NCBI RefSeq assembly: GCF_001685355.1
Contig: NZ_CP016438.1
Location: forward strand, 5,084,001-5,148,000
DNA from: Streptomyces lincolnensis
GTDB taxonomy: Bacteria; Actinomycetota; Actinomycetes; Streptomycetales; Streptomycetaceae
Direction: 5' to 3'
DNA length: 64,000 nucleotides
A program made the position numbers and the translations under genes. This document shows, piece by piece, positions 1 to 64,000 of this stretch; the stretch's first letter is position 1, and each line of letters opens with the position of its first letter. The notes beneath the pieces were generated by a model. The model saw only the letters and a list, made by a program, of their open reading frames with translations. It had not been told where the DNA came from and did no database searches.

Positions 1-1500
1 CTCGAGGAGTGCGTCACCCGTCTGGACGGATTCAGCAGCTGGCGGGCCGTCGACGAGAAACTCCGTCGCGCCGTCGGCGTCCACATCCTTCCCGCCGATC
101 ATGCCCGGGCCCGTTCCGTGCTGGCCGCGGCCCGCTCCGCGGCCCTGCTCGGCGATCCCCGCTTCGTCCAGGTCCTGGACGCCGTCGAGGAGAACGACCT
201 CGTCTACGTCGTCCACGAGTGGCTGCCCGACGCCACCGAACTGACCGCGCTGCTGGCCCCCGGCCCGCTCGAGGTCTACGACGCCTATCAGATGGTCAGC
301 CAGGTCGCCTCGGCCATGGCCGCCGCCCACCGTGAGGGCCTGGCGCATCTGCGTCTGAACCCGAACGCCGTCCTGCGGACGTCGAGCGGTCAGTGGCGCA
401 TCCGCGGCCTCGCCGTCAACTCCGCGCTGCGCGGCATCAGTTCCGACACCCCGCAGCGCACCGACACCGAGTCGATCGGCGCCCTGCTCTACGCGGCGCT
501 GACCCAGCGCTGGCCCTACGAGAGCGACGCCTACGGCCTGTCCGGCCTGCCCAAGGACGTCGGCCTCATCGCTCCCGACCAGGTGCGCGCCGGCGTCCAC
601 CGCGGTCTGTCCGAGCTGTCGATGCGCGCCCTCGCCAACGACGGCGCGACCGCCTCCCGTCACGAATCCCCGTGCACCACGCCCGAGGAGCTGGTGAAGG
701 CGATCGGCGAGATGCCCCGCATCCGCCCGCCGGAGCCCTCGTTCACCGCCCCGCCGGACTACCAGCGCACGACCTACCAGCAGGGCACGTACGGCCGCCA
801 GGCGCCTCACCCCGGTCGCACCCAGCCGGTACCGACGCCACCTCCCCCGCTCCAGAGCCGTACCGGCCGCGCGCTGAAGTGGGCGGTCTCCGCCCTGCTG
901 ATCGCCGCGCTGGGCCTGGGCAGCTGGCAGTTGGCGGACGCCCTGATGGACCAGGGCGGAAAGTCCGACGAGAACCAGACCCAGACGAACGACGGCGACG
1001 ACAAGAACAGCGCGGCGCCCAAGCCCACGAAGCCGCTCCCGATCGAGGGCGCCCAGGAGTACGTGGCGGCGGGCGACGCCCAGCACCCCAACGACGTGGG
1101 CCTGACGTACGACAACAGCGCGACGACGGGGTGGCGGACCAGCAGTTACAAGGACGGTCCGGACATGGTGATCAAGCCTGGTGTCGGCATCGTCTACGAC
1201 CTCGGCTCCGCCCAGGACGTGTCGGCCGCTACGCTCTCGCTCCGGTACGTCGGCAACCACACCACGGTCGAGCTGTACGCGACCGACTCCCTGGGGTCGT
1301 CCACCCCGCTGAGCTCGATGACCAAGCTGGGCAAGGCGACGACCAACAGCACCTCGGTGAAGGTGGCGGTCGACAAGCCGGTGAAGAGCCGCTACGTGCT
1401 CGTCTGGCTGACCGCGCTGCCGTACTCCGGCGAAGACTCCGCCAACTACAGCGAGTCCGGCTACAAGCAGGCCATCACCGACGTGAAGTTCACGGGCTGA
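1..1500 (+). CDS. Membrane-anchored protein kinase-like (pseudokinase) protein, 5' truncated
   Basis: The open frame runs in from the window edge. The first ~240 codons resemble a Ser/Thr kinase fold, but the catalytic-loop segment reads HLRLNPNAVL, so the HRD Asp is lost, and the place of DFG is IRGLAV; it is probably catalytically dead. A Pro-rich linker, one membrane segment (about bases 875–945), an acidic D/N/K-rich spacer and an exported beta-rich C-terminal domain resembling a discoidin fold follow. In mycobacteria this architecture is fused to the lipid II flippase MurJ (MviN) and binds FhaA when phosphorylated by PknB. Here it is a separate gene directly before sigM, and murJ is expected just outside the window. 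The link to MurJ is inferred from synteny. Confidence 0.85.
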   Translation, partial: LEECVTRLDGFSSWRAVDEKLRRAVGVHILPADHARARSVLAAARSAALLGDPRFVQVLDAVEENDLVYVVHEWLPDATELTALLAPGPLEVYDAYQMVSQVASAMAAAHREGLAHLRLNPNAVLRTSSGQWRIRGLAVNSALRGISSDTPQRTDTESIGALLYAALTQRWPYESDAYGLSGLPKDVGLIAPDQVRAGVHRGLSELSMRALANDGATASRHESPCTTPEELVKAIGEMPRIRPPEPSFTAPPDYQRTTYQQGTYGRQAPHPGRTQPVPTPPPPLQSRTGRALKWAVSALLIAALGLGSWQLADALMDQGGKSDENQTQTNDGDDKNSAAPKPTKPLPIEGAQEYVAAGDAQHPNDVGLTYDNSATTGWRTSSYKDGPDMVIKPGVGIVYDLGSAQDVSAATLSLRYVGNHTTVELYATDSLGSSTPLSSMTKLGKATTNSTSVKVAVDKPVKSRYVLVWLTALPYSGEDSANYSESGYKQAITDVKFTG

Positions 1501-1531
1501 GAGCTCACCGCAGACAAGGGGAGGGGGTCCG

Positions 1532-2257
1532 ATGGCAGACGACACCGCTTACGGCGACGTGAGCGACCGGGACCTCCTGGCCCGCCATGTCGACGGCGAC
1601 CCGGACGCCTTCGGCGAGCTCGTGCGGCGCCATCGTGATCGGCTCTGGGCGGTGGCCCTGCGGACGCTGGGGGACCGCGAGGAGGCCGCTGACGCCGTCC
1701 AGGACGCCCTCGTGTCGGCGTACCGGGCCGCCCACACCTTCCGGGGCCAGTCGGCCGTCACGACCTGGCTGCACCGGATCACCGTGAACGCCTGCCTGGA
1801 CCGCGCCCGCAAGGCGGCCTCTCGCAAGACCTCTCCGGTCGACGACACCGAGCGCCTGGAGCAGTTGCTGGAGCCGCACGAGTCGGCCTCGGCGCCGGCG
1901 GAGCGCAACGACCTCCACCGCCAGCTCCTGGAAGCGCTCGGCACGCTTCCCCCCGATCAGCGAGCCGCACTCGTCCTGGTGGACATGCAGGGTTACCCGG
2001 TCGCGGAAGCCGCCCGCATGCTCGACGTGCCCACCGGAACGGTGAAGAGCCGCTGCGCCCGGGGGCGGGCCAGACTCCTGCCCCTCCTCACTCATCTGCG
2101 GCCGGAAAACACCGGCGACGGCAGAGAAGCGGTTGCGCGACGGAACCGGACGCAGGGGACATCCGTCCCACCCGCAGCGGGACCGCGTCAGGCGGATCCG
2201 CCGCATACGGGACCAGACGATTCAGCTGCTGTGAAGGGCGGAGGTGGGCGAGCGTGA
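1532..2257 (+). CDS. sigM: ECF-type RNA polymerase sigma factor SigM
   Basis: 241 residues. Region 2 (about residues 15–85) contains the promoter-melting segment AADAVQDALVSAYR. Region 4 (about 130–185) contains the helix-turn-helix PVAEAARMLDVPTGTVKSR. The C-terminal ~45 residues are a low-complexity extension absent from most ECF factors. GGGGAGGGGG lies 7 bases before the ATG. The stop overlaps the GTG start of the anti-sigma gene (GTGA), so the pair is translationally coupled. Order and content match the sigM–anti-sigma–trxB–trxA block known in mycobacteria and Streptomyces. It directs core polymerase to envelope or redox stress promoters; its regulon cannot be read from this window. Confidence 0.9.
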   Translation: MADDTAYGDVSDRDLLARHVDGDPDAFGELVRRHRDRLWAVALRTLGDREEAADAVQDALVSAYRAAHTFRGQSAVTTWLHRITVNACLDRARKAASRKTSPVDDTERLEQLLEPHESASAPAERNDLHRQLLEALGTLPPDQRAALVLVDMQGYPVAEAARMLDVPTGTVKSRCARGRARLLPLLTHLRPENTGDGREAVARRNRTQGTSVPPAAGPRQADPPHTGPDDSAAVKGGGGRA

Positions 2258-3165
2258 CATCCACGACAGACATGGCCGGACACCCGGACGTCGCGGAGAT
2301 CTCCGACCTCACCGAAGGTCTGCTCCCGCCCACCCGGACCGCGGACGTACGGCGGCATCTGGACGAGTGCGAACTCTGCGCGGACGTCCACGCGTCGCTG
2401 GAGGAGATCCGGGGACTGCTCGGCACCCTGCCCGGCCCCACCTCCATGCCCGCTGACGTCGCCGGCCGGATCGACGCGGCCCTCGCTGCGGAAGCCCTGC
2501 TGGACGCCACGGCGCCCGATTCCGCGGACGAGAAGTCCTCTGTCGGACTGATCCCTGCCGAAGCGACGGCTGTTTCACGTGAAACATCGACTCCGGTGGA
2601 CCGTCCCTCCGGTCATGCCCGTGCCTCGTCCACCGGCCCCGGCCGCAAGGAGCGCAGGACGGGCAACAGGCGCAGGAGCGTCGTCCTGGGGGCGGTGTTC
2701 ACGGCGGCCGCCCTCGGCCTCGGATCTGTCCTGCTGTCCTCACTGAACGACGGCAAGCCCGCCGATCCGGAGGCACAGAGCCCGCGGTCCAGTGCCACGG
2801 ACACCTTCTCCGAGGGCACCCTGGAGAAGGAGGTCTCCGACCTCCTCGCCAAGAACCAGAGCGCCACGGGCGGATCCCGCAATCCGCACACCCTGGGCGC
2901 GGAGTCGGTCCCCAGCGACAAGGACCCCCGGATCCTTCAGGGCCCGGACGTCCCCGCGTGTGTCCAGAAGGGCATCGGCCGCGACGACTCGCCACTCGCG
3001 ACCGAGCCGGGAAAGTACAACGGGACCGAGGTCCTGCTCGTCGTGCTCCGCGACGCCTCGGCCGGCGCTCGGGTTACCGCCTACGTCATGGACAGGGCCT
3101 GCGAAGCGGACCCGTCCCTCGCCAAGGCCGACGTCCTGCTGAAGCGGTCCTACAGCCAGCCCTGA
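2254..3165 (+). CDS. Membrane-bound zinc anti-sigma factor (SigM antagonist)
   Basis: 303 residues from a GTG overlapping the sigM stop. The N-terminus carries a ZAS zinc motif: H10, then H35-X3-C39-X2-C42 (HLDECELC). This is the hallmark of anti-sigma factors that clamp ECF sigma factors. One membrane segment (about residues 146–168) precedes an exported C-terminal domain of ~130 residues that would act as sensor. The linker contains a perfect parS site read as VSRET. Location and coupling make SigM the expected partner. The stimulus is unknown, and release could follow either thiol/zinc chemistry or proteolysis. Confidence 0.88.
   Translation: MTSTTDMAGHPDVAEISDLTEGLLPPTRTADVRRHLDECELCADVHASLEEIRGLLGTLPGPTSMPADVAGRIDAALAAEALLDATAPDSADEKSSVGLIPAEATAVSRETSTPVDRPSGHARASSTGPGRKERRTGNRRRSVVLGAVFTAAALGLGSVLLSSLNDGKPADPEAQSPRSSATDTFSEGTLEKEVSDLLAKNQSATGGSRNPHTLGAESVPSDKDPRILQGPDVPACVQKGIGRDDSPLATEPGKYNGTEVLLVVLRDASAGARVTAYVMDRACEADPSLAKADVLLKRSYSQP
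2572..2585. promoter_or_regulatory. parS centromere site 1 (perfect)
   Basis: GTTTCACGTGAAAC, an exact match to the Streptomyces ParB-binding palindrome. It sits inside the anti-sigma coding region, where it encodes the residues VSRET in a disordered linker. Confidence 0.95.
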
Positions 3166-3308
3166 GCACGGTCCCGAACCCGGCCTTCGGCACGGTCCCA
3201 GACCCACCCTTGAGCTCTGTCCTGCGCTCCGCCCCGAGCGCGCACGCTTCGTCTTTCTTTCGCGTGGTATCCCGTACGGTGTGGCATCCCCGTGTGCCCG
3301 GCCACAGC

Positions 3309-3335
3309 GGGAATGCAGGCCCCTTAGGATCCGTT
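3309..3335 (+). promoter_or_regulatory. SigR-type promoter of trxBA
   Basis: GGGAAT, an 18-base spacer, then GTT: an exact fit to the thiol-stress sigma factor SigR consensus (GGGAAT-N18-GTT). The GTT lies 71 bases before the trxB GTG. trxBA is an established SigR target in S. coelicolor. The rest of the 240-base gap shows no other feature I can name. Confidence 0.8.
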
Positions 3336-3405
3336 GGGTGGGGTGAGAGTTCTGAAAGGGGCTCCCCCGGTCCTAAGACGCAGTCCAGAGACGAGGAATC
3401 CAGCC

Positions 3406-4374
3406 GTGAGCGACGTCCGTAACGTGATCATCATCGGCTCCGGGCCCGCCGGCTACACGGCGGCGCTCTACACCGCGCGCGCGTCGCTGAAGCCGCTGGT
3501 GTTCGAGGGCGCCGTCACCGCCGGCGGTGCGCTCATGAACACCACCGAGGTGGAGAACTTCCCCGGCTTCCAGGACGGCATCATGGGCCCGGAGCTCATG
3601 GACAACATGCGCGCCCAGGCCGAGCGCTTCGGTGCCGAGCTCGTCCCGGACGATGTTGTCGCCGTCGACCTGACCGGCGAGATCAAGACCGTCACCGACA
3701 CCGCGGGCACGGTCCACCGGGCGAAGGCCGTTATCGTGACCACCGGCTCGCAGCACCGCAAGCTCGGCCTGCCGAACGAGGACGCCCTCTCCGGCCGTGG
3801 TGTCTCCTGGTGCGCCACCTGTGACGGGTTCTTCTTCAAGGACCAGGACATCGCCGTGATCGGTGGTGGCGACACCGCGATGGAGGAGGCGACCTTCCTC
3901 TCCCGCTTCGCCAAGTCCGTGACGATCGTCCACCGCCGTGACACCCTGCGCGCCTCCAAGGCGATGCAGGAGCGCGCCTTCGCCGACTCGAAGATCAAGT
4001 TCGTGTGGGACAGCGAGGTCGCCGAGATCCAGGGTGACCAGAAGCTGGCCTCGCTGAAGCTGCGCAACCTCAAGACCGGCGAGCTCTCGGACCTGCCGGT
4101 GACCGGCCTGTTCATCGCCATCGGCCACGACCCGCGCACCGAACTCTTCAAGGGCCAGCTGGAGCTGGACGAGGAGGGCTACCTGAAGGTGGAAGCCTCC
4201 TCCACGCGGACCAACCTGACCGGTGTCTTCGGCGCGGGTGACGTCGTCGACCACACCTACCGCCAGGCGATCACCGCGGCCGGCACCGGCTGTTCCGCCG
4301 CTCTCGACGCCGAGCGCTTCCTCGCCGCTCTCGCGGACGAGGAGAAGGCCGAGCCCGAGAAGACCGCTGTCTGA
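3406..4374 (+). CDS. trxB: Thioredoxin-disulfide reductase
   Basis: 322 residues, the usual length. It is an FAD enzyme that passes NADPH electrons to thioredoxin. Visible are the FAD dinucleotide fold [10 protein letters not shown] (residues 11–20), the redox-active pair C136-A-T-C139, the NADPH fold [11 protein letters not shown] and the C-terminal FAD motif GAGDVVDH. The frame is open further upstream, but GTG 3406 has GAGGAA 7 bases ahead and lies downstream of the SigR promoter, whereas an upstream start would overlap that promoter. trxA follows after 50 bases. Cytoplasmic. Confidence 0.97.
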
Positions 4375-4424
4375 CCCACCCTCGCCACCCACCCCACCCC
4401 GCACAACCATTTAAGGAGCCCGCC

Positions 4425-4757
4425 GTGGCCGGCACCCTCAAGAACGTGACCGACGACTCCTTCGAGCAGGACGTCCTCAAGAGCGACAAGCCCGTACTGG
4501 TGGACTTCTGGGCCGCCTGGTGCGGACCCTGCCGCCAGATCGCGCCGTCGCTCGAGGCGATCGCCGCCGAGTACGGCGACAAGATCGAGGTCGTCAAGCT
4601 CAACATCGACGAGAACCCGGGTACGGCCGCCAAGTACGGCGTCATGTCCATCCCGACCCTGAACGTCTACCAGGGTGGCGAGGTCGCGAAGACCATCGTC
4701 GGCGCCAAGCCGAAGGCCGCGATCGTCCGTGACCTTGAGGACTTCATCGCCGAGTGA
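4425..4757 (+). CDS. trxA: Thioredoxin
   Basis: 110 residues, typical size. The active site is WC33GPC36, and the conserved cis-Pro segment reads SIPTLNVYQGG. GTG start with AAGGAG 7 bases ahead. It reduces cytoplasmic protein disulfides and is recharged by the adjacent TrxB. No promoter is obvious in the 50-base gap, so it is probably co-transcribed from the SigR promoter. A strong hairpin that incorporates a parS site follows immediately. Confidence 0.97.
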   Translation: MAGTLKNVTDDSFEQDVLKSDKPVLVDFWAAWCGPCRQIAPSLEAIAAEYGDKIEVVKLNIDENPGTAAKYGVMSIPTLNVYQGGEVAKTIVGAKPKAAIVRDLEDFIAE

Positions 4758-4758
4758 C

Positions 4759-4772
4759 GTTTCACGTGAAAC
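4759..4772. promoter_or_regulatory. parS centromere site 2 (perfect)
   Basis: GTTTCACGTGAAAC, starting 2 bases after the trxA stop. Its right half (GTGAAAC) also pairs with GTTTCAC at 4811–4817, extending the terminator hairpin. Confidence 0.95.
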
Positions 4773-4817
4773 ATGAGTGGGGCCGACCCTTTCGGGTCGG
4801 CCCCACTCATGTTTCAC
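4766..4817. terminator. Bidirectional terminator between trxA and the GNAT gene
   Basis: A perfect 17-bp stem (4773–4789 with 4794–4810) has a 4-base TTTC loop. It is lengthened to 24 bp by GTGAAAC/GTTTCAC on its flanks. It separates the convergent trxA and acetyltransferase genes, and the 3' arm overlaps the last codons of the latter. There is no U-tract, as is common in Streptomyces. Confidence 0.85.
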
Positions 4818-5431
4818 AGAGGTCGTAGCGCGGGTTCCTTCTGTACCGCTCCCAGAAGCCGGTCCAGCGCCATCTCCACGTCTTCCTTCCAGGAGAGCGT
4901 CGTCCGCAGCTCCAGCCTCAGCCGTGGATACGCGGGATGGGGCCGCACGGTCTTGAAGCCCACCGCCAGGAGATGGTCCGCGGGCAGCAGACAGGCGGGC
5001 TCCTTCCAGCGTGCGTCCCCGAACGCCTCGATCGCCTTGAAGCCGCGTCGCAGCAGATCCTTGGCCACCGTCTGGACCATCACTCTGCCCAGCCCCTGCC
5101 CCTGGTAGCCCGGCATGATGAACGCCGTCATCAGCTGTACCGCGTCGGGGGACACAGGGCTGGTGGGGAATGCCGACGAGCGCGGAACGTACGCCGGAGG
5201 GGCGTACAGGACGAAGCCCACCGGTACGTCGTCGACGTAGACGACCCGACCGCAGGATCCCCAGTCCAACAGGACGGCGGAGATCCAGGCCTCTTTCTCC
5301 AGAGCGGCGGTTCCCGCCTTTACCGCGGCTTCTCCGCTGACTGGGTCCAACTCCCAGAAGACGCACGCGCGACAGCGCTGGGGAAGGTCCTGAAGGTTGT
5401 CCAGCGTGAGCGGTACGAGCCGGCGCCCCAT
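4814..5431 (-). CDS. GNAT-family N-acetyltransferase
   Basis: 205 residues. The acetyl-CoA-binding segment YQGQGLGRVMVQTVAKDLLRR matches GNAT motif A (Q/R-x-x-G-x-G/A). The N-terminal RCRACVFWELDP contains two Cys residues, a conserved feature of this Streptomyces family that might bind metal. GAGGAA precedes the ATG by about 9 bases. The gene is conserved next to parB in Streptomyces, but the acceptor substrate is unknown. Its 5' end overlaps a possible small membrane-protein gene in another frame. Confidence 0.85.
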   Translation of the reverse strand: MGRRLVPLTLDNLQDLPQRCRACVFWELDPVSGEAAVKAGTAALEKEAWISAVLLDWGSCGRVVYVDDVPVGFVLYAPPAYVPRSSAFPTSPVSPDAVQLMTAFIMPGYQGQGLGRVMVQTVAKDLLRRGFKAIEAFGDARWKEPACLLPADHLLAVGFKTVRPHPAYPRLRLELRTTLSWKEDVEMALDRLLGAVQKEPALRPL

Positions 5432-5577
5432 GAAGGCTGTTCCTCGCTTCCTTCGCCCGCCGCGTCGCGGGCGGCCGTCAGAGCATTCCGTTCCCTGAGC
5501 AGGCTGCCGACGAACCCGCCGACCGCCCCCAGCCCAAGGCCCGCGCTCACCAGTCCGGTTCGGCTCACCGTTCGCAT
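5320..5577 (-). CDS. Possible small membrane protein overlapping the GNAT gene
   Basis: 85 codons. The first ~30 residues look like a signal or membrane segment (VSAGLGLGAVGGFVGSLL) after a short basic start, and GGGGAG lies about 12 bases before the ATG. The rest is hydrophilic and its last 112 bases run through the acetyltransferase start in another frame. It would be transcribed from the same strand and could couple translation. It could equally be a chance frame in GC-rich DNA, as no family is recognised. Confidence 0.35.
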   Translation of the reverse strand: MRTVSRTGLVSAGLGLGAVGGFVGSLLRERNALTAARDAAGEGSEEQPSWGAGSYRSRWTTFRTFPSAVARASSGSWTQSAEKPR

Positions 5578-5678
5578 GGTCCCTGCCTCTCCCCTTCACA
5601 GGTCCTGCCGGGTGGATGCGCCATACCCGAACGCATCGTATCCACGAAGCCATTCCGCCGATACCGCCTGAAAGCAAA

Positions 5679-5718
5679 GGGCGGGCCGTGTCCGGTGCAC
5701 ATCGGACACGGCCCGCCC
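5679..5718. terminator. Terminator downstream of parB
   Basis: A perfect 16-bp stem (5679–5694 with 5703–5718) and an 8-base loop, 39 bases after the parB stop on the minus strand. Confidence 0.85.
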
Positions 5719-5757
5719 TGTCAGCCGTTCAAGCGGCTCACCGCGACGCCCGGAGGA

Positions 5758-6852
5758 TCAGTCCTCCGTGTCGTCGGAGTCCTCCAGAAGGCTCTTCTGA
5801 AGGACCGGCCCCTCGCCGGGGGCGAGCGAAGTAAGGATTCGCTCCAGGTCCTCCATGGAGGCGAACTCCACGGTGATCTTGCCCTTCTTCTGGCCCAGGT
5901 CGACCTTCACCCGCGTCTCGAAGCGGTCCGAGAGCCGCGTGGCGAGATCGGTGAGCGCCGGGGACACCAGGGCACCCGCCCGCGGCCCCTTGGGCCGCTG
6001 AGCCTTCTGCGGCCGCGAGCCCATGAGGGTCACGATCTCCTCGACGGCCCGCACCGACAGCCCCTCGGCCACGATCCGATGAGCCAGCCGGTCCTGCTCC
6101 TCCGAGTCCTCGACGGAGAGCAGCGCCCGCGCATGTCCCGCCGAGAGCACCCCCGCGGCCACCCGCTTCTGGACCGACGACGACAGCTTCAGCAGACGCA
6201 GGGTGTTGGAGACCTGCGGCCGGGAGCGACCGATACGGTCCGCCAGCTGATCGTGCGTGCAGTTGAAGTCCTTCAGCAGCTGGTCGTAGGCCGCGGCCTC
6301 CTCCAGCGGGTTCAGCTGGGCACGGTGGAGGTTCTCCAGCAGGGCGTCCAGAAGGAGCTTGTCGTCCTCCGTGGCCCGTACGATCGCCGGAATCGCTTCC
6401 AGACCGGCCTCGCGGCAGGCTCGCCACCGCCGCTCGCCCATGATGAGCTCGTAGTGCGTGGGACCGAGCTGCCGTACGACGACGGGCTGGAGGAGACCGA
6501 CCTCCTTGATGGAGGTGACGAGCTCCTGGAGCGCGTCCTCGTCGAAGACCTCACGGGGCTGCCGCGGGTTCGGCTTGATGAAGTCGAGGGGGATCTCCGC
6601 GAAGTGGACCCCCGCGGGAGCCGCGAGCAGATCCGTTCCGTCGGCCGTCGACAGCTCCTCGGCTTCCTGTACAACAGGCGGCAGCGTGGCCACCTTGGCC
6701 GCGGCCACGCCGCGGTCGGTCGTCAGGACCGGAACCGCTGTGGGGGACGTCGAGGCGACACCCCCCGCGGCCTGAGCCACCGTCTTCTCCGTCGGGGCAG
6801 CAGGGATCAATGCGCCGAGCCCACGGCCCAAACCCCTCCGTCGCTCGCTCAC
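5758..6852 (-). CDS. parB: Chromosome partition protein ParB (CTP-dependent DNA clamp)
   Basis: 364 residues. It starts with the conserved [13 protein letters not shown] segment that contacts ParA. The ParB/Srx nucleotide-binding core includes PRQPREVF and [13 protein letters not shown]. The helix-turn-helix [23 protein letters not shown] reads parS, and the C-terminal ~60 residues form the dimer domain. Its ATG overlaps the parA stop (ATGA), giving one parAB operon. It loads on the parS sites around it and spreads, organising oriC regions, notably at sporulation septation in Streptomyces. Four perfect parS sites lie within 3.3 kb of this gene. Confidence 0.97.
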
Positions 6853-7922
6853 TGGATGCCCTCCACCATGCTCGGGTTGCTCTGGATGCCGATATGCGCC
6901 TGCGTCGGGTCGTAGCTGACGCCCACGCCCTTCAGCGCGATTTCTCGTGCCGCCTCAAGATAGGAGAGGGCACCACTCGATCCTGGATCGTAGGTCAGTA
7001 CCGTCTGCCCGTAGCTCGGCGCCTCGGAGATACGGACCGAGCGAGGGATGCTCGTGCGCAGCACCTCGTCGCCGAAGTGGGTGCGCACCTCCTCGGCGAC
7101 CTGAGACGCGAGTCGCGTCCGGCCGTCGTACATGGTGAGCAGGATCGTCGATACGTGCAGGGTGGGGTTGAGATGCCCCCGCACCAGGTCCACGTTGCGC
7201 AGCAGCTGGCCCAGGCCCTCCAGCGCGTAGTACTCGCACTGGATCGGGATGAGGACCTCGGCACCGGCGACCAACGCGTTGACCGTCAGCAGGCCGAGCG
7301 AGGGCGGGCAGTCGATGAGGATGTAGTCCAGGGGGTGTTCGTACGCCTGGATGGCCCGCTGGAGCCGACTCTCACGTGCCACCAGGGAGACCAGCTCGAT
7401 CTCCGCACCGGCGAGATCGATCGTGGCCGGCGCGCAGAAGAGACCCTCGACATCCGGAACCGGCTGGACGACTTCGGCCAGGGGCTTGCTGTCGATCAGC
7501 ACGTCGTAGATGGACGGGACTTCGGCGTGATGATCGATACCCAGGGCCGTGGACGCGTTGCCCTGCGGGTCGAGGTCGACCACCAGGACACGGGCGCCGT
7601 GCACGGCCAGCGAAGCGGCAAGGTTGACGGTCGTCGTCGTCTTGCCCACCCCGCCCTTCTGGTTGGCGACCACCATGACACGGGTCTGTTCGGGCCGTGG
7701 CAGGCCCTCACCGGCACGGCCGAGAGCCTCTACGGCCAGTTGGGCAGCACGACCGATCGGAGTGTCGTCCATCGGGGGCGGTGTTTCACGTGAAACATCG
7801 TCCCCCATCGACTCGGTACGGGGACCGGGGACCGGATCGGTCATCGGTCCCGCGATGTTGGCGTCGGACCGCAAGGATTCACTCTCCTCGACTTCAGGCT
7901 CGCAATGAACAGAGCCTCCCAT
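6849..7922 (-). CDS. parA: Chromosome partition ATPase ParA (start uncertain)
   Basis: A deviant Walker-A ATPase: [18 protein letters not shown], the Walker A' segment [14 protein letters not shown] and the switch [17 protein letters not shown]. It drives ParB–parS complexes apart. The frame is open up to a GTG at 8096 that lies in a parS site. The ATG at 7922 gives 357 residues, a length I recall for Streptomyces ParA, but has no clear ribosome site. The ATG at 7844 (331 residues) has GCGGGA ahead. The core begins near base 7670 in every case. The N-terminal extension encodes a parS (VSRET) and two DnaA-box-like sequences, so this stretch may be regulatory DNA as much as protein. Confidence 0.93.
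7784..7797. promoter_or_regulatory. parS centromere site 3 (perfect)
   Basis: GTTTCACGTGAAAC inside the 5' part of parA, where it encodes VSRET. Confidence 0.95.
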
Positions 7923-7958
7923 GTCTTCGGGGTCGTGAACCAGTGAGGCCTGTTGTTC

Positions 7959-7985
7959 TGTGGAGAAATCCACCTCTGTGGACAA
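7959..7985. promoter_or_regulatory. Two DnaA-box-like sequences upstream of parA
   Basis: On the minus strand, TTGTCCACA (7977–7985, exact Streptomyces consensus) and TTCTCCACA (7959–7967, 8/9) lie in the same direction 18 bases apart. They sit just ahead of the 7922 start of parA. Binding by DnaA is inferred from sequence only. Confidence 0.5.
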
Positions 7986-8080
7986 CTCCGTTACCTCTCC
8001 GAGTGAACCGAGAGGCCTACGGTCGCGGGGTTCGGCCGCGGCGCGGCCCCGGCTGATGATGCCGTGCAGCAGTGAGCGAC

Positions 8081-8094
8081 GTTTCACGTGAAAC
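8081..8094. promoter_or_regulatory. parS centromere site 4 (perfect)
   Basis: GTTTCACGTGAAAC between rsmG and parA, about 160 bases ahead of the likely parA start. ParB bound here would cover the parAB promoter region, which suggests autoregulation. Confidence 0.95.
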
Positions 8095-8187
8095 ACGATG
8101 CACAGCTACTGCGGCCGAATCGTTGCGACACTCCGGCATGTATAGGTTTGGCAGCTTGTGTGGAGTACGTCTCGTCGTCAGGACGGA

Positions 8188-8904
8188 TCAGCGACGGCGT
8201 CGCGTCCGGCCCGTCCGGGCCGCCTTCGCACGCTTGGCCGCGAAGCGCACACCGCCGGGGCTCTCCCCGACTTCGACGCGCACCACCGTGGACAACGGAT
8301 CCACGATGCCCTCGCCCACATGGAGGATGGACGTCTCCACCGCGCCGAGCTTGCTCAGGGCCGTTCCCGCCGCCTTCAGTTCTTCCTCGGCGGTGTCTCC
8401 CTTGAGTGCCAGCATCTCGCCGTAGGGGCGCAGCAGCGGGACGCCCCAGGCGGCCAGGCGGTCGAGCGGTGCCACCGCCCGGGCCGTCACCACATGCACG
8501 GGGGTGATCTTGCCCATGACCTCCTCGGCCCGGCCGCGCATGACCGTCACATGGTCCAGGCCCAGCAGCTCCACGACCTCCGTGAGGAAGGTGGTCCTCC
8601 GCAGCAGGGGCTCCAGCAGAGTGATCTTCAGGTCCCCCCGGACGAGCGCCAGGGGGATGCCTGGCAGGCCGGCGCCGGAACCGACATCGCACACCGTCAC
8701 ATTCTCGGGAACGACCTCGGAGAGCACGGCGCAGTTCAGCAGATGCCGCTCCCACAGCCGGGGCACTTCACGCGGGCCGATCAGACCGCGCTGCACACCC
8801 GCCTCCGCGAGCAGCTCCGCATAGCGAACCGCGTCCGCGAAGCGATCACCGAAGACCTCGCGCGCCTGCTCGGGCGCGGGGGGAAGCTCCGCTGCCTCCG
8901 TCAC
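8188..8904 (-). CDS. rsmG: 16S rRNA (guanine-N7)-methyltransferase G
   Basis: 238 residues from GTG 8904, which has GGAAGGACGG 6–15 bases ahead. The frame extends 11 codons further up but without a better site. The SAM-binding motif is VCDVGSGAGLPGIPLAL, and LWERHLLNCAVLSEV matches the RsmG/GidB family. It methylates the 16S rRNA 530 loop, and loss of it gives low-level streptomycin resistance. The Lys/Arg-rich tail probably contacts RNA. It lies between parA and jag on the same strand, its conserved place in actinomycetes. Confidence 0.95.
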   Translation of the reverse strand: MTEAAELPPAPEQAREVFGDRFADAVRYAELLAEAGVQRGLIGPREVPRLWERHLLNCAVLSEVVPENVTVCDVGSGAGLPGIPLALVRGDLKITLLEPLLRRTTFLTEVVELLGLDHVTVMRGRAEEVMGKITPVHVVTARAVAPLDRLAAWGVPLLRPYGEMLALKGDTAEEELKAAGTALSKLGAVETSILHVGEGIVDPLSTVVRVEVGESPGGVRFAAKRAKAARTGRTRRRR

Positions 8905-8984
8905 GGGGGACCGTCCTTCCGTACGGCGTCGGCGCACAGGGACACCGATGCCAGAACCACCAGAACTATCAGGCTGACAAAGTT

Positions 8985-9013
8985 CGGCCCCGTCTGCGCT
9001 ACAGACGGGGCCG
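8985..9013. terminator. Hairpin between jag and rsmG
   Basis: A perfect 12-bp stem (CGGCCCCGTCTG with its complement) and a 5-base loop, 17 bases beyond the jag stop on the minus strand. It is probably an attenuating terminator before rsmG. Confidence 0.75.
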
Positions 9014-9029
9014 GTGGAACGTAAGTGGA

Positions 9030-9542
9030 TCAGGCGGGGAGCACAACGACGAAGCGCTGCGGCTCCTCGCCCTCGGACTCACTGCGCAGGCCGGCGGCCT
9101 TGACCGCGTCGTGCACGACCTTGCGCTCGAAGGGAGTCATCGGCTTGAGTTTGACGGACTCACCGGTGTTCTTGACGTCGGCCGCGGCCTTGGCGCCCAG
9201 CTCGGACAGCTCGGCGCGCTTGTTGGCGCGGTAGCCCGCGATGTCCAGCATCAGACGGCTGCGGTCGCCGGTCTCCCGGTGCACGGCCAGGCGGGTGAGC
9301 TCCTGGAGGGCTTCCAGTACCTCGCCGTCGCGGCCCACCAACTTCTGGAGGTCACGGCCGCCCGCGTCGCTGACGATCGACACAGCGGCGCGGTCGGCCT
9401 CGACGTCCATGTCGATGTCGCCGTCGAGGTCGGCGATGTCCAGCAGACCTTCGAGGTAGTCCGCCGCGATCTCACCCTCCTGCTCCAGGCGGGTGAGGGT
9501 GTCTGCACCCTCGGCAGCGGCGGAGGTGGTGCCTTCCGTCAC
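9030..9542 (-). CDS. jag: Jag/KhpB-like RNA-binding protein (KH and R3H domains)
   Basis: 170 residues. A KH segment (VGRDGEVLEALQELTRLAVH, about residues 85–110) and a C-terminal R3H segment (TPFERKVVHDAVKAAGL) are visible. The N-terminus is acidic, and the Jag_N domain of Firmicutes is missing, as usual in actinomycetes. GTG start with AAGGAG 10 bases before it. The gap to yidC is 15 bases, so it is co-transcribed with the membrane-insertion gene. It is a small-RNA/mRNA-binding protein in other bacteria; its actinomycete role is less clear. Confidence 0.92.
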   Translation of the reverse strand: MTEGTTSAAAEGADTLTRLEQEGEIAADYLEGLLDIADLDGDIDMDVEADRAAVSIVSDAGGRDLQKLVGRDGEVLEALQELTRLAVHRETGDRSRLMLDIAGYRANKRAELSELGAKAAADVKNTGESVKLKPMTPFERKVVHDAVKAAGLRSESEGEEPQRFVVVLPA

Positions 9543-9557
9543 GGGATGGACTCCTTC

Positions 9558-10835
9558 TTACTTCTTGGACGGGGACTTGGGCCGCTGCGGACCCTTGCGC
9601 TGTCCGGACTGGGCCTTGCTGCGGGTACCGGAGGCGGGCTTCGAGGCACCCTTGCCGGAAGCGGCGGGCTTGGCGTCCTCGGGCTCGTCGGTCTTCTTCA
9701 GCGACGTGGGCTCGCCGGCGGTCTTCGGAGCGCCCACGGCGGTACCGGACTGACGCTGGGACTTGCTCTGCCGCTTGGGCTGCTGGCGCTTCGGAGCGGC
9801 CGCGCTGGTCGGCGTGCCGTCCTCGGTCTGGGCGGTGGCCTGGACCTCGCTCTTGATCACCGTGCCGTCGGGCTGGGCCGCGAGGCCCGCCTTGTTCAGA
9901 CCGTTGATGAACTTGCGCTCGAACTCGTTGCGGTCGCGGCCCTTGGCCACGATGGCCTTGACGATGGCCTTCTCACCGCGGCTGCGGGTCTTGCCGTGGT
10001 GCGTCACGTGCTTGTACAGGCGCTCCAGGTACGAGGCCTGGGCCTTGGAACCCGGGGTCGGGTTGTTGTGGATGACGTACATCTGCTGGCCCATGGTCCA
10101 CACGTTGGTGGTCAGCCAGTAGACGAGGACACCGACCGGGAAGTTGATGCCGAAGACGGCGAACATGACCGGGAAGACGTACATCAGCATCTTCTGCTGC
10201 TGCATGAACGGCGTCTTCACCGTGGTGTCGACGTTCTTCGTCATCAGCTGGCGCTGCGTGTAGAACTGCGACGCCGACATCAGGACGATCATGACCGCGG
10301 TGACGATGCGGACCGTGGTCAGCGAGGCCTCGAGGGCCGCGACGTCCGAGGAGCTGTCGGTGAACTTCGCCGCCAACGGGGCGCCGAAGATGTGCGCCTT
10401 CTGCGCGCTGTCCAGCAGGCTCTGGTTGATCGAGCCGATGGTCTCGTTGTTCGCGATGCTGTTGAGCACGTGGTACAGCGCGAAGAAGAACGGCGACTGC
10501 GCCAGGATGGGAAGGCACGAGGAGAGCGGGTTGGTACCCGTCTCCTTGTACAGCTTCATCATCTCTTCGGACTGGCGCTGCTTGTCGTTCTTGTAGCGCT
10601 CCTGGATCTTCTTCATCTCGGGCTGAAGCGTCTGCATCGCCCGGGTCGCCTTGATCTGCTTCACGAAGAGCGGGATCAGGCAGATACGGATCAGAATCAC
10701 CAGGGACACGATGGACAGGCCCCAGGCCCAACCGGAGTCGTCGCCGAAGAGGGCGCCGTACACCTTGTGGAACTGGACGATGACCCAGGAGACAGGTGTC
10801 GTGATGAAGCTGAAGAAGCTGGCAATCGTGTCCAC
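9558..10835 (-). CDS. yidC: Membrane protein insertase YidC/Oxa1
   Basis: 425 residues with about five membrane segments: one at residues 15–35, with the others between ~35 and ~270. The cytoplasmic hairpin after the first contains [18 protein letters not shown], diagnostic of the 60KD_IMP/Oxa1 family. The long C-terminal tail (residues ~310–425) is very basic and low-complexity ([20 protein letters not shown]), consistent with ribosome docking. GTG start with AAGGAG 9 bases before it. It inserts membrane proteins alone or with SecYEG. Three bases separate it from yidD. Confidence 0.96.
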
Positions 10836-10838
10836 TAA

Positions 10839-11192
10839 TCATGCTCCTTGGGCATGGGACGGGGTCTCTGCGGCCGGGCTCGAAGGAGCCTGCCCCTCGG
10901 TGGCCGGTTCGGCGGAGGAGGGCCCGCCCTTGCGTGCACGCCAGGCGTTACGCAACATTTCGTGCCACCGCGGACGCTTGCGCGGCGGGACATGGTCCAC
11001 GCCGCCCAGCGACCACGGATTGCATCGCAGGATGCGCCAGGCCGTGAGTGCCGTTCCCTTGACCGCACCATGACGGTCGATGGCCTGGAAGCCGTAGTGG
11101 GAGCACGACGGGTAGTACTTGCACACCGGCCCGAGCAACGGGCTGATGGTCCACTGGTACAGCTTGATCAGCGCCAGCAGCGGGTACTTCAT
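10839..11192 (-). CDS. yidD: Membrane protein insertion efficiency factor YidD
   Basis: 117 residues. The core is the YidD family signature [26 protein letters not shown], cited here as two pieces: [19 protein letters not shown] and [14 protein letters not shown]. An N-terminal amphipathic helix and a Pro/Ala-rich tail flank it. Its ATG overlaps the rnpA stop (ATGA). It assists YidC-dependent insertion at the membrane surface. The position between rnpA and yidC is conserved throughout bacteria. Confidence 0.95.
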
Positions 11193-11560
11193 CGCGCGCC
11201 CCCTCCCAGCAGCCGCTCGATGGCGGCATCCAGGTCTCGGGCCAGTTGTGCGTGGTCGGCGTCGCCCGCACCGGGCAGCGCTCGTACGACTACCAGGCTA
11301 CCGGGGGGCAGCTGGGCGATTCGATCGCGCATCAGATGGCGAAGCCTGCGCTTCACCTTGTTGCGCACCACCGCACCCCCCACGGCCTTGCTGACGACGA
11401 AACCCGCACGTGTCGGGGGAGCGCTCTCCCCAGGCGCGTGCGGGTTCGTGGCACCGCTACGAAGATGGACGACGAGAGACGGGCGGCCAGCCCGACGACC
11501 CCGTCGTACCGCGGTCGCGAAGTCCTCGCGCCGCCTCAGCCGATGCTCGGTAGGCAGCAC
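11189..11560 (-). CDS. rnpA: Ribonuclease P protein component
   Basis: 123 residues, GTG start. The RNA-binding signature [14 protein letters not shown] matches the family motif (R-N-x-x-K-R-x-x-R). The N-terminus [20 protein letters not shown] is typical. It binds the catalytic RNase P RNA and helps it cut the 5' leader of pre-tRNA. It is 21 bases after rpmH and overlaps yidD, part of the rpmH–rnpA–yidD–yidC–jag operon. Confidence 0.96.
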
Positions 11561-11581
11561 GACGTCATGACCTGATCGGGA

Positions 11582-11719
11582 TCAGGCGGACAGGTTGGCG
11601 CGACCCTTGCTGCGACGGTTCGCGAGAATCGCGCGGCCGGCACGGGTGCGCATCCGCAGGCGGAAGCCGTGGGTCTTCGCGCGGCGGCGGTTGTTCGGCT
11701 GGAAGGTGCGCTTGCTCAC
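11582..11719 (-). CDS. rpmH: 50S ribosomal protein L34
   Basis: 45 residues beginning [19 protein letters not shown], almost invariant in actinobacterial L34. The GTG at 11719 is chosen because it gives the exact family length and has GGAG 8 bases ahead. First gene of the minus-strand operon, divergent from dnaA. Confidence 0.98.
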
Positions 11720-12104
11720 TCGGGGGCTCCAGAAATAAATCGGTGGTTGCGGGGTGCCGTCCTGGCTGTCACCGTGCGCCCACGAGTAGCTCGCAGTAAC
11801 GCCCGAGTGCACCGCTTCCCGATCACCCGATCGCGATCTGTGCCCATCGGAGGCAGGCGGCAGCAGCCATCGACAACTCGACCTGGTTACGGTACGCGCG
11901 GCTGCGCCATCCGGTCAAACCAGCGGTCAGCGGGAGACACTATCCACAGCCTGGGGACAACAACTTGAACCGCACCCATCGCCCTGACTACCGTGGCTGG
12001 ACTCCCGTTCGTTCCTCTGACCCCCTCGTTTTGGGCTCCACCCCATTTGAATCCCTACCCGTCCCGAACCACACGTTCGTGGGACCCGTGAGAGAGCGTG
12101 CCCT
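11720..12104. other. rpmH–dnaA divergent control region
   Basis: 385 bases with no supported gene. It must contain the rpmH promoter (minus) and the dnaA promoter (plus), neither of which I can place by clear hexamers. Two DnaA-box-like 9-mers in opposite orientation lie at 11940–11948 (CTATCCACA) and 11952–11960 (TTGTCCCCA on the minus strand), about 150 bases before dnaA. Paired DnaA boxes at the dnaA promoter are known in Streptomyces and support autoregulation. Confidence 0.7.
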
Positions 12105-14063
12105 GTGGCTGACGTACCTGCCGATCTTGCCGCAGTGTGGCCACGAGTACTGGAGCACCTACTGGGTGAGGGCCGCGGACAGGGGGTGGAGAGCAAGGAC
12201 GAGCGCTGGATCCGCCGCTGCCAGCCGCTCGCGCTCGTCGCGGACACCGCCCTGCTCGCCGTTCCGAACGAATTTGCGAAGGGCGTACTGGAGGGCCGCC
12301 TGGCCCCGGTGGTCAGCGAGGCGCTGACCCGTGAGTGCGGTCGGCCGATCCGTATCGCGATCACCGTCGACGACTCCGCGGGCGAGCCCCCGGCCCCGTC
12401 GGCGCCCCCGGCCCGGCCCCAGTCCCGCTACGAGGAGCCCGAGCACCCGCCGTCCCCCTACGAGGGATACGGCCGCCACCGCGCCGACGACCAACGGCCC
12501 GACTACGACCAGCCGCGCCCCGGCCCCCAGGGCGACCACCAGCCCCGCGCCGACCAGCTGCCGACCGCCCGCCCCGCCTACCCCGGTGAGTACCAGCGCC
12601 CGGAACCCGGCGCCTGGCCCCGTTCCCCGCAGCAGGACGACTACGGCTGGCAGCAGCCGCGGCTCGGCTTCCCGGAACGCGACCCGTACGCGTCGCCCTC
12701 CCAGGACTCCTACGGTTCGCCGCCGCAGGACCAGTACGGGGCACCGCCCCAGGACTCCTACGGGCAGGACTACCGCCCGCAGTCGATGGAGCGCCCGTCG
12801 TACGACTCCCAGCGGCCCGACTACGACAAGCCGCGCCCCGATTACGACCAGCGGCCGGACTACGACAAGCCCCGCTCCGACTACGACCAGCGTGACGTGC
12901 GGCGTGAGCTCCCGGAGCAGCCGTCCGGACACGTCCATCGGGGCGGCCCCGTCGGCTCGGCGCTGCCCACCACCGGAGCCCCCGGCCCGCTGGCCGCGAA
13001 GCCCGCGCCGGCGACCGGCCCCGGTGAGCCGACCGCGCGCCTGAACCCGAAGTACCTCTTCGACACGTTCGTCATCGGCGCCTCCAACCGCTTCGCGCAC
13101 GCGGCCGCCGTGGCGGTCGCCGAGGCGCCGGCGAAGGCGTACAACCCCCTCTTCATCTACGGGGAGTCCGGGCTCGGCAAAACGCACCTGCTGCACGCGA
13201 TCGGGCACTACGCGCGCAGCCTCTACCCGGGCACGCGGGTGCGGTACGTGAGCTCGGAGGAGTTCACCAACGAGTTCATCAACTCCATCCGCGACGGCAA
13301 GGGCGACAGCTTCCGCAAGCGCTACCGCGAGATGGACATCCTGCTCGTCGACGACATCCAGTTCCTGGCGGACAAGGAGTCGACGCAGGAGGAGTTCTTC
13401 CACACCTTCAACACGCTCCACAACGCCAACAAGCAGATCGTGCTGTCCTCCGACCGGCCGCCGAAGCAGCTGGTCACGCTGGAGGACCGGCTGCGGAACC
13501 GTTTCGAGTGGGGTCTGATCACCGACGTCCAGCCGCCCGAGCTGGAGACGCGGATCGCGATCCTGCGCAAGAAGGCGGTCCAGGAGCAGCTCAACGCCCC
13601 GCCGGAGGTACTGGAGTTCATCGCCTCCCGGATCTCGCGCAACATCCGCGAGCTGGAGGGGGCGCTGATCCGGGTGACGGCGTTCGCGTCGCTCAACCGG
13701 CAGCCGGTGGACCTGGGCCTGACGGAGATCGTCCTGAAGGACCTGATCCCCGGCGGCGAGGACTCGGCCCCCGAGATCACCTCGACGGCCATCATGGCCG
13801 CCACCGCCGACTACTTCGGTCTCACGATCGAGGACCTGTGCGGCACCTCCCGCGGCCGCGCGCTGGTGACGGCCCGGCAGATCGCGATGTACCTGTGCCG
13901 CGAGCTGACGGACCTCTCCCTGCCCAAGATCGGCGCCCTGTTCGGCGGCCGCGACCACACCACGGTCATGCACGCCGACCGCAAGATCCGCAATCTGATG
14001 GCCGAGCGGCGCTCGATCTACAACCAGGTGACGGAGCTGACGAACCGCATCAAGAACGGCTGA
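12105..14063 (+). CDS. dnaA: Chromosomal replication initiator DnaA
   Basis: 652 residues, GTG start giving [15 protein letters not shown]. Domain I spans ~1–95. Domain II is exceptionally long (~95–310), disordered and rich in P, Y, D and Q with repeated PDYDQ/PDYDK and YG-S/A-PPQD units. The AAA+ domain III has Walker [18 protein letters not shown] and Walker [15 protein letters not shown]. Domain IV ends with the DnaA-box-reading signature [15 protein letters not shown]. The length and linker are characteristic of Streptomyces, where most other DnaAs are ~450–520 residues. ATP-DnaA oligomerises on the oriC boxes immediately downstream. Confidence 0.99.
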
Positions 14064-14078
14064 TCGCGACAGCCTGAC

Positions 14079-14128
14079 GACGACGAAGGGCGCCCCGGGA
14101 CGAGTTCCCCGGGGCGCCCTTCGTCGTC
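14079..14128 (+). terminator. dnaA terminator
   Basis: A perfect 21-bp stem (14079–14099 with 14108–14128) and an 8-base loop, 15 bases after the dnaA stop. It insulates oriC from dnaA transcription. Confidence 0.85.
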
Positions 14129-14922
14129 CCGGGGTCTCCCGCTGTTCGATTACCTGCCGCGTTACGGCCTCTCTCCACAGATTCGGCGACTTTTTCCCGT
14201 CCACACCCTGGGGACCGGGAAGTTGTCCAGATCGCGTCCACAGGCGCTCCCGTCGAGAGACCATCGGGCGAGGTCAGGTGGCTGTGGATTCGTGGACGAA
14301 GGATCTCCACAGCTTGTGGACAGCGCGGTGATCCACAAGCTGTGCACGAAGTTGTCCACCGACAACCCACAGGCTGAGGGCGGTTGTCCCCAGCGATCAC
14401 CAGCTTCTCCACATCCCTGTCCACTGTTCGGCAACGCGACGCGCCTGATCACCGGGTCGAGTGAAAGGCGTCACACGAAGGTGCCGGGTTGGCCTGTGGG
14501 AAAGGTGGGTAAAGCTGGGGACGACGTTGGGGAGAAGTCGCCTCGCCCTGTGCACGGGGTGTGCAGAACTTTCTGTTCTCCACAGAGAACCCCGGTTGTC
14601 CACCGCCTCCGCCCACAGGGCCAGTGGACAAAATTTCCGGTCTGACCTGCGAAAACGCGGTTATCCACGGTATCCACAGCCCCTACTACTACTGACAACT
14701 AGAGAGAGCTGGGAATCCGTTTCGAAGTGGGGCCTGTGCACAACTCGCCGTCCGGCCCTCGGCTGCCCCTCGTCACGACTTGACCCCGAGAGGCACCTAC
14801 TGTCAGTGGGGTGCGTCAGACTGTTCCCCGGCGTCCTTCCCCGCATCGGGGCCGACGACACCGAGACAGACGACGAAGCCAGGCAGGCCGAGAAGCGCCG
14901 GCAACAGCAGGAGGCGGCAACA
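14129..14922. other. Chromosomal origin of replication oriC
   Basis: 794 bases without a gene between dnaA and dnaN. DnaA boxes close to the Streptomyces consensus TTGTCCACA are dense on both strands from 14171 to 14743. Examples are TTGTCCACC at 14352 and 14596, TTCTCCACA at 14405 and 14576, CTGTCCACA (minus) at 14315, TTATCCACG at 14661 next to GTATCCACA at 14670, TTGTCCACT (minus) at 14623 and TTGTGCACA (minus) at 14735. I count at least 15 with two or fewer mismatches. They fall in two groups separated by a box-poor stretch (about 14430–14570). CTTGTGGA/TCCACAAG at 14313–14339 is an inverted pair. As in other Streptomyces there is no long AT-rich 13-mer array; AAAATTT at 14630 is the most AT-rich spot. 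The last ~120 bases carry the dnaN leader. Confidence 0.97.
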
Positions 14923-16053
14923 GTGAAGATCCGGGTGGAACGCGACGTACTCGCGGAGGCAGTGGCCTGGGCGGCTCGCAGCCTCCCGGCCCGTCCGCCG
15001 GCGCCTGTCCTCGCCGGCCTCCTGCTGAAGGCCGAGGAGGGCCAGCTGAGCCTCTCCAGCTTCGACTACGAGGTCTCCGCACGGGTGTCCGTCGAGGCCG
15101 AGGTCGAGGAGGAGGGCACGGTCCTGGTCTCCGGCCGCCTGCTCGCCGACATCTGCCGAGCTCTCCCCAACCGCCCGGTGGAGATTTCCACAGACGGTGT
15201 ACGGGCGACGGTGGTCTGCGGCTCCTCCCGGTTCACACTCCACACCCTGCCTGTGGAGGAGTACCCGGCACTGCCCCAGATGCCGACCGCGACCGGCACC
15301 GTCCCCGGTGAGGTCTTCGCCTCCGCCGCCGCCCAGGTGGCCATCGCCGCCGGCCGCGACGACACGCTGCCGGTCCTGACCGGTGTGCGCATCGAGATCG
15401 AGGGCGACACCGTCACGCTGGCCTCCACCGACCGCTACCGCTTCGCGGTCCGCGAGTTCCTGTGGAAGCCGGAGAACCCCGAGGCGTCCGCAGTGGCCCT
15501 GGTGCCCGCCAAGACGCTCCTGGACACCGCCAAGGCGCTCACGAGCGGCGACAGCGTCACCCTGGCGCTCTCCGGCTCCGGCGCGGGTGAGGGCCTGATC
15601 GGTTTCGAGGGCGCCGGCCGTCGTACGACGACCCGCCTCCTGGAGGGCGACCTCCCGAAGTACCGCTCGCTGTTCCCGACGGAGTTCAACTCCATCGCCG
15701 TGATCGAGACCGCCCCCTTCGTGGAGGCCGTCAAGCGTGTGGCGCTGGTCGCCGAGCGCAACACCCCGGTGCGGCTCAGCTTCGAGCAGGGCGTGCTGAT
15801 CCTGGAGGCCGGTTCCAGCGACGACGCACAGGCTGTGGAAAGGGTCGACGCCCAGCTGGAGGGCGACGACGTCTCGATCGCCTTCAACCCGACCTTCCTG
15901 CTGGACGGCCTGAGCGCCATCGACTCCCCGGTGGCCCAGCTGTCGTTCACGACGTCGACGAAGCCCGCGCTGCTGAGCGGCAAGCCCGCGCTGGACGCCG
16001 AGGCGGACGAGGCCTACAAGTACCTGATCATGCCGGTGCGGCTCAGCGGCTGA
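14923..16053 (+). CDS. dnaN: DNA polymerase III sliding clamp (beta subunit)
   Basis: 376 residues. The frame is open much further up through oriC, but GTG 14923 has a perfect AGGAGG 8 bases ahead and gives MKIRVERDVLAEAVAWAARSLP, the normal clamp N-terminus. Three repeated clamp domains follow, ending in the conserved YLIMPVRLSG that forms the peptide-binding pocket for polymerase and other partners. It encircles DNA to tether replicative polymerase. The order dnaA–oriC–dnaN is universal in actinomycetes. Confidence 0.98.
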   Translation: MKIRVERDVLAEAVAWAARSLPARPPAPVLAGLLLKAEEGQLSLSSFDYEVSARVSVEAEVEEEGTVLVSGRLLADICRALPNRPVEISTDGVRATVVCGSSRFTLHTLPVEEYPALPQMPTATGTVPGEVFASAAAQVAIAAGRDDTLPVLTGVRIEIEGDTVTLASTDRYRFAVREFLWKPENPEASAVALVPAKTLLDTAKALTSGDSVTLALSGSGAGEGLIGFEGAGRRTTTRLLEGDLPKYRSLFPTEFNSIAVIETAPFVEAVKRVALVAERNTPVRLSFEQGVLILEAGSSDDAQAVERVDAQLEGDDVSIAFNPTFLLDGLSAIDSPVAQLSFTTSTKPALLSGKPALDAEADEAYKYLIMPVRLSG

Positions 16054-16191
16054 CGGCTCCCTTCGGAGAACCCGCAGGTCGGGGCGTACGTTTGAGCGCG
16101 TATGCCCACAGGTGTGCGTGAGCGTCCGGGTTTAGGCTCGGACGTGGGTACGAAAGTGCCTCACACGCCACAGCAACCTAAGGAACAACTG

Positions 16192-17067
16192 ATGGAGCTC
16201 GGTCTCGTCGGCCTCGGCAAGATGGGCGGCAACATGCGCGAGCGGATCCGCCGCGCGGGCCACACCGTCGTCGGATACGACCGCAACCCGGAACTCGCGG
16301 ATGTCCACAGCCTCGAAGAGCTTGTGGGCAAGCTCAAGGGCCCGCGGGTCGTGTGGGTGATGGTCCCGGCCGGCGGTCCGACCCAGGCGACCGTCGACGA
16401 GCTGGCCGAACTTCTGGAGCCTGGTGACGTCGTCGTGGACGGCGGCAACTCCCGCTGGACGGACGACGAGAAGCACGCCGAGGAGCTGGCAGCCAAGGGC
16501 ATCGGCTTCGTCGACTGCGGTGTCTCCGGCGGCGTCTGGGGCCTGGAGAACGGCTACGCGCTGATGTACGGCGGCGACGCGGAGAACGTCGCCAAGGTGC
16601 AGCCGGTCTTCGACGCCCTCAAGCCCGAGGGCGACCTCGGAGCGGTGCACGCCGGCAAGGTCGGCGCCGGCCACTTCGCGAAGATGGTCCACAACGGCAT
16701 CGAGTACGCGATGATGCAGGCCTACGCCGAGGGCTGGGAGCTGCTGGAGAAGGTCGACTCCGTGACCGACGTCCGGGAGGTCTTCCGCTCCTGGCAGGAG
16801 GGCACGGTCATCCGTTCCTGGCTGCTGGATCTCGCGGTGAACGCCCTCGACGAGGACGAGCACCTCGACAGGCTGAAGGGTTTTGCACAGGACTCCGGCG
16901 AGGGACGCTGGACTGTGGAAGCCGCCATCGACCACGCCGTGCCGCTGCCCGCGATCACGGCCTCCCTCTTCGCGAGGTTCGCCTCGCGCCAGGAGGACTC
17001 TCCGCAGATGAAGATGATCGCGGCGCTGCGCAACCAGTTCGGCGGCCACGCGGTCGAGAAGAAGTAA
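16192..17067 (+). CDS. gnd: 6-phosphogluconate dehydrogenase, short decarboxylating type
   Basis: 291 residues, far shorter than the ~470-residue enteric enzyme. The N-terminal dinucleotide fold is MELGLVGLGKMGGNM, followed by DGGNSRWTDD, the substrate-loop GVSGGVWGLENGYALMYGG and the catalytic KMVHNGIEYAMMQAYAEG. ATG 16192 is chosen over an upstream in-frame codon because AAGGA lies 7 bases ahead. It oxidises 6-phosphogluconate to ribulose 5-phosphate. The short family is often NAD-preferring, but cofactor preference cannot be read reliably here. Its insertion between dnaN and recF is typical of Streptomyces and related actinobacteria. Confidence 0.94.
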   Translation: MELGLVGLGKMGGNMRERIRRAGHTVVGYDRNPELADVHSLEELVGKLKGPRVVWVMVPAGGPTQATVDELAELLEPGDVVVDGGNSRWTDDEKHAEELAAKGIGFVDCGVSGGVWGLENGYALMYGGDAENVAKVQPVFDALKPEGDLGAVHAGKVGAGHFAKMVHNGIEYAMMQAYAEGWELLEKVDSVTDVREVFRSWQEGTVIRSWLLDLAVNALDEDEHLDRLKGFAQDSGEGRWTVEAAIDHAVPLPAITASLFARFASRQEDSPQMKMIAALRNQFGGHAVEKK

Positions 17068-17118
17068 TCCACAGGACTGCTCGGCGGTCCACAAGCTGGG
17101 GGAGGTCGCCGCCCGACC

Positions 17119-18240
17119 ATGCACGTCACGCATCTGTCGCTGGCCGACTTCCGCTCGTACGCCCGGGTTGAAGTGCCGCTCGACCCGGGCGTCACCGCCT
17201 TCGTGGGCCCCAACGGGCAGGGCAAGACGAACCTGGTCGAGGCGGTCGGCTACCTCGCCACCCTCGGCAGCCACCGGGTCTCCTCCGACGCCCCGCTGGT
17301 CCGTATGGGCGCCGACCGGGCCATCGTCCGGGCGCAGGTCAGGCAGGGCGAGCGGCAGCAGCTGATCGAGCTGGAGCTGAACCCGGGCCGGGCCAACCGC
17401 GCCCGGATCAACAGGTCCTCGCAGGTCAGGCCGCGTGACGTCCTGGGGATCGTGCGGACCGTGCTGTTCGCCCCCGAGGACCTGGCCCTGGTGAAGGGCG
17501 ACCCCGGGGAGCGGCGCCGCTTCCTCGACGAGCTGATCACCGCCCGCTCCCCGCGCATGGCCGGCGTGCGCTCCGACTACGAGCGTGTGCTGAAGCAGCG
17601 CAACACCCTCCTGAAGTCGGCCGCGCTCGCCCGACGGCACGGCGGCCGCTCCATGGACATGTCCACCCTCGACATCTGGGACCAGCACCTCGCGCGCGTA
17701 GGCTCCGAACTGCTCGCCCAGCGGCTCGACCTGATCGCCGCGCTCCAGCCGCTCGCCGACAAGGCGTACGAGCAACTGGCCCCCGGCGGCGGCCCGGTCG
17801 CCCTCGACTACAAGCCGTCCGCGCCGGGCGAGGCCCACACGCGCGACGACCTCTACGAGCAGTTGACGGCCGCGCTCGCCGAGGCGCGCAAGCAGGAGAT
17901 CGAGCGGGGCGTCACCCTCGTGGGACCGCATCGGGACGACGTGCTGCTCAAGCTGGGCCAGCTGCCCGCCAAGGGGTACGCCTCGCACGGGGAGTCGTGG
18001 TCCTACGCGCTCGCGCTGCGGCTGGCCTCCTACGACCTGCTGCGGGCCGAGGGGAACGAGCCGGTGCTCGTCCTCGACGACGTCTTCGCCGAGCTGGACA
18101 CCCGGCGGCGCGAGCGGCTGGCCGAGCTGGTCGCGCCCGGCGAGCAGGTCCTGGTCACCGCCGCGGTCGACGACGACGTACCGCACGTGCTGACGGGGAC
18201 GCGGTTCACGGTGGCCGACGGGGCGGTGGAGCGCGCATGA
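17119..18240 (+). CDS. recF: DNA replication/repair ATPase RecF
   Basis: 373 residues. Walker A is [14 protein letters not shown] (about residues 31–44), the ABC-type signature region lies near [14 protein letters not shown], and Walker B is [13 protein letters not shown]. The coiled middle portion is short, as in all RecF. GGGGGAGG precedes the ATG. It binds gapped DNA and helps load RecA with RecO and RecR. The stop overlaps the ATG of the DciA-like gene. The dnaN–gnd–recF spacing (~50 bases) suggests a shared transcript. Confidence 0.97.
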
Positions 18241-18782
18241 GCGCCGACGAGCCCCCGGCCGACGGTCCCGGCAAGGCCCCCGAACCCTCCGGCGTCGACC
18301 TCGCGCGCGTGGCGCTGCGGGCGGCTAAGGAACAGGCACGCGCGCGTGGGGACGCGGCACAGCAGAAGAAGCAGGCGCGCCGTGGCGGCGGCCTGCGCTC
18401 CGGCGCGCGCGCCGACGGCCGCGACCCCATGGCGCTCGGCTCCGCCATCAACCGGCTGATCACCGAGCGCGGCTGGGAGACGCCGGCCGCGGTGGGCGGG
18501 GTGATGGGCCGCTGGCCGCAGATCGTCGGCGAGGACGTCGCCAAGCACTGTGTGCCGGAGACGTACAACGAGGACGAGCGGGTGCTCGTCGTGCGCTGCG
18601 ACTCCACGGCCTGGGCGACGAACCTGCGCCTGCTCGCGCCGCAGCTGGTCGCCCGTCTCAACCAGGACCTCGGGCACGGCGCGGTGACGCTGATCAAGGT
18701 GCAGGGCCCCAGCGGTCCTGCCCGTCGTTACGGCCCTCTGAGGGCTCCCGGCAGCGGTCGGTCCGACGACGCTTACGGGTGA
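18237..18782 (+). CDS. dciA: DciA-like replicative-helicase loader (DUF721)
   Basis: 181 residues, ATG overlapping the recF stop. The first ~70 residues are disordered and basic. The C-terminal ~100 residues form the DUF721/DciA domain: [23 protein letters not shown]…[42 protein letters not shown], cited only through [13 protein letters not shown] and [15 protein letters not shown]. DciA proteins recruit or load DnaB helicase in bacteria lacking DnaC/DnaI. The place next to recF and gyrB is conserved in actinobacteria. The name is assigned by family and synteny. Confidence 0.88.
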
Positions 18783-21206
<2,424 letters not shown>

Positions 21207-21248
21207 GTCGGTCTCAGCTGACCGCACCAGGAAGGATCTTCACCAGCA

Positions 21249-23858
21249 ATGACCGACGAGACCCCAGACCTTTCTTCCGGCCCGCTCACGCCTGAAGAGG
21301 GCGGCGCCATCGCCCAGCGTGTCGAGCCCGTCGGGCTCGAGACGGAGATGCAGCGCTCGTACCTCGACTACGCGATGTCCGTCATCGTCTCCCGCGCGCT
21401 GCCGGACGTCAGGGACGGCCTCAAGCCCGTCCACCGCCGCGTCCTGTACGCGATGTACGACGGCGGCTACCGCCCCGAGCGCGGCTTCTACAAGTGCGCC
21501 CGTGTCGTCGGCGACGTCATGGGCAACTACCACCCGCACGGCGACTCCTCGATCTACGACGCGCTGGTCCGCCTCGCGCAGTCGTGGTCGATGCGGATGC
21601 CGCTGGTGGACTCCAACGGCAACTTCGGCTCCCCGGGCAACGACCCGGCGGCGGCCATGCGCTACACCGAGTGCAAGATGGCGCCGCTGTCGATGGAGAT
21701 GGTCCGTGACATCGACGAGGAGACCGTCGACTTCACGGACAACTACGACGGCCGCTCCCAGGAGCCGACCGTCCTGCCGGCGCGCTTCCCGAACCTGCTG
21801 ATCAACGGTTCGGCCGGTATCGCGGTCGGCATGGCCACCAACATCCCCCCGCACAACCTGCGCGAGGTCGCCTCCGGCGCCCAGTGGTACCTGGAGAATC
21901 CCGAGGCCTCGCACGAGGAGCTCCTGGACGCGCTCATCGAGCGCATCAAGGGCCCGGACTTCCCGACCGGCGCGCTCGTCGTCGGCCGTAAGGGCATCGA
22001 AGAGGCCTACCGCACGGGCCGTGGCTCCATCACCATGCGGGCGGTCGTCGCGGTCGAGGAGATCCAGAACCGCCAGTGCCTGGTGGTCACGGAACTGCCG
22101 TACCAGACCAACCCCGACAATCTCGCTCAGAAGATCGCCGACCTGGTGAAGGACGGCAAGGTCGGCGGCATCGCGGACGTCCGGGACGAGACCAGCTCCC
22201 GTACGGGTCAGCGTCTCGTCATCGTCCTGAAGCGTGACGCGGTCGCCAAGGTCGTACTGAACAACCTGTACAAGCACACGGACCTGCAGTCGAACTTCAG
22301 CGCCAACATGCTGGCGCTGGTCGACGGTGTGCCGAGGACCCTCTCGCTGGACGCGTTCATCCGCCACTGGGTGACGCACCAGATCGAGGTCATCGTCCGG
22401 CGTACGAAGTTCCGTCTGCGCAAGGCCGAGGAGCGGGCGCACATCCTGCGCGGTCTGCTCAAGGCCCTGGACGCCATCGACGAGGTCATCGCGCTGATCC
22501 GGCGCAGCGACACCGTCGACATCGCGCGCACGGGCCTGATGGAGCTCCTGGCGATCGACGAGATCCAGGCGAACGCCATCCTCGAGATGCAGCTGCGCCG
22601 ACTGGCCGCCCTGGAACGTCAGAAGATCGTCCAGGAGCACGACGAGCTCCAGGCGAAGATCACCGAGTACAACGCGATCCTGGCCTCGCCGGTCCGCCAG
22701 CGCGGCATCGTCAGCGAGGAGCTCGCCGCGATCGTCGAGAAGTACGGCGACGACCGCAAGACCATGCTGGTGCCCTACGACGGTGACATGTCCATCGAGG
22801 ACCTGATCGCCGAGGAGGACATCGTCGTCACGGTGACGCGCGGCGGTTACGTCAAGCGCACCAAGACCGTCGACTACCGGGCGCAGAAGCGCGGCGGCAA
22901 GGGCGTGCGCGGTACGAAGCTCAAGGAAGACGACATCGTCGACCACTTCTTCGTGTCGACCACGCACCACTGGCTGCTGTTCTTCACCAACAAGGGCCGC
23001 GTCTACCGGGCCAAGGCCTACGAGCTGCCGGACGCCGGCCGGGAGGCGCGTGGACAGCACGTCGCCAACCTGCTGGCCTTCCAGCCGGACGAGGCGATCG
23101 CCGAGATCCTCGCCATCCGCACCTACGACGTGGCGCCGTACCTTGTCTTGGCCACCAAGGGTGGTCTGGTGAAGAAGACGCCTCTGAAGGATTACGATTC
23201 GCCGCGTTCCGGTGGCGTCATCGCGATCAACCTCCGGGAGACGGAGGACGGTTCGGACGACGAACTGATCGGAGCCGAACTCGTTTCATCCGAGGACGAT
23301 CTGCTTCTGATCAGCAAGAAGGCGCAGTCGATCAGGTTCACGGCGACGGATGACGCACTCCGTCCGATGGGCCGCGCGACCTCGGGTGTCAAGGGCATGA
23401 GCTTCCGTGAGGGAGACCAGCTGCTCTCGATGAATGTTGTTCGACCCGGTACGTTCGTGTTCACTGCCACAGACGGCGGGTACGCGAAGCGGACCGCCGT
23501 CGACGAGTACCGCGTCCAGGGTCGCGGTGGCCTCGGCATCAAGGCCGCCAAGATCGTGGAGGACCGTGGTTCTCTCGTCGGCGCGCTGGTGGTCGAGGAG
23601 ACCGACGAGATCCTCGCCATCACGCTGGGCGGCGGTGTGATTCGTACGCGAGTCAACGAGGTCAGGGAGACGGGCCGTGACACCATGGGCGTCCAACTGA
23701 TCAACCTGGGCAAGCGCGATGCCGTGGTCGGTATCGCACGTAACGCCGAGGCTGGGCGCGAGGCGGAGGAGGTCGACGGCGATGTGGCCGTCGACGAGAC
23801 CGCCGAGGGTGTCGCGACCACCGGCACGGACGAGGGCGAGGCGCCCTCGACCGAGTAG
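21249..23858 (+). CDS. gyrA: DNA gyrase subunit A
   Basis: 869 residues. The catalytic Tyr lies in [14 protein letters not shown]. The quinolone-determining region [17 protein letters not shown] carries wild-type Ser and Asp, predicting no target-based fluoroquinolone resistance. The C-terminal beta-pinwheel has the GyrA box as QKRGGKG, with Lys instead of the usual Arg at the second position, plus several degenerate repeats. An acidic tail ([18 protein letters not shown]) ends it. AGGAAGG precedes the ATG. gyrB–gyrA–DUF3566 are probably co-transcribed. Confidence 0.98.
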
Positions 23859-23876
23859 CACGAGGAGTGAGTCATC

Positions 23877-24716
23877 GTGAGCGGAGCCACGGGCGCCGGA
23901 TCGACCGGAACCTCGACCGGTCCTTCTACCGGTCCGGAGACGGACGGCGGCGGCCGTGGCTCCGCCGCGAAGACAACAGATCCGCACACGACCAACCTTC
24001 AGGCGATCAAGCCGCCTTCGACCGAGGTGCGCTCGCCCGACACGCATGGATCCCAGGGGGGAACTGTGACGGACACCCGAGGTCCGCAGGCCAAGCGGCC
24101 CGCCGGCGGCGCGGACCGGGCCTCGGCCCCGGCCACTCCGGGGGGCCAGCCGCAACCTCAGCCGGCGGCTCAGCCTCAACCGCAGCCCGCCTCTCAGGCG
24201 GCGCCGAAGACGACGACCTCTCCGCTGCCCGGCGAACGGCAGCCCGAGCAGCCGGCGGGGCCCTATCACCCGCCGCAGGCCTACCCGGCGCAGGCGCCCT
24301 CCAGTGCCGTACGACGTCCGCGCACCGGCGCGCGCACCACTCCGCGCACCCGCAAGGCGCGTCTGAGGGTCTCCAAGGCCGACCCGTGGTCCGTCATGAA
24401 AGTCAGCTTCCTGCTCTCCATCGCTCTCGGCATCTGCACGATCGTGGCGGCGGCCGTGCTGTGGATGGTCATGGACGCGATGGGCGTCTTCTCGACGGTG
24501 GGGGGCACGATCTCGGAGGCGACCGGCTCGAACGAGTCCAACGGTTTCGACCTCCAGTCGTTCCTCTCCCTGCCGAACGTTCTGATCTTCACGTCGATCA
24601 TCGCGGTCATCGACGTCATCCTGGCGACGGCCCTCGCGACTCTCGGCGCTTTCATCTACAACCTCTCCGCGGGCTTCGTCGGCGGCGTCGAGCTGACGCT
24701 GGCCGAGGACGAGTGA
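23877..24716 (+). CDS. DUF3566 membrane protein downstream of gyrA
   Basis: 279 residues. The N-terminal ~155 residues are disordered and rich in T, G, P and Q. The C-terminal ~120 residues are the DUF3566 domain: RVSKADPWSVMKVSF, then two membrane segments (about 175–200 and 235–262). GTG 23877 has GAGGAG ahead. An in-frame GTG at 24066 has an even stronger GGGGGG ribosome site and would give a 216-residue form without most of the tail, so the true start is open. The family sits behind gyrA in most actinobacteria; its function is unknown. Confidence 0.85.
   Translation: MSGATGAGSTGTSTGPSTGPETDGGGRGSAAKTTDPHTTNLQAIKPPSTEVRSPDTHGSQGGTVTDTRGPQAKRPAGGADRASAPATPGGQPQPQPAAQPQPQPASQAAPKTTTSPLPGERQPEQPAGPYHPPQAYPAQAPSSAVRRPRTGARTTPRTRKARLRVSKADPWSVMKVSFLLSIALGICTIVAAAVLWMVMDAMGVFSTVGGTISEATGSNESNGFDLQSFLSLPNVLIFTSIIAVIDVILATALATLGAFIYNLSAGFVGGVELTLAEDE
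24069..24097 (+). promoter_or_regulatory. Not a separate gene start: internal ribosome site context of DUF3566
   Basis: The bases just before 24066 (CCAGGGGGGAACT) form a better ribosome-binding site than the one at the annotated GTG. This is recorded as the site that decides between the two DUF3566 starts. Confidence 0.3.
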
Positions 24717-24768
24717 GGACCGGTACGACCGGTTCAAACACTCGCTGAGCGTTCTGTGAGAACCGATT

Positions 24769-24797
24769 TTGGGACTGCCCGCGTCGTGCGCTAATCT
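24769..24797 (+). promoter_or_regulatory. Candidate promoter of tRNA-Ile
   Basis: TTGGGA (24769–24774), a 17-base spacer, then TAATCT (24792–24797), about 40 bases before the tRNA. A similar GTGC-TAAT-TTC element (TAATGT at 47411) precedes tRNA-Leu. Confidence 0.45.
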
Positions 24798-24837
24798 TCA
24801 GGAGTCAGCGCGCGGGACACACACCGCAGAGCGCGGC

Positions 24838-24911
24838 GGGGCTATAGCTCAGTTGGTTAGAGCGCATCCCTGATAAGGATGAGGCCACAGGTTCAAATCC
24901 TGTTAGCCCCA
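24838..24911 (+). tRNA. tRNA-Ile (anticodon GAT)
   Basis: A 74-base cloverleaf. The acceptor GGGGCTA pairs with TAGCCCC, the D-loop is AGCTCAGTTGGTTAGAGC, the anticodon GAT is at 24872–24874 in loop CTGATAA, and the T-arm is AGGTTCAAATCCT. The 3' CCA is not encoded. Confidence 0.97.
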
Positions 24912-24929
24912 CAGAAGCAGGTCCAGGAG

Positions 24930-24964
24930 AGCGGGTGTTCCCCAAGCGGGGGGCGCCCGCTTTC
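24930..24964 (+). terminator. Hairpin after tRNA-Ile
   Basis: AGCGGGTG pairs with CGCCCGCT around an inner CCCC/GGGG hairpin and is followed by TT. It probably ends the tRNA transcript and may also serve the convergent DUF6344 gene. Confidence 0.55.
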
Positions 24965-24972
24965 GTCATGTA

Positions 24973-25377
24973 TCAGGGGGCGGCCGGTGCCGCGTGCGCG
25001 CCCGCGTCCGCGTCCGTGGTGCAGGGTGTGTCGGTCGCTTCTGTGTCCGGGCCGGCGCCCGCCCCAGCGTCTGTGTCCGCGTCTGCGTCTGCGTCCGTGG
25101 TGGGGCGGTGGCGGCAGCTGGGGGTCTTGCCGTGGGCCTCGGCGCGGATCCGCTGCTTCATCGTGGGCGGCAGGGATCTGTCGTGCGACCACCGCTCGTA
25201 GAGCTCGGACCAGGCGGACAGCTCCAGTGCCGTCGCCTCCGTGCTGCTGTTGCGGGTCGTCGAGGTCTGGGGTACGGCCGCGGCGGCGGTCGTGGTGATG
25301 AGGCCGAGCGCCGTGCACAGTGCGAGGAAGGCGGTGACGACCGCCGTCCACAGGTGCATGACCTTGTTCCGGGCCAT
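24973..25377 (-). CDS. DUF6344-like small exported protein
   Basis: 134 residues from ATG 25377, which has GAGGGA 6 bases ahead; the frame is open further up but without a site. MARNKVMHLWTAVVTAFLALC is followed by a long hydrophobic stretch ending TAAAAA, a signal peptide or anchor. A conserved middle reads RSLPPTMKQRIRAEAHGKTPSCRHRP, cited as SLPPTMKQRIRAEAHG. The tail is a strain-variable D-A/G-A repeat (TDADADADTDAGAGAGPD) encoded by a GCGTCT-type repeat. I recognise it as a Streptomyces family (DUF6344) without known function. Confidence 0.72.
   Translation of the reverse strand: MARNKVMHLWTAVVTAFLALCTALGLITTTAAAAVPQTSTTRNSSTEATALELSAWSELYERWSHDRSLPPTMKQRIRAEAHGKTPSCRHRPTTDADADADTDAGAGAGPDTEATDTPCTTDADAGAHAAPAAP
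25067..25100. repeat. GCGTCT/GCGTCC hexamer repeat
   Basis: Near-perfect hexamer units within the DUF6344 tail, encoding alternating D-A/D-T residues on the minus strand. A shorter GCGTCC run lies at about 25003–25018. Replication slippage could alter tail length in frame. Confidence 0.65.
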
Positions 25378-25716
25378 GATTCCCTCACTTTCGGGTTGGG
25401 CGATTTGCGTACTTTCCTCATGATGTGTATGGAGGTCGCGAAGTGGTGGATCGACGCCCGTGGCGCGTCGATCTTCAGATGAACACCACACGGATGGGTG
25501 CAAGGAGGCGGAAAAGGCGGTGATGTGGGAGAAGGGGCGCAAAAGGTCACCCGCCGTGAGGGTGTGATCACCCTCTGATCGGAGCACTGCCGTCCGCTTC
25601 TACTGCGGTGATCCGGACGGGAGTTGAGCCCCGACGTAGGTCACCGATCGGTCTCGGTCGGTGTGTATAGTCGGGCGCCAGAGGTCCCCTACGTCAAGGA
25701 AAGACGAGGTCGCGCG
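25378..25716. other. Divergent region between DUF6344 and DLW-39 genes
   Basis: 339 bases without a supported gene. TATAGT at 25666–25671 is a good -10 about 45 bases before the DLW-39 gene, and the palindrome ACCGATCGGT (25643–25652) lies where its -35 would be, a possible operator. Nothing else is conspicuous. Confidence 0.4.
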
Positions 25717-25845
25717 GTGAAGAAGCTTCTCCTGGTCGCACTGGCCGCCATCGGCGGGCTCCTCGTGTACCGCCAGATCCAGGCGGATCGCGCCGAGCAG
25801 GATCTGTGGACGGAGGCGACTGACTCCGTGCCCACGGGTTCGTGA
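25717..25845 (+). CDS. DLW-39 family small membrane protein
   Basis: 42 residues from GTG 25717 with ACGAGG ahead. KKLLLVALAAIGGLLVYRQIQ is a single membrane helix, quoted as KKLLLVALAAIGGLLVYRQ, followed by the diagnostic DLWTEATD motif that names the family. It is conserved in actinobacteria near gyrA; function unknown. A strong terminator follows, so it is likely monocistronic. Confidence 0.9.
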   Translation: MKKLLLVALAAIGGLLVYRQIQADRAEQDLWTEATDSVPTGS

Positions 25846-25869
25846 GTACCGAGATTCGGTTCTGAGCAG

Positions 25870-25897
25870 ACCCCGGCCGCCTTGCGGTCGGGGTTTT
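25870..25897 (+). terminator. Rho-independent terminator after the DLW-39 gene
   Basis: A 10-bp stem (ACCCCGGCCG with CGGTCGGGGT, one G·T pair), a 5-base loop, then TTTTG. Confidence 0.85.
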
Positions 25898-26016
25898 GTG
25901 TTGCCCGGTCCGGTGTTTCGGACGCCCGTGCGGATTGCAGGGATGGCGTGTGGCTCGGCGGGGCAGGATGGGCCACGGTCGCACGGTCCTGGCAACGACG
26001 AGTGGGGTGGCGCGTG

Positions 26017-27429
26017 ATGGGCGGGCGCGTGGTGGGGCGGCGCACGGCGTGGTGGCGGGGCGAATCGCGGTGTGGGCTTGGCCTCGGTCGCCGCTTTGGC
26101 CCCGGTCGTGGTCCGGGTCGTGGTCGTGCGTCGGCGGCCGTGCGGGTGGCCGTCGTGGGTCTGGTGATGGGCACGGCGGCCGCGCTGCCCGGAGCGGATG
26201 CCTGGGCGGCCGGGCCGCCGAGCCCCTACGCCTTCGCCGCGGACGCCCCGTCGGTCGAGGGCTCCTTGAGCACGGCGGACGCCGAGCGCCTGGCACAGGG
26301 GGCGACGTACCGCAGCTCCCTGCCCGTCGAGGGCGCGTTCTACTACCGCCTCGAACTCGACGCCACCTCGACCGCGTACGTCGCTGTGACGGCCGTTCCT
26401 CCGCCCGGTACGACGGTCTCCGCCACCGAGGGCATGCGGGTGTCCGTCCAGGACGGCAACAGTCACTCCTGCTCCATCGACACCGTCAGCATCGGTACGG
26501 ACCGCAGTCCCCGTCCCCTGACGGCCCTGGGCGCACGCGACGCGTCACGCGCCGGCGCGCGGTGCGAGAAGGCCGGCGTGTACTACGTCGTCGTCGAACG
26601 CATCCACAGGGAGGAGTCCGCGCCGGACGACTGGGATCTGGAGATCGCCACGGTGTCCGAGCCGCGCCTCGACCAGGCCGGCGAGACGAACGCCCCCGAG
26701 GTCTGGGACTCCGCCTCGCCCGCACCCGTGACCGGCGAGGCCCGGCGCCGCCCCGGCGGCCTTGGTTTCGCCACGGCGGCATCCGTCGGGCAGGGCGCCT
26801 GGCGGGACGACCTCCTGCCGGGGGAGACGCTCTTCTACGCCGTGCCCGTCGACTGGGGACAGCAGCTCCACGCCACCGCCGAACTGAGCAGCTCCGGCGG
26901 GGGCGACGGCGTCGTGGCCAGAGCGCTGACCCTGTCCCTCTACAACCCCGTGCGCGGCTACGTCGACGGCGGCGGCGCCCTCTACGACGGCAGGCAGCGG
27001 GAGGCCGGCCTGCGCGCGCTGCCTCCGGTCGCCCATCCCAACCGCTATGCCGTGGCCGACCGGGTGAGCGGGATGCGCTTCGCCGGTTCCTACTACCTCG
27101 TCGTGCATCTCTCGGAGCAGGTGGCCGACAAGTTCGGCGACGGGCCGTTCGGGATGACGCTGCGCGTCCGGGTCTCGGGGGTGCCGAAGAACGGTCCCGG
27201 GTATGCGGGGGAGTCCGATCCGCGCGGGGTGTTCGCGGTGACGGGGCGTGGTGGCGGGACGGTTGCCGGGGGCGACGCGGTCGGTGGGGACGGGGGTGGA
27301 GCCGCGGGGGGTGGTGACACCGCGATGAAGCTGCTTGCGGTGGGTGGGCTCGGGGGCGGGACTGTGCTGTTGGCGGTGCTTGGGGTGTGGGTGGGGGTGG
27401 GGCGTCGGAGGGTTGGGGCCGGGGGGTAG
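26017..27429 (+). CDS. Exported, membrane-anchored protein with PPC-like repeats
   Basis: 470 residues from ATG 26017 (GGGGTGG ahead); the frame is open upstream, so the N-terminus is uncertain. A basic, Arg-rich start leads into a signal-like segment (VAVVGLVMGTAAALPGADAWA). Two beta-sandwich-like halves resemble pre-peptidase C-terminal domains: YRSSLPVEGAFYYRLELDA near residue 100 and LPGETLFYAVPVDWGQQL near residue 268. A Gly-rich linker and a C-terminal membrane helix with a short basic tail follow. Convergent with the kinase gene. No function is recognised; it may be a cell-wall-facing sensor or scaffold. Confidence 0.75.
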   Translation: MGGRVVGRRTAWWRGESRCGLGLGRRFGPGRGPGRGRASAAVRVAVVGLVMGTAAALPGADAWAAGPPSPYAFAADAPSVEGSLSTADAERLAQGATYRSSLPVEGAFYYRLELDATSTAYVAVTAVPPPGTTVSATEGMRVSVQDGNSHSCSIDTVSIGTDRSPRPLTALGARDASRAGARCEKAGVYYVVVERIHREESAPDDWDLEIATVSEPRLDQAGETNAPEVWDSASPAPVTGEARRRPGGLGFATAASVGQGAWRDDLLPGETLFYAVPVDWGQQLHATAELSSSGGGDGVVARALTLSLYNPVRGYVDGGGALYDGRQREAGLRALPPVAHPNRYAVADRVSGMRFAGSYYLVVHLSEQVADKFGDGPFGMTLRVRVSGVPKNGPGYAGESDPRGVFAVTGRGGGTVAGGDAVGGDGGGAAGGGDTAMKLLAVGGLGGGTVLLAVLGVWVGVGRRRVGAGG

Positions 27430-27502
27430 GGGTGGGGAGGTTGGGTCTGGGTCTGTGGCTGCGCGGGCGAGGGCTGTGGGGGCGGGGGCTGCCTGGCGGG
27501 CT

Positions 27503-29779
27503 TCAGAGCTGGGTCAGGGCCCAGAAACCCACGGCGTAGCAGGCGAGCGCCAGCAGCAGGATCGGGATCGCGACCTTGGCGGGCGGGCCGGAGCGACGGC
27601 GTGCGGCGCGGCGGGCGCGGTGGCGAGGCTGCGAAATTGCCTGCGCGGGAGGTGGAACCCGGGGGGCCTGAGCGGTGTACGAAACAGTAGAGGGTTCGTT
27701 GCTCCGGTGCAGTGCCGTGGTCGGGGGATGAGCCGGGTAGTGGGGGGCGACCGACCGGGGGGAGGACAGCGCATGCGCCGGGTCGTGCGGGGCGAAGTGG
27801 GGGGACTGGTGCGCTGGTCCCTGGTGGGGTTGTGGCTGGGCTTCTGGCTGCGGTTGAGCCCGTGGCGGCTGCGGGGGCTGCGTGTGTGTCCGGGGGGTGG
27901 ATCCGGTGGTCTGCGGGGGTGACAGGTGGAAGCTGCCCGTGTCCGACATGCTGCTCGGCTGCGAGGGCGTGGACGGTTCCGGGCCCGTGGTGTGGGACGG
28001 GATGGAGCGGCCGGCGTCGGACCAGCCGGGGGTGGCGGTGCCGGAGGACTGGGGCACGCCGGGGTTTCCCGGTCCGGATGGCTCGGGGGCGGCTGTACCG
28101 GGCGGCCGGTGGTGGCCCATGGCGTCGGATGGCTGGTGAGGGCCTACGCCGGGTTCCCCGGAGACGGAGACGCCCTCGCCGGACGACCCGTTGCCGCCCC
28201 GGCCGGGCGCCCTTGGGTTGCTGAAGAGCGAGCCCGTGTCAGGCTGATCCGGTGCGAATCCCCGACCTGGGTGCGCGGGTCCCTCAACCGGGCGGGCGGG
28301 CTCGGGACCCGCGTCGGAGTAGCCGGCGTATCCGGCCGCGGCGGCCGCGGGGTCCGTCATCGGGTGGATGGACGGAGGGCCCGAACCGGGCCGGGAGACC
28401 TCGGCGGCCCGGCCGGGCGTTCCCTGAGCACCGGGCGTTCCCTGAGCAGGGGCCGCGCCGTCGCCCGCACCGCCCCAACCGCTCGCTCCACCCCAGCCTC
28501 CCTTACTCCCCTCGTTCCTGCCGACACCGGTACCGGTCCCGGAGCCTGCATCGCTTCCAGGGCCGGCACCGTGCCCGTAGCCCGCACCGGACCTGGAGCC
28601 CGAGCCCTCGCCGTAGCTCGCGTGCCCGCTGAAGCCCGTCCCGGCGGCCGGGTAGGCCCCGCCCATCTCGCCGCCTACACCGCTCCCGCCGCCCGAGGCA
28701 CCCGCGCCGCCCGAGCCGACTCCGCTGTCCTCGCCGCCCGGATCACCGGACCCGCCACGGTCGACCGCCTCGCTCCCCGCCTCCGAGCCACCCCAGCTAC
28801 CCGACTCGACCCCACTGTCCGACCGGCTTCCGGCGGCGCTGTCACGCCCGTTCCCCGTGCGGGAGGTCTTGGTCGTGGTCTCCACCCCCGGGGCTCGCTG
28901 GAGTGGGCCGTGGGGGGCGAAACCGGGGGGCAGGGGGCCGAGTTGGTCGAAGATCTCGATGAGTTCGTCGTCGGGGCCGGGCTCGGGCAGGAGCTCCACG
29001 GCGGCCGCGAGGGCCTTGCGCGCGCCCGTGGCGGTGCGGAAGCGCGCCTGGGGGTCCGGTTGGAGCAGAGAGGCCACGACCTGCCACAGCGGCTCGGGTA
29101 TGCCCTTGGGCGCGCTCGGCATGCCGTGGGCCGCGAAGTACTGGACGAGGGCCTTGGTGTCCGGCTTGGCGCCCTCCAACAGGTACAGGGCGACCAGTCC
29201 CACGGCGAACAGGTCCGCGGGGAAGTCCGGTTCGGCGCCCAGCATCTGCTCGGGCGCGATGTAGCCGGGCGTCCCGACCACGAGGTTGGTGTCCGTCAGG
29301 CGGGGCTCGCCCAGGCGCATGGCGATGCCGAAGTCGGACAGCCGCAGCCGCGGACGCGCCGTGCCGGTGGCTTCGAGCAGCAGGTTGGCGGGCTTGACGT
29401 CACGGTGCACGACGCCTTCCCCGTGCACCGCGGCGAGGCCCGCCAGGAGCTGGTCGAGCAGGGTGCAGACGAAGCCAGGGGGCAGCGGACCGTAGTCGTT
29501 GACCAGATGGACCAGGGAGCCGCCGGCGACCAGGTCCATGGTGAACAGGACCTGGTCGTCGTCGGCCGCCCAGCTGGCGGGGGCCAGCACATGGGGGTGG
29601 TCGATGCGCAGCGCCTGCTCGCGGACGAACCGCAACAGCGCGTGCGCGTCCCGCTGTTGGAGGACCTTGGCGGCCACGTACCGGCGGCGTCGGTGGTCCC
29701 AGGCACGCCAGACGGCGCCGACCCCTCCACGTCCGATCGGGTCGACCAGTTCGTACCGTCCGGCGAAGACCTCACCCAT
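27503..29779 (-). CDS. Tail-anchored Ser/Thr protein kinase with very long disordered linker
   Basis: 758 residues. The Hanks-type kinase domain (1–~275) is complete: IGRGGVGAVWRAWD, VAAKVL (catalytic Lys), HRDVKPANLLLE, DFGIAM and GTPGYIAPEQML. Residues ~290–730 are Gly/Ser then Pro/Gln/His-rich and without a fold. A single hydrophobic helix (AIPILLLALACYAVGFWALTQL, about 20 residues) ends the protein, so there is no extracellular sensor, unlike PknB. It is presumably anchored to the inner face of the membrane. A HTH gene lies upstream on the same strand with a hairpin between. Targets unknown. Confidence 0.92.
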   Translation of the reverse strand: MGEVFAGRYELVDPIGRGGVGAVWRAWDHRRRRYVAAKVLQQRDAHALLRFVREQALRIDHPHVLAPASWAADDDQVLFTMDLVAGGSLVHLVNDYGPLPPGFVCTLLDQLLAGLAAVHGEGVVHRDVKPANLLLEATGTARPRLRLSDFGIAMRLGEPRLTDTNLVVGTPGYIAPEQMLGAEPDFPADLFAVGLVALYLLEGAKPDTKALVQYFAAHGMPSAPKGIPEPLWQVVASLLQPDPQARFRTATGARKALAAAVELLPEPGPDDELIEIFDQLGPLPPGFAPHGPLQRAPGVETTTKTSRTGNGRDSAAGSRSDSGVESGSWGGSEAGSEAVDRGGSGDPGGEDSGVGSGGAGASGGGSGVGGEMGGAYPAAGTGFSGHASYGEGSGSRSGAGYGHGAGPGSDAGSGTGTGVGRNEGSKGGWGGASGWGGAGDGAAPAQGTPGAQGTPGRAAEVSRPGSGPPSIHPMTDPAAAAAGYAGYSDAGPEPARPVEGPAHPGRGFAPDQPDTGSLFSNPRAPGRGGNGSSGEGVSVSGEPGVGPHQPSDAMGHHRPPGTAAPEPSGPGNPGVPQSSGTATPGWSDAGRSIPSHTTGPEPSTPSQPSSMSDTGSFHLSPPQTTGSTPRTHTQPPQPPRAQPQPEAQPQPHQGPAHQSPHFAPHDPAHALSSPRSVAPHYPAHPPTTALHRSNEPSTVSYTAQAPRVPPPAQAISQPRHRARRAARRRSGPPAKVAIPILLLALACYAVGFWALTQL

Positions 29780-29929
29780 GGCTGTGCGTTGCCCCTCCCC
29801 CTTCGCTTACCCCCCTTGCTTCCCCCACGACGAGCGATACGACCCCTCTCGCGCCCCGTCGGTGAGAGACACACCCCCGCGTGTCCCTCCCGACGGACGG
29901 CGCGACCCCCTCGCGCCCCCTCGGCCGTC

Positions 29930-29964
29930 GGCCCGGCCACCGAACCCCCTTCGGTGACCGGGCC
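29930..29964 (-). terminator. Hairpin between the HTH gene and the kinase gene
   Basis: GGCCCGG/CCGGGCC and ACCGAA/TTCGGT form a two-part stem with a 2x2 internal loop, 7 bases after the HTH stop on the minus strand. Confidence 0.65.
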
Positions 29965-29970
29965 GGGGCC

Positions 29971-30519
29971 TCAGTTCTGGTGGGACTGGTAGTGCGCCAC
30001 CGCGTCGGAGGTGCGTCCGGCGCCGTACACCCGGAGGAACTCTGCCAGTTCCGGGTGGGTCGGGGCGAGGGTGTCCGCCGCCTCGATGATGTCTCCCGCG
30101 GCGGCCACCGACCGCAGCAGCGACTGGATCTCGCGGACCACCCGCTTGACCGTGGGCGCCCCCGAACTGCTCGTCGTCTGTGTGGTGTTGCTGAGCACTG
30201 ATCCCCCCTGCGACTTCTTGATCTCTTCCATGCGCTCGGTCGCCTCGGCGGCGCTCACGCTGCCGTCCGCGACCTGGGCCGCCAGGTCCTGCAGCAGCTG
30301 CACGCGCTGCACGACCGCGGGGTTGCCGATCTTCGCCCGCTGACCGCTCATCAGCTGCGACAACATCGGTGCCGACAGGCCCAGCACCCCCGCGAGACGA
30401 GCCTGGTTGAGACCAAGATCGTCTATGAGCTTCCGGAAGAGCGCCCCCAGCGGCTCCCCGTACCAGTTCCGCTGCAGTTCCCGCGCTCTTGCGGTCGCTT
30501 CCTGCTGTGCGGCGTCCAT
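29971..30519 (-). CDS. XRE-like helix-turn-helix DNA-binding protein
   Basis: 182 residues from ATG 30519 (GGGGAGA ahead). Residues ~25–75 hold an HTH: LIDDLGLNQARLAGVLGLSAPMLSQLMSGQRAKIGNP, quoted as NQARLAGVLGLSAPMLSQLM. A helical middle (LQDLAAQVADGSVSAAEATERMEEI) and a conserved C-terminal helical domain follow. It is a Streptomyces-conserved regulator of unknown target. It could control itself or the tail-anchored kinase gene 190 bases downstream, and it may in turn be a substrate of that kinase; both are inference. Confidence 0.85.
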   Translation of the reverse strand: MDAAQQEATARARELQRNWYGEPLGALFRKLIDDLGLNQARLAGVLGLSAPMLSQLMSGQRAKIGNPAVVQRVQLLQDLAAQVADGSVSAAEATERMEEIKKSQGGSVLSNTTQTTSSSGAPTVKRVVREIQSLLRSVAAAGDIIEAADTLAPTHPELAEFLRVYGAGRTSDAVAHYQSHQN

Positions 30520-30703
30520 TCGCGTCTCCCCATCGCTTCCCCAAAAACTGTGCTTCGCGGTAGCGAACCACGCCGAGCATCTTACGGAGAGTGGTCGGTC
30601 ACGGGGACCCCCAATCCCTTTTGCGGAATCCCCGGGGTGACCCGGTACTCTGGTCTGCGGCACCGACCGTTACACGCTTCTTCCGGTCGGACAGCCATCC
30701 TTC

Positions 30704-30776
30704 GGGGCCTTAGCTCAGTTGGTAGAGCGCTGTCTTTGCATGGCAGATGTCAGGGGTTCGACTCCCCTAGGCTCCA
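30704..30776 (+). tRNA. tRNA-Ala (anticodon TGC)
   Basis: A 73-base cloverleaf. The acceptor GGGGCCT pairs with AGGCTCC (one G·T), the D-loop is AGCTCAGTTGGTAGAGC, the anticodon TGC is at 30737–30739, and the T-arm is GGGGTTCGACTCCCC. CCA is not encoded. Confidence 0.97.
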
Positions 30777-30786
30777 CACCGAAAAT

Positions 30787-30827
30787 GCCTCTCGACCTGC
30801 GGAAACGCGGGATCGGGAGGCTTTTTT
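30787..30827 (+). terminator. Terminator after tRNA-Ala
   Basis: An imperfect hairpin GCCTCTCGACCTGCG/CGCGGGATCGGGAGGC directly followed by TTTTTT. Confidence 0.8.
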
Positions 30828-31106
30828 CGTGACAGGGGGCGGCCCGACGCGAGGACACTCGACACAGACGCCCAAGTCGACGTCCGACTCCCCTACGTGG
30901 GCGACGTGCTCGGCAGTGCCCTCCACGCGGTGAACTTCCGGCCCGGCAGTGGGATCTGCCGGCGCCCGGCGCGGACTCACGACGGCGCCGCTCGCCGTGC
31001 TGCTCTCGGCACCGCCCTGTTGCCGGCCGGAGCGCATTGGACGGGAACGTGGCCGGTCCTGGCGGGAAGCGTATGCGGAGGCAATCACTCCGGCGCTCGG
31101 CTGGCC

Positions 31107-31138
31107 GGTCTCTTCGGGTCTCTTCGGGTCTCTTCGGG
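31107..31138. repeat. Tandem decamer, three copies
   Basis: GGTCTCTTCG three times head to tail, plus GG. Confidence 0.9.
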
Positions 31139-31176
31139 ACAGGGCTGAACTGGGAACGAGCCGAGCGCACCCAACG

Positions 31177-31211
31177 CCAAGGGCGGGAGACCATAGGTCT
31201 CCCGCCCTTGG
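31177..31211 (-). terminator. Terminator of the DUF5324 gene
   Basis: A perfect 16-bp stem (CCAAGGGCGGGAGACC with its complement) and a 3-base ATA loop, 37 bases beyond the stop. Confidence 0.85.
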
Positions 31212-31248
31212 ACGAGCAAGGCAAGCAAGACAAGCAGAGCAAGCCTCG

Positions 31249-31962
31249 TCAGCGCTGTTCGTCGCGGTGCGTGGACTCCTCCTCGGCCTCCTTGGCCTGG
31301 ACCTCGGGGTCGAGAACGGACTGGCCGCTGCCGTCCACCGAGGTCAGCCGGCCCGTTTCGGGAACCTCTGTCGCGGCGGGCGGCTCGACCAGCCAGTCCG
31401 GGTTGGCCTGCTTGTCCCACCACTTCCAGGCGGCGAAGGCGCCACCCGCCACGATCCCCAGCACCGCCAGCCCCTTGGCGAGCCGGCCGACGCGCGCCCG
31501 CCGCTCGTGCTTGCGGGCGAGCTTGCGGATCTCCTTGGGCGAGACCTGGCCGCGCAGGGCGGCGAGCGCGGCGGCACTGCGGGCGGCGGCCTCGTCCCGG
31601 ACGGGCCCGGCCGCGGCCACTGCCTGTTCGATCCTCGGCCGGGAGTAGTCGGCGGCATGCCGGGCCGCCTTGCGGGTGCGGGCGGCGGCCTCATGGGCGG
31701 CCTGGTCGACCTTCGGCGGGACATGGGCCAGGGCTTGGGAACGGGCCTGTTCCAGACGGGGCGCGACATGGGCGCCGTACTGGACGCGAGCTTGTTCGGT
31801 GGCTTGGGACACCTTCGGCGCGAGCCGTACGCGTGCCTCGTGTGTGTAGTGAGCGGCCCTGTCCTTGGCCGTATCGGCGTAGGGCGCCACCACTTCCGCG
31901 GCGTGCAGCACGCTGTCCTTCGCCGAGCCGGTCGCGGCGCGCACGCTGTCGATGCGGGTCAC
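31249..31962 (-). CDS. DUF5324 family membrane-associated protein
   Basis: 237 residues, GTG start behind a very strong AGGAGGAGG. Residues 1–~165 are Ala/Arg-rich amphipathic helix with apolipoprotein/LEA-like heptad patterns (AKDRAAHYTHEARVRLAPKV). A membrane segment (about 162–182, LAVLGIVAGGAFAAWKWW) and an acidic tail follow. It is a Streptomyces family of unknown function. The long alpha-helical part could line the membrane or coil with partners. Confidence 0.8.
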   Translation of the reverse strand: MTRIDSVRAATGSAKDSVLHAAEVVAPYADTAKDRAAHYTHEARVRLAPKVSQATEQARVQYGAHVAPRLEQARSQALAHVPPKVDQAAHEAAARTRKAARHAADYSRPRIEQAVAAAGPVRDEAAARSAAALAALRGQVSPKEIRKLARKHERRARVGRLAKGLAVLGIVAGGAFAAWKWWDKQANPDWLVEPPAATEVPETGRLTSVDGSGQSVLDPEVQAKEAEEESTHRDEQR

Positions 31963-32325
31963 GGGATCCTCCTCCTCGGTGGCGTACGGTATTTCGACTT
32001 TCCACCCTTTTACGGATCATGCCTGTTGGAGAACGCCCGGGCATGTGAGGGCGGGCATCCGGGTCATGGGCGGCTGACTCCGGATCATTTGGATCAAGAA
32101 CTGCTCAACAACCGATCACGTGCAATAGAGGGTGAATACCGGGCAACGAGAGCTTGTCGTCGACAATGCCACGGATCGCCGCGTCGCGCCCCCGGCCCGG
32201 GACGACTCGGCCGGATTTCTGCAAGCGAAACCGCCGAACCCGGGCAGCGGGGCGGGTGCCGGACGACGCCTGGGGCGAAGCGTGCAAGGATCGGTGGGGC
32301 ACAGAAGGACAACGGAAGGCAGATC
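31963..32325. other. Divergent promoter region DUF5324–ppiA
   Basis: 363 bases with no supported gene. It must hold both promoters, but I cannot place convincing -35/-10 pairs. Confidence 0.4.
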
Positions 32326-32853
32326 GTGGCCGAGCAGCTTTACGCCACCCTGAAGACCAATCACGGGGACATCGAAGTCCGGCTTCTGCCGAACCACGCC
32401 CCGAAGACGGTCCGGAACTTCGTCGAGCTCGCCCAGGGTGAACGGGAGTGGACCCACCCGGCCACCGGCGAGAAGTCCACCAAGAAGCTCTACGACGGCA
32501 CGATCTTCCACCGGGTGATCAGCGGCTTCATGATCCAGGGCGGGGACCCGCTGGGCACCGGCATCGGCGGCCCCGGCTACGAGTTCGAGGACGAGTTCCA
32601 CCCCGACCTCTCCTTCAACAAGCCCTACCTTCTGGCCATGGCCAACGCCGGCCCGGGCACCAACGGCTCGCAGTTCTTCATCACCGTTTCCCCGACGGCC
32701 TGGCTGAACCGCAAGCACACCATCTTCGGCGAGATCGTCGACCCGGCCGGCCAGAAGGTCGTGGACGCCATCGCGGCCGTCAAGACCACCCGCCCGAACG
32801 ACCGCCCGGTCAACGACGTCGTCATCGAGTCGGTCGTCGTCGAGACCCGCTGA
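32326..32853 (+). CDS. Peptidyl-prolyl cis-trans isomerase, cyclophilin type
   Basis: 175 residues from GTG 32326 with GGAAGG ahead; the frame is open far upstream through non-coding DNA. The catalytic core FHRVISGFMIQGGDPLGTG holds the active Arg and Phe/Met, and GTNGSQFFITVSPTAWLNRKHTIFGEI is the substrate groove, quoted as GTNGSQFFITVSPTAWLN. No signal peptide, so cytoplasmic. It speeds proline isomerisation during folding. The conserved neighbour is the rhomboid gene. Confidence 0.95.
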   Translation: MAEQLYATLKTNHGDIEVRLLPNHAPKTVRNFVELAQGEREWTHPATGEKSTKKLYDGTIFHRVISGFMIQGGDPLGTGIGGPGYEFEDEFHPDLSFNKPYLLAMANAGPGTNGSQFFITVSPTAWLNRKHTIFGEIVDPAGQKVVDAIAAVKTTRPNDRPVNDVVIESVVVETR

Positions 32854-32884
32854 CCTCCCGCGGGAACGCGCGAAGGGAACCAAA

Positions 32885-32916
32885 CGCCCCGCTCAACCGT
32901 AAGGATGAGCGGGGCG
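32885..32916. terminator. Hairpin between the cyclophilin and rhomboid genes
   Basis: CGCCCCGCTC pairs with GAGCGGGGCG around a 12-base loop, 31 bases after the cyclophilin stop. Confidence 0.7.
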
Positions 32917-32948
32917 GTGCAGTGCGGACGACGACCGAGGGGAAGGCC

Positions 32949-33836
32949 ATGGAACAGGCGGCAGGCGGTTCACCTCAGGCCCAGGGCGTGCCCGGCTGCT
33001 ACCGGCATCCGGACCGCGAGACCGGCATTCGCTGCACCCGCTGCGAGCGGCCGATCTGCCCGGAGTGCATGGTCAGCGCCTCCGTCGGCTTCCAGTGCCC
33101 CGACTGCGTCCGCAACGGCTCCGGCACCGGGCACGCGCCCACCGCCTCCCAGCCCCGCACCATCGCGGGCGGCACCATCACCGCCGACCCCCGTCTGTTC
33201 ACCAAGATCCTCATCGGGATCAACATCGCGGTGTTCATCGCGGTCCAGAACTCGACCTCGCTGCTGAACGAACTGGTCCTGGTCGGCGCCTGGCCGCCGG
33301 CTCCGTTCGCCCCGACCATGGGTGTCGCGGACGGGCAGTGGTACCGCCTGGTCACGTCGATGTTCACGCACCAGGAGTACTGGCACATCGGGTTCAACAT
33401 GCTCAGCCTGTGGTGGCTCGGCGGCCCCCTCGAAGCGGCCCTCGGCCGTGCCCGCTATCTCGCGGTGTACTTCGTCTCGGGTCTGGCCGGCAGCGCCCTG
33501 GCCTATCTCCTGGCCTCGCCCAGCACGGCCACGCTCGGTGCCTCCGGCGCGATCTTCGGTCTCTTCGGCGCCACCGCCGTCCTGGTGCGCCGGCTCCAGT
33601 ACGACATGCGGCCGATCATCGCCCTGCTGGTGATCAACCTGATCTTCACCTTCAGCCCCGGGTTCAACATCTCCTGGCAGGCCCACATCGGCGGTCTCGT
33701 GGCCGGTGTCGTCACCGGTTACGCCATGGTCCACGCCCCGCGCGAGCGGCGGGCGCTGATCCAGTACGGCACCTGTGCCCTGGTCCTGGCGGTGATCGTG
33801 CTTGTCACGCTGCTGAGGACCGCACAGCTCACCTGA
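32949..33836 (+). CDS. Rhomboid-family intramembrane serine protease with N-terminal zinc-binding domain
   Basis: 295 residues from ATG 32949 (GGGGAAGG ahead). The first ~55 residues form a Cys/His cluster, CYRHP-x11-CTRC…CPEC…CPDC, like a B-box zinc site. About six membrane helices follow. The nucleophile lies in GASGAIFGLFG and the catalytic His in WQAHIGGLVAG; HIGFNMLSLWWLGGPLE is the conserved loop. It cleaves membrane proteins within the bilayer. Substrates are unknown. The zinc domain faces the cytoplasm and may recruit partners. Confidence 0.93.
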   Translation: MEQAAGGSPQAQGVPGCYRHPDRETGIRCTRCERPICPECMVSASVGFQCPDCVRNGSGTGHAPTASQPRTIAGGTITADPRLFTKILIGINIAVFIAVQNSTSLLNELVLVGAWPPAPFAPTMGVADGQWYRLVTSMFTHQEYWHIGFNMLSLWWLGGPLEAALGRARYLAVYFVSGLAGSALAYLLASPSTATLGASGAIFGLFGATAVLVRRLQYDMRPIIALLVINLIFTFSPGFNISWQAHIGGLVAGVVTGYAMVHAPRERRALIQYGTCALVLAVIVLVTLLRTAQLT

Positions 33837-33843
33837 GCAGGCG

Positions 33844-34045
33844 TTGTCCACAGCGTGTGCCGGATCTTGTGCATACCGTGTGTGAAGCATCGCGCCCCCT
33901 GCCGTTGACCTGGGTTTCCGCAGGTCAGACAGGGGGCGAACGTGCTTTCGGTTACCGGTGTGTCAGTCACACCGGCGTCAACGCTCTAGGGGTTATCCAC
34001 AGATCGTCGTCTTTTCCCCACCGTGTGGACAGTGGCTGTGGATAA
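33844..34045. promoter_or_regulatory. DnaA-box cluster outside oriC
   Basis: Four 9-mers lie in 202 bases of the rhomboid–crgA gap: TTGTCCACA (33844–33852, exact), TTATCCACA (33993–34001, exact E. coli-type), CTGTCCACA on minus (34024–34032, 8/9) and TTATCCACA on minus (34037–34045). A further AGTGGATAG follows at 34049. Such density is otherwise seen here only in oriC. It may act as a DnaA titration site or regulate crgA. Confidence 0.7.
33893..33938 (+). terminator. Terminator after the rhomboid gene
   Basis: A two-part stem, CGCCCCCTG/CAGGGGGCG outside and TGACCTG/CAGGTCA inside, with an 8-base loop. Confidence 0.8.
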
Positions 34046-34104
34046 CTCAGTGGATAGCCCTGGGCAGAGCTGTGTTCACCGTCGGGTGACCTGCGCTTCG
34101 ACCG

Positions 34105-34359
34105 CTACTTCCACTGTGTGGAGACGCCGAATCCGGCGGCGATGAAGCCGAAGCCCACCACGATGTTCCAGTTGCCCAGCTGGTCGATGGGCAGCGATCC
34201 GTCCGTGACGTAGAAGACGACGATCCATGCCAGGCCGATGAGGAACATGGCCAGCATGACGGGCGCAACCCAGGTGCTGGTGGTCAGCTTGATGGCGGTC
34301 GCCTGCTTGGCAGGCGGCGGCGTGTAGTCGGCCTTCTTGCGGATACGTGACTTCGGCAC
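34105..34359 (-). CDS. crgA: Cell division inhibitor/regulator CrgA
   Basis: 84 residues, exactly the family length, from GTG 34359 (AGGAGAG ahead). A basic N-terminus [16 protein letters not shown] leads to two membrane helices (about 32–52 and 64–82) joined by a short loop that faces outside. CrgA coordinates growth and cytokinesis in Streptomyces aerial hyphae and in mycobacteria by contacting FtsZ and septal proteins. The gap downstream contains the DnaA-box cluster, and DUF881 is divergent. Confidence 0.97.
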
Positions 34360-34500
34360 GAGGGTCTCTCCTGTCGATGCGCTGCGTGGCCGCGCAGGGA
34401 ATGTGGCTGGCTCCGGGGCAGCGTACAAGGGGACTCTTAGCGCTCCCCCGGGCGTCCGTTAGCGTAGTGCTTCCGCGGTGCCGAAGGAGATAAGGGTACG

Positions 34501-35280
34501 TTGAGCAATTCTGCCGACTCTCCAGGGACAGAATCCAGTCCTGCCCGCCCACGAGGTTTCCGGCCCGTGCGGGTGCTCACCGCGGGCGTCTTCGCCCTCG
34601 CGGGACTCCTTTTCTTCACCAGTTTCAACACGGCCAAGGGCACCAACATCCGCACGGACGCCTCCCTGCTCAAGCTGTCGGACCTCATCCACGAGCGCAG
34701 CGGCAAGAACGGCGAGCTCGACGAGACCAACGCCGCCCTGCGCCACGACATCGAGTCCCTGGCCGAGCGCGACGACGGCAGCACCCGGGCCGAGGACGCC
34801 AAGCTGGCCGCCCTGGAGAAGAACGCGGGCACCCAGAAGCTCGCCGGCGAGGCCGTCTCGGTGACGCTCGACGACGCCCCGCCGGACGCCACCGCCAAGC
34901 TGCCCGGCTACCCCGAGCCGCAGCCCGACTACCTGGTAATCCACCAGCAGGACCTCCAGGCCGTGGTGAACGCCCTGTGGGCCGGCGGCGCCAAGGGCAT
35001 CAAGGTCATGGACCAGCGGCTGATCTCCACCAGCGCCGTGCGCTGCGTGGGCAACACCCTGATCCTCCAGGGCCGCGTCTACTCACCGCCGTACAAGATC
35101 ACGGCGGTCGGCGACCCGGAGAAGCTCCAGAAGGCGCTCTCCGCGTCGCCGGCGATCCAGAACTACATGGTGTACGTCAACGTCTACGGGCTCGGCTGGA
35201 AAGTCGAGGAGGACGGGCGGGTGACTCTCCCCGGCTACTCGGGCACAGTGGATCTGCAGTACGCGAAGCCTGTGGAGTAG
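34501..35280 (+). CDS. DUF881 family exported protein
   Basis: 259 residues starting at TTG 34501, with AAGGAGA 9 bases ahead. One membrane segment (about 22–42, VLTAGVFALAGLLFFTS) anchors an extracytoplasmic domain. A coiled-coil stretch (LIHERSGKNGELDETNAALRHDIE…) precedes the globular DUF881 fold with PDYLVIHQQDLQAVVNALW. The family clusters with cell-division genes (crgA, sortases) in actinobacteria. Molecular role unknown; the shape resembles divisome scaffolds such as FtsL/DivIC plus a beta domain. Confidence 0.9.
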   Translation: MSNSADSPGTESSPARPRGFRPVRVLTAGVFALAGLLFFTSFNTAKGTNIRTDASLLKLSDLIHERSGKNGELDETNAALRHDIESLAERDDGSTRAEDAKLAALEKNAGTQKLAGEAVSVTLDDAPPDATAKLPGYPEPQPDYLVIHQQDLQAVVNALWAGGAKGIKVMDQRLISTSAVRCVGNTLILQGRVYSPPYKITAVGDPEKLQKALSASPAIQNYMVYVNVYGLGWKVEEDGRVTLPGYSGTVDLQYAKPVE

Positions 35281-35294
35281 CCGCGGGGGGCTCA

Positions 35295-35990
35295 GTGTCG
35301 GTGCGGGTGGTCGTCAGAACCTTCAGCGAGCTCTGCATCACCGCAGGTGCGTTGATCGTGCTGTTCGTCGTCTATGTGCTGTTCTGGACCGGTGTGAAGG
35401 CCGACCACGTCATGGACGACCAGATCGACCTGCTCCAGGAGCGGTGGGCGCAGGAACCCGTGCGGCCGACCGCGTCCCCGGGCGCCGCCGAGCCGAGTCC
35501 CACGCGGCCGGCGCCGTACGAGGCGGGCAAGCCCTTCGCGATCATGTACATCCCGCGTCTTGGTTTCACGTGGAACAAGCCCGTCCTGGAGAACACCGCC
35601 ACGGGCACCCTGAAGAAGGGCCTCGGCCACTACGCGGAGACCGCACGGCTCGGGCAGAAGGGCAACTTCGCGGTCGCCGGCCACCGCCGGACGTACGGCG
35701 ATCCCTTCAAGGACTTCCCCAGGCTGCGCCGGGGCGACGCGGTGGTGCTCACGGACGGGACGACCTGGTTCACGTATCGGATCGACAAAGGGCCCTACAA
35801 AACAGTTCCCTCGGACGTCGAGGTGATCGACCCTGTGCCACGTAAGTCGGGGTACGAGCGTGCGGGCCGCTACCTCACACTGACCACGTGTGATCCCGAG
35901 TGGGGGCACAGCCACCGGCTGATCGTCTGGGCGCACCTGGACTCCACACAGCCTGTGGAGGCAGGGAAACCAGCGGCCCTGCGCCGTTAG
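35295..35990 (+). CDS. Class E sortase (first of three)
   Basis: 231 residues from GTG 35295; another GTG 6 bases on is possible. An N-terminal membrane helix (about 8–32) and a Pro-rich stalk lead to the catalytic domain, which has the His in VAGHRRTYGDPFKDF, the nucleophile in YLTLTTCDPEWGH and the Arg in HRLIVWAHL. Class E enzymes of high-GC actinobacteria attach LAXTG-tagged surface proteins (for example long chaplins) to peptidoglycan. Fifteen bases after DUF881, so co-transcribed. Confidence 0.93.
   Translation: MSVRVVVRTFSELCITAGALIVLFVVYVLFWTGVKADHVMDDQIDLLQERWAQEPVRPTASPGAAEPSPTRPAPYEAGKPFAIMYIPRLGFTWNKPVLENTATGTLKKGLGHYAETARLGQKGNFAVAGHRRTYGDPFKDFPRLRRGDAVVLTDGTTWFTYRIDKGPYKTVPSDVEVIDPVPRKSGYERAGRYLTLTTCDPEWGHSHRLIVWAHLDSTQPVEAGKPAALRR
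35563..35576. promoter_or_regulatory. Degenerate parS-like site in the sortase gene
   Basis: GTTTCACGTGGAAC, 13 of 14 bases of the parS palindrome, within sortase coding sequence. It could be a weak ParB site or coincidence. Confidence 0.4.
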
Positions 35991-36042
35991 TCTGGTGCGG
36001 TACGGCGTGAGTCAGGTGCCGTGGCGCGACGAAAGGGACGGC

Positions 36043-36204
36043 ATGTACGGCTGGATCTGGCGGCATCTGCCGGGGAACGCAGGGGTGAAGGCGTTGATCT
36101 CACTCATGTTGATCGTGGCCGTGGTCTACGTCCTGTTCCAGTACGTCTTCCCGTGGGCCGAACCGCTGCTTCCCTTCAACGATGTGACGGTGGACAACCA
36201 GTGA
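36043..36204 (+). CDS. Small single-pass membrane protein
   Basis: 53 residues from ATG 36043 (AAAGGGA ahead): MYGWIWRHLPG, then one helix LISLMLIVAVVYVLFQYVFPW and a short acidic end. Its stop overlaps the GTG of the amidotransferase gene (GTGA), which supports it being a real, coupled gene. Conserved in this spot in Streptomyces; function unknown. Confidence 0.82.
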   Translation: MYGWIWRHLPGNAGVKALISLMLIVAVVYVLFQYVFPWAEPLLPFNDVTVDNQ

Positions 36205-36839
36205 GCGCGCGCATTCTCGTCGTCGACAACTACGACAGCTTCGTCTTCAACCTGGTCCAGTACCTGTACCAGCTGGGCGCCGAGTGCGAGGTCCTGCGCA
36301 ACGACGAGGTGTCCACGGCGCACGCCCAGGACGGCTTCGACGGCGTCCTGCTGTCCCCGGGCCCCGGCACCCCCGAGGAGGCGGGCGTGTGCGTGGACAT
36401 GGTCCGGCACTGCGCCTCGACCGGCGTGCCCGTCTTCGGAGTGTGCCTGGGCATGCAGTCGATGCAGGTGGCCTACGGCGGTGTCGTGGACCGCGCCCCC
36501 GAGCTGCTGCACGGCAAGACCTCGCTGGTCGAGCACGAGGGCAGGGGCGTCTTCGCGGGCCTGCCCACGCCCTTCACGGCGACCCGCTACCACTCCCTGG
36601 CCGCCGAGCCGGAGACGGTGCCGGCCGAGCTGGAGGTCACCGCCCGGACTCACGACGGCATCATCATGGGCCTGCGCCATCGTGAACTGCGCGTCGAGGG
36701 TGTGCAGTTCCACCCCGAGTCGGTGCTCACCGAGCACGGCCACCGGATGCTGGCCAACTGGCTGGTGGAGTGCGGCGACCAGGACGCGGTGGCGAGGTCG
36801 GCGGGGCTCGCCCCGGTGGTGGGCAGGGCCACGGCGTGA
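36201..36839 (+). CDS. Glutamine amidotransferase, anthranilate/aminodeoxychorismate synthase component II
   Basis: 212 residues from GTG 36201 (overlap with the gene before). The class I amidotransferase triad is visible: nucleophile Cys in FGVCLGMQSM, and His and Glu in VQFHPESVLTEHG. SPGPGTPEEAG is the substrate loop. It supplies ammonia to a chorismate-using partner (TrpE or PabB), but neither is nearby; it may serve folate or tryptophan synthesis in trans. Its stop overlaps the GTG of the next sortase. A metabolic enzyme coupled on both sides to envelope genes is odd. Confidence 0.9.
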   Translation: MSARILVVDNYDSFVFNLVQYLYQLGAECEVLRNDEVSTAHAQDGFDGVLLSPGPGTPEEAGVCVDMVRHCASTGVPVFGVCLGMQSMQVAYGGVVDRAPELLHGKTSLVEHEGRGVFAGLPTPFTATRYHSLAAEPETVPAELEVTARTHDGIIMGLRHRELRVEGVQFHPESVLTEHGHRMLANWLVECGDQDAVARSAGLAPVVGRATA

Positions 36840-37942
36840 CGGCACTGCGCCCCGAGCGCGAGTCGGGAGCCTCGTACGGGAAGCAGCAGCCGTACGAGGA
36901 TCCCGCCGTGCTCGGGGAGTGGTACGACAGCGCGTCGTTCGACCCCCCGGGCGCCGAGCCGTCGTACGACACCACGGGCGCCGACGAGCCGTGGATACCG
37001 CCGGCCGACGACGAGACCGTCGCCCTGCGGGTACCCGATCCGCCGCGCCGCCGCTCCGGTGGCGAGTCCATATCGGCGTCTGACGCCTCAACCGCCTCCG
37101 CTGCCACAGGAGTCACCCCGGGCGGGCGGGCGGCCCGCAGAAAGGCCGCCAAGGGCCGTCACGGGCGTCATGGCGGCGCGTCCGAGCCGGCGGCGGACCC
37201 GGCGGGCCCGGCGAGCGGGGGCAGACCGCTCTCCCGCGTGGAGGCCCGTCGGCAGGCCCGGGCGCGCAAGCCCGGCCCGGCCGTGATCGCCAGCCGGGCC
37301 CTCGGTGAGGTGTTCATCACCACCGGCGTGCTGATGCTGCTGTTCGTCAGCTACCAGTTGTGGTGGACCAACGTCCGGGCGCACGCGCAGGCGGACAAGG
37401 AGGCCAGCAGCCTCCAGGACGACTGGGCGAGCGGCAAGCGCGCCCCGGGCAGCTTCGAGCCGGGTCAGGGCTTCGCCATCCTCCACATCCCCAAGCTGGA
37501 CGTGGTCGTGCCGATCGCCGAGGGCATCAGCAACAAGAAGGTCCTCGACCGGGGCATGGTCGGCCACTACGGCGAGAGCCCGCTGAAGACGGCGATGCCC
37601 GACGCGAAGACCGGCAACTTCGCGCTCGCCGGTCACCGGAACACCCACGGTGAGCCGTTCCGGTACATCAACCGGCTCACCGCGGGCGACCCGATCGTCG
37701 TGGAGACGCAGGACAAGTACTACGTCTACAAGATGTCGTCGATCCTGCCGGTGACGTCCCCGAGCAACACGAGTGTCATCGACCCCATCCCCCAGGGGTC
37801 CGGTTTCACCACGGCCGGCCGCTACATCACGCTGACGACGTGCACGCCGGAGTTCACCAGCAAGTACCGGATGATCGTCTGGGGCAAGATGACCGAGGAA
37901 CGGCCGCGCAGCAAGGGCAAGCCGGATGCGCTCGTCCAGTAA
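36836..37942 (+). CDS. Class E sortase with long cytoplasmic N-terminus (second of three)
   Basis: 368 residues from GTG 36836, overlapping the previous stop (GTGA). Residues 1–~150 are disordered and hydrophilic, much longer than in the first and third sortases. The membrane helix is EVFITTGVLMLLFVSYQLWW. Catalytic residues: His in LAGHRNTHGEPFR, Cys in TLTTCTPEFTSK, Arg in KYRMIVWG. It anchors LAXTG proteins. The extended cytoplasmic tail may place it at a specific site or receive phosphorylation from PknB, which is encoded convergently. Confidence 0.93.
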   Translation: MTALRPERESGASYGKQQPYEDPAVLGEWYDSASFDPPGAEPSYDTTGADEPWIPPADDETVALRVPDPPRRRSGGESISASDASTASAATGVTPGGRAARRKAAKGRHGRHGGASEPAADPAGPASGGRPLSRVEARRQARARKPGPAVIASRALGEVFITTGVLMLLFVSYQLWWTNVRAHAQADKEASSLQDDWASGKRAPGSFEPGQGFAILHIPKLDVVVPIAEGISNKKVLDRGMVGHYGESPLKTAMPDAKTGNFALAGHRNTHGEPFRYINRLTAGDPIVVETQDKYYVYKMSSILPVTSPSNTSVIDPIPQGSGFTTAGRYITLTTCTPEFTSKYRMIVWGKMTEERPRSKGKPDALVQ

Positions 37943-37948
37943 GGGCAG

Positions 37949-38710
37949 ATGAACGTGGCAGCGACCACCGACGGCACCGCAGAGCAGACCGACACCGCAT
38001 CGCCCGGGCGCCCCGTCCCGCGTCGTCGCGGCGGCGGTCGTATCGCCATGGCGGTCAGCGTCTTCGGCGAACTCCTCATCACGGGCGGCCTGGTCCTCGG
38101 CCTGTTCGTCGTCTACTCGCTGTGGTGGACGAACGTCCTCGCCGACCGCAAGGCCGACCAGCAGGGCGACAAGGTCCGTGACACCTGGGCGCAGGAGCAG
38201 AACAAGGGGCCGGGCGCGCTGGACACCGGCGACGGCATCGGCTTCCTGCACGTGCCCGCCATGAAGAGCGGCGAGGTCCTCGTGGAGAAGGGCACGTCCG
38301 CGAAGATCCTCAACGACGGCGTCGCCGGCTACTACACCGACCCCGTCAAGGCCACGCTCCCGACCAGCGGCAAGAACGGGAACTTCAGCCTCGCCGCCCA
38401 CCGCGACGGCCACGGCGCGAAGTTCCACAACATCGACAAGCTGAAGAAGGGTGACGCGATCGTCTTCGAGACGAAGGACAAGTGGTACGTCTACAAGGTC
38501 TACGCCACGCTTCCGGAAACCTCGAAGTACAACGTCAAGACCCTCGCCGCAGTCCCCAAGGAGTCCGGCAAGAAGAAGGCCGGCAAGTACATCACCCTCA
38601 CCACCTGCACGCCCGTCTACACCAGCCGCTACCGCTACGTGGTCTGGGGCGAACTGGTCCGGGTGGATCCGGTGGACAGCAGGCGGACACCGCCGAAGGA
38701 ACTCGACTGA
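37949..38710 (+). CDS. Class E sortase (third of three)
   Basis: 253 residues, ATG 6 bases after the second sortase. A short disordered N-terminus and a membrane helix (about 42–64) lead to a catalytic domain with His in SLAAHRDGHGAKFHN, Cys in YITLTTCTPVYTSR and Arg in RYRYVVWGEL. It is clearly a paralogue of the second sortase, by duplication. No LAXTG substrate gene lies in the window. Confidence 0.93.
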   Translation: MNVAATTDGTAEQTDTASPGRPVPRRRGGGRIAMAVSVFGELLITGGLVLGLFVVYSLWWTNVLADRKADQQGDKVRDTWAQEQNKGPGALDTGDGIGFLHVPAMKSGEVLVEKGTSAKILNDGVAGYYTDPVKATLPTSGKNGNFSLAAHRDGHGAKFHNIDKLKKGDAIVFETKDKWYVYKVYATLPETSKYNVKTLAAVPKESGKKKAGKYITLTTCTPVYTSRYRYVVWGELVRVDPVDSRRTPPKELD

Positions 38711-38743
38711 GGCAGCCTCCCCCCGGCGGCCTCCCCCGGCATG

Positions 38744-38788
38744 AGGAAGGGGCCTCGACACCCGCTCAGGGTGTCGAGGCCCCTTCCT
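38744..38788. terminator. Bidirectional terminator between sortase and pknB
   Basis: A perfect 20-bp stem (38744–38763 with 38769–38788) and a 5-base loop, placed between two convergent operons. Confidence 0.9.
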
Positions 38789-38823
38789 TGTGGAGACCCT
38801 TGTGGAGGCCGGCCGCTTGGGAG

Positions 38824-40794
38824 CTAGCCGAAGAAGCCGCCGTTGCCTCCGTCACCGTTGCCGTTGTTCTGGTCCACGGCGATCAGGTTGACCGCGGTGC
38901 CCCGGTCGACCTGGGTGTTGGGCTGCGGGTCCTGGCTGATGACGACGGCGTTGTCGTCCTGGGAACCGGCGATGTTGCCCACGGTCAGCCCGGCGTCCTG
39001 GATGGCCTTCTTGGCGTCCTTCAGGCTCTGCTGGGTCACGCCCGGCACGGGAACCTGCTGACCGGCCTTGCCGACCTGGATGGTGACCGTCTGGTTCTTG
39101 CTGAGCTGGGTGCCGGCCTGCGGGTCGGTGGAGATGACCTTGCCGACCTGGTTCTGGTCCTGGGTCTCCACCTCGACGCAGTTGCCGACCAGGTTGTTGG
39201 CCGTCATCTGGGCCTTGGCCGCGTCACAGGACTGGTTCAGGACGTCCGGCACCGTGACCTTCTCCTCCGCCTTGGCGACGGTGAGGGTGATGGTGGTGCC
39301 CTTCTGGACCTCCGTGCCGAGACCGGGATCCTGCTCCAGGACCTTGCCCGCCTCCTCCGTGGAGACCTGCTCCTCGGTCTTGACGGTGAAGTTGTACTGC
39401 TCGTCCTCCAGGATCTGCTTCGCCTCGTCGACGTCCTTGCCGAGGACACTCGGCACCGCGACCTTCGGCGCCCCGGTGGAGACGATCAGGTTGATCGTGG
39501 TCTGCTTCTTGACCTCTGCGCCGGAGTCCGGGTCCTGGTCGCAGACCTTGCCCTTGGCCTGGTCCTCGCAGGGCTTGTTGGTGATGCTCAGCTTCAGTTC
39601 CGCGTTGGTGGCCAGGCCCTTGGCCTGCGCCTCCGTCTGGCTGATGAAGTCCGGGACGGTGGTCTTGTCGTTGGCCACACCGTCGCCCGCGAAGATCCAC
39701 CGGCCGATCAGGATCGCGCCCACCAGCACCAGTACACCGGCCACGACCAGGAGGATCGTCGAGGTGTTGGACTTCTTCTGCTGGCGGCGCCGGGCCGGGC
39801 GGTCGTCGTAGCCGTAGCCGCCGTCGTCGGGATTGACGGGCGGCAGCATCGTGGTGGCCCCGGCGCCCGAGTCGGCGCGCAGCGCCGTCGTCGGCTGGTC
39901 GTCGGGGTAGCCGCCGTAGCCCACGGAACCCATCGCGGCCGTGGCCGCGACCGGCTGGCCGTCGAGGCAGGCCTCGATGTCGTTGCGCATCTCGTCGGCG
40001 GACTGGTACCGGTAGTTCGGGTCCTTGACCAGGGCCTTCAGGACGATGGCGTCCATCTCGGGCGTGATCTCGGGGTCGAAGACCGACGGGGACTGCGGCT
40101 CCTCCCGGACGTGCTGGTACGCGACCGCGACCGGGGAGTCGCCCACGAACGGCGGGCGCACGGTGAGCAGCTCGTACAGCAGACAGCCGGTGGAGTACAG
40201 GTCCGAGCGGGCGTCGACCTGCTCGCCCTTCGCCTGCTCCGGCGAGAGGTACTGAGCGGTGCCGATGACCGCCGACGTCTGCGTCATCGTCATGCCGGAG
40301 TCGCCCATGGCGCGGGCGATACCGAAGTCCATCACCTTGACCTGGCCGTTGCGCGTCAGCATGACGTTCGCCGGCTTGATGTCACGGTGCACGATGCCGT
40401 TGCGGTGGGCGTACTCAAGGCCCTGGAGGATGCCGATGGTCATCTCCATGGCGCGCTCCGGCAGCAGCTTGCGGCCGGAGTGGAGCAGCTCACGCAGCGT
40501 CGAGCCCTCCACGTACTCCATGACGATGTACGGGATCGACACGTTGTCGATGTAGTCCTCGCCCGTGTCGTAGACCGCGACGATCGCGGGATGGTTGAGC
40601 GAGGCGGCCGACTGGGCCTCCCGGCGGAACCGGGCCTGGAAGGACGGGTCGCGCGCGAGGTCCGCGCGCAGGGTCTTCACCGCCACCTGGCGCCCCAGGC
40701 GGGTGTCATGCGCGAGGTAGACCTCCGCCATGCCACCACGACCGAGCACCTGGCCCAGTTCGTACCGGCCGCCGAGGCGACGCGGCTCTTCCAT
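38824..40794 (-). CDS. pknB: PASTA-domain Ser/Thr protein kinase PknB
   Basis: 656 residues. The kinase domain (1–~275) has GRGGMAEVYLAHD, VAVKTL, HRDIKPANVMLT, DFGIARAMGDSG and an activation loop rich in Thr (TMTQTSAVIGTAQYLSPEQ). A juxtamembrane region and one membrane helix (about 343–365) lead to four extracellular PASTA repeats (TVPDFISQ…, AVPSVLGK…, TVPDVLNQ…, PVPGVTQQ…) and a G/N-rich end. PASTA repeats bind muropeptides or lipid II, linking wall status to phosphorylation of FhaA/B, CrgA and MurJ-associated proteins. Last gene of the fhaA–pknB operon. Confidence 0.97.
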   Translation of the reverse strand: MEEPRRLGGRYELGQVLGRGGMAEVYLAHDTRLGRQVAVKTLRADLARDPSFQARFRREAQSAASLNHPAIVAVYDTGEDYIDNVSIPYIVMEYVEGSTLRELLHSGRKLLPERAMEMTIGILQGLEYAHRNGIVHRDIKPANVMLTRNGQVKVMDFGIARAMGDSGMTMTQTSAVIGTAQYLSPEQAKGEQVDARSDLYSTGCLLYELLTVRPPFVGDSPVAVAYQHVREEPQSPSVFDPEITPEMDAIVLKALVKDPNYRYQSADEMRNDIEACLDGQPVAATAAMGSVGYGGYPDDQPTTALRADSGAGATTMLPPVNPDDGGYGYDDRPARRRQQKKSNTSTILLVVAGVLVLVGAILIGRWIFAGDGVANDKTTVPDFISQTEAQAKGLATNAELKLSITNKPCEDQAKGKVCDQDPDSGAEVKKQTTINLIVSTGAPKVAVPSVLGKDVDEAKQILEDEQYNFTVKTEEQVSTEEAGKVLEQDPGLGTEVQKGTTITLTVAKAEEKVTVPDVLNQSCDAAKAQMTANNLVGNCVEVETQDQNQVGKVISTDPQAGTQLSKNQTVTIQVGKAGQQVPVPGVTQQSLKDAKKAIQDAGLTVGNIAGSQDDNAVVISQDPQPNTQVDRGTAVNLIAVDQNNGNGDGGNGGFFG

Positions 40795-40963
40795 AGCTTC
40801 CTACCAGCCCTCTCCGTCGGTCCCGACCGGCACGGGTGTGCGGTCGGAGGCTGCCGTCCGGGCCTACCGTACCCGGCTAGCTTTGTGTGACCTGGCCAAG
40901 TGCGTCACCCGATACAGGACCGGTATCGCAACGTGCACCGATGTGAAGGGGACGTGAGCGGGG

Positions 40964-42445
40964 TCACTTCTTGCTGTTGATGACCGCCTCCATCACGCTC
41001 TTCGCGATGGGCGCCGCGAGGCCACCGCCGGAGATGTTCTCGCGGACGGCTTCGTCGTCCTGGACGACCACGGCCACGGCGACCGGCGCGCTGCCGTCGG
41101 CGATCTTGGCGTAGGAGATGAACCACGCGTAGGGGTTCTTGCTGTTGTTCTCGCCGTGCTGGGCGGTACCGGTCTTGCCGCCCACGGTGACACCGCCGCC
41201 GATCTGGGCGTTCTTGCCGGTGCCGTCCTTGACGACGGTCTCCATCATGTCCTGGAGGATCTGCGCGTTGCTCGCCGACAGCGGCTGGCTCAGCTCCTCC
41301 GGCTCGGTCTTCTCGATCGGGTCGAGGGTCGGGGCCTGGAGGGTGTCGACCATGTACGGCTTCATCAGCTTGCCGTCGTTGGCGACGGCCGAGGCGACCA
41401 TGGCCATCTGGAGCGGGGTCGTGGCGGTGTTGAACTGGCCGATCGAGGAGAGCGCGGTCTCGGACGGGTTCATGTTGTCGGAGAAGTTCGAGGCGGTGGC
41501 GCGGACCGGCGTGAACTGCTCGGAGCCGAAGCCGAACTTCTTGGCCTCGGCGAGCATCTTGTCGTTGCCGAGGTCGGAGCCGACCTTGCCGAAGACGGTG
41601 TTGCAGGAGTACCGGAGGGCCACCCGCAGGCTCGCGTTCTCACAAGGGATGGTGCCCTCGTTCGGGAGAATGGTGGTGGTGCCCGGCATCGTCCACGGCA
41701 GTGGCGACTTCGTCTTCTGGTCGGCCGAGGTGTACAGGCCGTTCTCCAGCGCGGCCGCCGCGGTGACGACCTTGAAGGTGGAGCCGGGCGGGTAGGTCTC
41801 GCGCAGGGCGCGGTTGAGCATCGGGTCGTTCGGGTCGTTCTTCTTCTGGAGCTTCGTCCACGCGTCGGTGTCGGTCGTCGTGGAGTTGCCCGCGAAGGAG
41901 GAGGGGTCGTACGACGGGAAGGAGGCCAGCGCCAGGATCTTGCCGGTGGACGGCTCGATCGCGGCGACGGCGCCCTTGCCGCCCTGCTTCCTCAGACCGT
42001 CGTAGGCGGCCTTCTGGGCGGCTCCGTTGAGGGTGGTGACCACATTGCCGCCCTCCTTCTCCTTGCCCGTGAGCATGTCGAGGGTGTTGCGGAAGAACAG
42101 CCGGTCGTCGTTGCCGGTGAGGATGCCGTCCTCGATGGACTCCAGCTGGGTGGCACCGAAGGCCTGGGAGGCGTACCCGGTGACGGGCGCCCACATGGGA
42201 CCGTTCATGTAGGTGCGCTTGAACTTGAAGTCGCTCCCGTCGGACTCCTTGGAGCCGGTGATCGCCTTGCCGTCGACGATGATGTTGCCGCGGGGCGAGG
42301 CGTACCGCTCGATGGTGACGCGGCGGTTTTCCTTGTTGGTGCGCAGCTCGTCGGCCTGGACGTACTGGATCCAGTTGTCGCGGATGAGCAGGGCCAGGAC
42401 GAGGAGTCCGCAGAAGATCGCGATCCGGCGCAGGGGCTTGTTCAT
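40964..42445 (-). CDS. pbpA: Penicillin-binding protein A (class B transpeptidase)
   Basis: 493 residues from ATG 42445, which overlaps the rodA/ftsW stop (ATGA). An N-terminal membrane helix (RIAIFCGLLVLALLIRDNW) and a dimerisation domain precede the transpeptidase with its three motifs: S-T-F-K (near residue 220), S-C-N (near 276) and K-T-G-T-A (near 421). It crosslinks septal or polar peptidoglycan and pairs with the SEDS glycosyltransferase encoded just upstream. The 169-base gap to pknB may hold an extra promoter. Confidence 0.96.
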   Translation of the reverse strand: MNKPLRRIAIFCGLLVLALLIRDNWIQYVQADELRTNKENRRVTIERYASPRGNIIVDGKAITGSKESDGSDFKFKRTYMNGPMWAPVTGYASQAFGATQLESIEDGILTGNDDRLFFRNTLDMLTGKEKEGGNVVTTLNGAAQKAAYDGLRKQGGKGAVAAIEPSTGKILALASFPSYDPSSFAGNSTTTDTDAWTKLQKKNDPNDPMLNRALRETYPPGSTFKVVTAAAALENGLYTSADQKTKSPLPWTMPGTTTILPNEGTIPCENASLRVALRYSCNTVFGKVGSDLGNDKMLAEAKKFGFGSEQFTPVRATASNFSDNMNPSETALSSIGQFNTATTPLQMAMVASAVANDGKLMKPYMVDTLQAPTLDPIEKTEPEELSQPLSASNAQILQDMMETVVKDGTGKNAQIGGGVTVGGKTGTAQHGENNSKNPYAWFISYAKIADGSAPVAVAVVVQDDEAVRENISGGGLAAPIAKSVMEAVINSKK

Positions 42446-43893
42446 GACGGGCGGACCACCTGGGTCATCTCGGCGTCGGGGTTGGGAGCGGGGGCGGGGG
42501 CCGGGCGGCGTGCGGTGTCGCTGATGCGCAGCAGGATGCCGATCAGCGCCCAGTTGGCGATGACGGAGGAACCGCCGTACGCCACGAACGGGAGCGTCAT
42601 ACCGGTCAGCGGGATGAGGCCCATGACACCGCCGGCCACGACGAAGACCTGGAGCGCGAAGGCGCCGGACAGGCCGATGGCCAGCAGCTTGCCGAACGGG
42701 TCGCGGGCGGCGAGCGCCGTGCGCACACCGCGCTCGACGATCAGGCCGTAGAGCAGCAGGATCGCCATGACGCCCGCCAGACCCAGCTCCTCGCCGAAGG
42801 TGGCGAGGATGAAGTCGGAGTTGGCGGCGAAGCCGATGAGGTCGGAGTTGCCCTGCCCGAGGCCGGTGCCGAGGGTGCCGCCGGAACCGAAGGCCCACAG
42901 GGCCTGCATGGCCTGCTCGGAGTGGACGACGCCGTCCTGGACGCCGGCGCGGGAGAGCTCGTACTCGCGCATCGGGTCGAGCCAGGCCTGGACACGCGTC
43001 TGGATGTGCGGCTCGAAGCTCGCCACGCCGACCGCGCCGACCGCGGACATCAGCAGACCGAAGACGATCCAGCTGGTCCGCTCGGTGGCGACGTACAGCA
43101 TGATGACGAACATCCCGAAGAACAGCAGGGATGTACCGAGGTCGGTCTCGAAGACCAGGATGAGGATCGACATCACCCAGACGACGAGGATCGGACCGAG
43201 GTCGCGGCCGCGCGGCAGGTACAGGCCCATGAAGCGACGGCTGGCCAGGGCCAGGGCGTCTCTCTTGACCATGAGATAGCCGGCGAAGAACACCGCGAGG
43301 GCGATCTTCGCGAACTCGCCGGGCTGGAGCGTGCCGAGGCCGGGGATCTTGATCCAGATCTTGGCGCCGTAGGTGGGGGCGCTGAGGCCGGGAATCAGCG
43401 GCATCACGAGCAGGAGCATGGCCCCGGCCATCGAGATGTAGGTGTAGCGCTGAAGGACGCGGTGGTCCTTGAGGAAGATCAGCACGACGACCAGCAGGGC
43501 GACGCCCATCGCCGAGTACAGCAGCTGGCGCGGTGCCGCTTCGACGAAGGTGCTGCTCCGCTGGAGTTTTTTGGACTGGTCCAGCCGCCAGATGATGACC
43601 AGGCCGATCCCGTTCAGCAGGGTGGCCAGCGGCAGCAGCAGGGGGTCGGCGTACGGGGCGAACTTCCGTACGACGAGATGGCCGATCCCCGCGAGCAGCC
43701 CGAGACCGAGTCCGTAGCTCAGCAGGCCGGGCGGCACCTTGTCGTTGATCGCGAGGCCCACGTTGGCGTACGCGAAGACCGGAATGAGAACCGCGAACGC
43801 CAACAACGCCAGCTCGGTGTTGCGCCGGCTCGGCGCGCCGATGGCGCCGATCGTGGACGTGTGGTGGGTCGGCGAGTTCGTAGTGCTGCTCAT
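42442..43893 (-). CDS. rodA: FtsW/RodA/SpoVE SEDS peptidoglycan glycosyltransferase
   Basis: 483 residues with about ten to twelve membrane helices. SEDS signatures seen: PGLGTLQPGEFAKIALAVFFAGYL (quoted as QPGEFAKIALAVFF), the catalytic-region FETDLGTSLLFFGMF, and the C-terminal PLTGMTLPFVAYGGSS. It polymerises lipid II and works with PbpA. A Streptomyces genome has several SEDS paralogues, and the division ftsW is normally in the dcw cluster, so RodA-type naming is preferred but not certain. Confidence 0.93.
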   Translation of the reverse strand: MSSTTNSPTHHTSTIGAIGAPSRRNTELALLAFAVLIPVFAYANVGLAINDKVPPGLLSYGLGLGLLAGIGHLVVRKFAPYADPLLLPLATLLNGIGLVIIWRLDQSKKLQRSSTFVEAAPRQLLYSAMGVALLVVVLIFLKDHRVLQRYTYISMAGAMLLLVMPLIPGLSAPTYGAKIWIKIPGLGTLQPGEFAKIALAVFFAGYLMVKRDALALASRRFMGLYLPRGRDLGPILVVWVMSILILVFETDLGTSLLFFGMFVIMLYVATERTSWIVFGLLMSAVGAVGVASFEPHIQTRVQAWLDPMREYELSRAGVQDGVVHSEQAMQALWAFGSGGTLGTGLGQGNSDLIGFAANSDFILATFGEELGLAGVMAILLLYGLIVERGVRTALAARDPFGKLLAIGLSGAFALQVFVVAGGVMGLIPLTGMTLPFVAYGGSSVIANWALIGILLRISDTARRPAPAPAPNPDAEMTQVVRPS

Positions 43894-43920
43894 CGTGTGA
43901 CTGGGCCTCTCACGGCTTGC

Positions 43921-45459
43921 CTACTGCGTACCGCATTGCCCGACGACCTGCTTCTCTTCCTCCGAGAGGGTGGGGCCGGGAGTGGGAGTAGGGGCGGTCG
44001 TGGACGGGGTCGGGGACGACGGTGAGCCCGAGGGGTTCGGGGTCGGTGTCGCCTTGGACGTGAGGGAGGTACGGGTGGTTCCCGTGGTGCCTCCGGCCTC
44101 GCCCTCTCCGGTCTTGGAGTTCTGCTCGCTCTCGGACTGCTGCTGCGCGACCCGCTTCTTGCACGCGGAGGCCTGCACGGCCAGCTCGTCGATCTTCTTC
44201 TGGGCGTTGCTCAGGCCGCCCTCGGCGATCGTGCCCTCGACCGACTTCTGCCAGTACTGCGGCAGGTACTTGAGTTCGATCTCGGGGTGGTCCTTCTCCA
44301 CCTTCGAGAGCGACACCCAGGCCAGGTCCTGGCTGATGCCCCGGTACAGCGCGACATGGTCGTCGTTGACGCCGACGTAGTACTGCGTCTGCGTCCAGCG
44401 CCAGCCGCCGTAGAGCCCGCCGCCGACGACGGCGAGGGTGAGGGCGATGTAGAAGGATCTCTTCAGCCACTTGCGGCCCTTGCGGGGCTTGACGAAGTCG
44501 TCGTCGGAGTAGTCGCCGAAGCCGTTGGCGGGGATGTAACCGGTGGTGTCGCCGGAGCCGGGCGGGCCGAACTCGCCGCCCCCGCCGCCCTGTCCGGGCA
44601 CCTGGCGGCCGAGCCCGGAGGCACGTCCCGCCGGGGTCTGCATGATGCCGGGGTCGTGCAGGTGGTTCTGGTTCTCGGCGACCGCGCCGACCACGACCGG
44701 GGTGTCGGAGAGCTGCCCGGCGAGGGTGTCCCCGGTGTCGAGGTCGAGGACGTCGGCGACGATGACGGTGATGTTGTCGGGGCCGCCGCCGCGCAGCGCG
44801 AGCTCGATGAGGCTCTGGACGGTCTCCTGGGGGCCCTGGTAGCTGGCGAGGGTGTCTTCGAGGGTCTGGTGGGAGACCACCCCGGACAGCCCGTCGGAGC
44901 AGATCAGGTAGCGGTCGCCGGCGCGGACCTCACGGATGGAGAGGTCGGGCTCGACGTGCTCGCCGCTGCCCAGCGCGCGCATGAGGAGCGAGCGCTGCGG
45001 GTGCGTGGTCGCCTCCTCCTCGGTGATGCGTCCCTCGTCGACGAGGCGCTGCACCCAGGTGTGGTCCTGCGTGATCTGGGTCAGGACGCCGTCGCGCAGC
45101 AGGTACGCGCGCGAGTCGCCGACGTGCACGAGACCGAGTCGCTGGCCGGTCCACAGCAGGGCGGTGAGCGTCGTGCCCATGCCCTCCAGCTGCGGGTCCT
45201 CCTCGACCATCGAACGCAGCTGGTCGTTGGCGCGCTGTACGGCGGTGCCGAGCGAGGTGAGGATGTCGGAGCCGGGGACGTCGTCGTCGAGCGCGACGAT
45301 GGTGGAGATGGCCTCGGAGGAGGCGACCTCGCCGGCCGCGGCGCCGCCCATGCCGTCGGCGATCGCGAGCAGACGCGGCCCGGCGTATCCGGAGTCCTCG
45401 TTGCCCTCCCGGATCATGCCTTTGTGCGATCCGGCGGCGAAGCGCAGTGACAGACTCAT
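43921..45459 (-). CDS. PP2C-type Ser/Thr phosphatase (PstP-like)
   Basis: 512 residues from ATG 45459 with GCGAGG ahead; starts at 45489 or 45495 are also possible. The phosphatase domain (1–~235) has metal-binding Asp residues in GNEDSGYAG, IADGMGG, CSDGLSGVV and GGPDNITVIV. A linker, one membrane helix (about 330–350) and an extracytoplasmic domain with Thr/Pro-rich tail follow. It dephosphorylates PknB and its substrates, closing the loop with the kinase in the same operon. 27 bases lie between it and rodA. Confidence 0.94.
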   Translation of the reverse strand: MSLSLRFAAGSHKGMIREGNEDSGYAGPRLLAIADGMGGAAAGEVASSEAISTIVALDDDVPGSDILTSLGTAVQRANDQLRSMVEEDPQLEGMGTTLTALLWTGQRLGLVHVGDSRAYLLRDGVLTQITQDHTWVQRLVDEGRITEEEATTHPQRSLLMRALGSGEHVEPDLSIREVRAGDRYLICSDGLSGVVSHQTLEDTLASYQGPQETVQSLIELALRGGGPDNITVIVADVLDLDTGDTLAGQLSDTPVVVGAVAENQNHLHDPGIMQTPAGRASGLGRQVPGQGGGGGEFGPPGSGDTTGYIPANGFGDYSDDDFVKPRKGRKWLKRSFYIALTLAVVGGGLYGGWRWTQTQYYVGVNDDHVALYRGISQDLAWVSLSKVEKDHPEIELKYLPQYWQKSVEGTIAEGGLSNAQKKIDELAVQASACKKRVAQQQSESEQNSKTGEGEAGGTTGTTRTSLTSKATPTPNPSGSPSSPTPSTTAPTPTPGPTLSEEEKQVVGQCGTQ

Positions 45460-45587
45460 GCGCACCTCGCCCGTCGGCTCCGGGTACATCCGCACGGTGC
45501 CCACCCTCCGGTCGGGAGCGCGCCGGGGCCCGGGGTGAGGGCCGCCGCTGCGTGCTCGCTCCGCTCGCGCTCATTCATGACGTAGCA

Positions 45588-46100
45588 CTACTTCCGCAGC
45601 TCGATGACGGTCTTGCCGATGCGGAGGGGCGCGCCCGGCGCAATCGGTGTGGGGGTCGTCAGCCGCGTTCGGTCGAGGTACGTGCCGTTGGTGGAGCCCA
45701 GGTCCTCGACGATCCACTGGCCGTCGCGGTCCGGGTAGATCCTGGCATGGCGGCTGGAGGCGTAGTCGTCGTCCAGCACGATGGTGCTGTCGTGCGCCCG
45801 GCCCAGGGTGATGGTCTGTCCCTGGAGCGCGACCGTGGTGCCGGTGAGGGTGCCCTCCGTCACCACCAGTTTGGTCGGGGCGTTACGACGCTGTCGGCCC
45901 CCGGCGGCCTGCTGGCGCTGTTGCGGGGGCGCGGCTTGGCGGGCGGCCTGCTGCTGCCGTCCGCTCTCCCGCCGCGAGCCGCGCTGTGTGACGCGCGTTC
46001 CGAACAGGTCGCTGCGGATGACCTGCACGGCCACGATCACGAACAGCCACAGTACGGCCAGGAAACCCAGCCGCATGACCGTGAGGGTCAGCTCTGACAT
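45588..46100 (-). CDS. fhaB: FHA-domain protein FhaB
   Basis: 170 residues from ATG 46100. A membrane helix near the N-terminus (RLGFLAVLWLFVIVAVQVI), a Gln/Arg-rich linker and a C-terminal FHA domain (about 85–165) with ITLGRAHDSTIVLDDDYASSRHARI and DLGSTNGTYLDR, quoted in part as GRAHDSTIVLDDDYASSRHA. The FHA pocket binds phosphothreonine made by PknB. 10 bases after fhaA. It probably recruits phosphorylated division proteins to the membrane. Confidence 0.95.
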   Translation of the reverse strand: MSELTLTVMRLGFLAVLWLFVIVAVQVIRSDLFGTRVTQRGSRRESGRQQQAARQAAPPQQRQQAAGGRQRRNAPTKLVVTEGTLTGTTVALQGQTITLGRAHDSTIVLDDDYASSRHARIYPDRDGQWIVEDLGSTNGTYLDRTRLTTPTPIAPGAPLRIGKTVIELRK

Positions 46101-46110
46101 TGCCCCCGCT

Positions 46111-46980
46111 TCACCCTTCGGCTTGCCGGTAAATGATGGTGGTACTGCCCACGACGATCCGCGAGCCGTCGCGGAGCGTAGCGCGGGTGGTGTGCTGCCC
46201 GTCCACCACGATGCCGTTGGTGGATCCGAGATCCTGGACGGTCGAGGGCGTTCCGGTCCGGATCTCGCAGTGCCGGCGGGAGACGCCGGGGTCGTCGATC
46301 CGCACGTCGGCCTCGGTGCTGCGGCCCAGCACGAGTGTCGCGCGGGAGATCTGATGGCGGGTGCCGTTGATCTCGATCCAGTGGCGGGTGCGACCGCCCG
46401 CGGCGGGCGCGGCCGGGGGCCGCTGCGCACCCGCGGGCTGCGGGTAGCCGTAGCCGCCGCCACGGCCGCCGGGCGGTGGCGCGGCCGGCATCGGCGGGGC
46501 GCCCGAGGGCGCGGCGGCCGGCGGGTAGCCGTAGCCGCCGGGTGCGCCGGGGGCGGGAGAACCGGGGCGTCCGGCCGGTGCCGGCGCGGAAGCCTGCTGG
46601 TCGCTGGAGGAGGCGAGCGTACGGCTGCGCACCCGGTACAGGCCGGTGTCGAGGTCGTCCGCCTTCTCCAGGTGGACCTTGATCGGGCCCATGAAGGTGT
46701 AGCGCTGCTGCTTGGCGTAGTCGCGCACCATGCCGGCCAACTCGTCGCCGAGCTGGCCCGAGTAGGGGCTCAGCCGCTCGAAGTCCGGCGTGCTCAGCTC
46801 CACGATGAAGTCATTGGGTACGACCGTCCGGTCGCGGTTCCAGATGGTCGCGTTGTTGTCGCACTCGCGCTGGAGAGCGCCGGCGATCTCCACGGGCTGG
46901 ACCTCGGACTTGAACACCTTGGCGAAGGTGCCGTTGACCAGACCTTCGAGACGCTGCTCGAACTTCTTCAGGACTCCCAT
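46111..46980 (-). CDS. fhaA: DUF3662–FHA protein FhaA
   Basis: 289 residues, ATG with a strong GGAGGAGG ahead. The N-terminal DUF3662 domain (1–~115; MGVLKKFEQRLEGLVNGTFA) is followed by a G/P/A/Y-rich linker and a C-terminal FHA domain (LVLGRSTEADVRIDDPGVSR and DLGSTNGIVVDG). In mycobacteria FhaA binds the phosphorylated pseudokinase domain of MurJ and restrains wall synthesis; the counterpart here is the gene at the start of the window. First gene of the operon. Confidence 0.95.
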   Translation of the reverse strand: MGVLKKFEQRLEGLVNGTFAKVFKSEVQPVEIAGALQRECDNNATIWNRDRTVVPNDFIVELSTPDFERLSPYSGQLGDELAGMVRDYAKQQRYTFMGPIKVHLEKADDLDTGLYRVRSRTLASSSDQQASAPAPAGRPGSPAPGAPGGYGYPPAAAPSGAPPMPAAPPPGGRGGGYGYPQPAGAQRPPAAPAAGGRTRHWIEINGTRHQISRATLVLGRSTEADVRIDDPGVSRRHCEIRTGTPSTVQDLGSTNGIVVDGQHTTRATLRDGSRIVVGSTTIIYRQAEG

Positions 46981-47472
46981 GGGGCACCTCCTCCGTCCTT
47001 GCCGTCCTGGGTACTGCGTCGTGTGCCGCTGTGTGTACTGCTTGGCGTACTGCTTACCTGGTACTGCTTACTGATCGTATCCACGCGCCGGTGAATCGGC
47101 TGGTTCCCCCTGTCGGCCCGGTCGACAGGTGTCGACGCCTCCGAAGTTCCCTGTGGAGCCCCGCTTCGAACTCCGCTGTCGAACTCCGCTGTCAAGGATC
47201 GTAGAGGCGGCCGCAGACCAGTGTCCCGCACCTGACCGTGGACCCCGACCTGCTCCGGGGGAGACGGCCGCTACCGGTACGAGGTTGATACGTGAACCGG
47301 TACTGGTTGATACGTAGCCGAAAGAGCCCCGGGTCGGTCGGGTTCTCCAGAACCCGCTGGTGGGCGGCTGCCCGCCGGTAAGGGATGTGAATCCACCCCT
47401 GCCAGCGTGCTAATGTTCTGGGTGTCGGAAGGCGCCGAACCACACGGACCGGAGCCCCAGGACACACCCAAT
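46981..47472. other. fhaA upstream region with short repeats
   Basis: 492 bases without a supported gene. It holds the fhaA promoter (not placed), three GTACTGCTT copies (about 47035–47070), a tandem 13-mer GAACTCCGCTGTC at 47168–47193, a ~20-bp direct repeat (47273–47315) and, for tRNA-Leu, a -10-like TAATGT at 47411–47416. Confidence 0.5.
47273..47315. repeat. Imperfect 20-bp direct repeat
   Basis: Two copies of ACCGGTAC-(GA/T)-GGTTGATACGT start at 47273 and 47296, 23 bases apart (about two helical turns). They lie about 290 bases ahead of fhaA and 160 ahead of tRNA-Leu. Could be binding sites for a regulator. Confidence 0.6.
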
Positions 47473-47556
47473 GCGCGGGTGGCGGAATAGGCAGACGCGC
47501 TGGATTCAGGTTCCAGTGCCCGCAAGGGCGTGGGGGTTCAACTCCCCCCTCGCGCA
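47473..47556 (+). tRNA. tRNA-Leu (anticodon CAG)
   Basis: An 84-base class II tRNA. The acceptor GCGCGGG pairs with CTCGCGC (one G·T), the anticodon CAG is at 47507–47509, the long variable arm is TGCCCGCAAGGGCGT and the T-arm is GGGGGTTCAACTCCCCC. CCA is not encoded. Confidence 0.96.
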
Positions 47557-47563
47557 CAGCTGG

Positions 47564-47594
47564 AAGCCCCGTAGGTCTCGGACCTACGGGGCTT
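47564..47594 (+). terminator. Terminator after tRNA-Leu
   Basis: A perfect 14-bp stem AAGCCCCGTAGGTC with its complement, a TCG loop and a short T run. Confidence 0.85.
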
Positions 47595-47680
47595 TCTCGT
47601 ATGTGCTGTTCGCCTCAGGTGAGGACAATCACATCGATGTTCCCCACCTGAGGCTCCCGCCGGGCTTCGCCGTCCGGCGG

Positions 47681-48334
47681 TTACGCGGCGAGGCGCTCCG
47701 TCAGCTCCTTGGCCTTGGCGGCGGCGTTCTGGAGAGCGCTCTCGCGGGAGGCCTCGAAGAGCGGGATCAGTTCGGACATCGCCGGGTTCTGCGGGGCGGA
47801 CGTGAGCTCCGGCACGATGAAGTCGACGTCCACAGCGAGCATGTCGGTGAAGATCGCCGTCAGGTAGTTCTGCACGTATTCGTAGCCCTCGCGCGGGGTG
47901 CCCGGCGCGTAGGAGCCGCCGCGGCTGGCGACCACGGTGACCGGGGTGCCCTTGATCTTCGAGTCCTCGGTCATGGCGGTGCGGCCGATGAGGATCACGT
48001 TGTCCAGCCACGCCTTCAGGGTGGACGGGATCGCGAAGTTGTACATCGGGGCGCCGATCAGCACCGCGTCCGCCTGCTCCAGCTCCTCGATCAGCCGCAC
48101 GCGTGCGTGGAAGGCGGCGGCCTGCTCGGGGCTGTGCGTCGCGGGATCGGAGAAGCCGGCGGTGTGGGCGTCGGCGCTGATGTGCGGCACCGGGTTCTTG
48201 GCGAGGTCGCGGTAGATCACCGTGCCCTCGGGGTGCTGCTCCTGCCAGGTCGTGCGGAAGGCGTCCGTCACGGTCCGGGACGCGGAGGCGTCGGTGGGGA
48301 ACACGGACGAGTCGATGTGCAGCAGCGTGGCCAT
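47681..48334 (-). CDS. azoR: FMN-dependent NADH-azoreductase / quinone reductase
   Basis: 217 residues, ATG with GGGAGA ahead. A flavodoxin-like fold: the FMN phosphate loop HIDSSVFPTDASASR, the conserved PMYNFAIPSTLKAWLDNV and the isoalloxazine-contact VVASRGGSYAPGTPREG. It reduces quinones and azo compounds by two-electron steps. It is divergent from an HxlR regulator that very probably controls it. Confidence 0.95.
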   Translation of the reverse strand: MATLLHIDSSVFPTDASASRTVTDAFRTTWQEQHPEGTVIYRDLAKNPVPHISADAHTAGFSDPATHSPEQAAAFHARVRLIEELEQADAVLIGAPMYNFAIPSTLKAWLDNVILIGRTAMTEDSKIKGTPVTVVASRGGSYAPGTPREGYEYVQNYLTAIFTDMLAVDVDFIVPELTSAPQNPAMSELIPLFEASRESALQNAAAKAKELTERLAA

Positions 48335-48401
48335 GGTTCTCCCAGGAGTGGTGGAGAGCGGGCCCGCGGGAGCCTTCGCCCGCAGGCTGAGGATTCGTAC
48401 T

Positions 48402-48422
48402 CGACTATGGATAACACAGTCG
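48402..48422. promoter_or_regulatory. Candidate HxlR operator between azoR and hxlR
   Basis: CGACT-N11-AGTCG inverted repeat centred between the two divergent genes, overlapping a TATGGAT/TAACAC AT-rich patch that could be the promoters. Assignment is by position only. Confidence 0.4.
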
Positions 48423-48467
48423 CTTACTTTTTTTCACCCCGTATCGCGGGAGCAGTACCCTGAGGGC

Positions 48468-48848
48468 ATGACGGTCGACGAGGGCATGCCGGTCGAGCAG
48501 CGCCACGACCCGGGGGCGTGCAAGCAGGTGGACCACGCCATCACGCGGGTGTTCCAGCTGCTCGGCAAGCGCTGGACCGGCCCGATCGTGTCCGTGCTGA
48601 CCAATGGGCCCGCGTACTTCGTCGACCTGCGTCGCGCCATCCCCGGCATCAGCGAACGGATGCTCTCCGACCGGCTCACCGAACTCGGGGCCGCGGGACT
48701 CGTGGTCCGCGAGGTCGACGAGGGGCCGCCGCTGCGGGTGTCGTACCGGCTGACGGAGTCGGGGGCGGCCCTGGACCCCGCGCTCAGGGAACTGGGGAAG
48801 TGGGCGAAGCGGTATCTGCCGGAGGGCGAGCGGCCGACAGGGTGCTGA
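48468..48848 (+). CDS. HxlR-family winged-helix regulator
   Basis: 126 residues from ATG 48468. The family segment CKQVDHAITRVFQLLGKRWT includes the N-terminal Cys used by quinone-sensing HxlR proteins; FVDLRRAIPGISERMLSDRL is the DNA-reading helix region. It probably represses azoR and responds to quinones or other electrophiles through that Cys (inferred from the QsrR/YodB type). Confidence 0.92.
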   Translation: MTVDEGMPVEQRHDPGACKQVDHAITRVFQLLGKRWTGPIVSVLTNGPAYFVDLRRAIPGISERMLSDRLTELGAAGLVVREVDEGPPLRVSYRLTESGAALDPALRELGKWAKRYLPEGERPTGC

Positions 48849-48905
48849 GCCGGGCTCGCGAGGCGTGCGGTCCTCCGCCGCTGCCTGCGGTTGCCTGCGG
48901 CGGCG

Positions 48906-48932
48906 TTTTCCACAGCTGTGGAGTTGTCCACA
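48906..48932. promoter_or_regulatory. DnaA-box-like pair after hxlR
   Basis: TTTTCCACA (48906–48914) and exact TTGTCCACA (48924–48932) lie around the palindrome TCCACAGCTGTGGA, in the 174-base gap before the DUF2252 gene. Confidence 0.5.
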
Positions 48933-49022
48933 GGGTCTGACGCGTTTCCGCCACCGGCTGTACGGTCGGCACGAGTTGATGTTCGTGCGTGAGCCGGTAC
49001 GTGTGCGGGGGAGGCGGTCGCT

Positions 49023-50483
49023 ATGACCGAGGTCGGTGCCAGGACGGTTGCTGGGGACGCGGTGCCCGCTCGGCAGGTCGTGGCGGGTGACGGCGGTGCC
49101 CGTCGGCTGCCGCCGGTCCGCGGGTTCGCGCAGTGGCCCGGGCAGGGAACACCCAAGGAGGAGGGCAAGGCGCTGCGGAACCAGGTCCCGCGCGCGGCGC
49201 ACGCCGCCCTCGACCTGGACATCTCCCGGCCCGACGCGGTCAGCGCCGTCGAGGAGTCCGGCCGCGGCCGGATCCCCGGGCTCACGCCGATACGCGTCGG
49301 CCGGATGGCGGCCACACCCTTCGCCTTCCTGCGCGGAACGGCCGGCCTCATGGCCTACGACCTCGCGCGCACCCCCATGACGAGGATCCGCGCCCAGATC
49401 TGCGGCGACGCCCACGCGGCCAACTTCGGTCTGTACGGCGACGCCCGCGGCGGCCTGGTCATCGACCTCAACGACTTCGACGAGACGGTGCTCGGCCCCT
49501 GGGAGTGGGACCTCAAGCGGCTCGCCGCCTCGCTCGTGCTGGCCGGCCGTGAGGCGGGCGCCGACGAGGACCGCTGCCGCAAGGCGGCGGGCGACGCGGC
49601 GGGCGCCTACCGCCGCACCATGCGGCTGCTGGCCAAGCTCCCGGTCCTGGACGCGTGGAACGCCATCGCGGACGAGGAACTCGTCTCCCACACCGACGCC
49701 CACGACCTGGTCGGCACCCTGGAGCGGGTCTCCGAGAAGGCGCGGGCCAACACCAGCGGCCGCTTCGCGGCGAAGTCGACCGAGCCGACCGAGGACGGCG
49801 GGCGCCGCTTCGTCGACGCCCCGCCGGTGCTGCGCCGCGTCCCGGACGCCGAGGCCACCGTGGTGGCGGCCGCCCTGGAGGAGTACGTCGGCACGCTCTC
49901 CGAGGACCGCCTCCCCCTCCTGGCCCGGCACGCGGTGCACGACGTGGCCTTCCGTGTCGTCGGCACCGGCAGCGTCGGCACCCGGTCCTACGTCGTGCTG
50001 CTCCTGGACCACCGGGGCGAGTCCCTCGTCCTCCAGGTCAAGGAGGTCCGTCCCTCGGCGCTGGTGCCGCATCTGGTGAGCGCCGGCTTCGAGGCGCCCG
50101 AGGCGGCGCACGAAGGGCGGCGCGTGGTGATGGGGCAGAAGCGCATGCAGGTGGTCAGCGACATCCTGCTGGGCTGGACGACGGTCGACGGACGCCCCTT
50201 CCAGGTACGCCAGTTCCGCAACCGCAAGGGCAGCGTCGACCCAGCCGCCCTGGCCGCCGACCAGATCGACGACTACGGCCGGATGACCGGCGCGCTCCTG
50301 GCCCGCGCCCACGCCCACAGCGCCGACCCGCGCCTGATCGCCGGCTACTGCGGCAAGAGCGAGGAACTGGACGAGGCCGTCGCCGCGTTCGCCGTCGCCT
50401 ACGCCGACCGCACCGAGGCGGATCACGCGGAACTGGTGGCGGGCGTGCGGTCGGGGCGGATCGCGGCCGAGCTGGGGGTGTGA
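49023..50483 (+). CDS. DUF2252 family protein
   Basis: 486 residues, ATG with GGGGGAGG ahead. The family segments ICGDAHAANFGLYGDARG and VIDLNDFDETVLGPWEWDL resemble a kinase/phosphotransferase-type active site (H-x-x-N-F and D-x-N-D-F-D). TPIRVGRMAATPFAFLRG is the conserved N-terminal part. DUF2252 is related to aminoglycoside-phosphotransferase-like folds, but no substrate is established. Cytoplasmic; apparently monocistronic. Confidence 0.9.
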   Translation: MTEVGARTVAGDAVPARQVVAGDGGARRLPPVRGFAQWPGQGTPKEEGKALRNQVPRAAHAALDLDISRPDAVSAVEESGRGRIPGLTPIRVGRMAATPFAFLRGTAGLMAYDLARTPMTRIRAQICGDAHAANFGLYGDARGGLVIDLNDFDETVLGPWEWDLKRLAASLVLAGREAGADEDRCRKAAGDAAGAYRRTMRLLAKLPVLDAWNAIADEELVSHTDAHDLVGTLERVSEKARANTSGRFAAKSTEPTEDGGRRFVDAPPVLRRVPDAEATVVAAALEEYVGTLSEDRLPLLARHAVHDVAFRVVGTGSVGTRSYVVLLLDHRGESLVLQVKEVRPSALVPHLVSAGFEAPEAAHEGRRVVMGQKRMQVVSDILLGWTTVDGRPFQVRQFRNRKGSVDPAALAADQIDDYGRMTGALLARAHAHSADPRLIAGYCGKSEELDEAVAAFAVAYADRTEADHAELVAGVRSGRIAAELGV

Positions 50484-50563
50484 GAACGCTGGGAGCGCTG
50501 GACGGCCGGGGGTGACCGGGCGGTGCCGGAGGTTCCCGGCCGGGTGTGGCCTACGCTGGTCGG

Positions 50564-51406
50564 GTGACGACGCCGGAAGCTGAGCAAGGTGGTGTCCCCG
50601 GTGAGGACCGGGCGACGCCCGAGGGGGCTGCGCCCCGGCCCGAGGAGCGGCTGGAGCGGGCCGTACGGGCCGCCGAGCAGGCGCTGATCGAGTACGAGAT
50701 CGCCGTCGAGACCTTCCGTATCGAGGTGGAGAACTTCTCGCGGCTGCACCACCAGAAGCTCGGCCCGATGTACACCCGGCTCGACGAGCTGGACGCGCTG
50801 ATCGCCGAGGCACGGGCGGCCCGCAGCGGTGACCCCGAGGACCGGCGCAAGGCCGACGAGGCGCGGGCCCGGGTCATGCCGATGCCCGGGGTCGAGGAGC
50901 TGTTCGGCGGCTGGATGGACGGCCAGGGGCTGTTCCCGGAGGCCGAGGCGATGCTCACCGAGCAGCCGGTGCAGCCTCCGCAGCGGGTGCGGCCCAGCGA
51001 CGAGGCCCGCAAGCTCTACCGCGAGCTGGCCCGCAAGGCCCACCCCGACCTGGCGCAGGAAGAAGGCGAGCGGAGCCGGCGCGAGGAGTTCATCACCCGG
51101 GTCAACGCCGCCTACGCCCGGGGCGACGAGCTACTCCTGCGGGAACTGGCCGAGGAGTGGGCCGCCGGGCCGAAGCCGCCCGAGCAGGGGCCGACGCCCA
51201 GTGACGAGCTCTACGCCCGCCTGGAGTGGCTCGCCCAGCGCAAGGAACTGCTCGCCGTGGTCGCGCGGGAGCTGGAGGAGGGCGCGATCGGCTCCATGCT
51301 GCGGATGGCTCCGGACGACCCGGACGCCCTGCTGGAGGAGATCGCCGAGAAGCTTCTGGCGGACGTCGCCGTGCGCGAGGCCGAGCTGGCGGAGCTGCTC
51401 GGCTAG
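50564..51406 (+). CDS. J-domain-like coiled-coil protein
   Basis: 280 residues from GTG 50564. A helical N-terminal part with heptads (AAEQALIEYEIAVETFRIEV) precedes a J-domain-like segment KLYRELARKAHPDLAQEEG with the HPD tripeptide, followed by NAAYARGDELLLRELAEEW. A C-terminal helical domain follows. It lacks the G/F and zinc regions of DnaJ. It could stimulate a DnaK ATPase on a special client. Confidence 0.8.
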   Translation: MTTPEAEQGGVPGEDRATPEGAAPRPEERLERAVRAAEQALIEYEIAVETFRIEVENFSRLHHQKLGPMYTRLDELDALIAEARAARSGDPEDRRKADEARARVMPMPGVEELFGGWMDGQGLFPEAEAMLTEQPVQPPQRVRPSDEARKLYRELARKAHPDLAQEEGERSRREEFITRVNAAYARGDELLLRELAEEWAAGPKPPEQGPTPSDELYARLEWLAQRKELLAVVARELEEGAIGSMLRMAPDDPDALLEEIAEKLLADVAVREAELAELLG

Positions 51407-51469
51407 GCGGTGTCCGGACGGACCCCGGTGCCCGTCCGTGCGGACGGCGGTGTCGGGTAGCGTCGGGGC

Positions 51470-51817
51470 ATGGATTTCGGAGCTGGTGTGCCCACGGTCG
51501 AGGTCACGGACCTCAAGGACGGCGACTTCCTGCTGGACGTCCGCGAGGACGACGAGTGGCGGGCGGGTCACGCCGAAGGGGCGCTGCACATCCCCATCAG
51601 TGAGTTCGTTGCCCGGTACGGCGAGTTGACCGAGGCGGCGCCGCAGGACGGGCGGGTCCATGTGATCTGCCGCTCCGGCGGGCGCTCGGCCCAGGTCGCG
51701 ATGTACCTCGTCCAGCAGGGCGTCGACGCGGTGAACGTGGACGGCGGGATGCAGGTGTGGGCCGCGGCGGGGCGGTCCGTGGTGACCGACGAGGGGCAGC
51801 AGGGGTTCGTTCTGTAG
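51470..51817 (+). CDS. Rhodanese-like sulfurtransferase
   Basis: 115 residues, a single rhodanese domain. The catalytic Cys67 lies in CRSGGRSAQVAMYLVQQG, with the loop CRSGGRS typical of thiosulfate/thiol sulfurtransferases. LLDVREDDEWRAGHAEGALH is the N-terminal CH2-type motif. 63 bases after the J-like gene, convergent with the acyl-CoA dehydrogenase (7-base gap). Confidence 0.93.
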   Translation: MDFGAGVPTVEVTDLKDGDFLLDVREDDEWRAGHAEGALHIPISEFVARYGELTEAAPQDGRVHVICRSGGRSAQVAMYLVQQGVDAVNVDGGMQVWAAAGRSVVTDEGQQGFVL

Positions 51818-51824
51818 ACGCGCC

Positions 51825-52958
51825 TCACGCCAGGGGGTGGGCCGCCAGCAGGTCGCCCAGGGCCTCCTCGTGGGCCGCGGCCGGACCGAGTGACAGCTCC
51901 AGATGCTTGGCCCAGGCGTGATAGCGGTGCAGGGGGTAGTCGACGTCGGCACCGAAGCCGCCGTGCAGGTGCTGGGCGGTCTGCACGACCCTCCGCACCC
52001 CCTCGCCGGCCCAGATCTTGGCGACGGCCACGTCACCGGAGGCGGGGAGGGTGCCCGGTGCTCCCGAGGCGATCCGCCACGCGGCCTGCCAGAGCGTGGC
52101 CTCCATGGCCCGCAGGTCGATGAAGCGGTCGGCGGCCTGCATGGCGACGGCCTGGAAGGTGGCGACCGGGAACCCGAACTGCTCCCGCTTGCCGGTGTAC
52201 TCGCTCGTCATCCGCAGGACCCGCTCGCCCAGACCGAGAGCCAGCGCGCACGTCCCGGTGGTCAGCAGATCGCGCAGCCACTCCCACGCGCCCTCGGCCT
52301 CGACGACGTCCCGGGCGGCGAGCCGGGCCGAGTCCAGGCGCAGTTCGGCGAGCCGCTCGCCGGTGGTGGAGATCTGCTCGGCGAGCGCGACGCCCTCGTG
52401 GCGGCGGGGAACGGCCGCGAGGACGGTCAGATCGGCGGGCGTGCGGGCGGGGACGAGGACGACGTCGGCGCCGTAGGCCCACGGCACCGCCGTCTGCACG
52501 CCGTCCAGGATCCACGCGTCTGCCTCCCGGCGTGCGGTCACGGCGAGCTCGGCCGGGTCGTGGCCGGTGCGGCCGTTCGCGGCGACCGTGAGGACGACCT
52601 CGCCGCGACCGGCCGCGGGCAGCAGGGCGGACCTCAGCTCCGGGCCGCCGTGGGCCTGTACGGCGGCCATGGCCGCGCTGTGCTCCAGCAGCGGTACCCG
52701 GGCCAGGACCTTCGCCGCCTCGCGCAGCACCAGGCACAGGGCGATGGCGTCGAGGCCCGCGCCACCGTGCTCGGGGGCCGCGAGCAGGCTCAGCAGATCC
52801 GCGTCGGACAGCCTGGCCCACAGCGCGCGGTCGAAGTCCTCGGCGACGGCACCCGCCGTGAGGGACGGGCTGGGCACCGCGTCCGGCGCGACCCCGGCGA
52901 ACACCCCCCGTGCCGCTTCGGCCGCCGCCTGCTGCTCCTCGCTGAAGGTGAAGTCCAC
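51825..52958 (-). CDS. Acyl-CoA dehydrogenase
   Basis: 377 residues, GTG with GGGAGG ahead. The N-terminal helical domain begins MDFTFSEEQQAAAEAARGVF. The C-terminal flavin half contains FQAVAMQAADRFIDLRAME and HLHGGFGADVDYPLHRYHAW. The exact catalytic Glu is hard to place, as in FadE subfamilies that act on unusual or steroid acyl-CoAs. Upstream lie a KstR-type palindrome and the shared ACCGAACRATCGGY operator. Confidence 0.92.
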   Translation of the reverse strand: MDFTFSEEQQAAAEAARGVFAGVAPDAVPSPSLTAGAVAEDFDRALWARLSDADLLSLLAAPEHGGAGLDAIALCLVLREAAKVLARVPLLEHSAAMAAVQAHGGPELRSALLPAAGRGEVVLTVAANGRTGHDPAELAVTARREADAWILDGVQTAVPWAYGADVVLVPARTPADLTVLAAVPRRHEGVALAEQISTTGERLAELRLDSARLAARDVVEAEGAWEWLRDLLTTGTCALALGLGERVLRMTSEYTGKREQFGFPVATFQAVAMQAADRFIDLRAMEATLWQAAWRIASGAPGTLPASGDVAVAKIWAGEGVRRVVQTAQHLHGGFGADVDYPLHRYHAWAKHLELSLGPAAAHEEALGDLLAAHPLA

Positions 52959-53018
52959 GGTCCAGTCCTCCCGGCGGATTCGCTGATCTGACCGTCCTGA
53001 TCTGACGGGCCGTCAAGA

Positions 53019-53032
53019 TAGAACAGGTTCTA
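53019..53032. promoter_or_regulatory. KstR-type palindrome
   Basis: TAGAACAGGTTCTA fits TNNAACNNGTTNNA, the motif of the TetR repressor KstR (sterol/lipid catabolism in mycobacteria and rhodococci). It lies 61 bases ahead of the acyl-CoA dehydrogenase start. No kstR gene is in the window. Confidence 0.55.
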
Positions 53033-53088
53033 GAAGAAGGGAACGACTCTCGGGGGACCGCACCGACGGGCTCGGGGGCGGTGCGCCT

Positions 53089-53102
53089 GCCGATCGTTCG
53101 GT
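53089..53102. promoter_or_regulatory. Shared operator, copy 1 (acyl-CoA dehydrogenase)
   Basis: GCCGATCGTTCGGT; read on the minus strand it is ACCGAACGATCGGC, 13 of 14 identical to copy 2. Confidence 0.6.
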
Positions 53103-53406
53103 TCACCGGCTTCGATGCGGACGGCGCCGTAGGGTGTCAACCGCTGTGAACGGCCCGTGGGCCTGCCCGGACGTGGTGATGGCCACGTCGAGACGGGGCC
53201 GGAGGGGGCTGTGCCGGGCGGGCCTGCGTGAGTACCGTTCCGTGCGGGCGTCGTGGATGTCGCGTGAAGTCGGAGCGACGGCCGCGGTGGCCGCGGGCGA
53301 TACCGGACGCCACGGGCGAAGCTGGGCACCACCGGCGAACGGCAGGGTGGTCGGGCGGTCCGGCGGCCGGGAAGAGGCCGGGATCGCGATCGGGAGACGG
53401 GGCGGA

Positions 53407-54174
53407 ATGGACGCGTACGACGGAGGCTCGAAGGCCCCGCCGGGGCCGGACGAGCCGGGCGCGGCGCCCCCTTCGCCCCTGGCCGAGGGCCGTACCGGAG
53501 TAGCCGGTCTCTCGCTTCCGTACCAGATAGGTGTCGCCGTGGCCCTCGCGGTCGTCGCGGTCCTGGTGTGTGTGCAGGTGGGGATGGTGTTCCTGCATGT
53601 GGCGCCGTCGAACACGGTGACGAAGCAGCACGGCGGGGCGATCGACGACTGGATCTACCCGGAGTTCGAGCAGAACTGGAAGCTCTTCGCGCCGAACCCC
53701 TTGCAGCAGAACATCGCGGTCCAGGTCCGGGCGCAGGTCGCCACCGGGGACGGCGGGACGCGGACCACCGGCTGGTACGACCTGTCCGCCCAGGACGGCC
53801 GGGCCATCGACGGCAATCTGCTGCCGAGCCACACTCAGCAGAACGAGCTGCGGCGGGCCTGGGACTTCTTCGTCGCCACGCACGACGGCCAGAACCGCCC
53901 GGTGGGCCTGCGCGGCTCCCTGTCGGAGACGTATCTGCGCCGCATCGTGACCCTGCGCCTGGAACGCGATGACGTGGCCGGCAAGGGCGGTGCCGTCGAG
54001 CTCGTGCAGATCCGCTCGCGCACGACCAACGTGAAGCCGCCGAAGTGGAGCGACGAGACGGTCTCCGACCGGCCGGTCTACCGGGTGCTGCCCTGGTGGT
54101 CGCTGCCGAAGAACTCCGAGAGCACGGTGGCCACGGCCGCCGGGGCGGACCGGGCCGCGGGGAGCGCGCAGTGA
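53407..54174 (+). CDS. DUF5819 family membrane protein
   Basis: 255 residues from ATG 53407; the frame is open 91 codons upstream, through the regulatory region, so this start is preferred. A disordered N-terminus, one membrane helix (about 44–66, IGVAVALAVVAVLVCVQVGMVF) and an extracytoplasmic domain with WIYPEFEQNWKLFAPNPL. Its stop overlaps the HTTM start (GTGA). Such pairs recur in Streptomyces; the function of neither partner is established. Confidence 0.85.
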   Translation: MDAYDGGSKAPPGPDEPGAAPPSPLAEGRTGVAGLSLPYQIGVAVALAVVAVLVCVQVGMVFLHVAPSNTVTKQHGGAIDDWIYPEFEQNWKLFAPNPLQQNIAVQVRAQVATGDGGTRTTGWYDLSAQDGRAIDGNLLPSHTQQNELRRAWDFFVATHDGQNRPVGLRGSLSETYLRRIVTLRLERDDVAGKGGAVELVQIRSRTTNVKPPKWSDETVSDRPVYRVLPWWSLPKNSESTVATAAGADRAAGSAQ

Positions 54175-55385
54175 ACCGATTCTCCCTGTGCGTCTCCGGC
54201 GTCATCGCCCGTGTCACCGAGGCCGCCCTCGGCCCGTACCAGACCGCTGTCATCCGGATCGGCTTCAGCGCGACCTGGCTGCTGTTCCTGCTGCGCGAGT
54301 TCCCCCACCGCCAGGAGATGTACGGCCCCGACGGCCCCTGGAGCTGGGGACTCGCCGAGCAGCTGATCTCGACGAACGGCGCCTTCACGGCCCTGATGTG
54401 GTCCGACGGCCGCCTCTGGTTCGAATGTGTGTACGTGCTGGCCGTCCTGGCGAGCGTCCTGCTGCTGCTGGGCTGGCGCACCCGCACCATGACCGTGCTC
54501 TTCATGGTCGGGGTGCTCTCGCTCCAGAACCGCAGCATCTTCATGGGCGACGGCGGCGACAACGTCCTGCACCTGATGGGCATCTACCTCGTCTTCACGC
54601 GCTGCGGCCAGGTGTGGTCGCTGGACGCGCGGCGGGCCCGGCGCGCGCAGGCGGCACGGGCGCGCGGGGAGCGGGTGGTGGACCGGGCCGGTCCCGTCCT
54701 GTGGGGCGTGCTGGGTCTGGCGCTGGTCGCGGTGACCCTGGCCGGCCGGCTGTTCGAGGGCGACCGGTTCATCCCGCTGCTGCTGTGGGTCGTATGGCTC
54801 GCGCAGGCCCTGTGGTGGGCCGTCGGGCGGTTCGGCCGGTCGCGCGAGCCGCGGATCCTGCTCGATGTCGTCGGCAACATCGTCCACAACGGCGCGCTGC
54901 TCGTGATCATGGCCGAGGCGTGTCTGATCTACGCGACGGCCGGCTGGTACAAGATCCAGGGCACCCGCTGGCAGGACGGCACCGCCGTCTACTACCCCCT
55001 CCACCTCGACTACTTCTCGCCCTGGCCCGCCCTCGCCGACCTGCTGTCGGCCAGCGGCACGATGGTGCTCCTGGTGACCTACGGCACCGTGGCCGTGCAG
55101 GTCGCCTTCCCCTTCACGCTGTTCAACCGGCGGGTGAAGAACGTCCTGCTGGCGGCCATGATCACCGAGCACGCCGTGATCGCCGTGGTCCTCGGGCTGC
55201 CGTTCTTCTCGCTCGCGATGATCGCAACCGACGCGGTCTTCCTGCCGACGTCGTTCCTGCGCCGGCTCGGCGGCCGGGCGGAACGCGCGTGGGGGCGGCT
55301 GACCGCGCGTGTGCGCCGTGCTCCCGAGCCCGCGCCGCCGGTCCCGGAGGGCGCGAAGGACGCGCACGTGGGCCACACGGCATGA
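54171..55385 (+). CDS. HTTM-domain multi-pass membrane protein
   Basis: 404 residues from GTG 54171. About eight to ten membrane helices. The HTTM signature region runs from GLAEQLISTNGAFTAL and LGWRTRTMTVLFMVGVLSLQ to YATAGWYKIQGTRWQDGTAVYYPL. HTTM is related to the integral part of vitamin K-dependent gamma-carboxylase; the actinobacterial versions have no known activity. Coupled to DUF5819, which may be its exported partner. Confidence 0.88.
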   Translation: MNRFSLCVSGVIARVTEAALGPYQTAVIRIGFSATWLLFLLREFPHRQEMYGPDGPWSWGLAEQLISTNGAFTALMWSDGRLWFECVYVLAVLASVLLLLGWRTRTMTVLFMVGVLSLQNRSIFMGDGGDNVLHLMGIYLVFTRCGQVWSLDARRARRAQAARARGERVVDRAGPVLWGVLGLALVAVTLAGRLFEGDRFIPLLLWVVWLAQALWWAVGRFGRSREPRILLDVVGNIVHNGALLVIMAEACLIYATAGWYKIQGTRWQDGTAVYYPLHLDYFSPWPALADLLSASGTMVLLVTYGTVAVQVAFPFTLFNRRVKNVLLAAMITEHAVIAVVLGLPFFSLAMIATDAVFLPTSFLRRLGGRAERAWGRLTARVRRAPEPAPPVPEGAKDAHVGHTA

Positions 55386-55401
55386 CCGTAGGCTGCACGG
55401 C

Positions 55402-56142
55402 ATGAGCGACCCCCTGAGCGCCTGGCACCGGCTCGCCGGCGGCTGCGTCCTGCTCGACGGCTTCCACGCCCTCAAGCACGCGGTGCGCTTCGGCGCCGAG
55501 GTCCCGGTGGCGGTGACCGCCGACCGCGCCGCCGCGCTGGCCCTCGCCGACGAACTGGCACCGGACGTACGGGAGACGCTGGACGCGCTGCTGACCGAGG
55601 TGCCGGAGACGGCGTACGCCTCCCTGGTGCCGCGCCCGCATCCCACGGCGGTGGCCGCCCTGGCCGTACGGCCGTCCCGCGAGGCCGGTCTGCGGACGCT
55701 GGAGCGCAGGCCCCGCGGCGCCCCGGTCGTGGTCCTCGACAACCCGCGCAACCTCGGGAACGCGGGCGCCGTGATCCGGCTGGCCGCCGGGTTCGGCGCG
55801 ACCGGAGTCGTGACCACCGGCACGCTGGATCCCTGGCACCCCACGGTCGTGCGCGGTGGCGCGGGCCTGCACTTCGCGACCGTCGTGGAACGGCTGGCCG
55901 TCGACGAGCTGCCCGCCGGGCCGCTGTTCGCCCTCGACCCGGAGGGCGATGACATCCGGGGCGTCAAGCTCCCGGACGACGCCGTCCTCGCCTTCGGCTC
56001 CGAGCGCAGCGGGCTGTCCGCCGAACTGCGCGCGCGGACCGACCACCTGGTGGCGCTGCCGATGCGCCCCCAGGTCTCCAGCTACAACCTGGCGACGAGC
56101 GTGGCGATGACGCTGTACCACTGGAGCGCCGCCGGGTTCTGA
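55402..56142 (+). CDS. SpoU/TrmH-family RNA 2'-O-methyltransferase
   Basis: 246 residues from ATG 55402. The three SPOUT motifs are present: VLDNPRNLGNAGAVIRLAAG, AFGSERSGLSAEL and RPQVSSYNLATSVAMTLY. It lacks the ~70-residue N-terminal substrate-binding domain of 23S rRNA MTases in conventional form, though ~90 residues precede motif 1. The modified RNA position cannot be told. The N-terminus is close behind the HTTM gene (16 bases). Confidence 0.92.
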   Translation: MSDPLSAWHRLAGGCVLLDGFHALKHAVRFGAEVPVAVTADRAAALALADELAPDVRETLDALLTEVPETAYASLVPRPHPTAVAALAVRPSREAGLRTLERRPRGAPVVVLDNPRNLGNAGAVIRLAAGFGATGVVTTGTLDPWHPTVVRGGAGLHFATVVERLAVDELPAGPLFALDPEGDDIRGVKLPDDAVLAFGSERSGLSAELRARTDHLVALPMRPQVSSYNLATSVAMTLYHWSAAGF

Positions 56143-56167
56143 GAGCGGGCGGGCAGGCGCGTGAGTG

Positions 56168-57859
56168 CTACGCCTCCCGGCGGACCTCGACGATCCGGAA
56201 GCGGTTGGCCACGAACGCCCCGTCGGTGAGTGCCGAGTTGGCCGCCGGGTTGCCGCCCGATCCGTGGAAGTCGGAGAACGCGGCCGTCTGGTTGACGTAC
56301 ACCCCGCCCGTGAGGTTCAGCGACAGCTGGGCCGCCTCGTCCAGGCAGACCTCCTGTACGGCCGACTCGACCTCCTCGTCGGTGGTGTACGCGCCGACCG
56401 TCATCGCGCCCTTCTCGCGGATCGTGCGCCGCAGCAACTCCACCGCGTCCGCGGCCGAGTCGACGGCCACGGCGAAGGAGACGGGACCGAAGCACTCGCT
56501 CATGTAGGCGGCCTCGTCGTCGGGCTTGGCGCCGTCGAGCTTCACCATGACAGGCGTGCGGACCACCGCCCCCTCGAACTCGGGGTTGCCGATCTCCCGT
56601 GAGGCGAGGGCGACTTCGCCGAGACCGGCGGCCGCCTCCAGGCGGGCCTTGACGTCCGGGTTGACGATCGCGCCGAGCAGGGCGTTCGCGCGGGCGTCGT
56701 CGCCGAGCAGGCCGTCGACCGCGCGGGCCAGGTCGGCGACCACCTCGTCGTAGGTCCGGGGGCCCTCCTCGGTGCGGATGCCGTCGCGGGGGATCAGGAG
56801 GTTCTGCGGGGTGGTGCACATCTGGCCGCTGTACAGGGACAGCGAGAAGGCCAGGTTGGAGAGCATGCCCTTGTAGTTGTCGGTGGAGTGCACCAGGACC
56901 GTGTTGACGCCGGCCTTCTCGGTGTAGACCTGCGCCTGGCGGGCGTTGGCCTCCAGCCAGTCGCCGAACGCCGTCGAGCCGGTGTAGTCGATGATCCGGA
57001 TCTCCGGGCGGGTCGCCAGGGTCTTCGCGATGCCCTCGCCGGGCCGCTCGGCGGCCAGGGCCACCAGGTTCGGGTCGAAGCCGGCCTGACCCAGGACCTC
57101 GCGCGCGACCTGCACGGTGAGCGCGAGCGGCAGCACGGCGCGCGGGTGGGGCTTGACCAGGACGGCGTTGCCGGTGGCGAGGGAGGCGAACAGGCCCGGG
57201 TAGCCGTTCCACGTCGGGAAGGTGTTGCAGCCGATGAGCAGGGCGATCCCGCGCGGGACGGGGACGAAGAGCTTGGTCAGCGCGAGCGGGTCGCGCTTGC
57301 CCTGGGGCTTGGTCCACTCCGCCGTGTCGGGTGTGCGGACCTGCTCCACATAGGCGTAGGCCACTGCCTCCATGCCGCGGTCCTGGGCATGCGGGCCGCC
57401 GGCCTGGAACGCCATCATGAAGGCCTGGCCGGAGGTGTGCATGACCGCGTGCGCGAACTCGTGGGTCCGGTCGCTGATCCGCTTGAGGATCTCCAGGCAC
57501 ACCACCGCGCGGGCCTCCGCGCCCGCGTCCCGCCAGGCCTTCTGGCCCGCCTTCATGGCGGGCAGCAGCACGTCGACGTCCGCGTGCGGGTACTCCACGC
57601 CCAGCTCGATGCCGTACGGCGACACCTCGCCGCCCACCCAGCCGTCGGTGCCGGGCTGGCCGAGGTCGAGGCGGGTGCCCTGGAGGGCGTCGAAGGCGGC
57701 CTTGCCCGCCGCCGCGTCCAGGCTGCCGTGCTCGCCGTAGGCCTTGGGGTGTTCGGGGTGCGGGGACCAGTACGCGCGGGTACGGATCGCTTCCAGCGCC
57801 TGGTCGAGGGTGGGCCGGTGCTTGGCGATGAGCTCGTGCGTGGTCAGTTCGGCGGCCAT
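56168..57859 (-). CDS. paaN: Phenylacetic acid degradation protein PaaN (aldehyde dehydrogenase family)
   Basis: 563 residues from ATG 57859, GAGGAG about 11 bases ahead. ALDH fold: cofactor segment IDYTGSTAFGDWLEANAR, Glu-containing EKAGVNTVLVHSTDN, and nucleophile Cys in YSGQMCTTPQNLLIPRDG. It has the PaaN-type N-terminus rather than a fused PaaZ hydratase. It oxidises the ring-opened semialdehyde of the phenylacetyl-CoA route. Divergent from the 3-hydroxyacyl-CoA dehydrogenase across a gap holding operator copy 2. Confidence 0.93.
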   Translation of the reverse strand: MAAELTTHELIAKHRPTLDQALEAIRTRAYWSPHPEHPKAYGEHGSLDAAAGKAAFDALQGTRLDLGQPGTDGWVGGEVSPYGIELGVEYPHADVDVLLPAMKAGQKAWRDAGAEARAVVCLEILKRISDRTHEFAHAVMHTSGQAFMMAFQAGGPHAQDRGMEAVAYAYVEQVRTPDTAEWTKPQGKRDPLALTKLFVPVPRGIALLIGCNTFPTWNGYPGLFASLATGNAVLVKPHPRAVLPLALTVQVAREVLGQAGFDPNLVALAAERPGEGIAKTLATRPEIRIIDYTGSTAFGDWLEANARQAQVYTEKAGVNTVLVHSTDNYKGMLSNLAFSLSLYSGQMCTTPQNLLIPRDGIRTEEGPRTYDEVVADLARAVDGLLGDDARANALLGAIVNPDVKARLEAAAGLGEVALASREIGNPEFEGAVVRTPVMVKLDGAKPDDEAAYMSECFGPVSFAVAVDSAADAVELLRRTIREKGAMTVGAYTTDEEVESAVQEVCLDEAAQLSLNLTGGVYVNQTAAFSDFHGSGGNPAANSALTDGAFVANRFRIVEVRREA

Positions 57860-58002
57860 GCGGGACCAACTCCTCGTTTCCTGAACTCTTCGTCGAGTCC
57901 ATGACCTGGGCAGAAACATGGGCGGGACTATTGAGGGGTGGGGCGCGAAGCGTCTCGTTCAGGGTGGTGGTGGGCGACGGGTGGGCGGTCAGAGTTAGAG
58001 TA

Positions 58003-58016
58003 ACCGAACGATCGGT
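58003..58016. promoter_or_regulatory. Shared operator, copy 2 (paaN / 3-hydroxyacyl-CoA dehydrogenase–tetR)
   Basis: ACCGAACGATCGGT: ACCGA and TCGGT arms around ACGA. It sits directly after a plus-strand -10-like TAGAGT (57996–58001) and 57 bases before the dehydrogenase ATG, a classic repressor position. Confidence 0.65.
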
Positions 58017-58072
58017 CGGGACAAGGGGGTCCGCCGCATCTGTGGAAAACCCCGTGCGGGAGGATCGCGCAC

Positions 58073-59590
58073 ATGACAGCACTCGACCTCAGCAGCCCCG
58101 TGGCCGTCGTCGGCGCCGGCACCATGGGCCAGGGCATCGCCCAGGTCGCGTTGGTCGCCGGCCACTGCGTACGGCTGTACGACGCCGTCCCGGGCCGGGC
58201 CCAGGAGGCGGCCGACACCATCGGCGGGCGCCTCGACCGTCTCGTCGAGAAGGACCGGCTCGGCGGCGCCGACCGGGACGCGGCACGCGCCCGCCTGCTG
58301 CCCGCCTCCGACCTCGCCGACCTCGCCGACTGCACCCTGGTCGTCGAGGCCGTCCTGGAGCGGCTGGACGCCAAACAGGAACTGTTCCGCGCGCTGGAGG
58401 ACGTGGTCGGTGAGGACTGTCTGCTCGCCACCAACACCTCGTCCCTGTCCGTGACGGCCATCGGCGGCGCCCTGCGCAACCCGGGCCGGTTCGTGGGCCT
58501 GCACTTCTTCAACCCGGCGCCGCTGCTGCCGCTGGTCGAGGTCGTCTCCGGGTTCGCCACGGACGTCACCTCGGCCACGCGCGCGTACGAGACGGCCCGT
58601 GCCTGGGGCAAGACGCCGGTGGCCTGCGCGGACACCCCCGGCTTCATCGTCAACCGCATCGCGCGCCCCTTCTACGCCGAGGCCTTCGCGGTCTACGAGG
58701 CCCAGGGCGCCGATCCCGCCACCATCGACGCGGTCCTGCGCGAGTGCGGGGGCTTCCGGATGGGCGCCTTCGAACTGACCGACCTCATCGGGCAGGACGT
58801 CAACGAGTCCGTCACGCGCTCGGTGTGGCGGTCCTTCTTCCAGGACGTGCGCTTCACGCCTTCGCTCGCCCAGCAGCGGCTCGTGGAGTCCGGCCGGCTC
58901 GGCCGCAAGACCGGGCAGGGCTGGTACGCCTACGGCGACGACGCCGAGCAGGCCGAGCCGCACACCGCGGAGCGGGCCCGCCCGCCCGCCTACGTGAGCG
59001 TCGAGGGCGACCTGGGTCCCGCGTCCGAGCTGGTCGGGCTGATCCGCGAGGCGGGCATCCAGGTCCGCGAGGAGGAAGAGGACCACGGCACCCGGCTGGT
59101 GCTGCCCGGCGGCGGTCAGCTGGCGCTGGCCGACGGGCAGACCTCGGTGGAGTTCCGGGACGTCGTCTACTTCGACCTCGCGCTCGACTACCGCCGGGCC
59201 ACCCGGATCGCCCTGTCCGCCTCCCAGGACACCGCCCCGCAGACCCTCGCCGAGGCCACCGGGCTCTTCCAGGCGCTCGGCAAGGACGTCAGCGTCATCG
59301 GGGACGTCCCCGGGATGATCGTCGCCCGTACGGTCGCCCGGATCGTCGACCTCGCGCACGACGCCGTCGCCAAGGGCGTGGCCACCGAGGAGGACATCGA
59401 CACCGCGATGCGCCTGGGCGTCAACTACCCGCTCGGCCCCTTCGAGTGGAGCCGCAGGCTCGGCCGCAACTGGGCCTACGCGCTCCTGGACGACCTGCAT
59501 CTGCGCGATCCCTCCGGGCGGTACGCTCCGTCGCTCGCGCTGTACCGCCACGCGTACGCCACCGACAAGCGGGAGGGCGGCACCTCATGA
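58073..59590 (+). CDS. 3-hydroxyacyl-CoA dehydrogenase (PaaH/PaaC-like)
   Basis: 505 residues, ATG with GGGAGGA ahead. The NAD fold is VAVVGAGTMGQGIAQVALVA; the catalytic His lies in FVGLHFFNPAPLLPLVEVV; the 3HCDH C-terminal domain appears twice (about 190–285 and 400–490; GFIVNRIARPFYAEAFAVYE, LGPFEWSRRLG), as in PaaH. It oxidises 3-hydroxyadipyl- or similar CoA esters, complementing PaaN. The stop overlaps the tetR ATG (ATGA). Confidence 0.94.
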   Translation: MTALDLSSPVAVVGAGTMGQGIAQVALVAGHCVRLYDAVPGRAQEAADTIGGRLDRLVEKDRLGGADRDAARARLLPASDLADLADCTLVVEAVLERLDAKQELFRALEDVVGEDCLLATNTSSLSVTAIGGALRNPGRFVGLHFFNPAPLLPLVEVVSGFATDVTSATRAYETARAWGKTPVACADTPGFIVNRIARPFYAEAFAVYEAQGADPATIDAVLRECGGFRMGAFELTDLIGQDVNESVTRSVWRSFFQDVRFTPSLAQQRLVESGRLGRKTGQGWYAYGDDAEQAEPHTAERARPPAYVSVEGDLGPASELVGLIREAGIQVREEEEDHGTRLVLPGGGQLALADGQTSVEFRDVVYFDLALDYRRATRIALSASQDTAPQTLAEATGLFQALGKDVSVIGDVPGMIVARTVARIVDLAHDAVAKGVATEEDIDTAMRLGVNYPLGPFEWSRRLGRNWAYALLDDLHLRDPSGRYAPSLALYRHAYATDKREGGTS

Positions 59591-60174
59591 CCACCGCCAA
59601 GCGCGACACCTACACGCCCGAGACGCTGCTGTCCGTCGCCGTGCAGGTCTTCAACGAACGCGGCTACGACGGCACCTCCATGGAGCACCTCTCCAAGGCG
59701 GCCGGCATCTCCAAGTCCTCGATATACCACCACGTCACCGGCAAGGAGGAGCTGCTGCGCCGGGCCGTGAACCGGGCCCTGGACGGCCTCTTCGAGATCC
59801 TCGACGAGGAACACGCGCGCGTGGGGCTCGCCGCCGAGCGCCTGGAGTACGTCGTGCGGCGCATGGTCGAGGTGCTCATCGCCGAACTGCCCTACGTCAC
59901 GCTGCTGCTGCGGGTGCGCGGCAACACGGGCACCGAGCGGTGGGCCCTGGAGCGGCGCCGCGACTTCGACCACCGGGTCGCCGAACTCCTCAAGGCCGCG
60001 GCCGCCGACGGCGACGTACGCGAGGACGTCGAGGTACGCCTCGCGACCCGCCTCGTCTTCGGGATGATCAACTCGATCGTGGAGTGGTACCGCCCCGACG
60101 GCCGGGGGATGAACGAACGCGAGGTCGCGGACGCGGTGGCACGGCTGGTGTTCGGCGGGCTGCGGGGAGCCTAG
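59587..60174 (+). CDS. TetR-family repressor (candidate regulator of the shared operator)
   Basis: 195 residues, ATG overlapping the dehydrogenase stop. N-terminal HTH (TSMEHLSKAAGISKSSIYHHVTGKEEL, quoted as MEHLSKAAGISKSSIYHH; about residues 30–55) and a helical ligand domain with IAELPYVTLLLRVRGNTGTE. Translational coupling to its probable target gene and an operator in front of that gene suggest autoregulation. The ligand may be an acyl-CoA or phenylacetyl-CoA. Function inferred from context. Confidence 0.9.
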   Translation: MTTAKRDTYTPETLLSVAVQVFNERGYDGTSMEHLSKAAGISKSSIYHHVTGKEELLRRAVNRALDGLFEILDEEHARVGLAAERLEYVVRRMVEVLIAELPYVTLLLRVRGNTGTERWALERRRDFDHRVAELLKAAAADGDVREDVEVRLATRLVFGMINSIVEWYRPDGRGMNEREVADAVARLVFGGLRGA

Positions 60175-60190
60175 GACGGGCCCTGGGGTC

Positions 60191-60691
60191 CTAGCTCTGC
60201 GGTTCCAGGTCCTCCTCCTCGAAGACCAGCAGGGTGCGGGTGCTGAGGACCTCGGGGATGGCCTGGAGGCGGGTGAGGACCAGCTCGCGCAGGGCTCGGT
60301 TGTCGGGGGTGTGGATGAGGAGCAGGACGTCGAAGTCGCCGCCGACCAGGGCGATGTGCGAGGCGCCGGGGAGTTGCCGGAGCTGCTCGCGGACCGTGCG
60401 CCAGGAGTTCTGGACGATCTTCAGGGTGATGTAGGCCGACGTGCCCTGGCCGGCGCGCTCGTGGTCGACGCGGGCGCCGAAGCCGCGGATGACGCCGTCC
60501 TCGATGAGGCGGTTGATGCGCGCGTAGGCGTTGGCGCGCGAGACGTGGACCCGTTCGGCGACCGACCGTATCGACGCGCGGCCGTCCGCCTGGAGCATCT
60601 GGAGGATGTCCTGATCGATGGCGTCGAGCGGACGCGGGGACGGCGGGGGACCGCTGCCGTCCGGGCTCTCGGCCATTTGTTCAGGTGCCAT
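60191..60691 (-). CDS. bkdR: Lrp/AsnC-family regulator of bkd genes
   Basis: 166 residues, ATG with GGGGGG ahead. HTH ASIRSVAERVHVSRANAYAR (about 36–55) and the RAM/AsnC ligand domain (VGGDFDVLLLIHTPDNRALR). It has a ~20-residue N-terminal extension. Divergent from bkdABC, whose regulator of this type in Streptomyces is BkdR. It senses branched-chain amino or keto acids. Confidence 0.9.
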   Translation of the reverse strand: MAPEQMAESPDGSGPPPSPRPLDAIDQDILQMLQADGRASIRSVAERVHVSRANAYARINRLIEDGVIRGFGARVDHERAGQGTSAYITLKIVQNSWRTVREQLRQLPGASHIALVGGDFDVLLLIHTPDNRALRELVLTRLQAIPEVLSTRTLLVFEEEDLEPQS

Positions 60692-60729
60692 GTCCCCCCG
60701 CCTCCCTCTCGTGGACGTACTGCGTCCAT

Positions 60730-60765
60730 CTCAGGCTGTGGAGAACCGTTTGTCCACAGCCTGAG
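60730..60765. promoter_or_regulatory. 13-bp inverted repeat with two facing DnaA boxes in the bkd promoter region
   Basis: CTCAGGCTGTGGA and TCCACAGCCTGAG flank 10 bases. The arms embed TTCTCCACA (minus, 60737–60745) and exact TTGTCCACA (plus, 60750–60758). It could be a hairpin, a BkdR site or DnaA sites. Confidence 0.55.
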
Positions 60766-60792
60766 GGGGCCTGTAGCCAAAATGTGCCGGCG

Positions 60793-60806
60793 ACCGAACA
60801 ATCGGT
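60793..60806. promoter_or_regulatory. Shared operator, copy 3 (bkdABC)
   Basis: ACCGAACAATCGGT, 13 of 14 identical to copy 2, 61 bases before the bkdA ATG; nearly the same distance as copy 2 to its gene. Confidence 0.62.
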
Positions 60807-60866
60807 AGGTGAGGCGCATCACACCCGTGGCGCGCCCGAAGCCGTCTCCCACGAGGAGGTGCCGTC

Positions 60867-61997
60867 ATGACGGTCATGGAGCAGCGGGGCGCGTACCGGC
60901 CATCGCCGCCGCCCGCCTGGCAGCCCCGTACGGATCCCGCGCCGCTGTTGCCCGACGCCGAGCCGTACCGCGTCCTCGGCACACAGGCGGCCGCGCAGGC
61001 CGACCCCGAGCTGTTGCGCCGGCTGTACGCCGAGCTGGTGCGCGGCCGCAGGTACAACGCGCAGGCCACCGCCCTCACCAAGCAGGGCCGGCTCGCCGTC
61101 TACCCCTCCAGCACCGGCCAGGAGGCCTGCGAGGTCGCCGCCGCGCTGGCCCTCGAAGACCGTGACTGGCTCTTCCCCAGCTACCGCGACACCCTCGCCG
61201 CCGTCGCCCGGGGCCTCGACCCCGTCCAGGCGCTGACCCTGCTGCGCGGCGACTGGCACACCGGCTACGACCCGCGCGAGCACCGGGTGGCGCCCCTGTG
61301 TACCCCGCTCGCCACCCAGCTCCCGCACGCCGTGGGCCTCGCGCACGCCGCCCGTCTCAAGGGCGACGACGTGGTCGCGCTCGCCATGGTCGGCGACGGC
61401 GGCACCAGCGAGGGCGACTTCCACGAGGCGCTGAACTTCGCCGCCGTCTGGCAGGCGCCGGTCGTCTTCCTCGTCCAGAACAACGGTTTCGCCATCTCCG
61501 TCCCGCTCGCCAAGCAGACCGCGGCCCCGTCGCTGGCCCACAAGGCCGTCGGCTACGGCATGCCCGGACGCCTGGTCGACGGCAACGACGCGGCCGCCGT
61601 GCACGAGGTCCTGACCGCCGCCGTACGCCACGCGCGCGCGGGCGGCGGACCGACACTGGTGGAGGCCATCACCTACCGCGTCGAGGCCCACACCAACGCC
61701 GACGACGCGACCCGCTACCGCGGCGACGCCGAGGTCGAGACCTGGCGCGGACACGACCCGATCGCCCTCCTGGAGCACGAGCTGACCGAGCGCGGTCTGA
61801 TCGACGAGGCGGGCATCCGGGCCGCGCGGGACGCCGCCGAGACCCTGGCCGCGGACCTGCGCGAACGCATGAACCAGGACCCGGTGCTCGACCCCATGGA
61901 CCTCTTCGCCCATGTGTACGCCGAGCCCACCCCGCAACTGCGCGAGCAGCAGGACCAGTTGCGGGCCGAGCTGGCGGCGGAGGGGGAGCAGCGATGA
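60867..61997 (+). CDS. bkdA: Branched-chain 2-oxoacid dehydrogenase E1 alpha subunit
   Basis: 376 residues, ATG behind GAGGAGG. The thiamine-diphosphate motif runs from GDG (VGDGGTSEGDFHEALNFAAV) to NN (VQNNGFAISVPLA). It has the family's regulatory-loop region TYRVEAHTNADDATRYR, which carries no obvious conserved Ser. With E1 beta it decarboxylates 2-oxoisovalerate, 4-methyl-2-oxovalerate and 3-methyl-2-oxovalerate, the source of branched starter CoAs. Overlaps bkdB (ATGA). Confidence 0.95.
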   Translation: MTVMEQRGAYRPSPPPAWQPRTDPAPLLPDAEPYRVLGTQAAAQADPELLRRLYAELVRGRRYNAQATALTKQGRLAVYPSSTGQEACEVAAALALEDRDWLFPSYRDTLAAVARGLDPVQALTLLRGDWHTGYDPREHRVAPLCTPLATQLPHAVGLAHAARLKGDDVVALAMVGDGGTSEGDFHEALNFAAVWQAPVVFLVQNNGFAISVPLAKQTAAPSLAHKAVGYGMPGRLVDGNDAAAVHEVLTAAVRHARAGGGPTLVEAITYRVEAHTNADDATRYRGDAEVETWRGHDPIALLEHELTERGLIDEAGIRAARDAAETLAADLRERMNQDPVLDPMDLFAHVYAEPTPQLREQQDQLRAELAAEGEQR

Positions 61998-62998
61998 CCA
62001 CCGTCGCGCTGAAGCCGGCCACCATGGCGCAGGCCCTCACGCGCGCGATGCGCGATGCGATGGCCGCCGACCCGAACGTCCACGTCATGGGCGAGGACGT
62101 CGGCACCCTCGGCGGGGTCTTCCGGGTCACCGACGGCCTCGCCAAGGAGTTCGGCGAGGACCGCTGCACGGACACCCCGCTCGCCGAGGCGGGCATCCTC
62201 GGCACGGCCGTCGGCATGGCGATGTACGGCCTCAGGCCGGTCGTGGAGATGCAGTTCGACGCGTTCGCCTACCCCGCCTTCGAGCAGCTGATCTCGCACG
62301 TCTCCCGGACGCGCAACCGCACCCGCGGCGCGATGCCCCTGCCGATCACCATCCGGGTCCCCTACGGCGGCGGCATCGGCGGCGTCGAGCACCACAGCGA
62401 CTCCTCCGAGGCGTACTACATGGCGACTCCGGGGCTCCATGTCGTCACACCCGCGACCGTCGCCGACGCCTACGGTCTGCTGCGCGCCGCCATCGCCTCC
62501 GACGACCCCGTCGTCTTCCTCGAACCCAAGCGGCTGTACTGGTCGAAGGACTCCTGGAACCCGGACGAGCCGCAGAGCGTTGAACCCATCGGCCGCGCGG
62601 TGGTGCGGCGCTCGGGCCGGAGCGCCACGCTCATCACGTACGGACCGTCCGTGCCCGTCTGCCTCGAAGCCGCCGAGGCGGCCCGGGAGGAGGGCTGGGA
62701 CCTCGAAGTCGTCGACCTGCGTTCCCTGGTGCCGTTCGACGACGAGACGGTCGCCGCCTCGGTACGGCGGACCGGGCGTGCGGTCGTCGTACACGAGTCG
62801 GGCGGGTTCGGCGGACCGGGCGGGGAGATCGCGGCCCGGGTCACGGAGCGCTGCTTCCACCACCTGGAGGCGCCGGTGCTGCGCGTGGCCGGGTTCGACA
62901 TCCCCTACCCGCCGCCGATGCTGGAGCGTCACCACCTGCCCGGCGTGGACCGGATCCTGGACGCCGTGGGGCGTCTTCAGTGGGAGGCGGAGAACTGA
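61994..62998 (+). CDS. bkdB: Branched-chain 2-oxoacid dehydrogenase E1 beta subunit
   Basis: 334 residues from ATG 61994, overlapping the bkdA stop. The transketolase-type pyrimidine domain contains VMGEDVGTLGGVFRVTDGL and DTPLAEAGILGTAVGMAMYG; the C-terminal part contains SATLITYGPSVPVCLEAAE. It forms the alpha2beta2 E1 with BkdA. Its stop shares one base with the bkdC ATG (TGATG). Confidence 0.95.
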   Translation: MTTVALKPATMAQALTRAMRDAMAADPNVHVMGEDVGTLGGVFRVTDGLAKEFGEDRCTDTPLAEAGILGTAVGMAMYGLRPVVEMQFDAFAYPAFEQLISHVSRTRNRTRGAMPLPITIRVPYGGGIGGVEHHSDSSEAYYMATPGLHVVTPATVADAYGLLRAAIASDDPVVFLEPKRLYWSKDSWNPDEPQSVEPIGRAVVRRSGRSATLITYGPSVPVCLEAAEAAREEGWDLEVVDLRSLVPFDDETVAASVRRTGRAVVVHESGGFGGPGGEIAARVTERCFHHLEAPVLRVAGFDIPYPPPMLERHHLPGVDRILDAVGRLQWEAEN

Positions 62999-64000
62999 TG
63001 GCCCAGGTGCTGGAGTTCAGGCTGCCGGATCTCGGCGAGGGCCTGACCGAGGCGGAGATCGTCCGCTGGCTGGTGGAGGTCGGTGACGTCGTCACCGTCG
63101 ACCAGCCGGTCGTCGAGGTCGAGACGGCCAAGGCGATGGTCGAGGTCCCCTGCCCCTACGGCGGCGTGGTCACCGCCCGCTACGGCGAGGAGGGCACGGA
63201 ACTCCCCGTGGGGGCGCCGCTGATCACCGTCGCGGTGGGAGCGCCGGCCACCGGCGGGGACACCGAGAGCCGCGAGACCAAGGGCTCGGGCAACGTCCTT
63301 GTCGGATACGGCACTTCGGAGGCACCGGCGCGCAGGAGGCGGGTGCGGCCGGGGCAGCGGGTGCCCGCGGAGGCGAACGGGGCGGCCGGCACCGTGGCCA
63401 CGGCTTCCACGGCTTCCGCGGCTCCCGAGGTGGCCGACGGCCCCGTTCCCGTGATCTCCCCGCTGGTGCGCAGGCTCGCCCGGGAGAACGGTCTCGACCT
63501 GCGGGAACTCACCGGCTCCGGGCCCGACGGACTGATCCTGCGGGCGGACGTCGAGTACGCGCTGCGGGCCGCCGCCACACAGGTCCGGGCCGCCGCGCCC
63601 GCCGAGCCGACGGCACCGCCTGCCTCCGCAGGCACCCGGATCCCCCTCAAGGGAGTCCGCGGGGCTGTCGCCGACAAGCTCTCCCGCAGCCGGCGCGAGA
63701 TCCCGGAGGCCACCTGCTGGGTGGACGCCGACGCGACGGAGCTCATGCGGGCGCGCACCGCGATGAACGCCGCCGGCGGGCCGAAGATCTCCCTGATCGC
63801 CCTCCTGGCCCGGATCTGCACCGCGGCCCTGGCCCGCTTCCCCGAGCTCAACTCCACGGTGGACACGGAGGCCAGGGAGATCGTCCGGCTCGACCGGGTG
63901 CACCTCGGCTTCGCCGCGCAGACCGAACGGGGCCTGGTCGTACCGGTCGTGAAGGACGCCCACGCGCGCGACGCCCAGTCGCTGAGCGCGGAGTTCGCCC
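62998..64000 (+). CDS. bkdC: Branched-chain 2-oxoacid dehydrogenase E2 (dihydrolipoyl acyltransferase), 3' truncated
   Basis: 334 codons before the window ends. The lipoyl domain has Lys45 in VETAKAMVEVPCPYGG. An Ala/Pro-rich linker leads to the E1/E3-binding domain (VISPLVRRLARENGLDLREL, near residues 150–185), another linker, then the acyltransferase core (IPLKGVRGAVADKL…), cut before its HxxxD active site. One lipoyl domain only. The core transfers the branched acyl group to CoA. Coupled to bkdB. Confidence 0.95.
   Translation, partial: MAQVLEFRLPDLGEGLTEAEIVRWLVEVGDVVTVDQPVVEVETAKAMVEVPCPYGGVVTARYGEEGTELPVGAPLITVAVGAPATGGDTESRETKGSGNVLVGYGTSEAPARRRRVRPGQRVPAEANGAAGTVATASTASAAPEVADGPVPVISPLVRRLARENGLDLRELTGSGPDGLILRADVEYALRAAATQVRAAAPAEPTAPPASAGTRIPLKGVRGAVADKLSRSRREIPEATCWVDADATELMRARTAMNAAGGPKISLIALLARICTAALARFPELNSTVDTEAREIVRLDRVHLGFAAQTERGLVVPVVKDAHARDAQSLSAEFA

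Follow-up and report, generated by a model that had tools for sequence, protein, structure and literature searches.

The stretch of DNA analysed here (the window, 64,000 nucleotides of the Streptomyces lincolnensis chromosome) carries three copies of a 14-bp palindrome, between paaN and hcdh-tetR (site 2), ahead of bkdA (site 3) and ahead of the acyl-CoA dehydrogenase gene acd (site 1). Are these copies the operators of a single regulator, and if so, which genes does it control? The initial annotation had proposed one autoregulated TetR repressor coordinating acyl-CoA, phenylacetate and branched-chain keto-acid catabolism. The explanation that we favour, with a probability of roughly 0.84, is that the TetR protein is PaaR, with operators at paaN/hcdh-paaR, at bkdABC and at a distal paaABCDE operon, and that site 1 is a relic. 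The features are listed in Table 1.

Table 1. Genes, boxes and promoter elements of the locus, in window coordinates.
Feature	Position	Strand	Basis or remark
acd, acyl-CoA dehydrogenase	51825..52958	-	domain search, relatives' loci
Inverted repeat TGACG-N3-CGTCA, acd's own promoter block	53003..53015	.	13/14 paaE-acd gaps
Palindrome TAGAAC-N2-GTTCTA in the promoter block proper to acd, distinct from the PaaR box	53019..53032	.	exact in 8/14 paaE-acd gaps
Site 1, relic PaaR-type box ACCGAACGATCGGC, probable former paaA promoter	53089..53102	-	
TTGACA, probably a fossil -35 left from the earlier paaA promoter	53135..53140	-	by eye, against the paaA promoters of 19 relatives
paaN	56168..57919	-	TIGR02288, 1000.7 bits (cut-off 578.75)
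-10-like TAGAGT	57996..58001	+	one base ahead of site 2
Site 2, PaaR-type box ACCGAACGATCGGT between paaN and hcdh-paaR	58003..58016	+	conserved
hcdh, 3-hydroxyacyl-CoA dehydrogenase, PaaH-like	58073..59590	+	under the PaaH equivalog cut-off
tetR, read as paaR (SCO3833 ortholog)	59587..60174	+	orthology, domain and locus comparisons
bkdR, Lrp/AsnC-type regulator	60191..60691	-	corresponds to S. coelicolor SCO3832, from its position and excerpts of PMC8176718
Candidate bkdA promoter TTGTCC-N18-TAGCCA	60750..60779	+	by eye
Site 3, PaaR-type box ACCGAACAATCGGT ahead of bkdA	60793..60806	+	conserved
bkdA, 2-oxo acid dehydrogenase E1 alpha	60867..61997	+	bkdA2, SCO3831 in S. coelicolor, by position
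bkdB, E1 beta, tentative start codon	62024..62998	+	locus comparison, L140:25-999
bkdC, E2	after bkdB, running past the window end		L140:981-2318 as comparison

Frequency of the palindrome in the window and in the genome

Scanning the window with ACCGAACRATCGGY recovered, without a mismatch, the three copies reported in the initial annotation. Its statement that the window holds no further copy also held, as matches at up to 2 mismatches were the same sites on the opposite strand. At up to 3 mismatches, 24 matches were found against 24.99 expected; thus, the exact copies are what stands out in the window. In the 10.3-Mb genome, the degenerate 14-mer has 4 exact copies, 3 of them within the window. 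With 1 mismatch allowed the count is 14, the reversed control giving 1. For ACCGAACRATCGGT, about 0.08 copies are expected per genome from base composition and 2 were found, both in the window. The initial annotation had proposed a genome-wide comparison with random density, and by whole-genome scan the 14-mer lies far from it.

The fourth exact copy was located at 9338389, between ROK and EamA genes. One-mismatch copies were rejected as further targets: in the 7 loci inspected out of 10 places (one or two flanking genes each), the neighbours, which include a GH10 xylanase, WhiB, UvrD, a response regulator, an APH-like gene, a pectate lyase and a TPR protein, showed no common theme. The looser core ACCGA-N4-TCGGT has 25 genomic occurrences, with about 10 expected and 4 for the reversed control. 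It was dropped as a regulon marker for being non-specific; 13 of its 23 further perfect genome copies were looked into, and 10 of the 13 lay inside high-GC3 frames. Between positions 50000 and 64000, no RNA family reached its gathering score.

Identity of the TetR regulator

The tetR product belongs to the TetR family (PF00440, 57.4 bits, cut-off 24; PF17932, 79.7 bits, cut-off 26.4). Against NCBIfam it passed no equivalog cut-off, and no PaaR model was among the matches. Its ortholog SCO3833 (351.7 bits over the full length) has a solved structure (PDB 2iai) but is listed just as a putative transcriptional regulator, and a literature search found no paper naming SCO3833. Orthologs were found in 119 of 121 Streptomyces genomes and in 75 of the 246 genomes of a class sample, 22 of the 75 being in the same genus. 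Twenty distant loci were chosen by their TetR ortholog; 12 of them contain paaA, and a box matching at least 9/10 positions was detected at the paaA start in 11 of these 12 (0.18 expected by shuffling), the remaining one having no box. Moreover, four PaaR paralogs (61-64%) adjoin second paa clusters carrying the same core. Plasmid-borne TetR relatives (12 records, all below 60% identity) were left unused. From these comparisons, the tetR product is best read as PaaR, the repressor of the phenylacetate pathway.

The PaaR protein of Corynebacterium glutamicum reportedly has a 22-bp motif. Together with its counterparts in Burkholderia cenocepacia and Thermus thermophilus, it is described as a TetR repressor of paa operons with phenylacetyl-CoA as effector; operators such as ACCGACCGGTCGGTT are given for B. 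cenocepacia, and in the available parts of the source (PMC9493321) the named targets are paa genes, bkd not being among them. In S. pristinaespiralis, PaaR (SSDG_03033; Zhao et al. 2015) is likewise a TetR repressor of paa genes according to excerpts of two later papers (PMC10933834, PMC7089894). It may be the ortholog of the TetR product studied here; its putative site AACGA-N4-TCGGT is the form present before the S. lincolnensis paaA at 9.12 Mb, and bkd is unmentioned in these excerpts. Since regulators of the PaaR kind have been described before, in S. pristinaespiralis and other genera, the core regulon is not new. Two further TetR regulators are tied to acyl-CoA supply (PMC8176718, PMC10933834). 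PccD of Saccharopolyspora erythraea is reported to control the branched-chain dehydrogenase operon (PMC8176718). The site of S. avermitilis AccR differs, being GTTAA-N6-TTAAC (PMC10933834). Unlike the PaaR reading proposed here, neither is linked to phenylacetate in the excerpts available.

Boxes at the phenylacetate genes

Conservation was followed in two sets of Streptomyces loci (58 and 80), which partly overlap; their counts were kept apart and not summed. Conservation figures conditioned on an exact box were excluded from the evidence, as were those of 18 bkd loci selected for having an exact AACA-type copy. At site 2, ACCGA-N4-TCGGT is kept in 57/57 measurable loci of the 58 (L089 excluded) and in 80/80 of the second set. 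This conservation supports the initially proposed TetR regulon, with tetR itself coupled to the operon behind site 2. Two details were amended: 56 bases, not 57, separate site 2 from the hcdh start codon and 60, not 61, separate site 3 from that of bkdA; and TAGAGT, said to precede a copy directly, lies ahead of site 2 with one base in between. The product of hcdh scores above the cut-off of PRK08268 (638.9 bits against 508) and below that of TIGR02279 (575.4 against 669.4). One genome (G120) has the bkd box and no perfect box by tetR on its 8.6-kb contig.

The list of targets drawn up initially was incomplete, a main one being missing from it. Indeed, the paaABCDE operon of S. lincolnensis lies at 9.12 Mb, 4 Mb away, and carries the imperfect box AACGA-N4-TCGGT 16 bp ahead of its start. 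A second paa cluster (10.03 Mb) showed no good box at paaA. In 37 of the 58 Streptomyces loci paaA is local, and each of these 37 genes carries the box, close to its start in 36 cases and further out in one (L067). In the 80-locus set the box was found at 46/46 local paaA genes, with a perfect core in 45 and 9/10 positions in one.

The occurrence of the 14-mer was also compared with that of the regulator. The 121 Streptomyces genomes contain 331 exact copies of ACCGAACRATCGGT against 1 for the reversed control, and the 14-mer is missing from just two of them, G001 (79% complete) and G037, which are also the only two that lack the TetR. For the family beyond the genus, the 14-mer was sought in 80 genomes and the TetR in 50 of these. 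The 14-mer was present in 40/40 genomes with a TetR of at least 70% identity, in 1/3 whose TetR relative is 56-62% identical and in 2/7 without the TetR, in neither case within 6 kb of bkdA. Six genomes have four copies, and three stray copies among them were followed; two lie at the paaK start and one by a PdxR-like gene.

Site 1 and the acyl-CoA dehydrogenase gene

Relatives carry paaABCDE-acd at this locus, and the clade of S. lincolnensis is without paaABCDE there. In 14 of 19 relatives a complete acd follows paaE directly (partial match in one, none in four). Site 1 ends 130 bases ahead of the GTG of acd, and where acd has no local paaA the box is kept in 5/16 loci of the 58-locus set and 9/22 of the 80-locus set (12 of the 80, whose stretch holds neither of the two genes, were left out). 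In 5 of these 22, TTGACAC and the box are arranged as in paaA promoters. Site 1 is thus most likely the relic of an old, lost local paaA promoter, judging by locus comparison.

Site 1 could instead be a working operator placing acd under PaaR, as the initial annotation implied. The box still matches 9/10 positions in S. lincolnensis, and some relatives, L277 and L301 for example, still have a perfect box together with a -35 and a -10 ahead of acd. However, the 300-400 bases next to acd showed no box in 11/16 and 13/22 relatives of the same arrangement from the two partly overlapping sets, none of which has lost site 2 or site 3. Moreover, the -10 in S. lincolnensis looks decayed, and a promoter block belonging to acd itself is present in both arrangements, conserved in the paaE-acd gaps by counts made by eye (Table 1). 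A working operator is therefore unlikely, and acd is probably not a member of the regulon.

The box at bkdABC

The bkdA product passes TIGR03181, a model named for pyruvate dehydrogenase E1 alpha (425.7 bits, cut-off 411.35); the gene name was taken from PMC7324645. Site 3 is identical in all 14 letters in 56/56 measurable loci of the 58 (L075 and L089 excluded) and in 80/80 of the second set. In one Streptomyces genome (G010), the TetR and its box are kept and the rearranged bkd has no box. Conservation in orthologous promoters, suggested initially as a check, was therefore obtained for sites 2 and 3 and not for site 1, and it supports the inclusion of bkd in a TetR regulon. This invariant PaaR-type box is the new part, and would extend PaaR control to the branched-chain keto-acid enzyme. 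A literature search, with Zhao 2015 and the C. glutamicum PaaR paper outside it, found no paper joining PaaR, bkd and TetR.

It might be argued that site 3 is read by BkdR or by another TetR and merely resembles a PaaR box, paa and bkd being controlled separately. Indeed, every letter of the bkd box is constant (centre AACA), whereas the centre of the paaN box varies across the family; an invariant non-palindromic centre is beyond the need of a plain operator, and we count it against the PaaR explanation. Further blocks of the bkdR-bkdA region also look conserved. Finally, outside the family, bkd lacks the box despite the presence of the TetR: among 30 distant bkdA loci, one each from 30 of 52 TetR-bearing distant genomes (24 at 56-68% and 6 at 41-44% identity), one showed a 9/10 match, with 0.8 expected. 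Therefore, bkd lay outside the ancestral PaaR regulon.

Against separate control, the 14-mer tracks the TetR in the checked family genomes, and the two that have it without the TetR have none by bkdA. The TetR-less G037 has a 65% bkdA without the box. No box was found at the promoter of the second bkd cluster of S. lincolnensis, and no perfect core within 1.5 kb of seven second-cluster bkd loci from other Streptomyces. In addition, joint increases of paa and this bkd cluster have been published for S. rimosus HP126: in Table 2 of PMC10612213, the bkd E1a, E1b and E2 genes are up by log2 5.0, 4.6 and 4.7, paaE, paaD and paaC by 4.1, 3.5 and 3.3, and paaK by 3.1, and the tags 19935-20005 appear to fit the present gene order. 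Since 2497 of 8534 genes change there, this co-induction is just consistent with common control. Altogether, we consider reading by another protein improbable. As an explanation of the three copies, a chance cluster or a repeat has negligible odds, despite the 25 genome places of the loose core: very few exact 14-mers are expected, and orthologous promoters retain the sites throughout the genus and in the family genomes checked. For sites 2 and 3 this explanation is already refuted.

Proposed mechanism

The sequences show directly that the boxes exist, that they are conserved, that they go with this TetR and with paa genes and that the operon is missing from the locus; from this we infer how PaaR would bind, repress and be induced. 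A PaaR dimer would bind the palindrome ACCGA-N4-TCGGT in the start regions of bkdABC and of paaN/hcdh-paaR, the latter giving autoregulation, and also the imperfect copy before paaABCDE, now at 9.12 Mb. Bound PaaR would block transcription initiation, and phenylacetyl-CoA, the PaaR inducer elsewhere, would by analogy release it. The bkdABC operon would then be under two regulators, BkdR and PaaR. The site 1 box probably stayed before acd when paaABCDE was lost from the locus; it may still act on acd, yet it decays across relatives. Thus, the paa and bkd arms of the autoregulated repressor first proposed stand on conservation, and the acd arm is unlikely.

Implications

Starter units for branched fatty acids and for many polyketides come from the branched-chain dehydrogenase. 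If the proposal is true, a second, overlooked bkd repressor that responds to an aromatic acyl-CoA would account for the joint induction of the phenylacetate and branched-chain pathways, and PaaR at bkd would be a simple handle on precursor supply. According to excerpts of PMC8176718, bkdR has already been deleted by engineers to change polyketide yields. A function is also suggested for SCO3833, and site 1 would be an operator that outlived its operon and was left before the next gene.

More speculatively, the PaaR-boxed bkdABC of Streptomycetaceae might also make phenylacetyl-CoA from phenylpyruvate, PaaR, paa and bkd forming a positive loop. This idea, doubtful as it is, arises from the box, the S. 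rimosus co-induction (PMC10612213) and the precedent of PglB/C, a pyruvate-dehydrogenase-like pair suggested to form phenylacetyl-CoA from phenylpyruvate (excerpts of PMC7089894). If such a loop is true, the bkd product would open bkd plus its own degradation pathway, and one repressor would tie together phenylalanine, the primers of branched fatty acids and the supply of polyketide starters.

Identity of the TetR protein

The TetR protein aligned with SCO3833 of S. coelicolor (PDB 2iai) along its whole length. Orthologs were present in 119 of 121 Streptomyces and, in a draw across the class, in 75 of 246 genomes (22 of them from the genus itself). Twenty distant loci were fetched with this protein as the only criterion; paaA lay inside the fetched stretch at 12, and at 11 of these 12 a box with at least 9 of the 10 core letters (ACCGA-N4-TCGGT) stood at the paaA start, 0.18 being expected from shuffles. 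Four of the 121 Streptomyces (L206-L209) also encode a paralog (61-64% identity), next to a second cluster with paaN or paaABCDE; the box there has the same core, ACCGAATGTTCGGT.

Exact matches to the 14-mer across the 121 Streptomyces numbered 331, while the control had one (83 genomes have three copies, 28 have two, 6 have four, 2 have one and 2 have none). In three of the six four-copy genomes, one stray copy each was examined. Two were at the start of a paaK scoring above the curated cut-off, 22 bases ahead of the frame in L212 and, in L214, within the opening codons of the longest frame; the third adjoins a PdxR-like gene. On this evidence, the TetR protein is best read as PaaR. At three of the paralog loci, the neighboring PaaA is 85-88% identical to that of S. 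lincolnensis.

Features of the PaaR-type boxes and their surroundings
Feature	Position	Strand	Basis or remark
Site 1	53089-53102	-	before acd
Inverted repeat TAGAAC-N2-GTTCTA	acd promoter block, 53003-53032		exact copy in 8 of the 14 gaps between paaE and acd in relatives, by eye
Inverted repeat TGACG-N3-CGTCA	acd promoter block, 53003-53032		in 13 of 14 paaE-acd gaps of relatives, by eye
Site 2	58003-58016	+	between paaN and hcdh-paaR
tetR, read as paaR	59587-60174	+	TetR protein
Site 3	60793-60806	+	before bkdA
bkdR			SCO3832; position and excerpt of PMC8176718
bkdA			SCO3831 (bkdA2); position and excerpt of PMC7324645
Fourth exact copy of ACCGAACRATCGGY	G000:C1:9338389-9338402		own genome (L004); flanked by a ROK gene and an EamA transporter
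Series of near-copies of the 14-mer, probably coding repeats	L231:6004-7644		in and after an 820-codon frame; genus without the TetR protein

Distribution of the 14-mer

The three 14-mers of the initial annotation were confirmed at their exact positions by pattern search, and the genome scan added one exact copy. With at most one mismatch, 14 copies were found against 1 for the reversed pattern. With so low a reversed control, the 14-mer is far from random. The loose core, found at 25 places where about 10 would be expected and its reversed control has 4, is by itself without specificity.

Among 58 Streptomyces loci picked by the TetR protein, the paaN-hcdh region (paaN-tetR where hcdh is missing) was measurable in 57, and all 57 had a perfect core at site 2. 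In five measured loci hcdh is absent and the box sits directly between paaN and tetR. Site 3, ACCGAACAATCGGT, was found in 56 of 56 measurable bkdR-bkdA regions, and both sites were present in all of 80 named loci (80/80). All 14 letters of site 3, including its non-palindromic centre, are identical throughout both sets, whereas the centre of the paaN box varies across the family; a further constraint may act on the bkd box. Two of the 58 loci had no measurable bkdR-bkdA region: for L075 (G089), an exact bkd-type copy lies at a distance of 16 kb, and L089 (G010) keeps the TetR protein and its own box with a bkd cluster lacking one. G120, which is not one of the 58, has the bkd box and no perfect box by tetR on its 8.6-kb contig. 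The two Streptomyces without the TetR protein (G037 and G001, the latter only 79% complete) are the two of 121 without any 14-mer.

Outside the genus, the 14-mer was searched in 80 family genomes and the TetR protein sought in 50 of them. The exact 14-mer was present in 40 of 40 genomes with a TetR protein of at least 70% identity, in one of three with a 56-62% relative, and in two of seven with none, neither copy having bkdA within the fetched 12 kb; the genomes counted are related species, and P values for this association are only a guide. Thirty of 52 distant genomes with the TetR protein provided one bkdA locus each (24 at 56-68% identity to bkdA, six at only 41-44%). Upstream of these, one of 30 had a 9/10 match, with 0.8 expected; the bkd box thus originated in, or is restricted to, Streptomycetaceae. 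No box stands at the promoter of the second bkd cluster of S. lincolnensis (40% identity), nor is there a perfect core in the stretches around seven loci of second clusters from other Streptomyces. NCBIfam names E1 alpha of both clusters alike pyruvate dehydrogenase; thus the family does not settle the substrate.

Site 1 and the paa clusters

At the place of site 1, the 58 loci have paaA in 37, acd without paaA in 16 and neither in the stretch in five. All 37 local paaA have a box, 36 near the start and one (L067) further out. In 19 relatives fetched further, the gene behind paaE was a complete acd in 14, a partial match in one and none in four. In the clade of S. lincolnensis acd is present without paaABCDE, and the sequence ahead of it is still paaA-promoter-like: CACAGCGGTTGACACCCTACGGCG, then the box. 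The interval from box to acd holds acd's own promoter block with two inverted repeats, common to the paaE-acd gaps of relatives; TAGAAC-N2-GTTCTA resembles the KstR motif. The combined regulon first proposed, covering acyl-CoA, phenylacetate and branched-chain keto-acid catabolism, was right in outline but missed its principal member, and acd was most likely wrongly included: relatives with acd and no local paaA have a box of at least 9/10 within 300-400 bases of acd in 5/16 and 9/22 cases (two locus sets). Site 1 is most likely a relic box under decay, with a lingering effect on acd possible.

paaABCDE was found at 9.12 Mb, where ACCGAACGAATGGTCGGT, which includes AACGA-N4-TCGGT, ends 16 bases ahead of the paaA ATG. 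A putative PaaR site of the same form is listed for S. pristinaespiralis in an excerpt of PMC10933834. The fetched 19 kb around this cluster hold no TetR relative, which makes the TetR protein of the window the obvious candidate for control of this operon in trans. A simple move of the cluster would fit less well than replacement by a divergent copy, since this PaaA belongs to a divergent type, about 75-80% identical to PaaA at the ancestral locus and 86-95% identical to that of most clade members without paaA there. A second, divergent cluster at 10.03 Mb (L031; PaaA 62%), near an acyl-CoA ligase, an ECF sigma factor and a crotonyl-CoA carboxylase/reductase, has no good PaaR box at paaA and may be biosynthetic.

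Promoter geometry and expression

By eye, TAGAGT is followed by one base and then site 2; site 3 starts 13 bases past TAGCCA of the candidate promoter TTGTCC-N18-TAGCCA; and the paaA boxes of relatives mostly come after TTGACA-N17-nACCAT. A repressor on these boxes would cover the start region. Phenylacetyl-CoA, the effector of other PaaR proteins according to an excerpt of PMC9493321, would be the effector here.

In S. rimosus HP126, where 2497 of 8534 genes changed overall, the seven highest of the CoA genes listed in the portion of Table 2 of PMC10612213 covered here are three bkd (SRIMR7_19995-20005), three paa (19935-19945) and paaK (35410). Six of the seven are negative in the derived-strain column, the sign depending on that column's reference strain. 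We infer that the spacing of the tags agrees with the ancestral order of genes seen here.

No report of bkdABC as a PaaR target was found in the literature searched. Altogether, the comparisons are best read as pointing to PaaR, a regulator of known kind, with bkdABC as a further target throughout the family.
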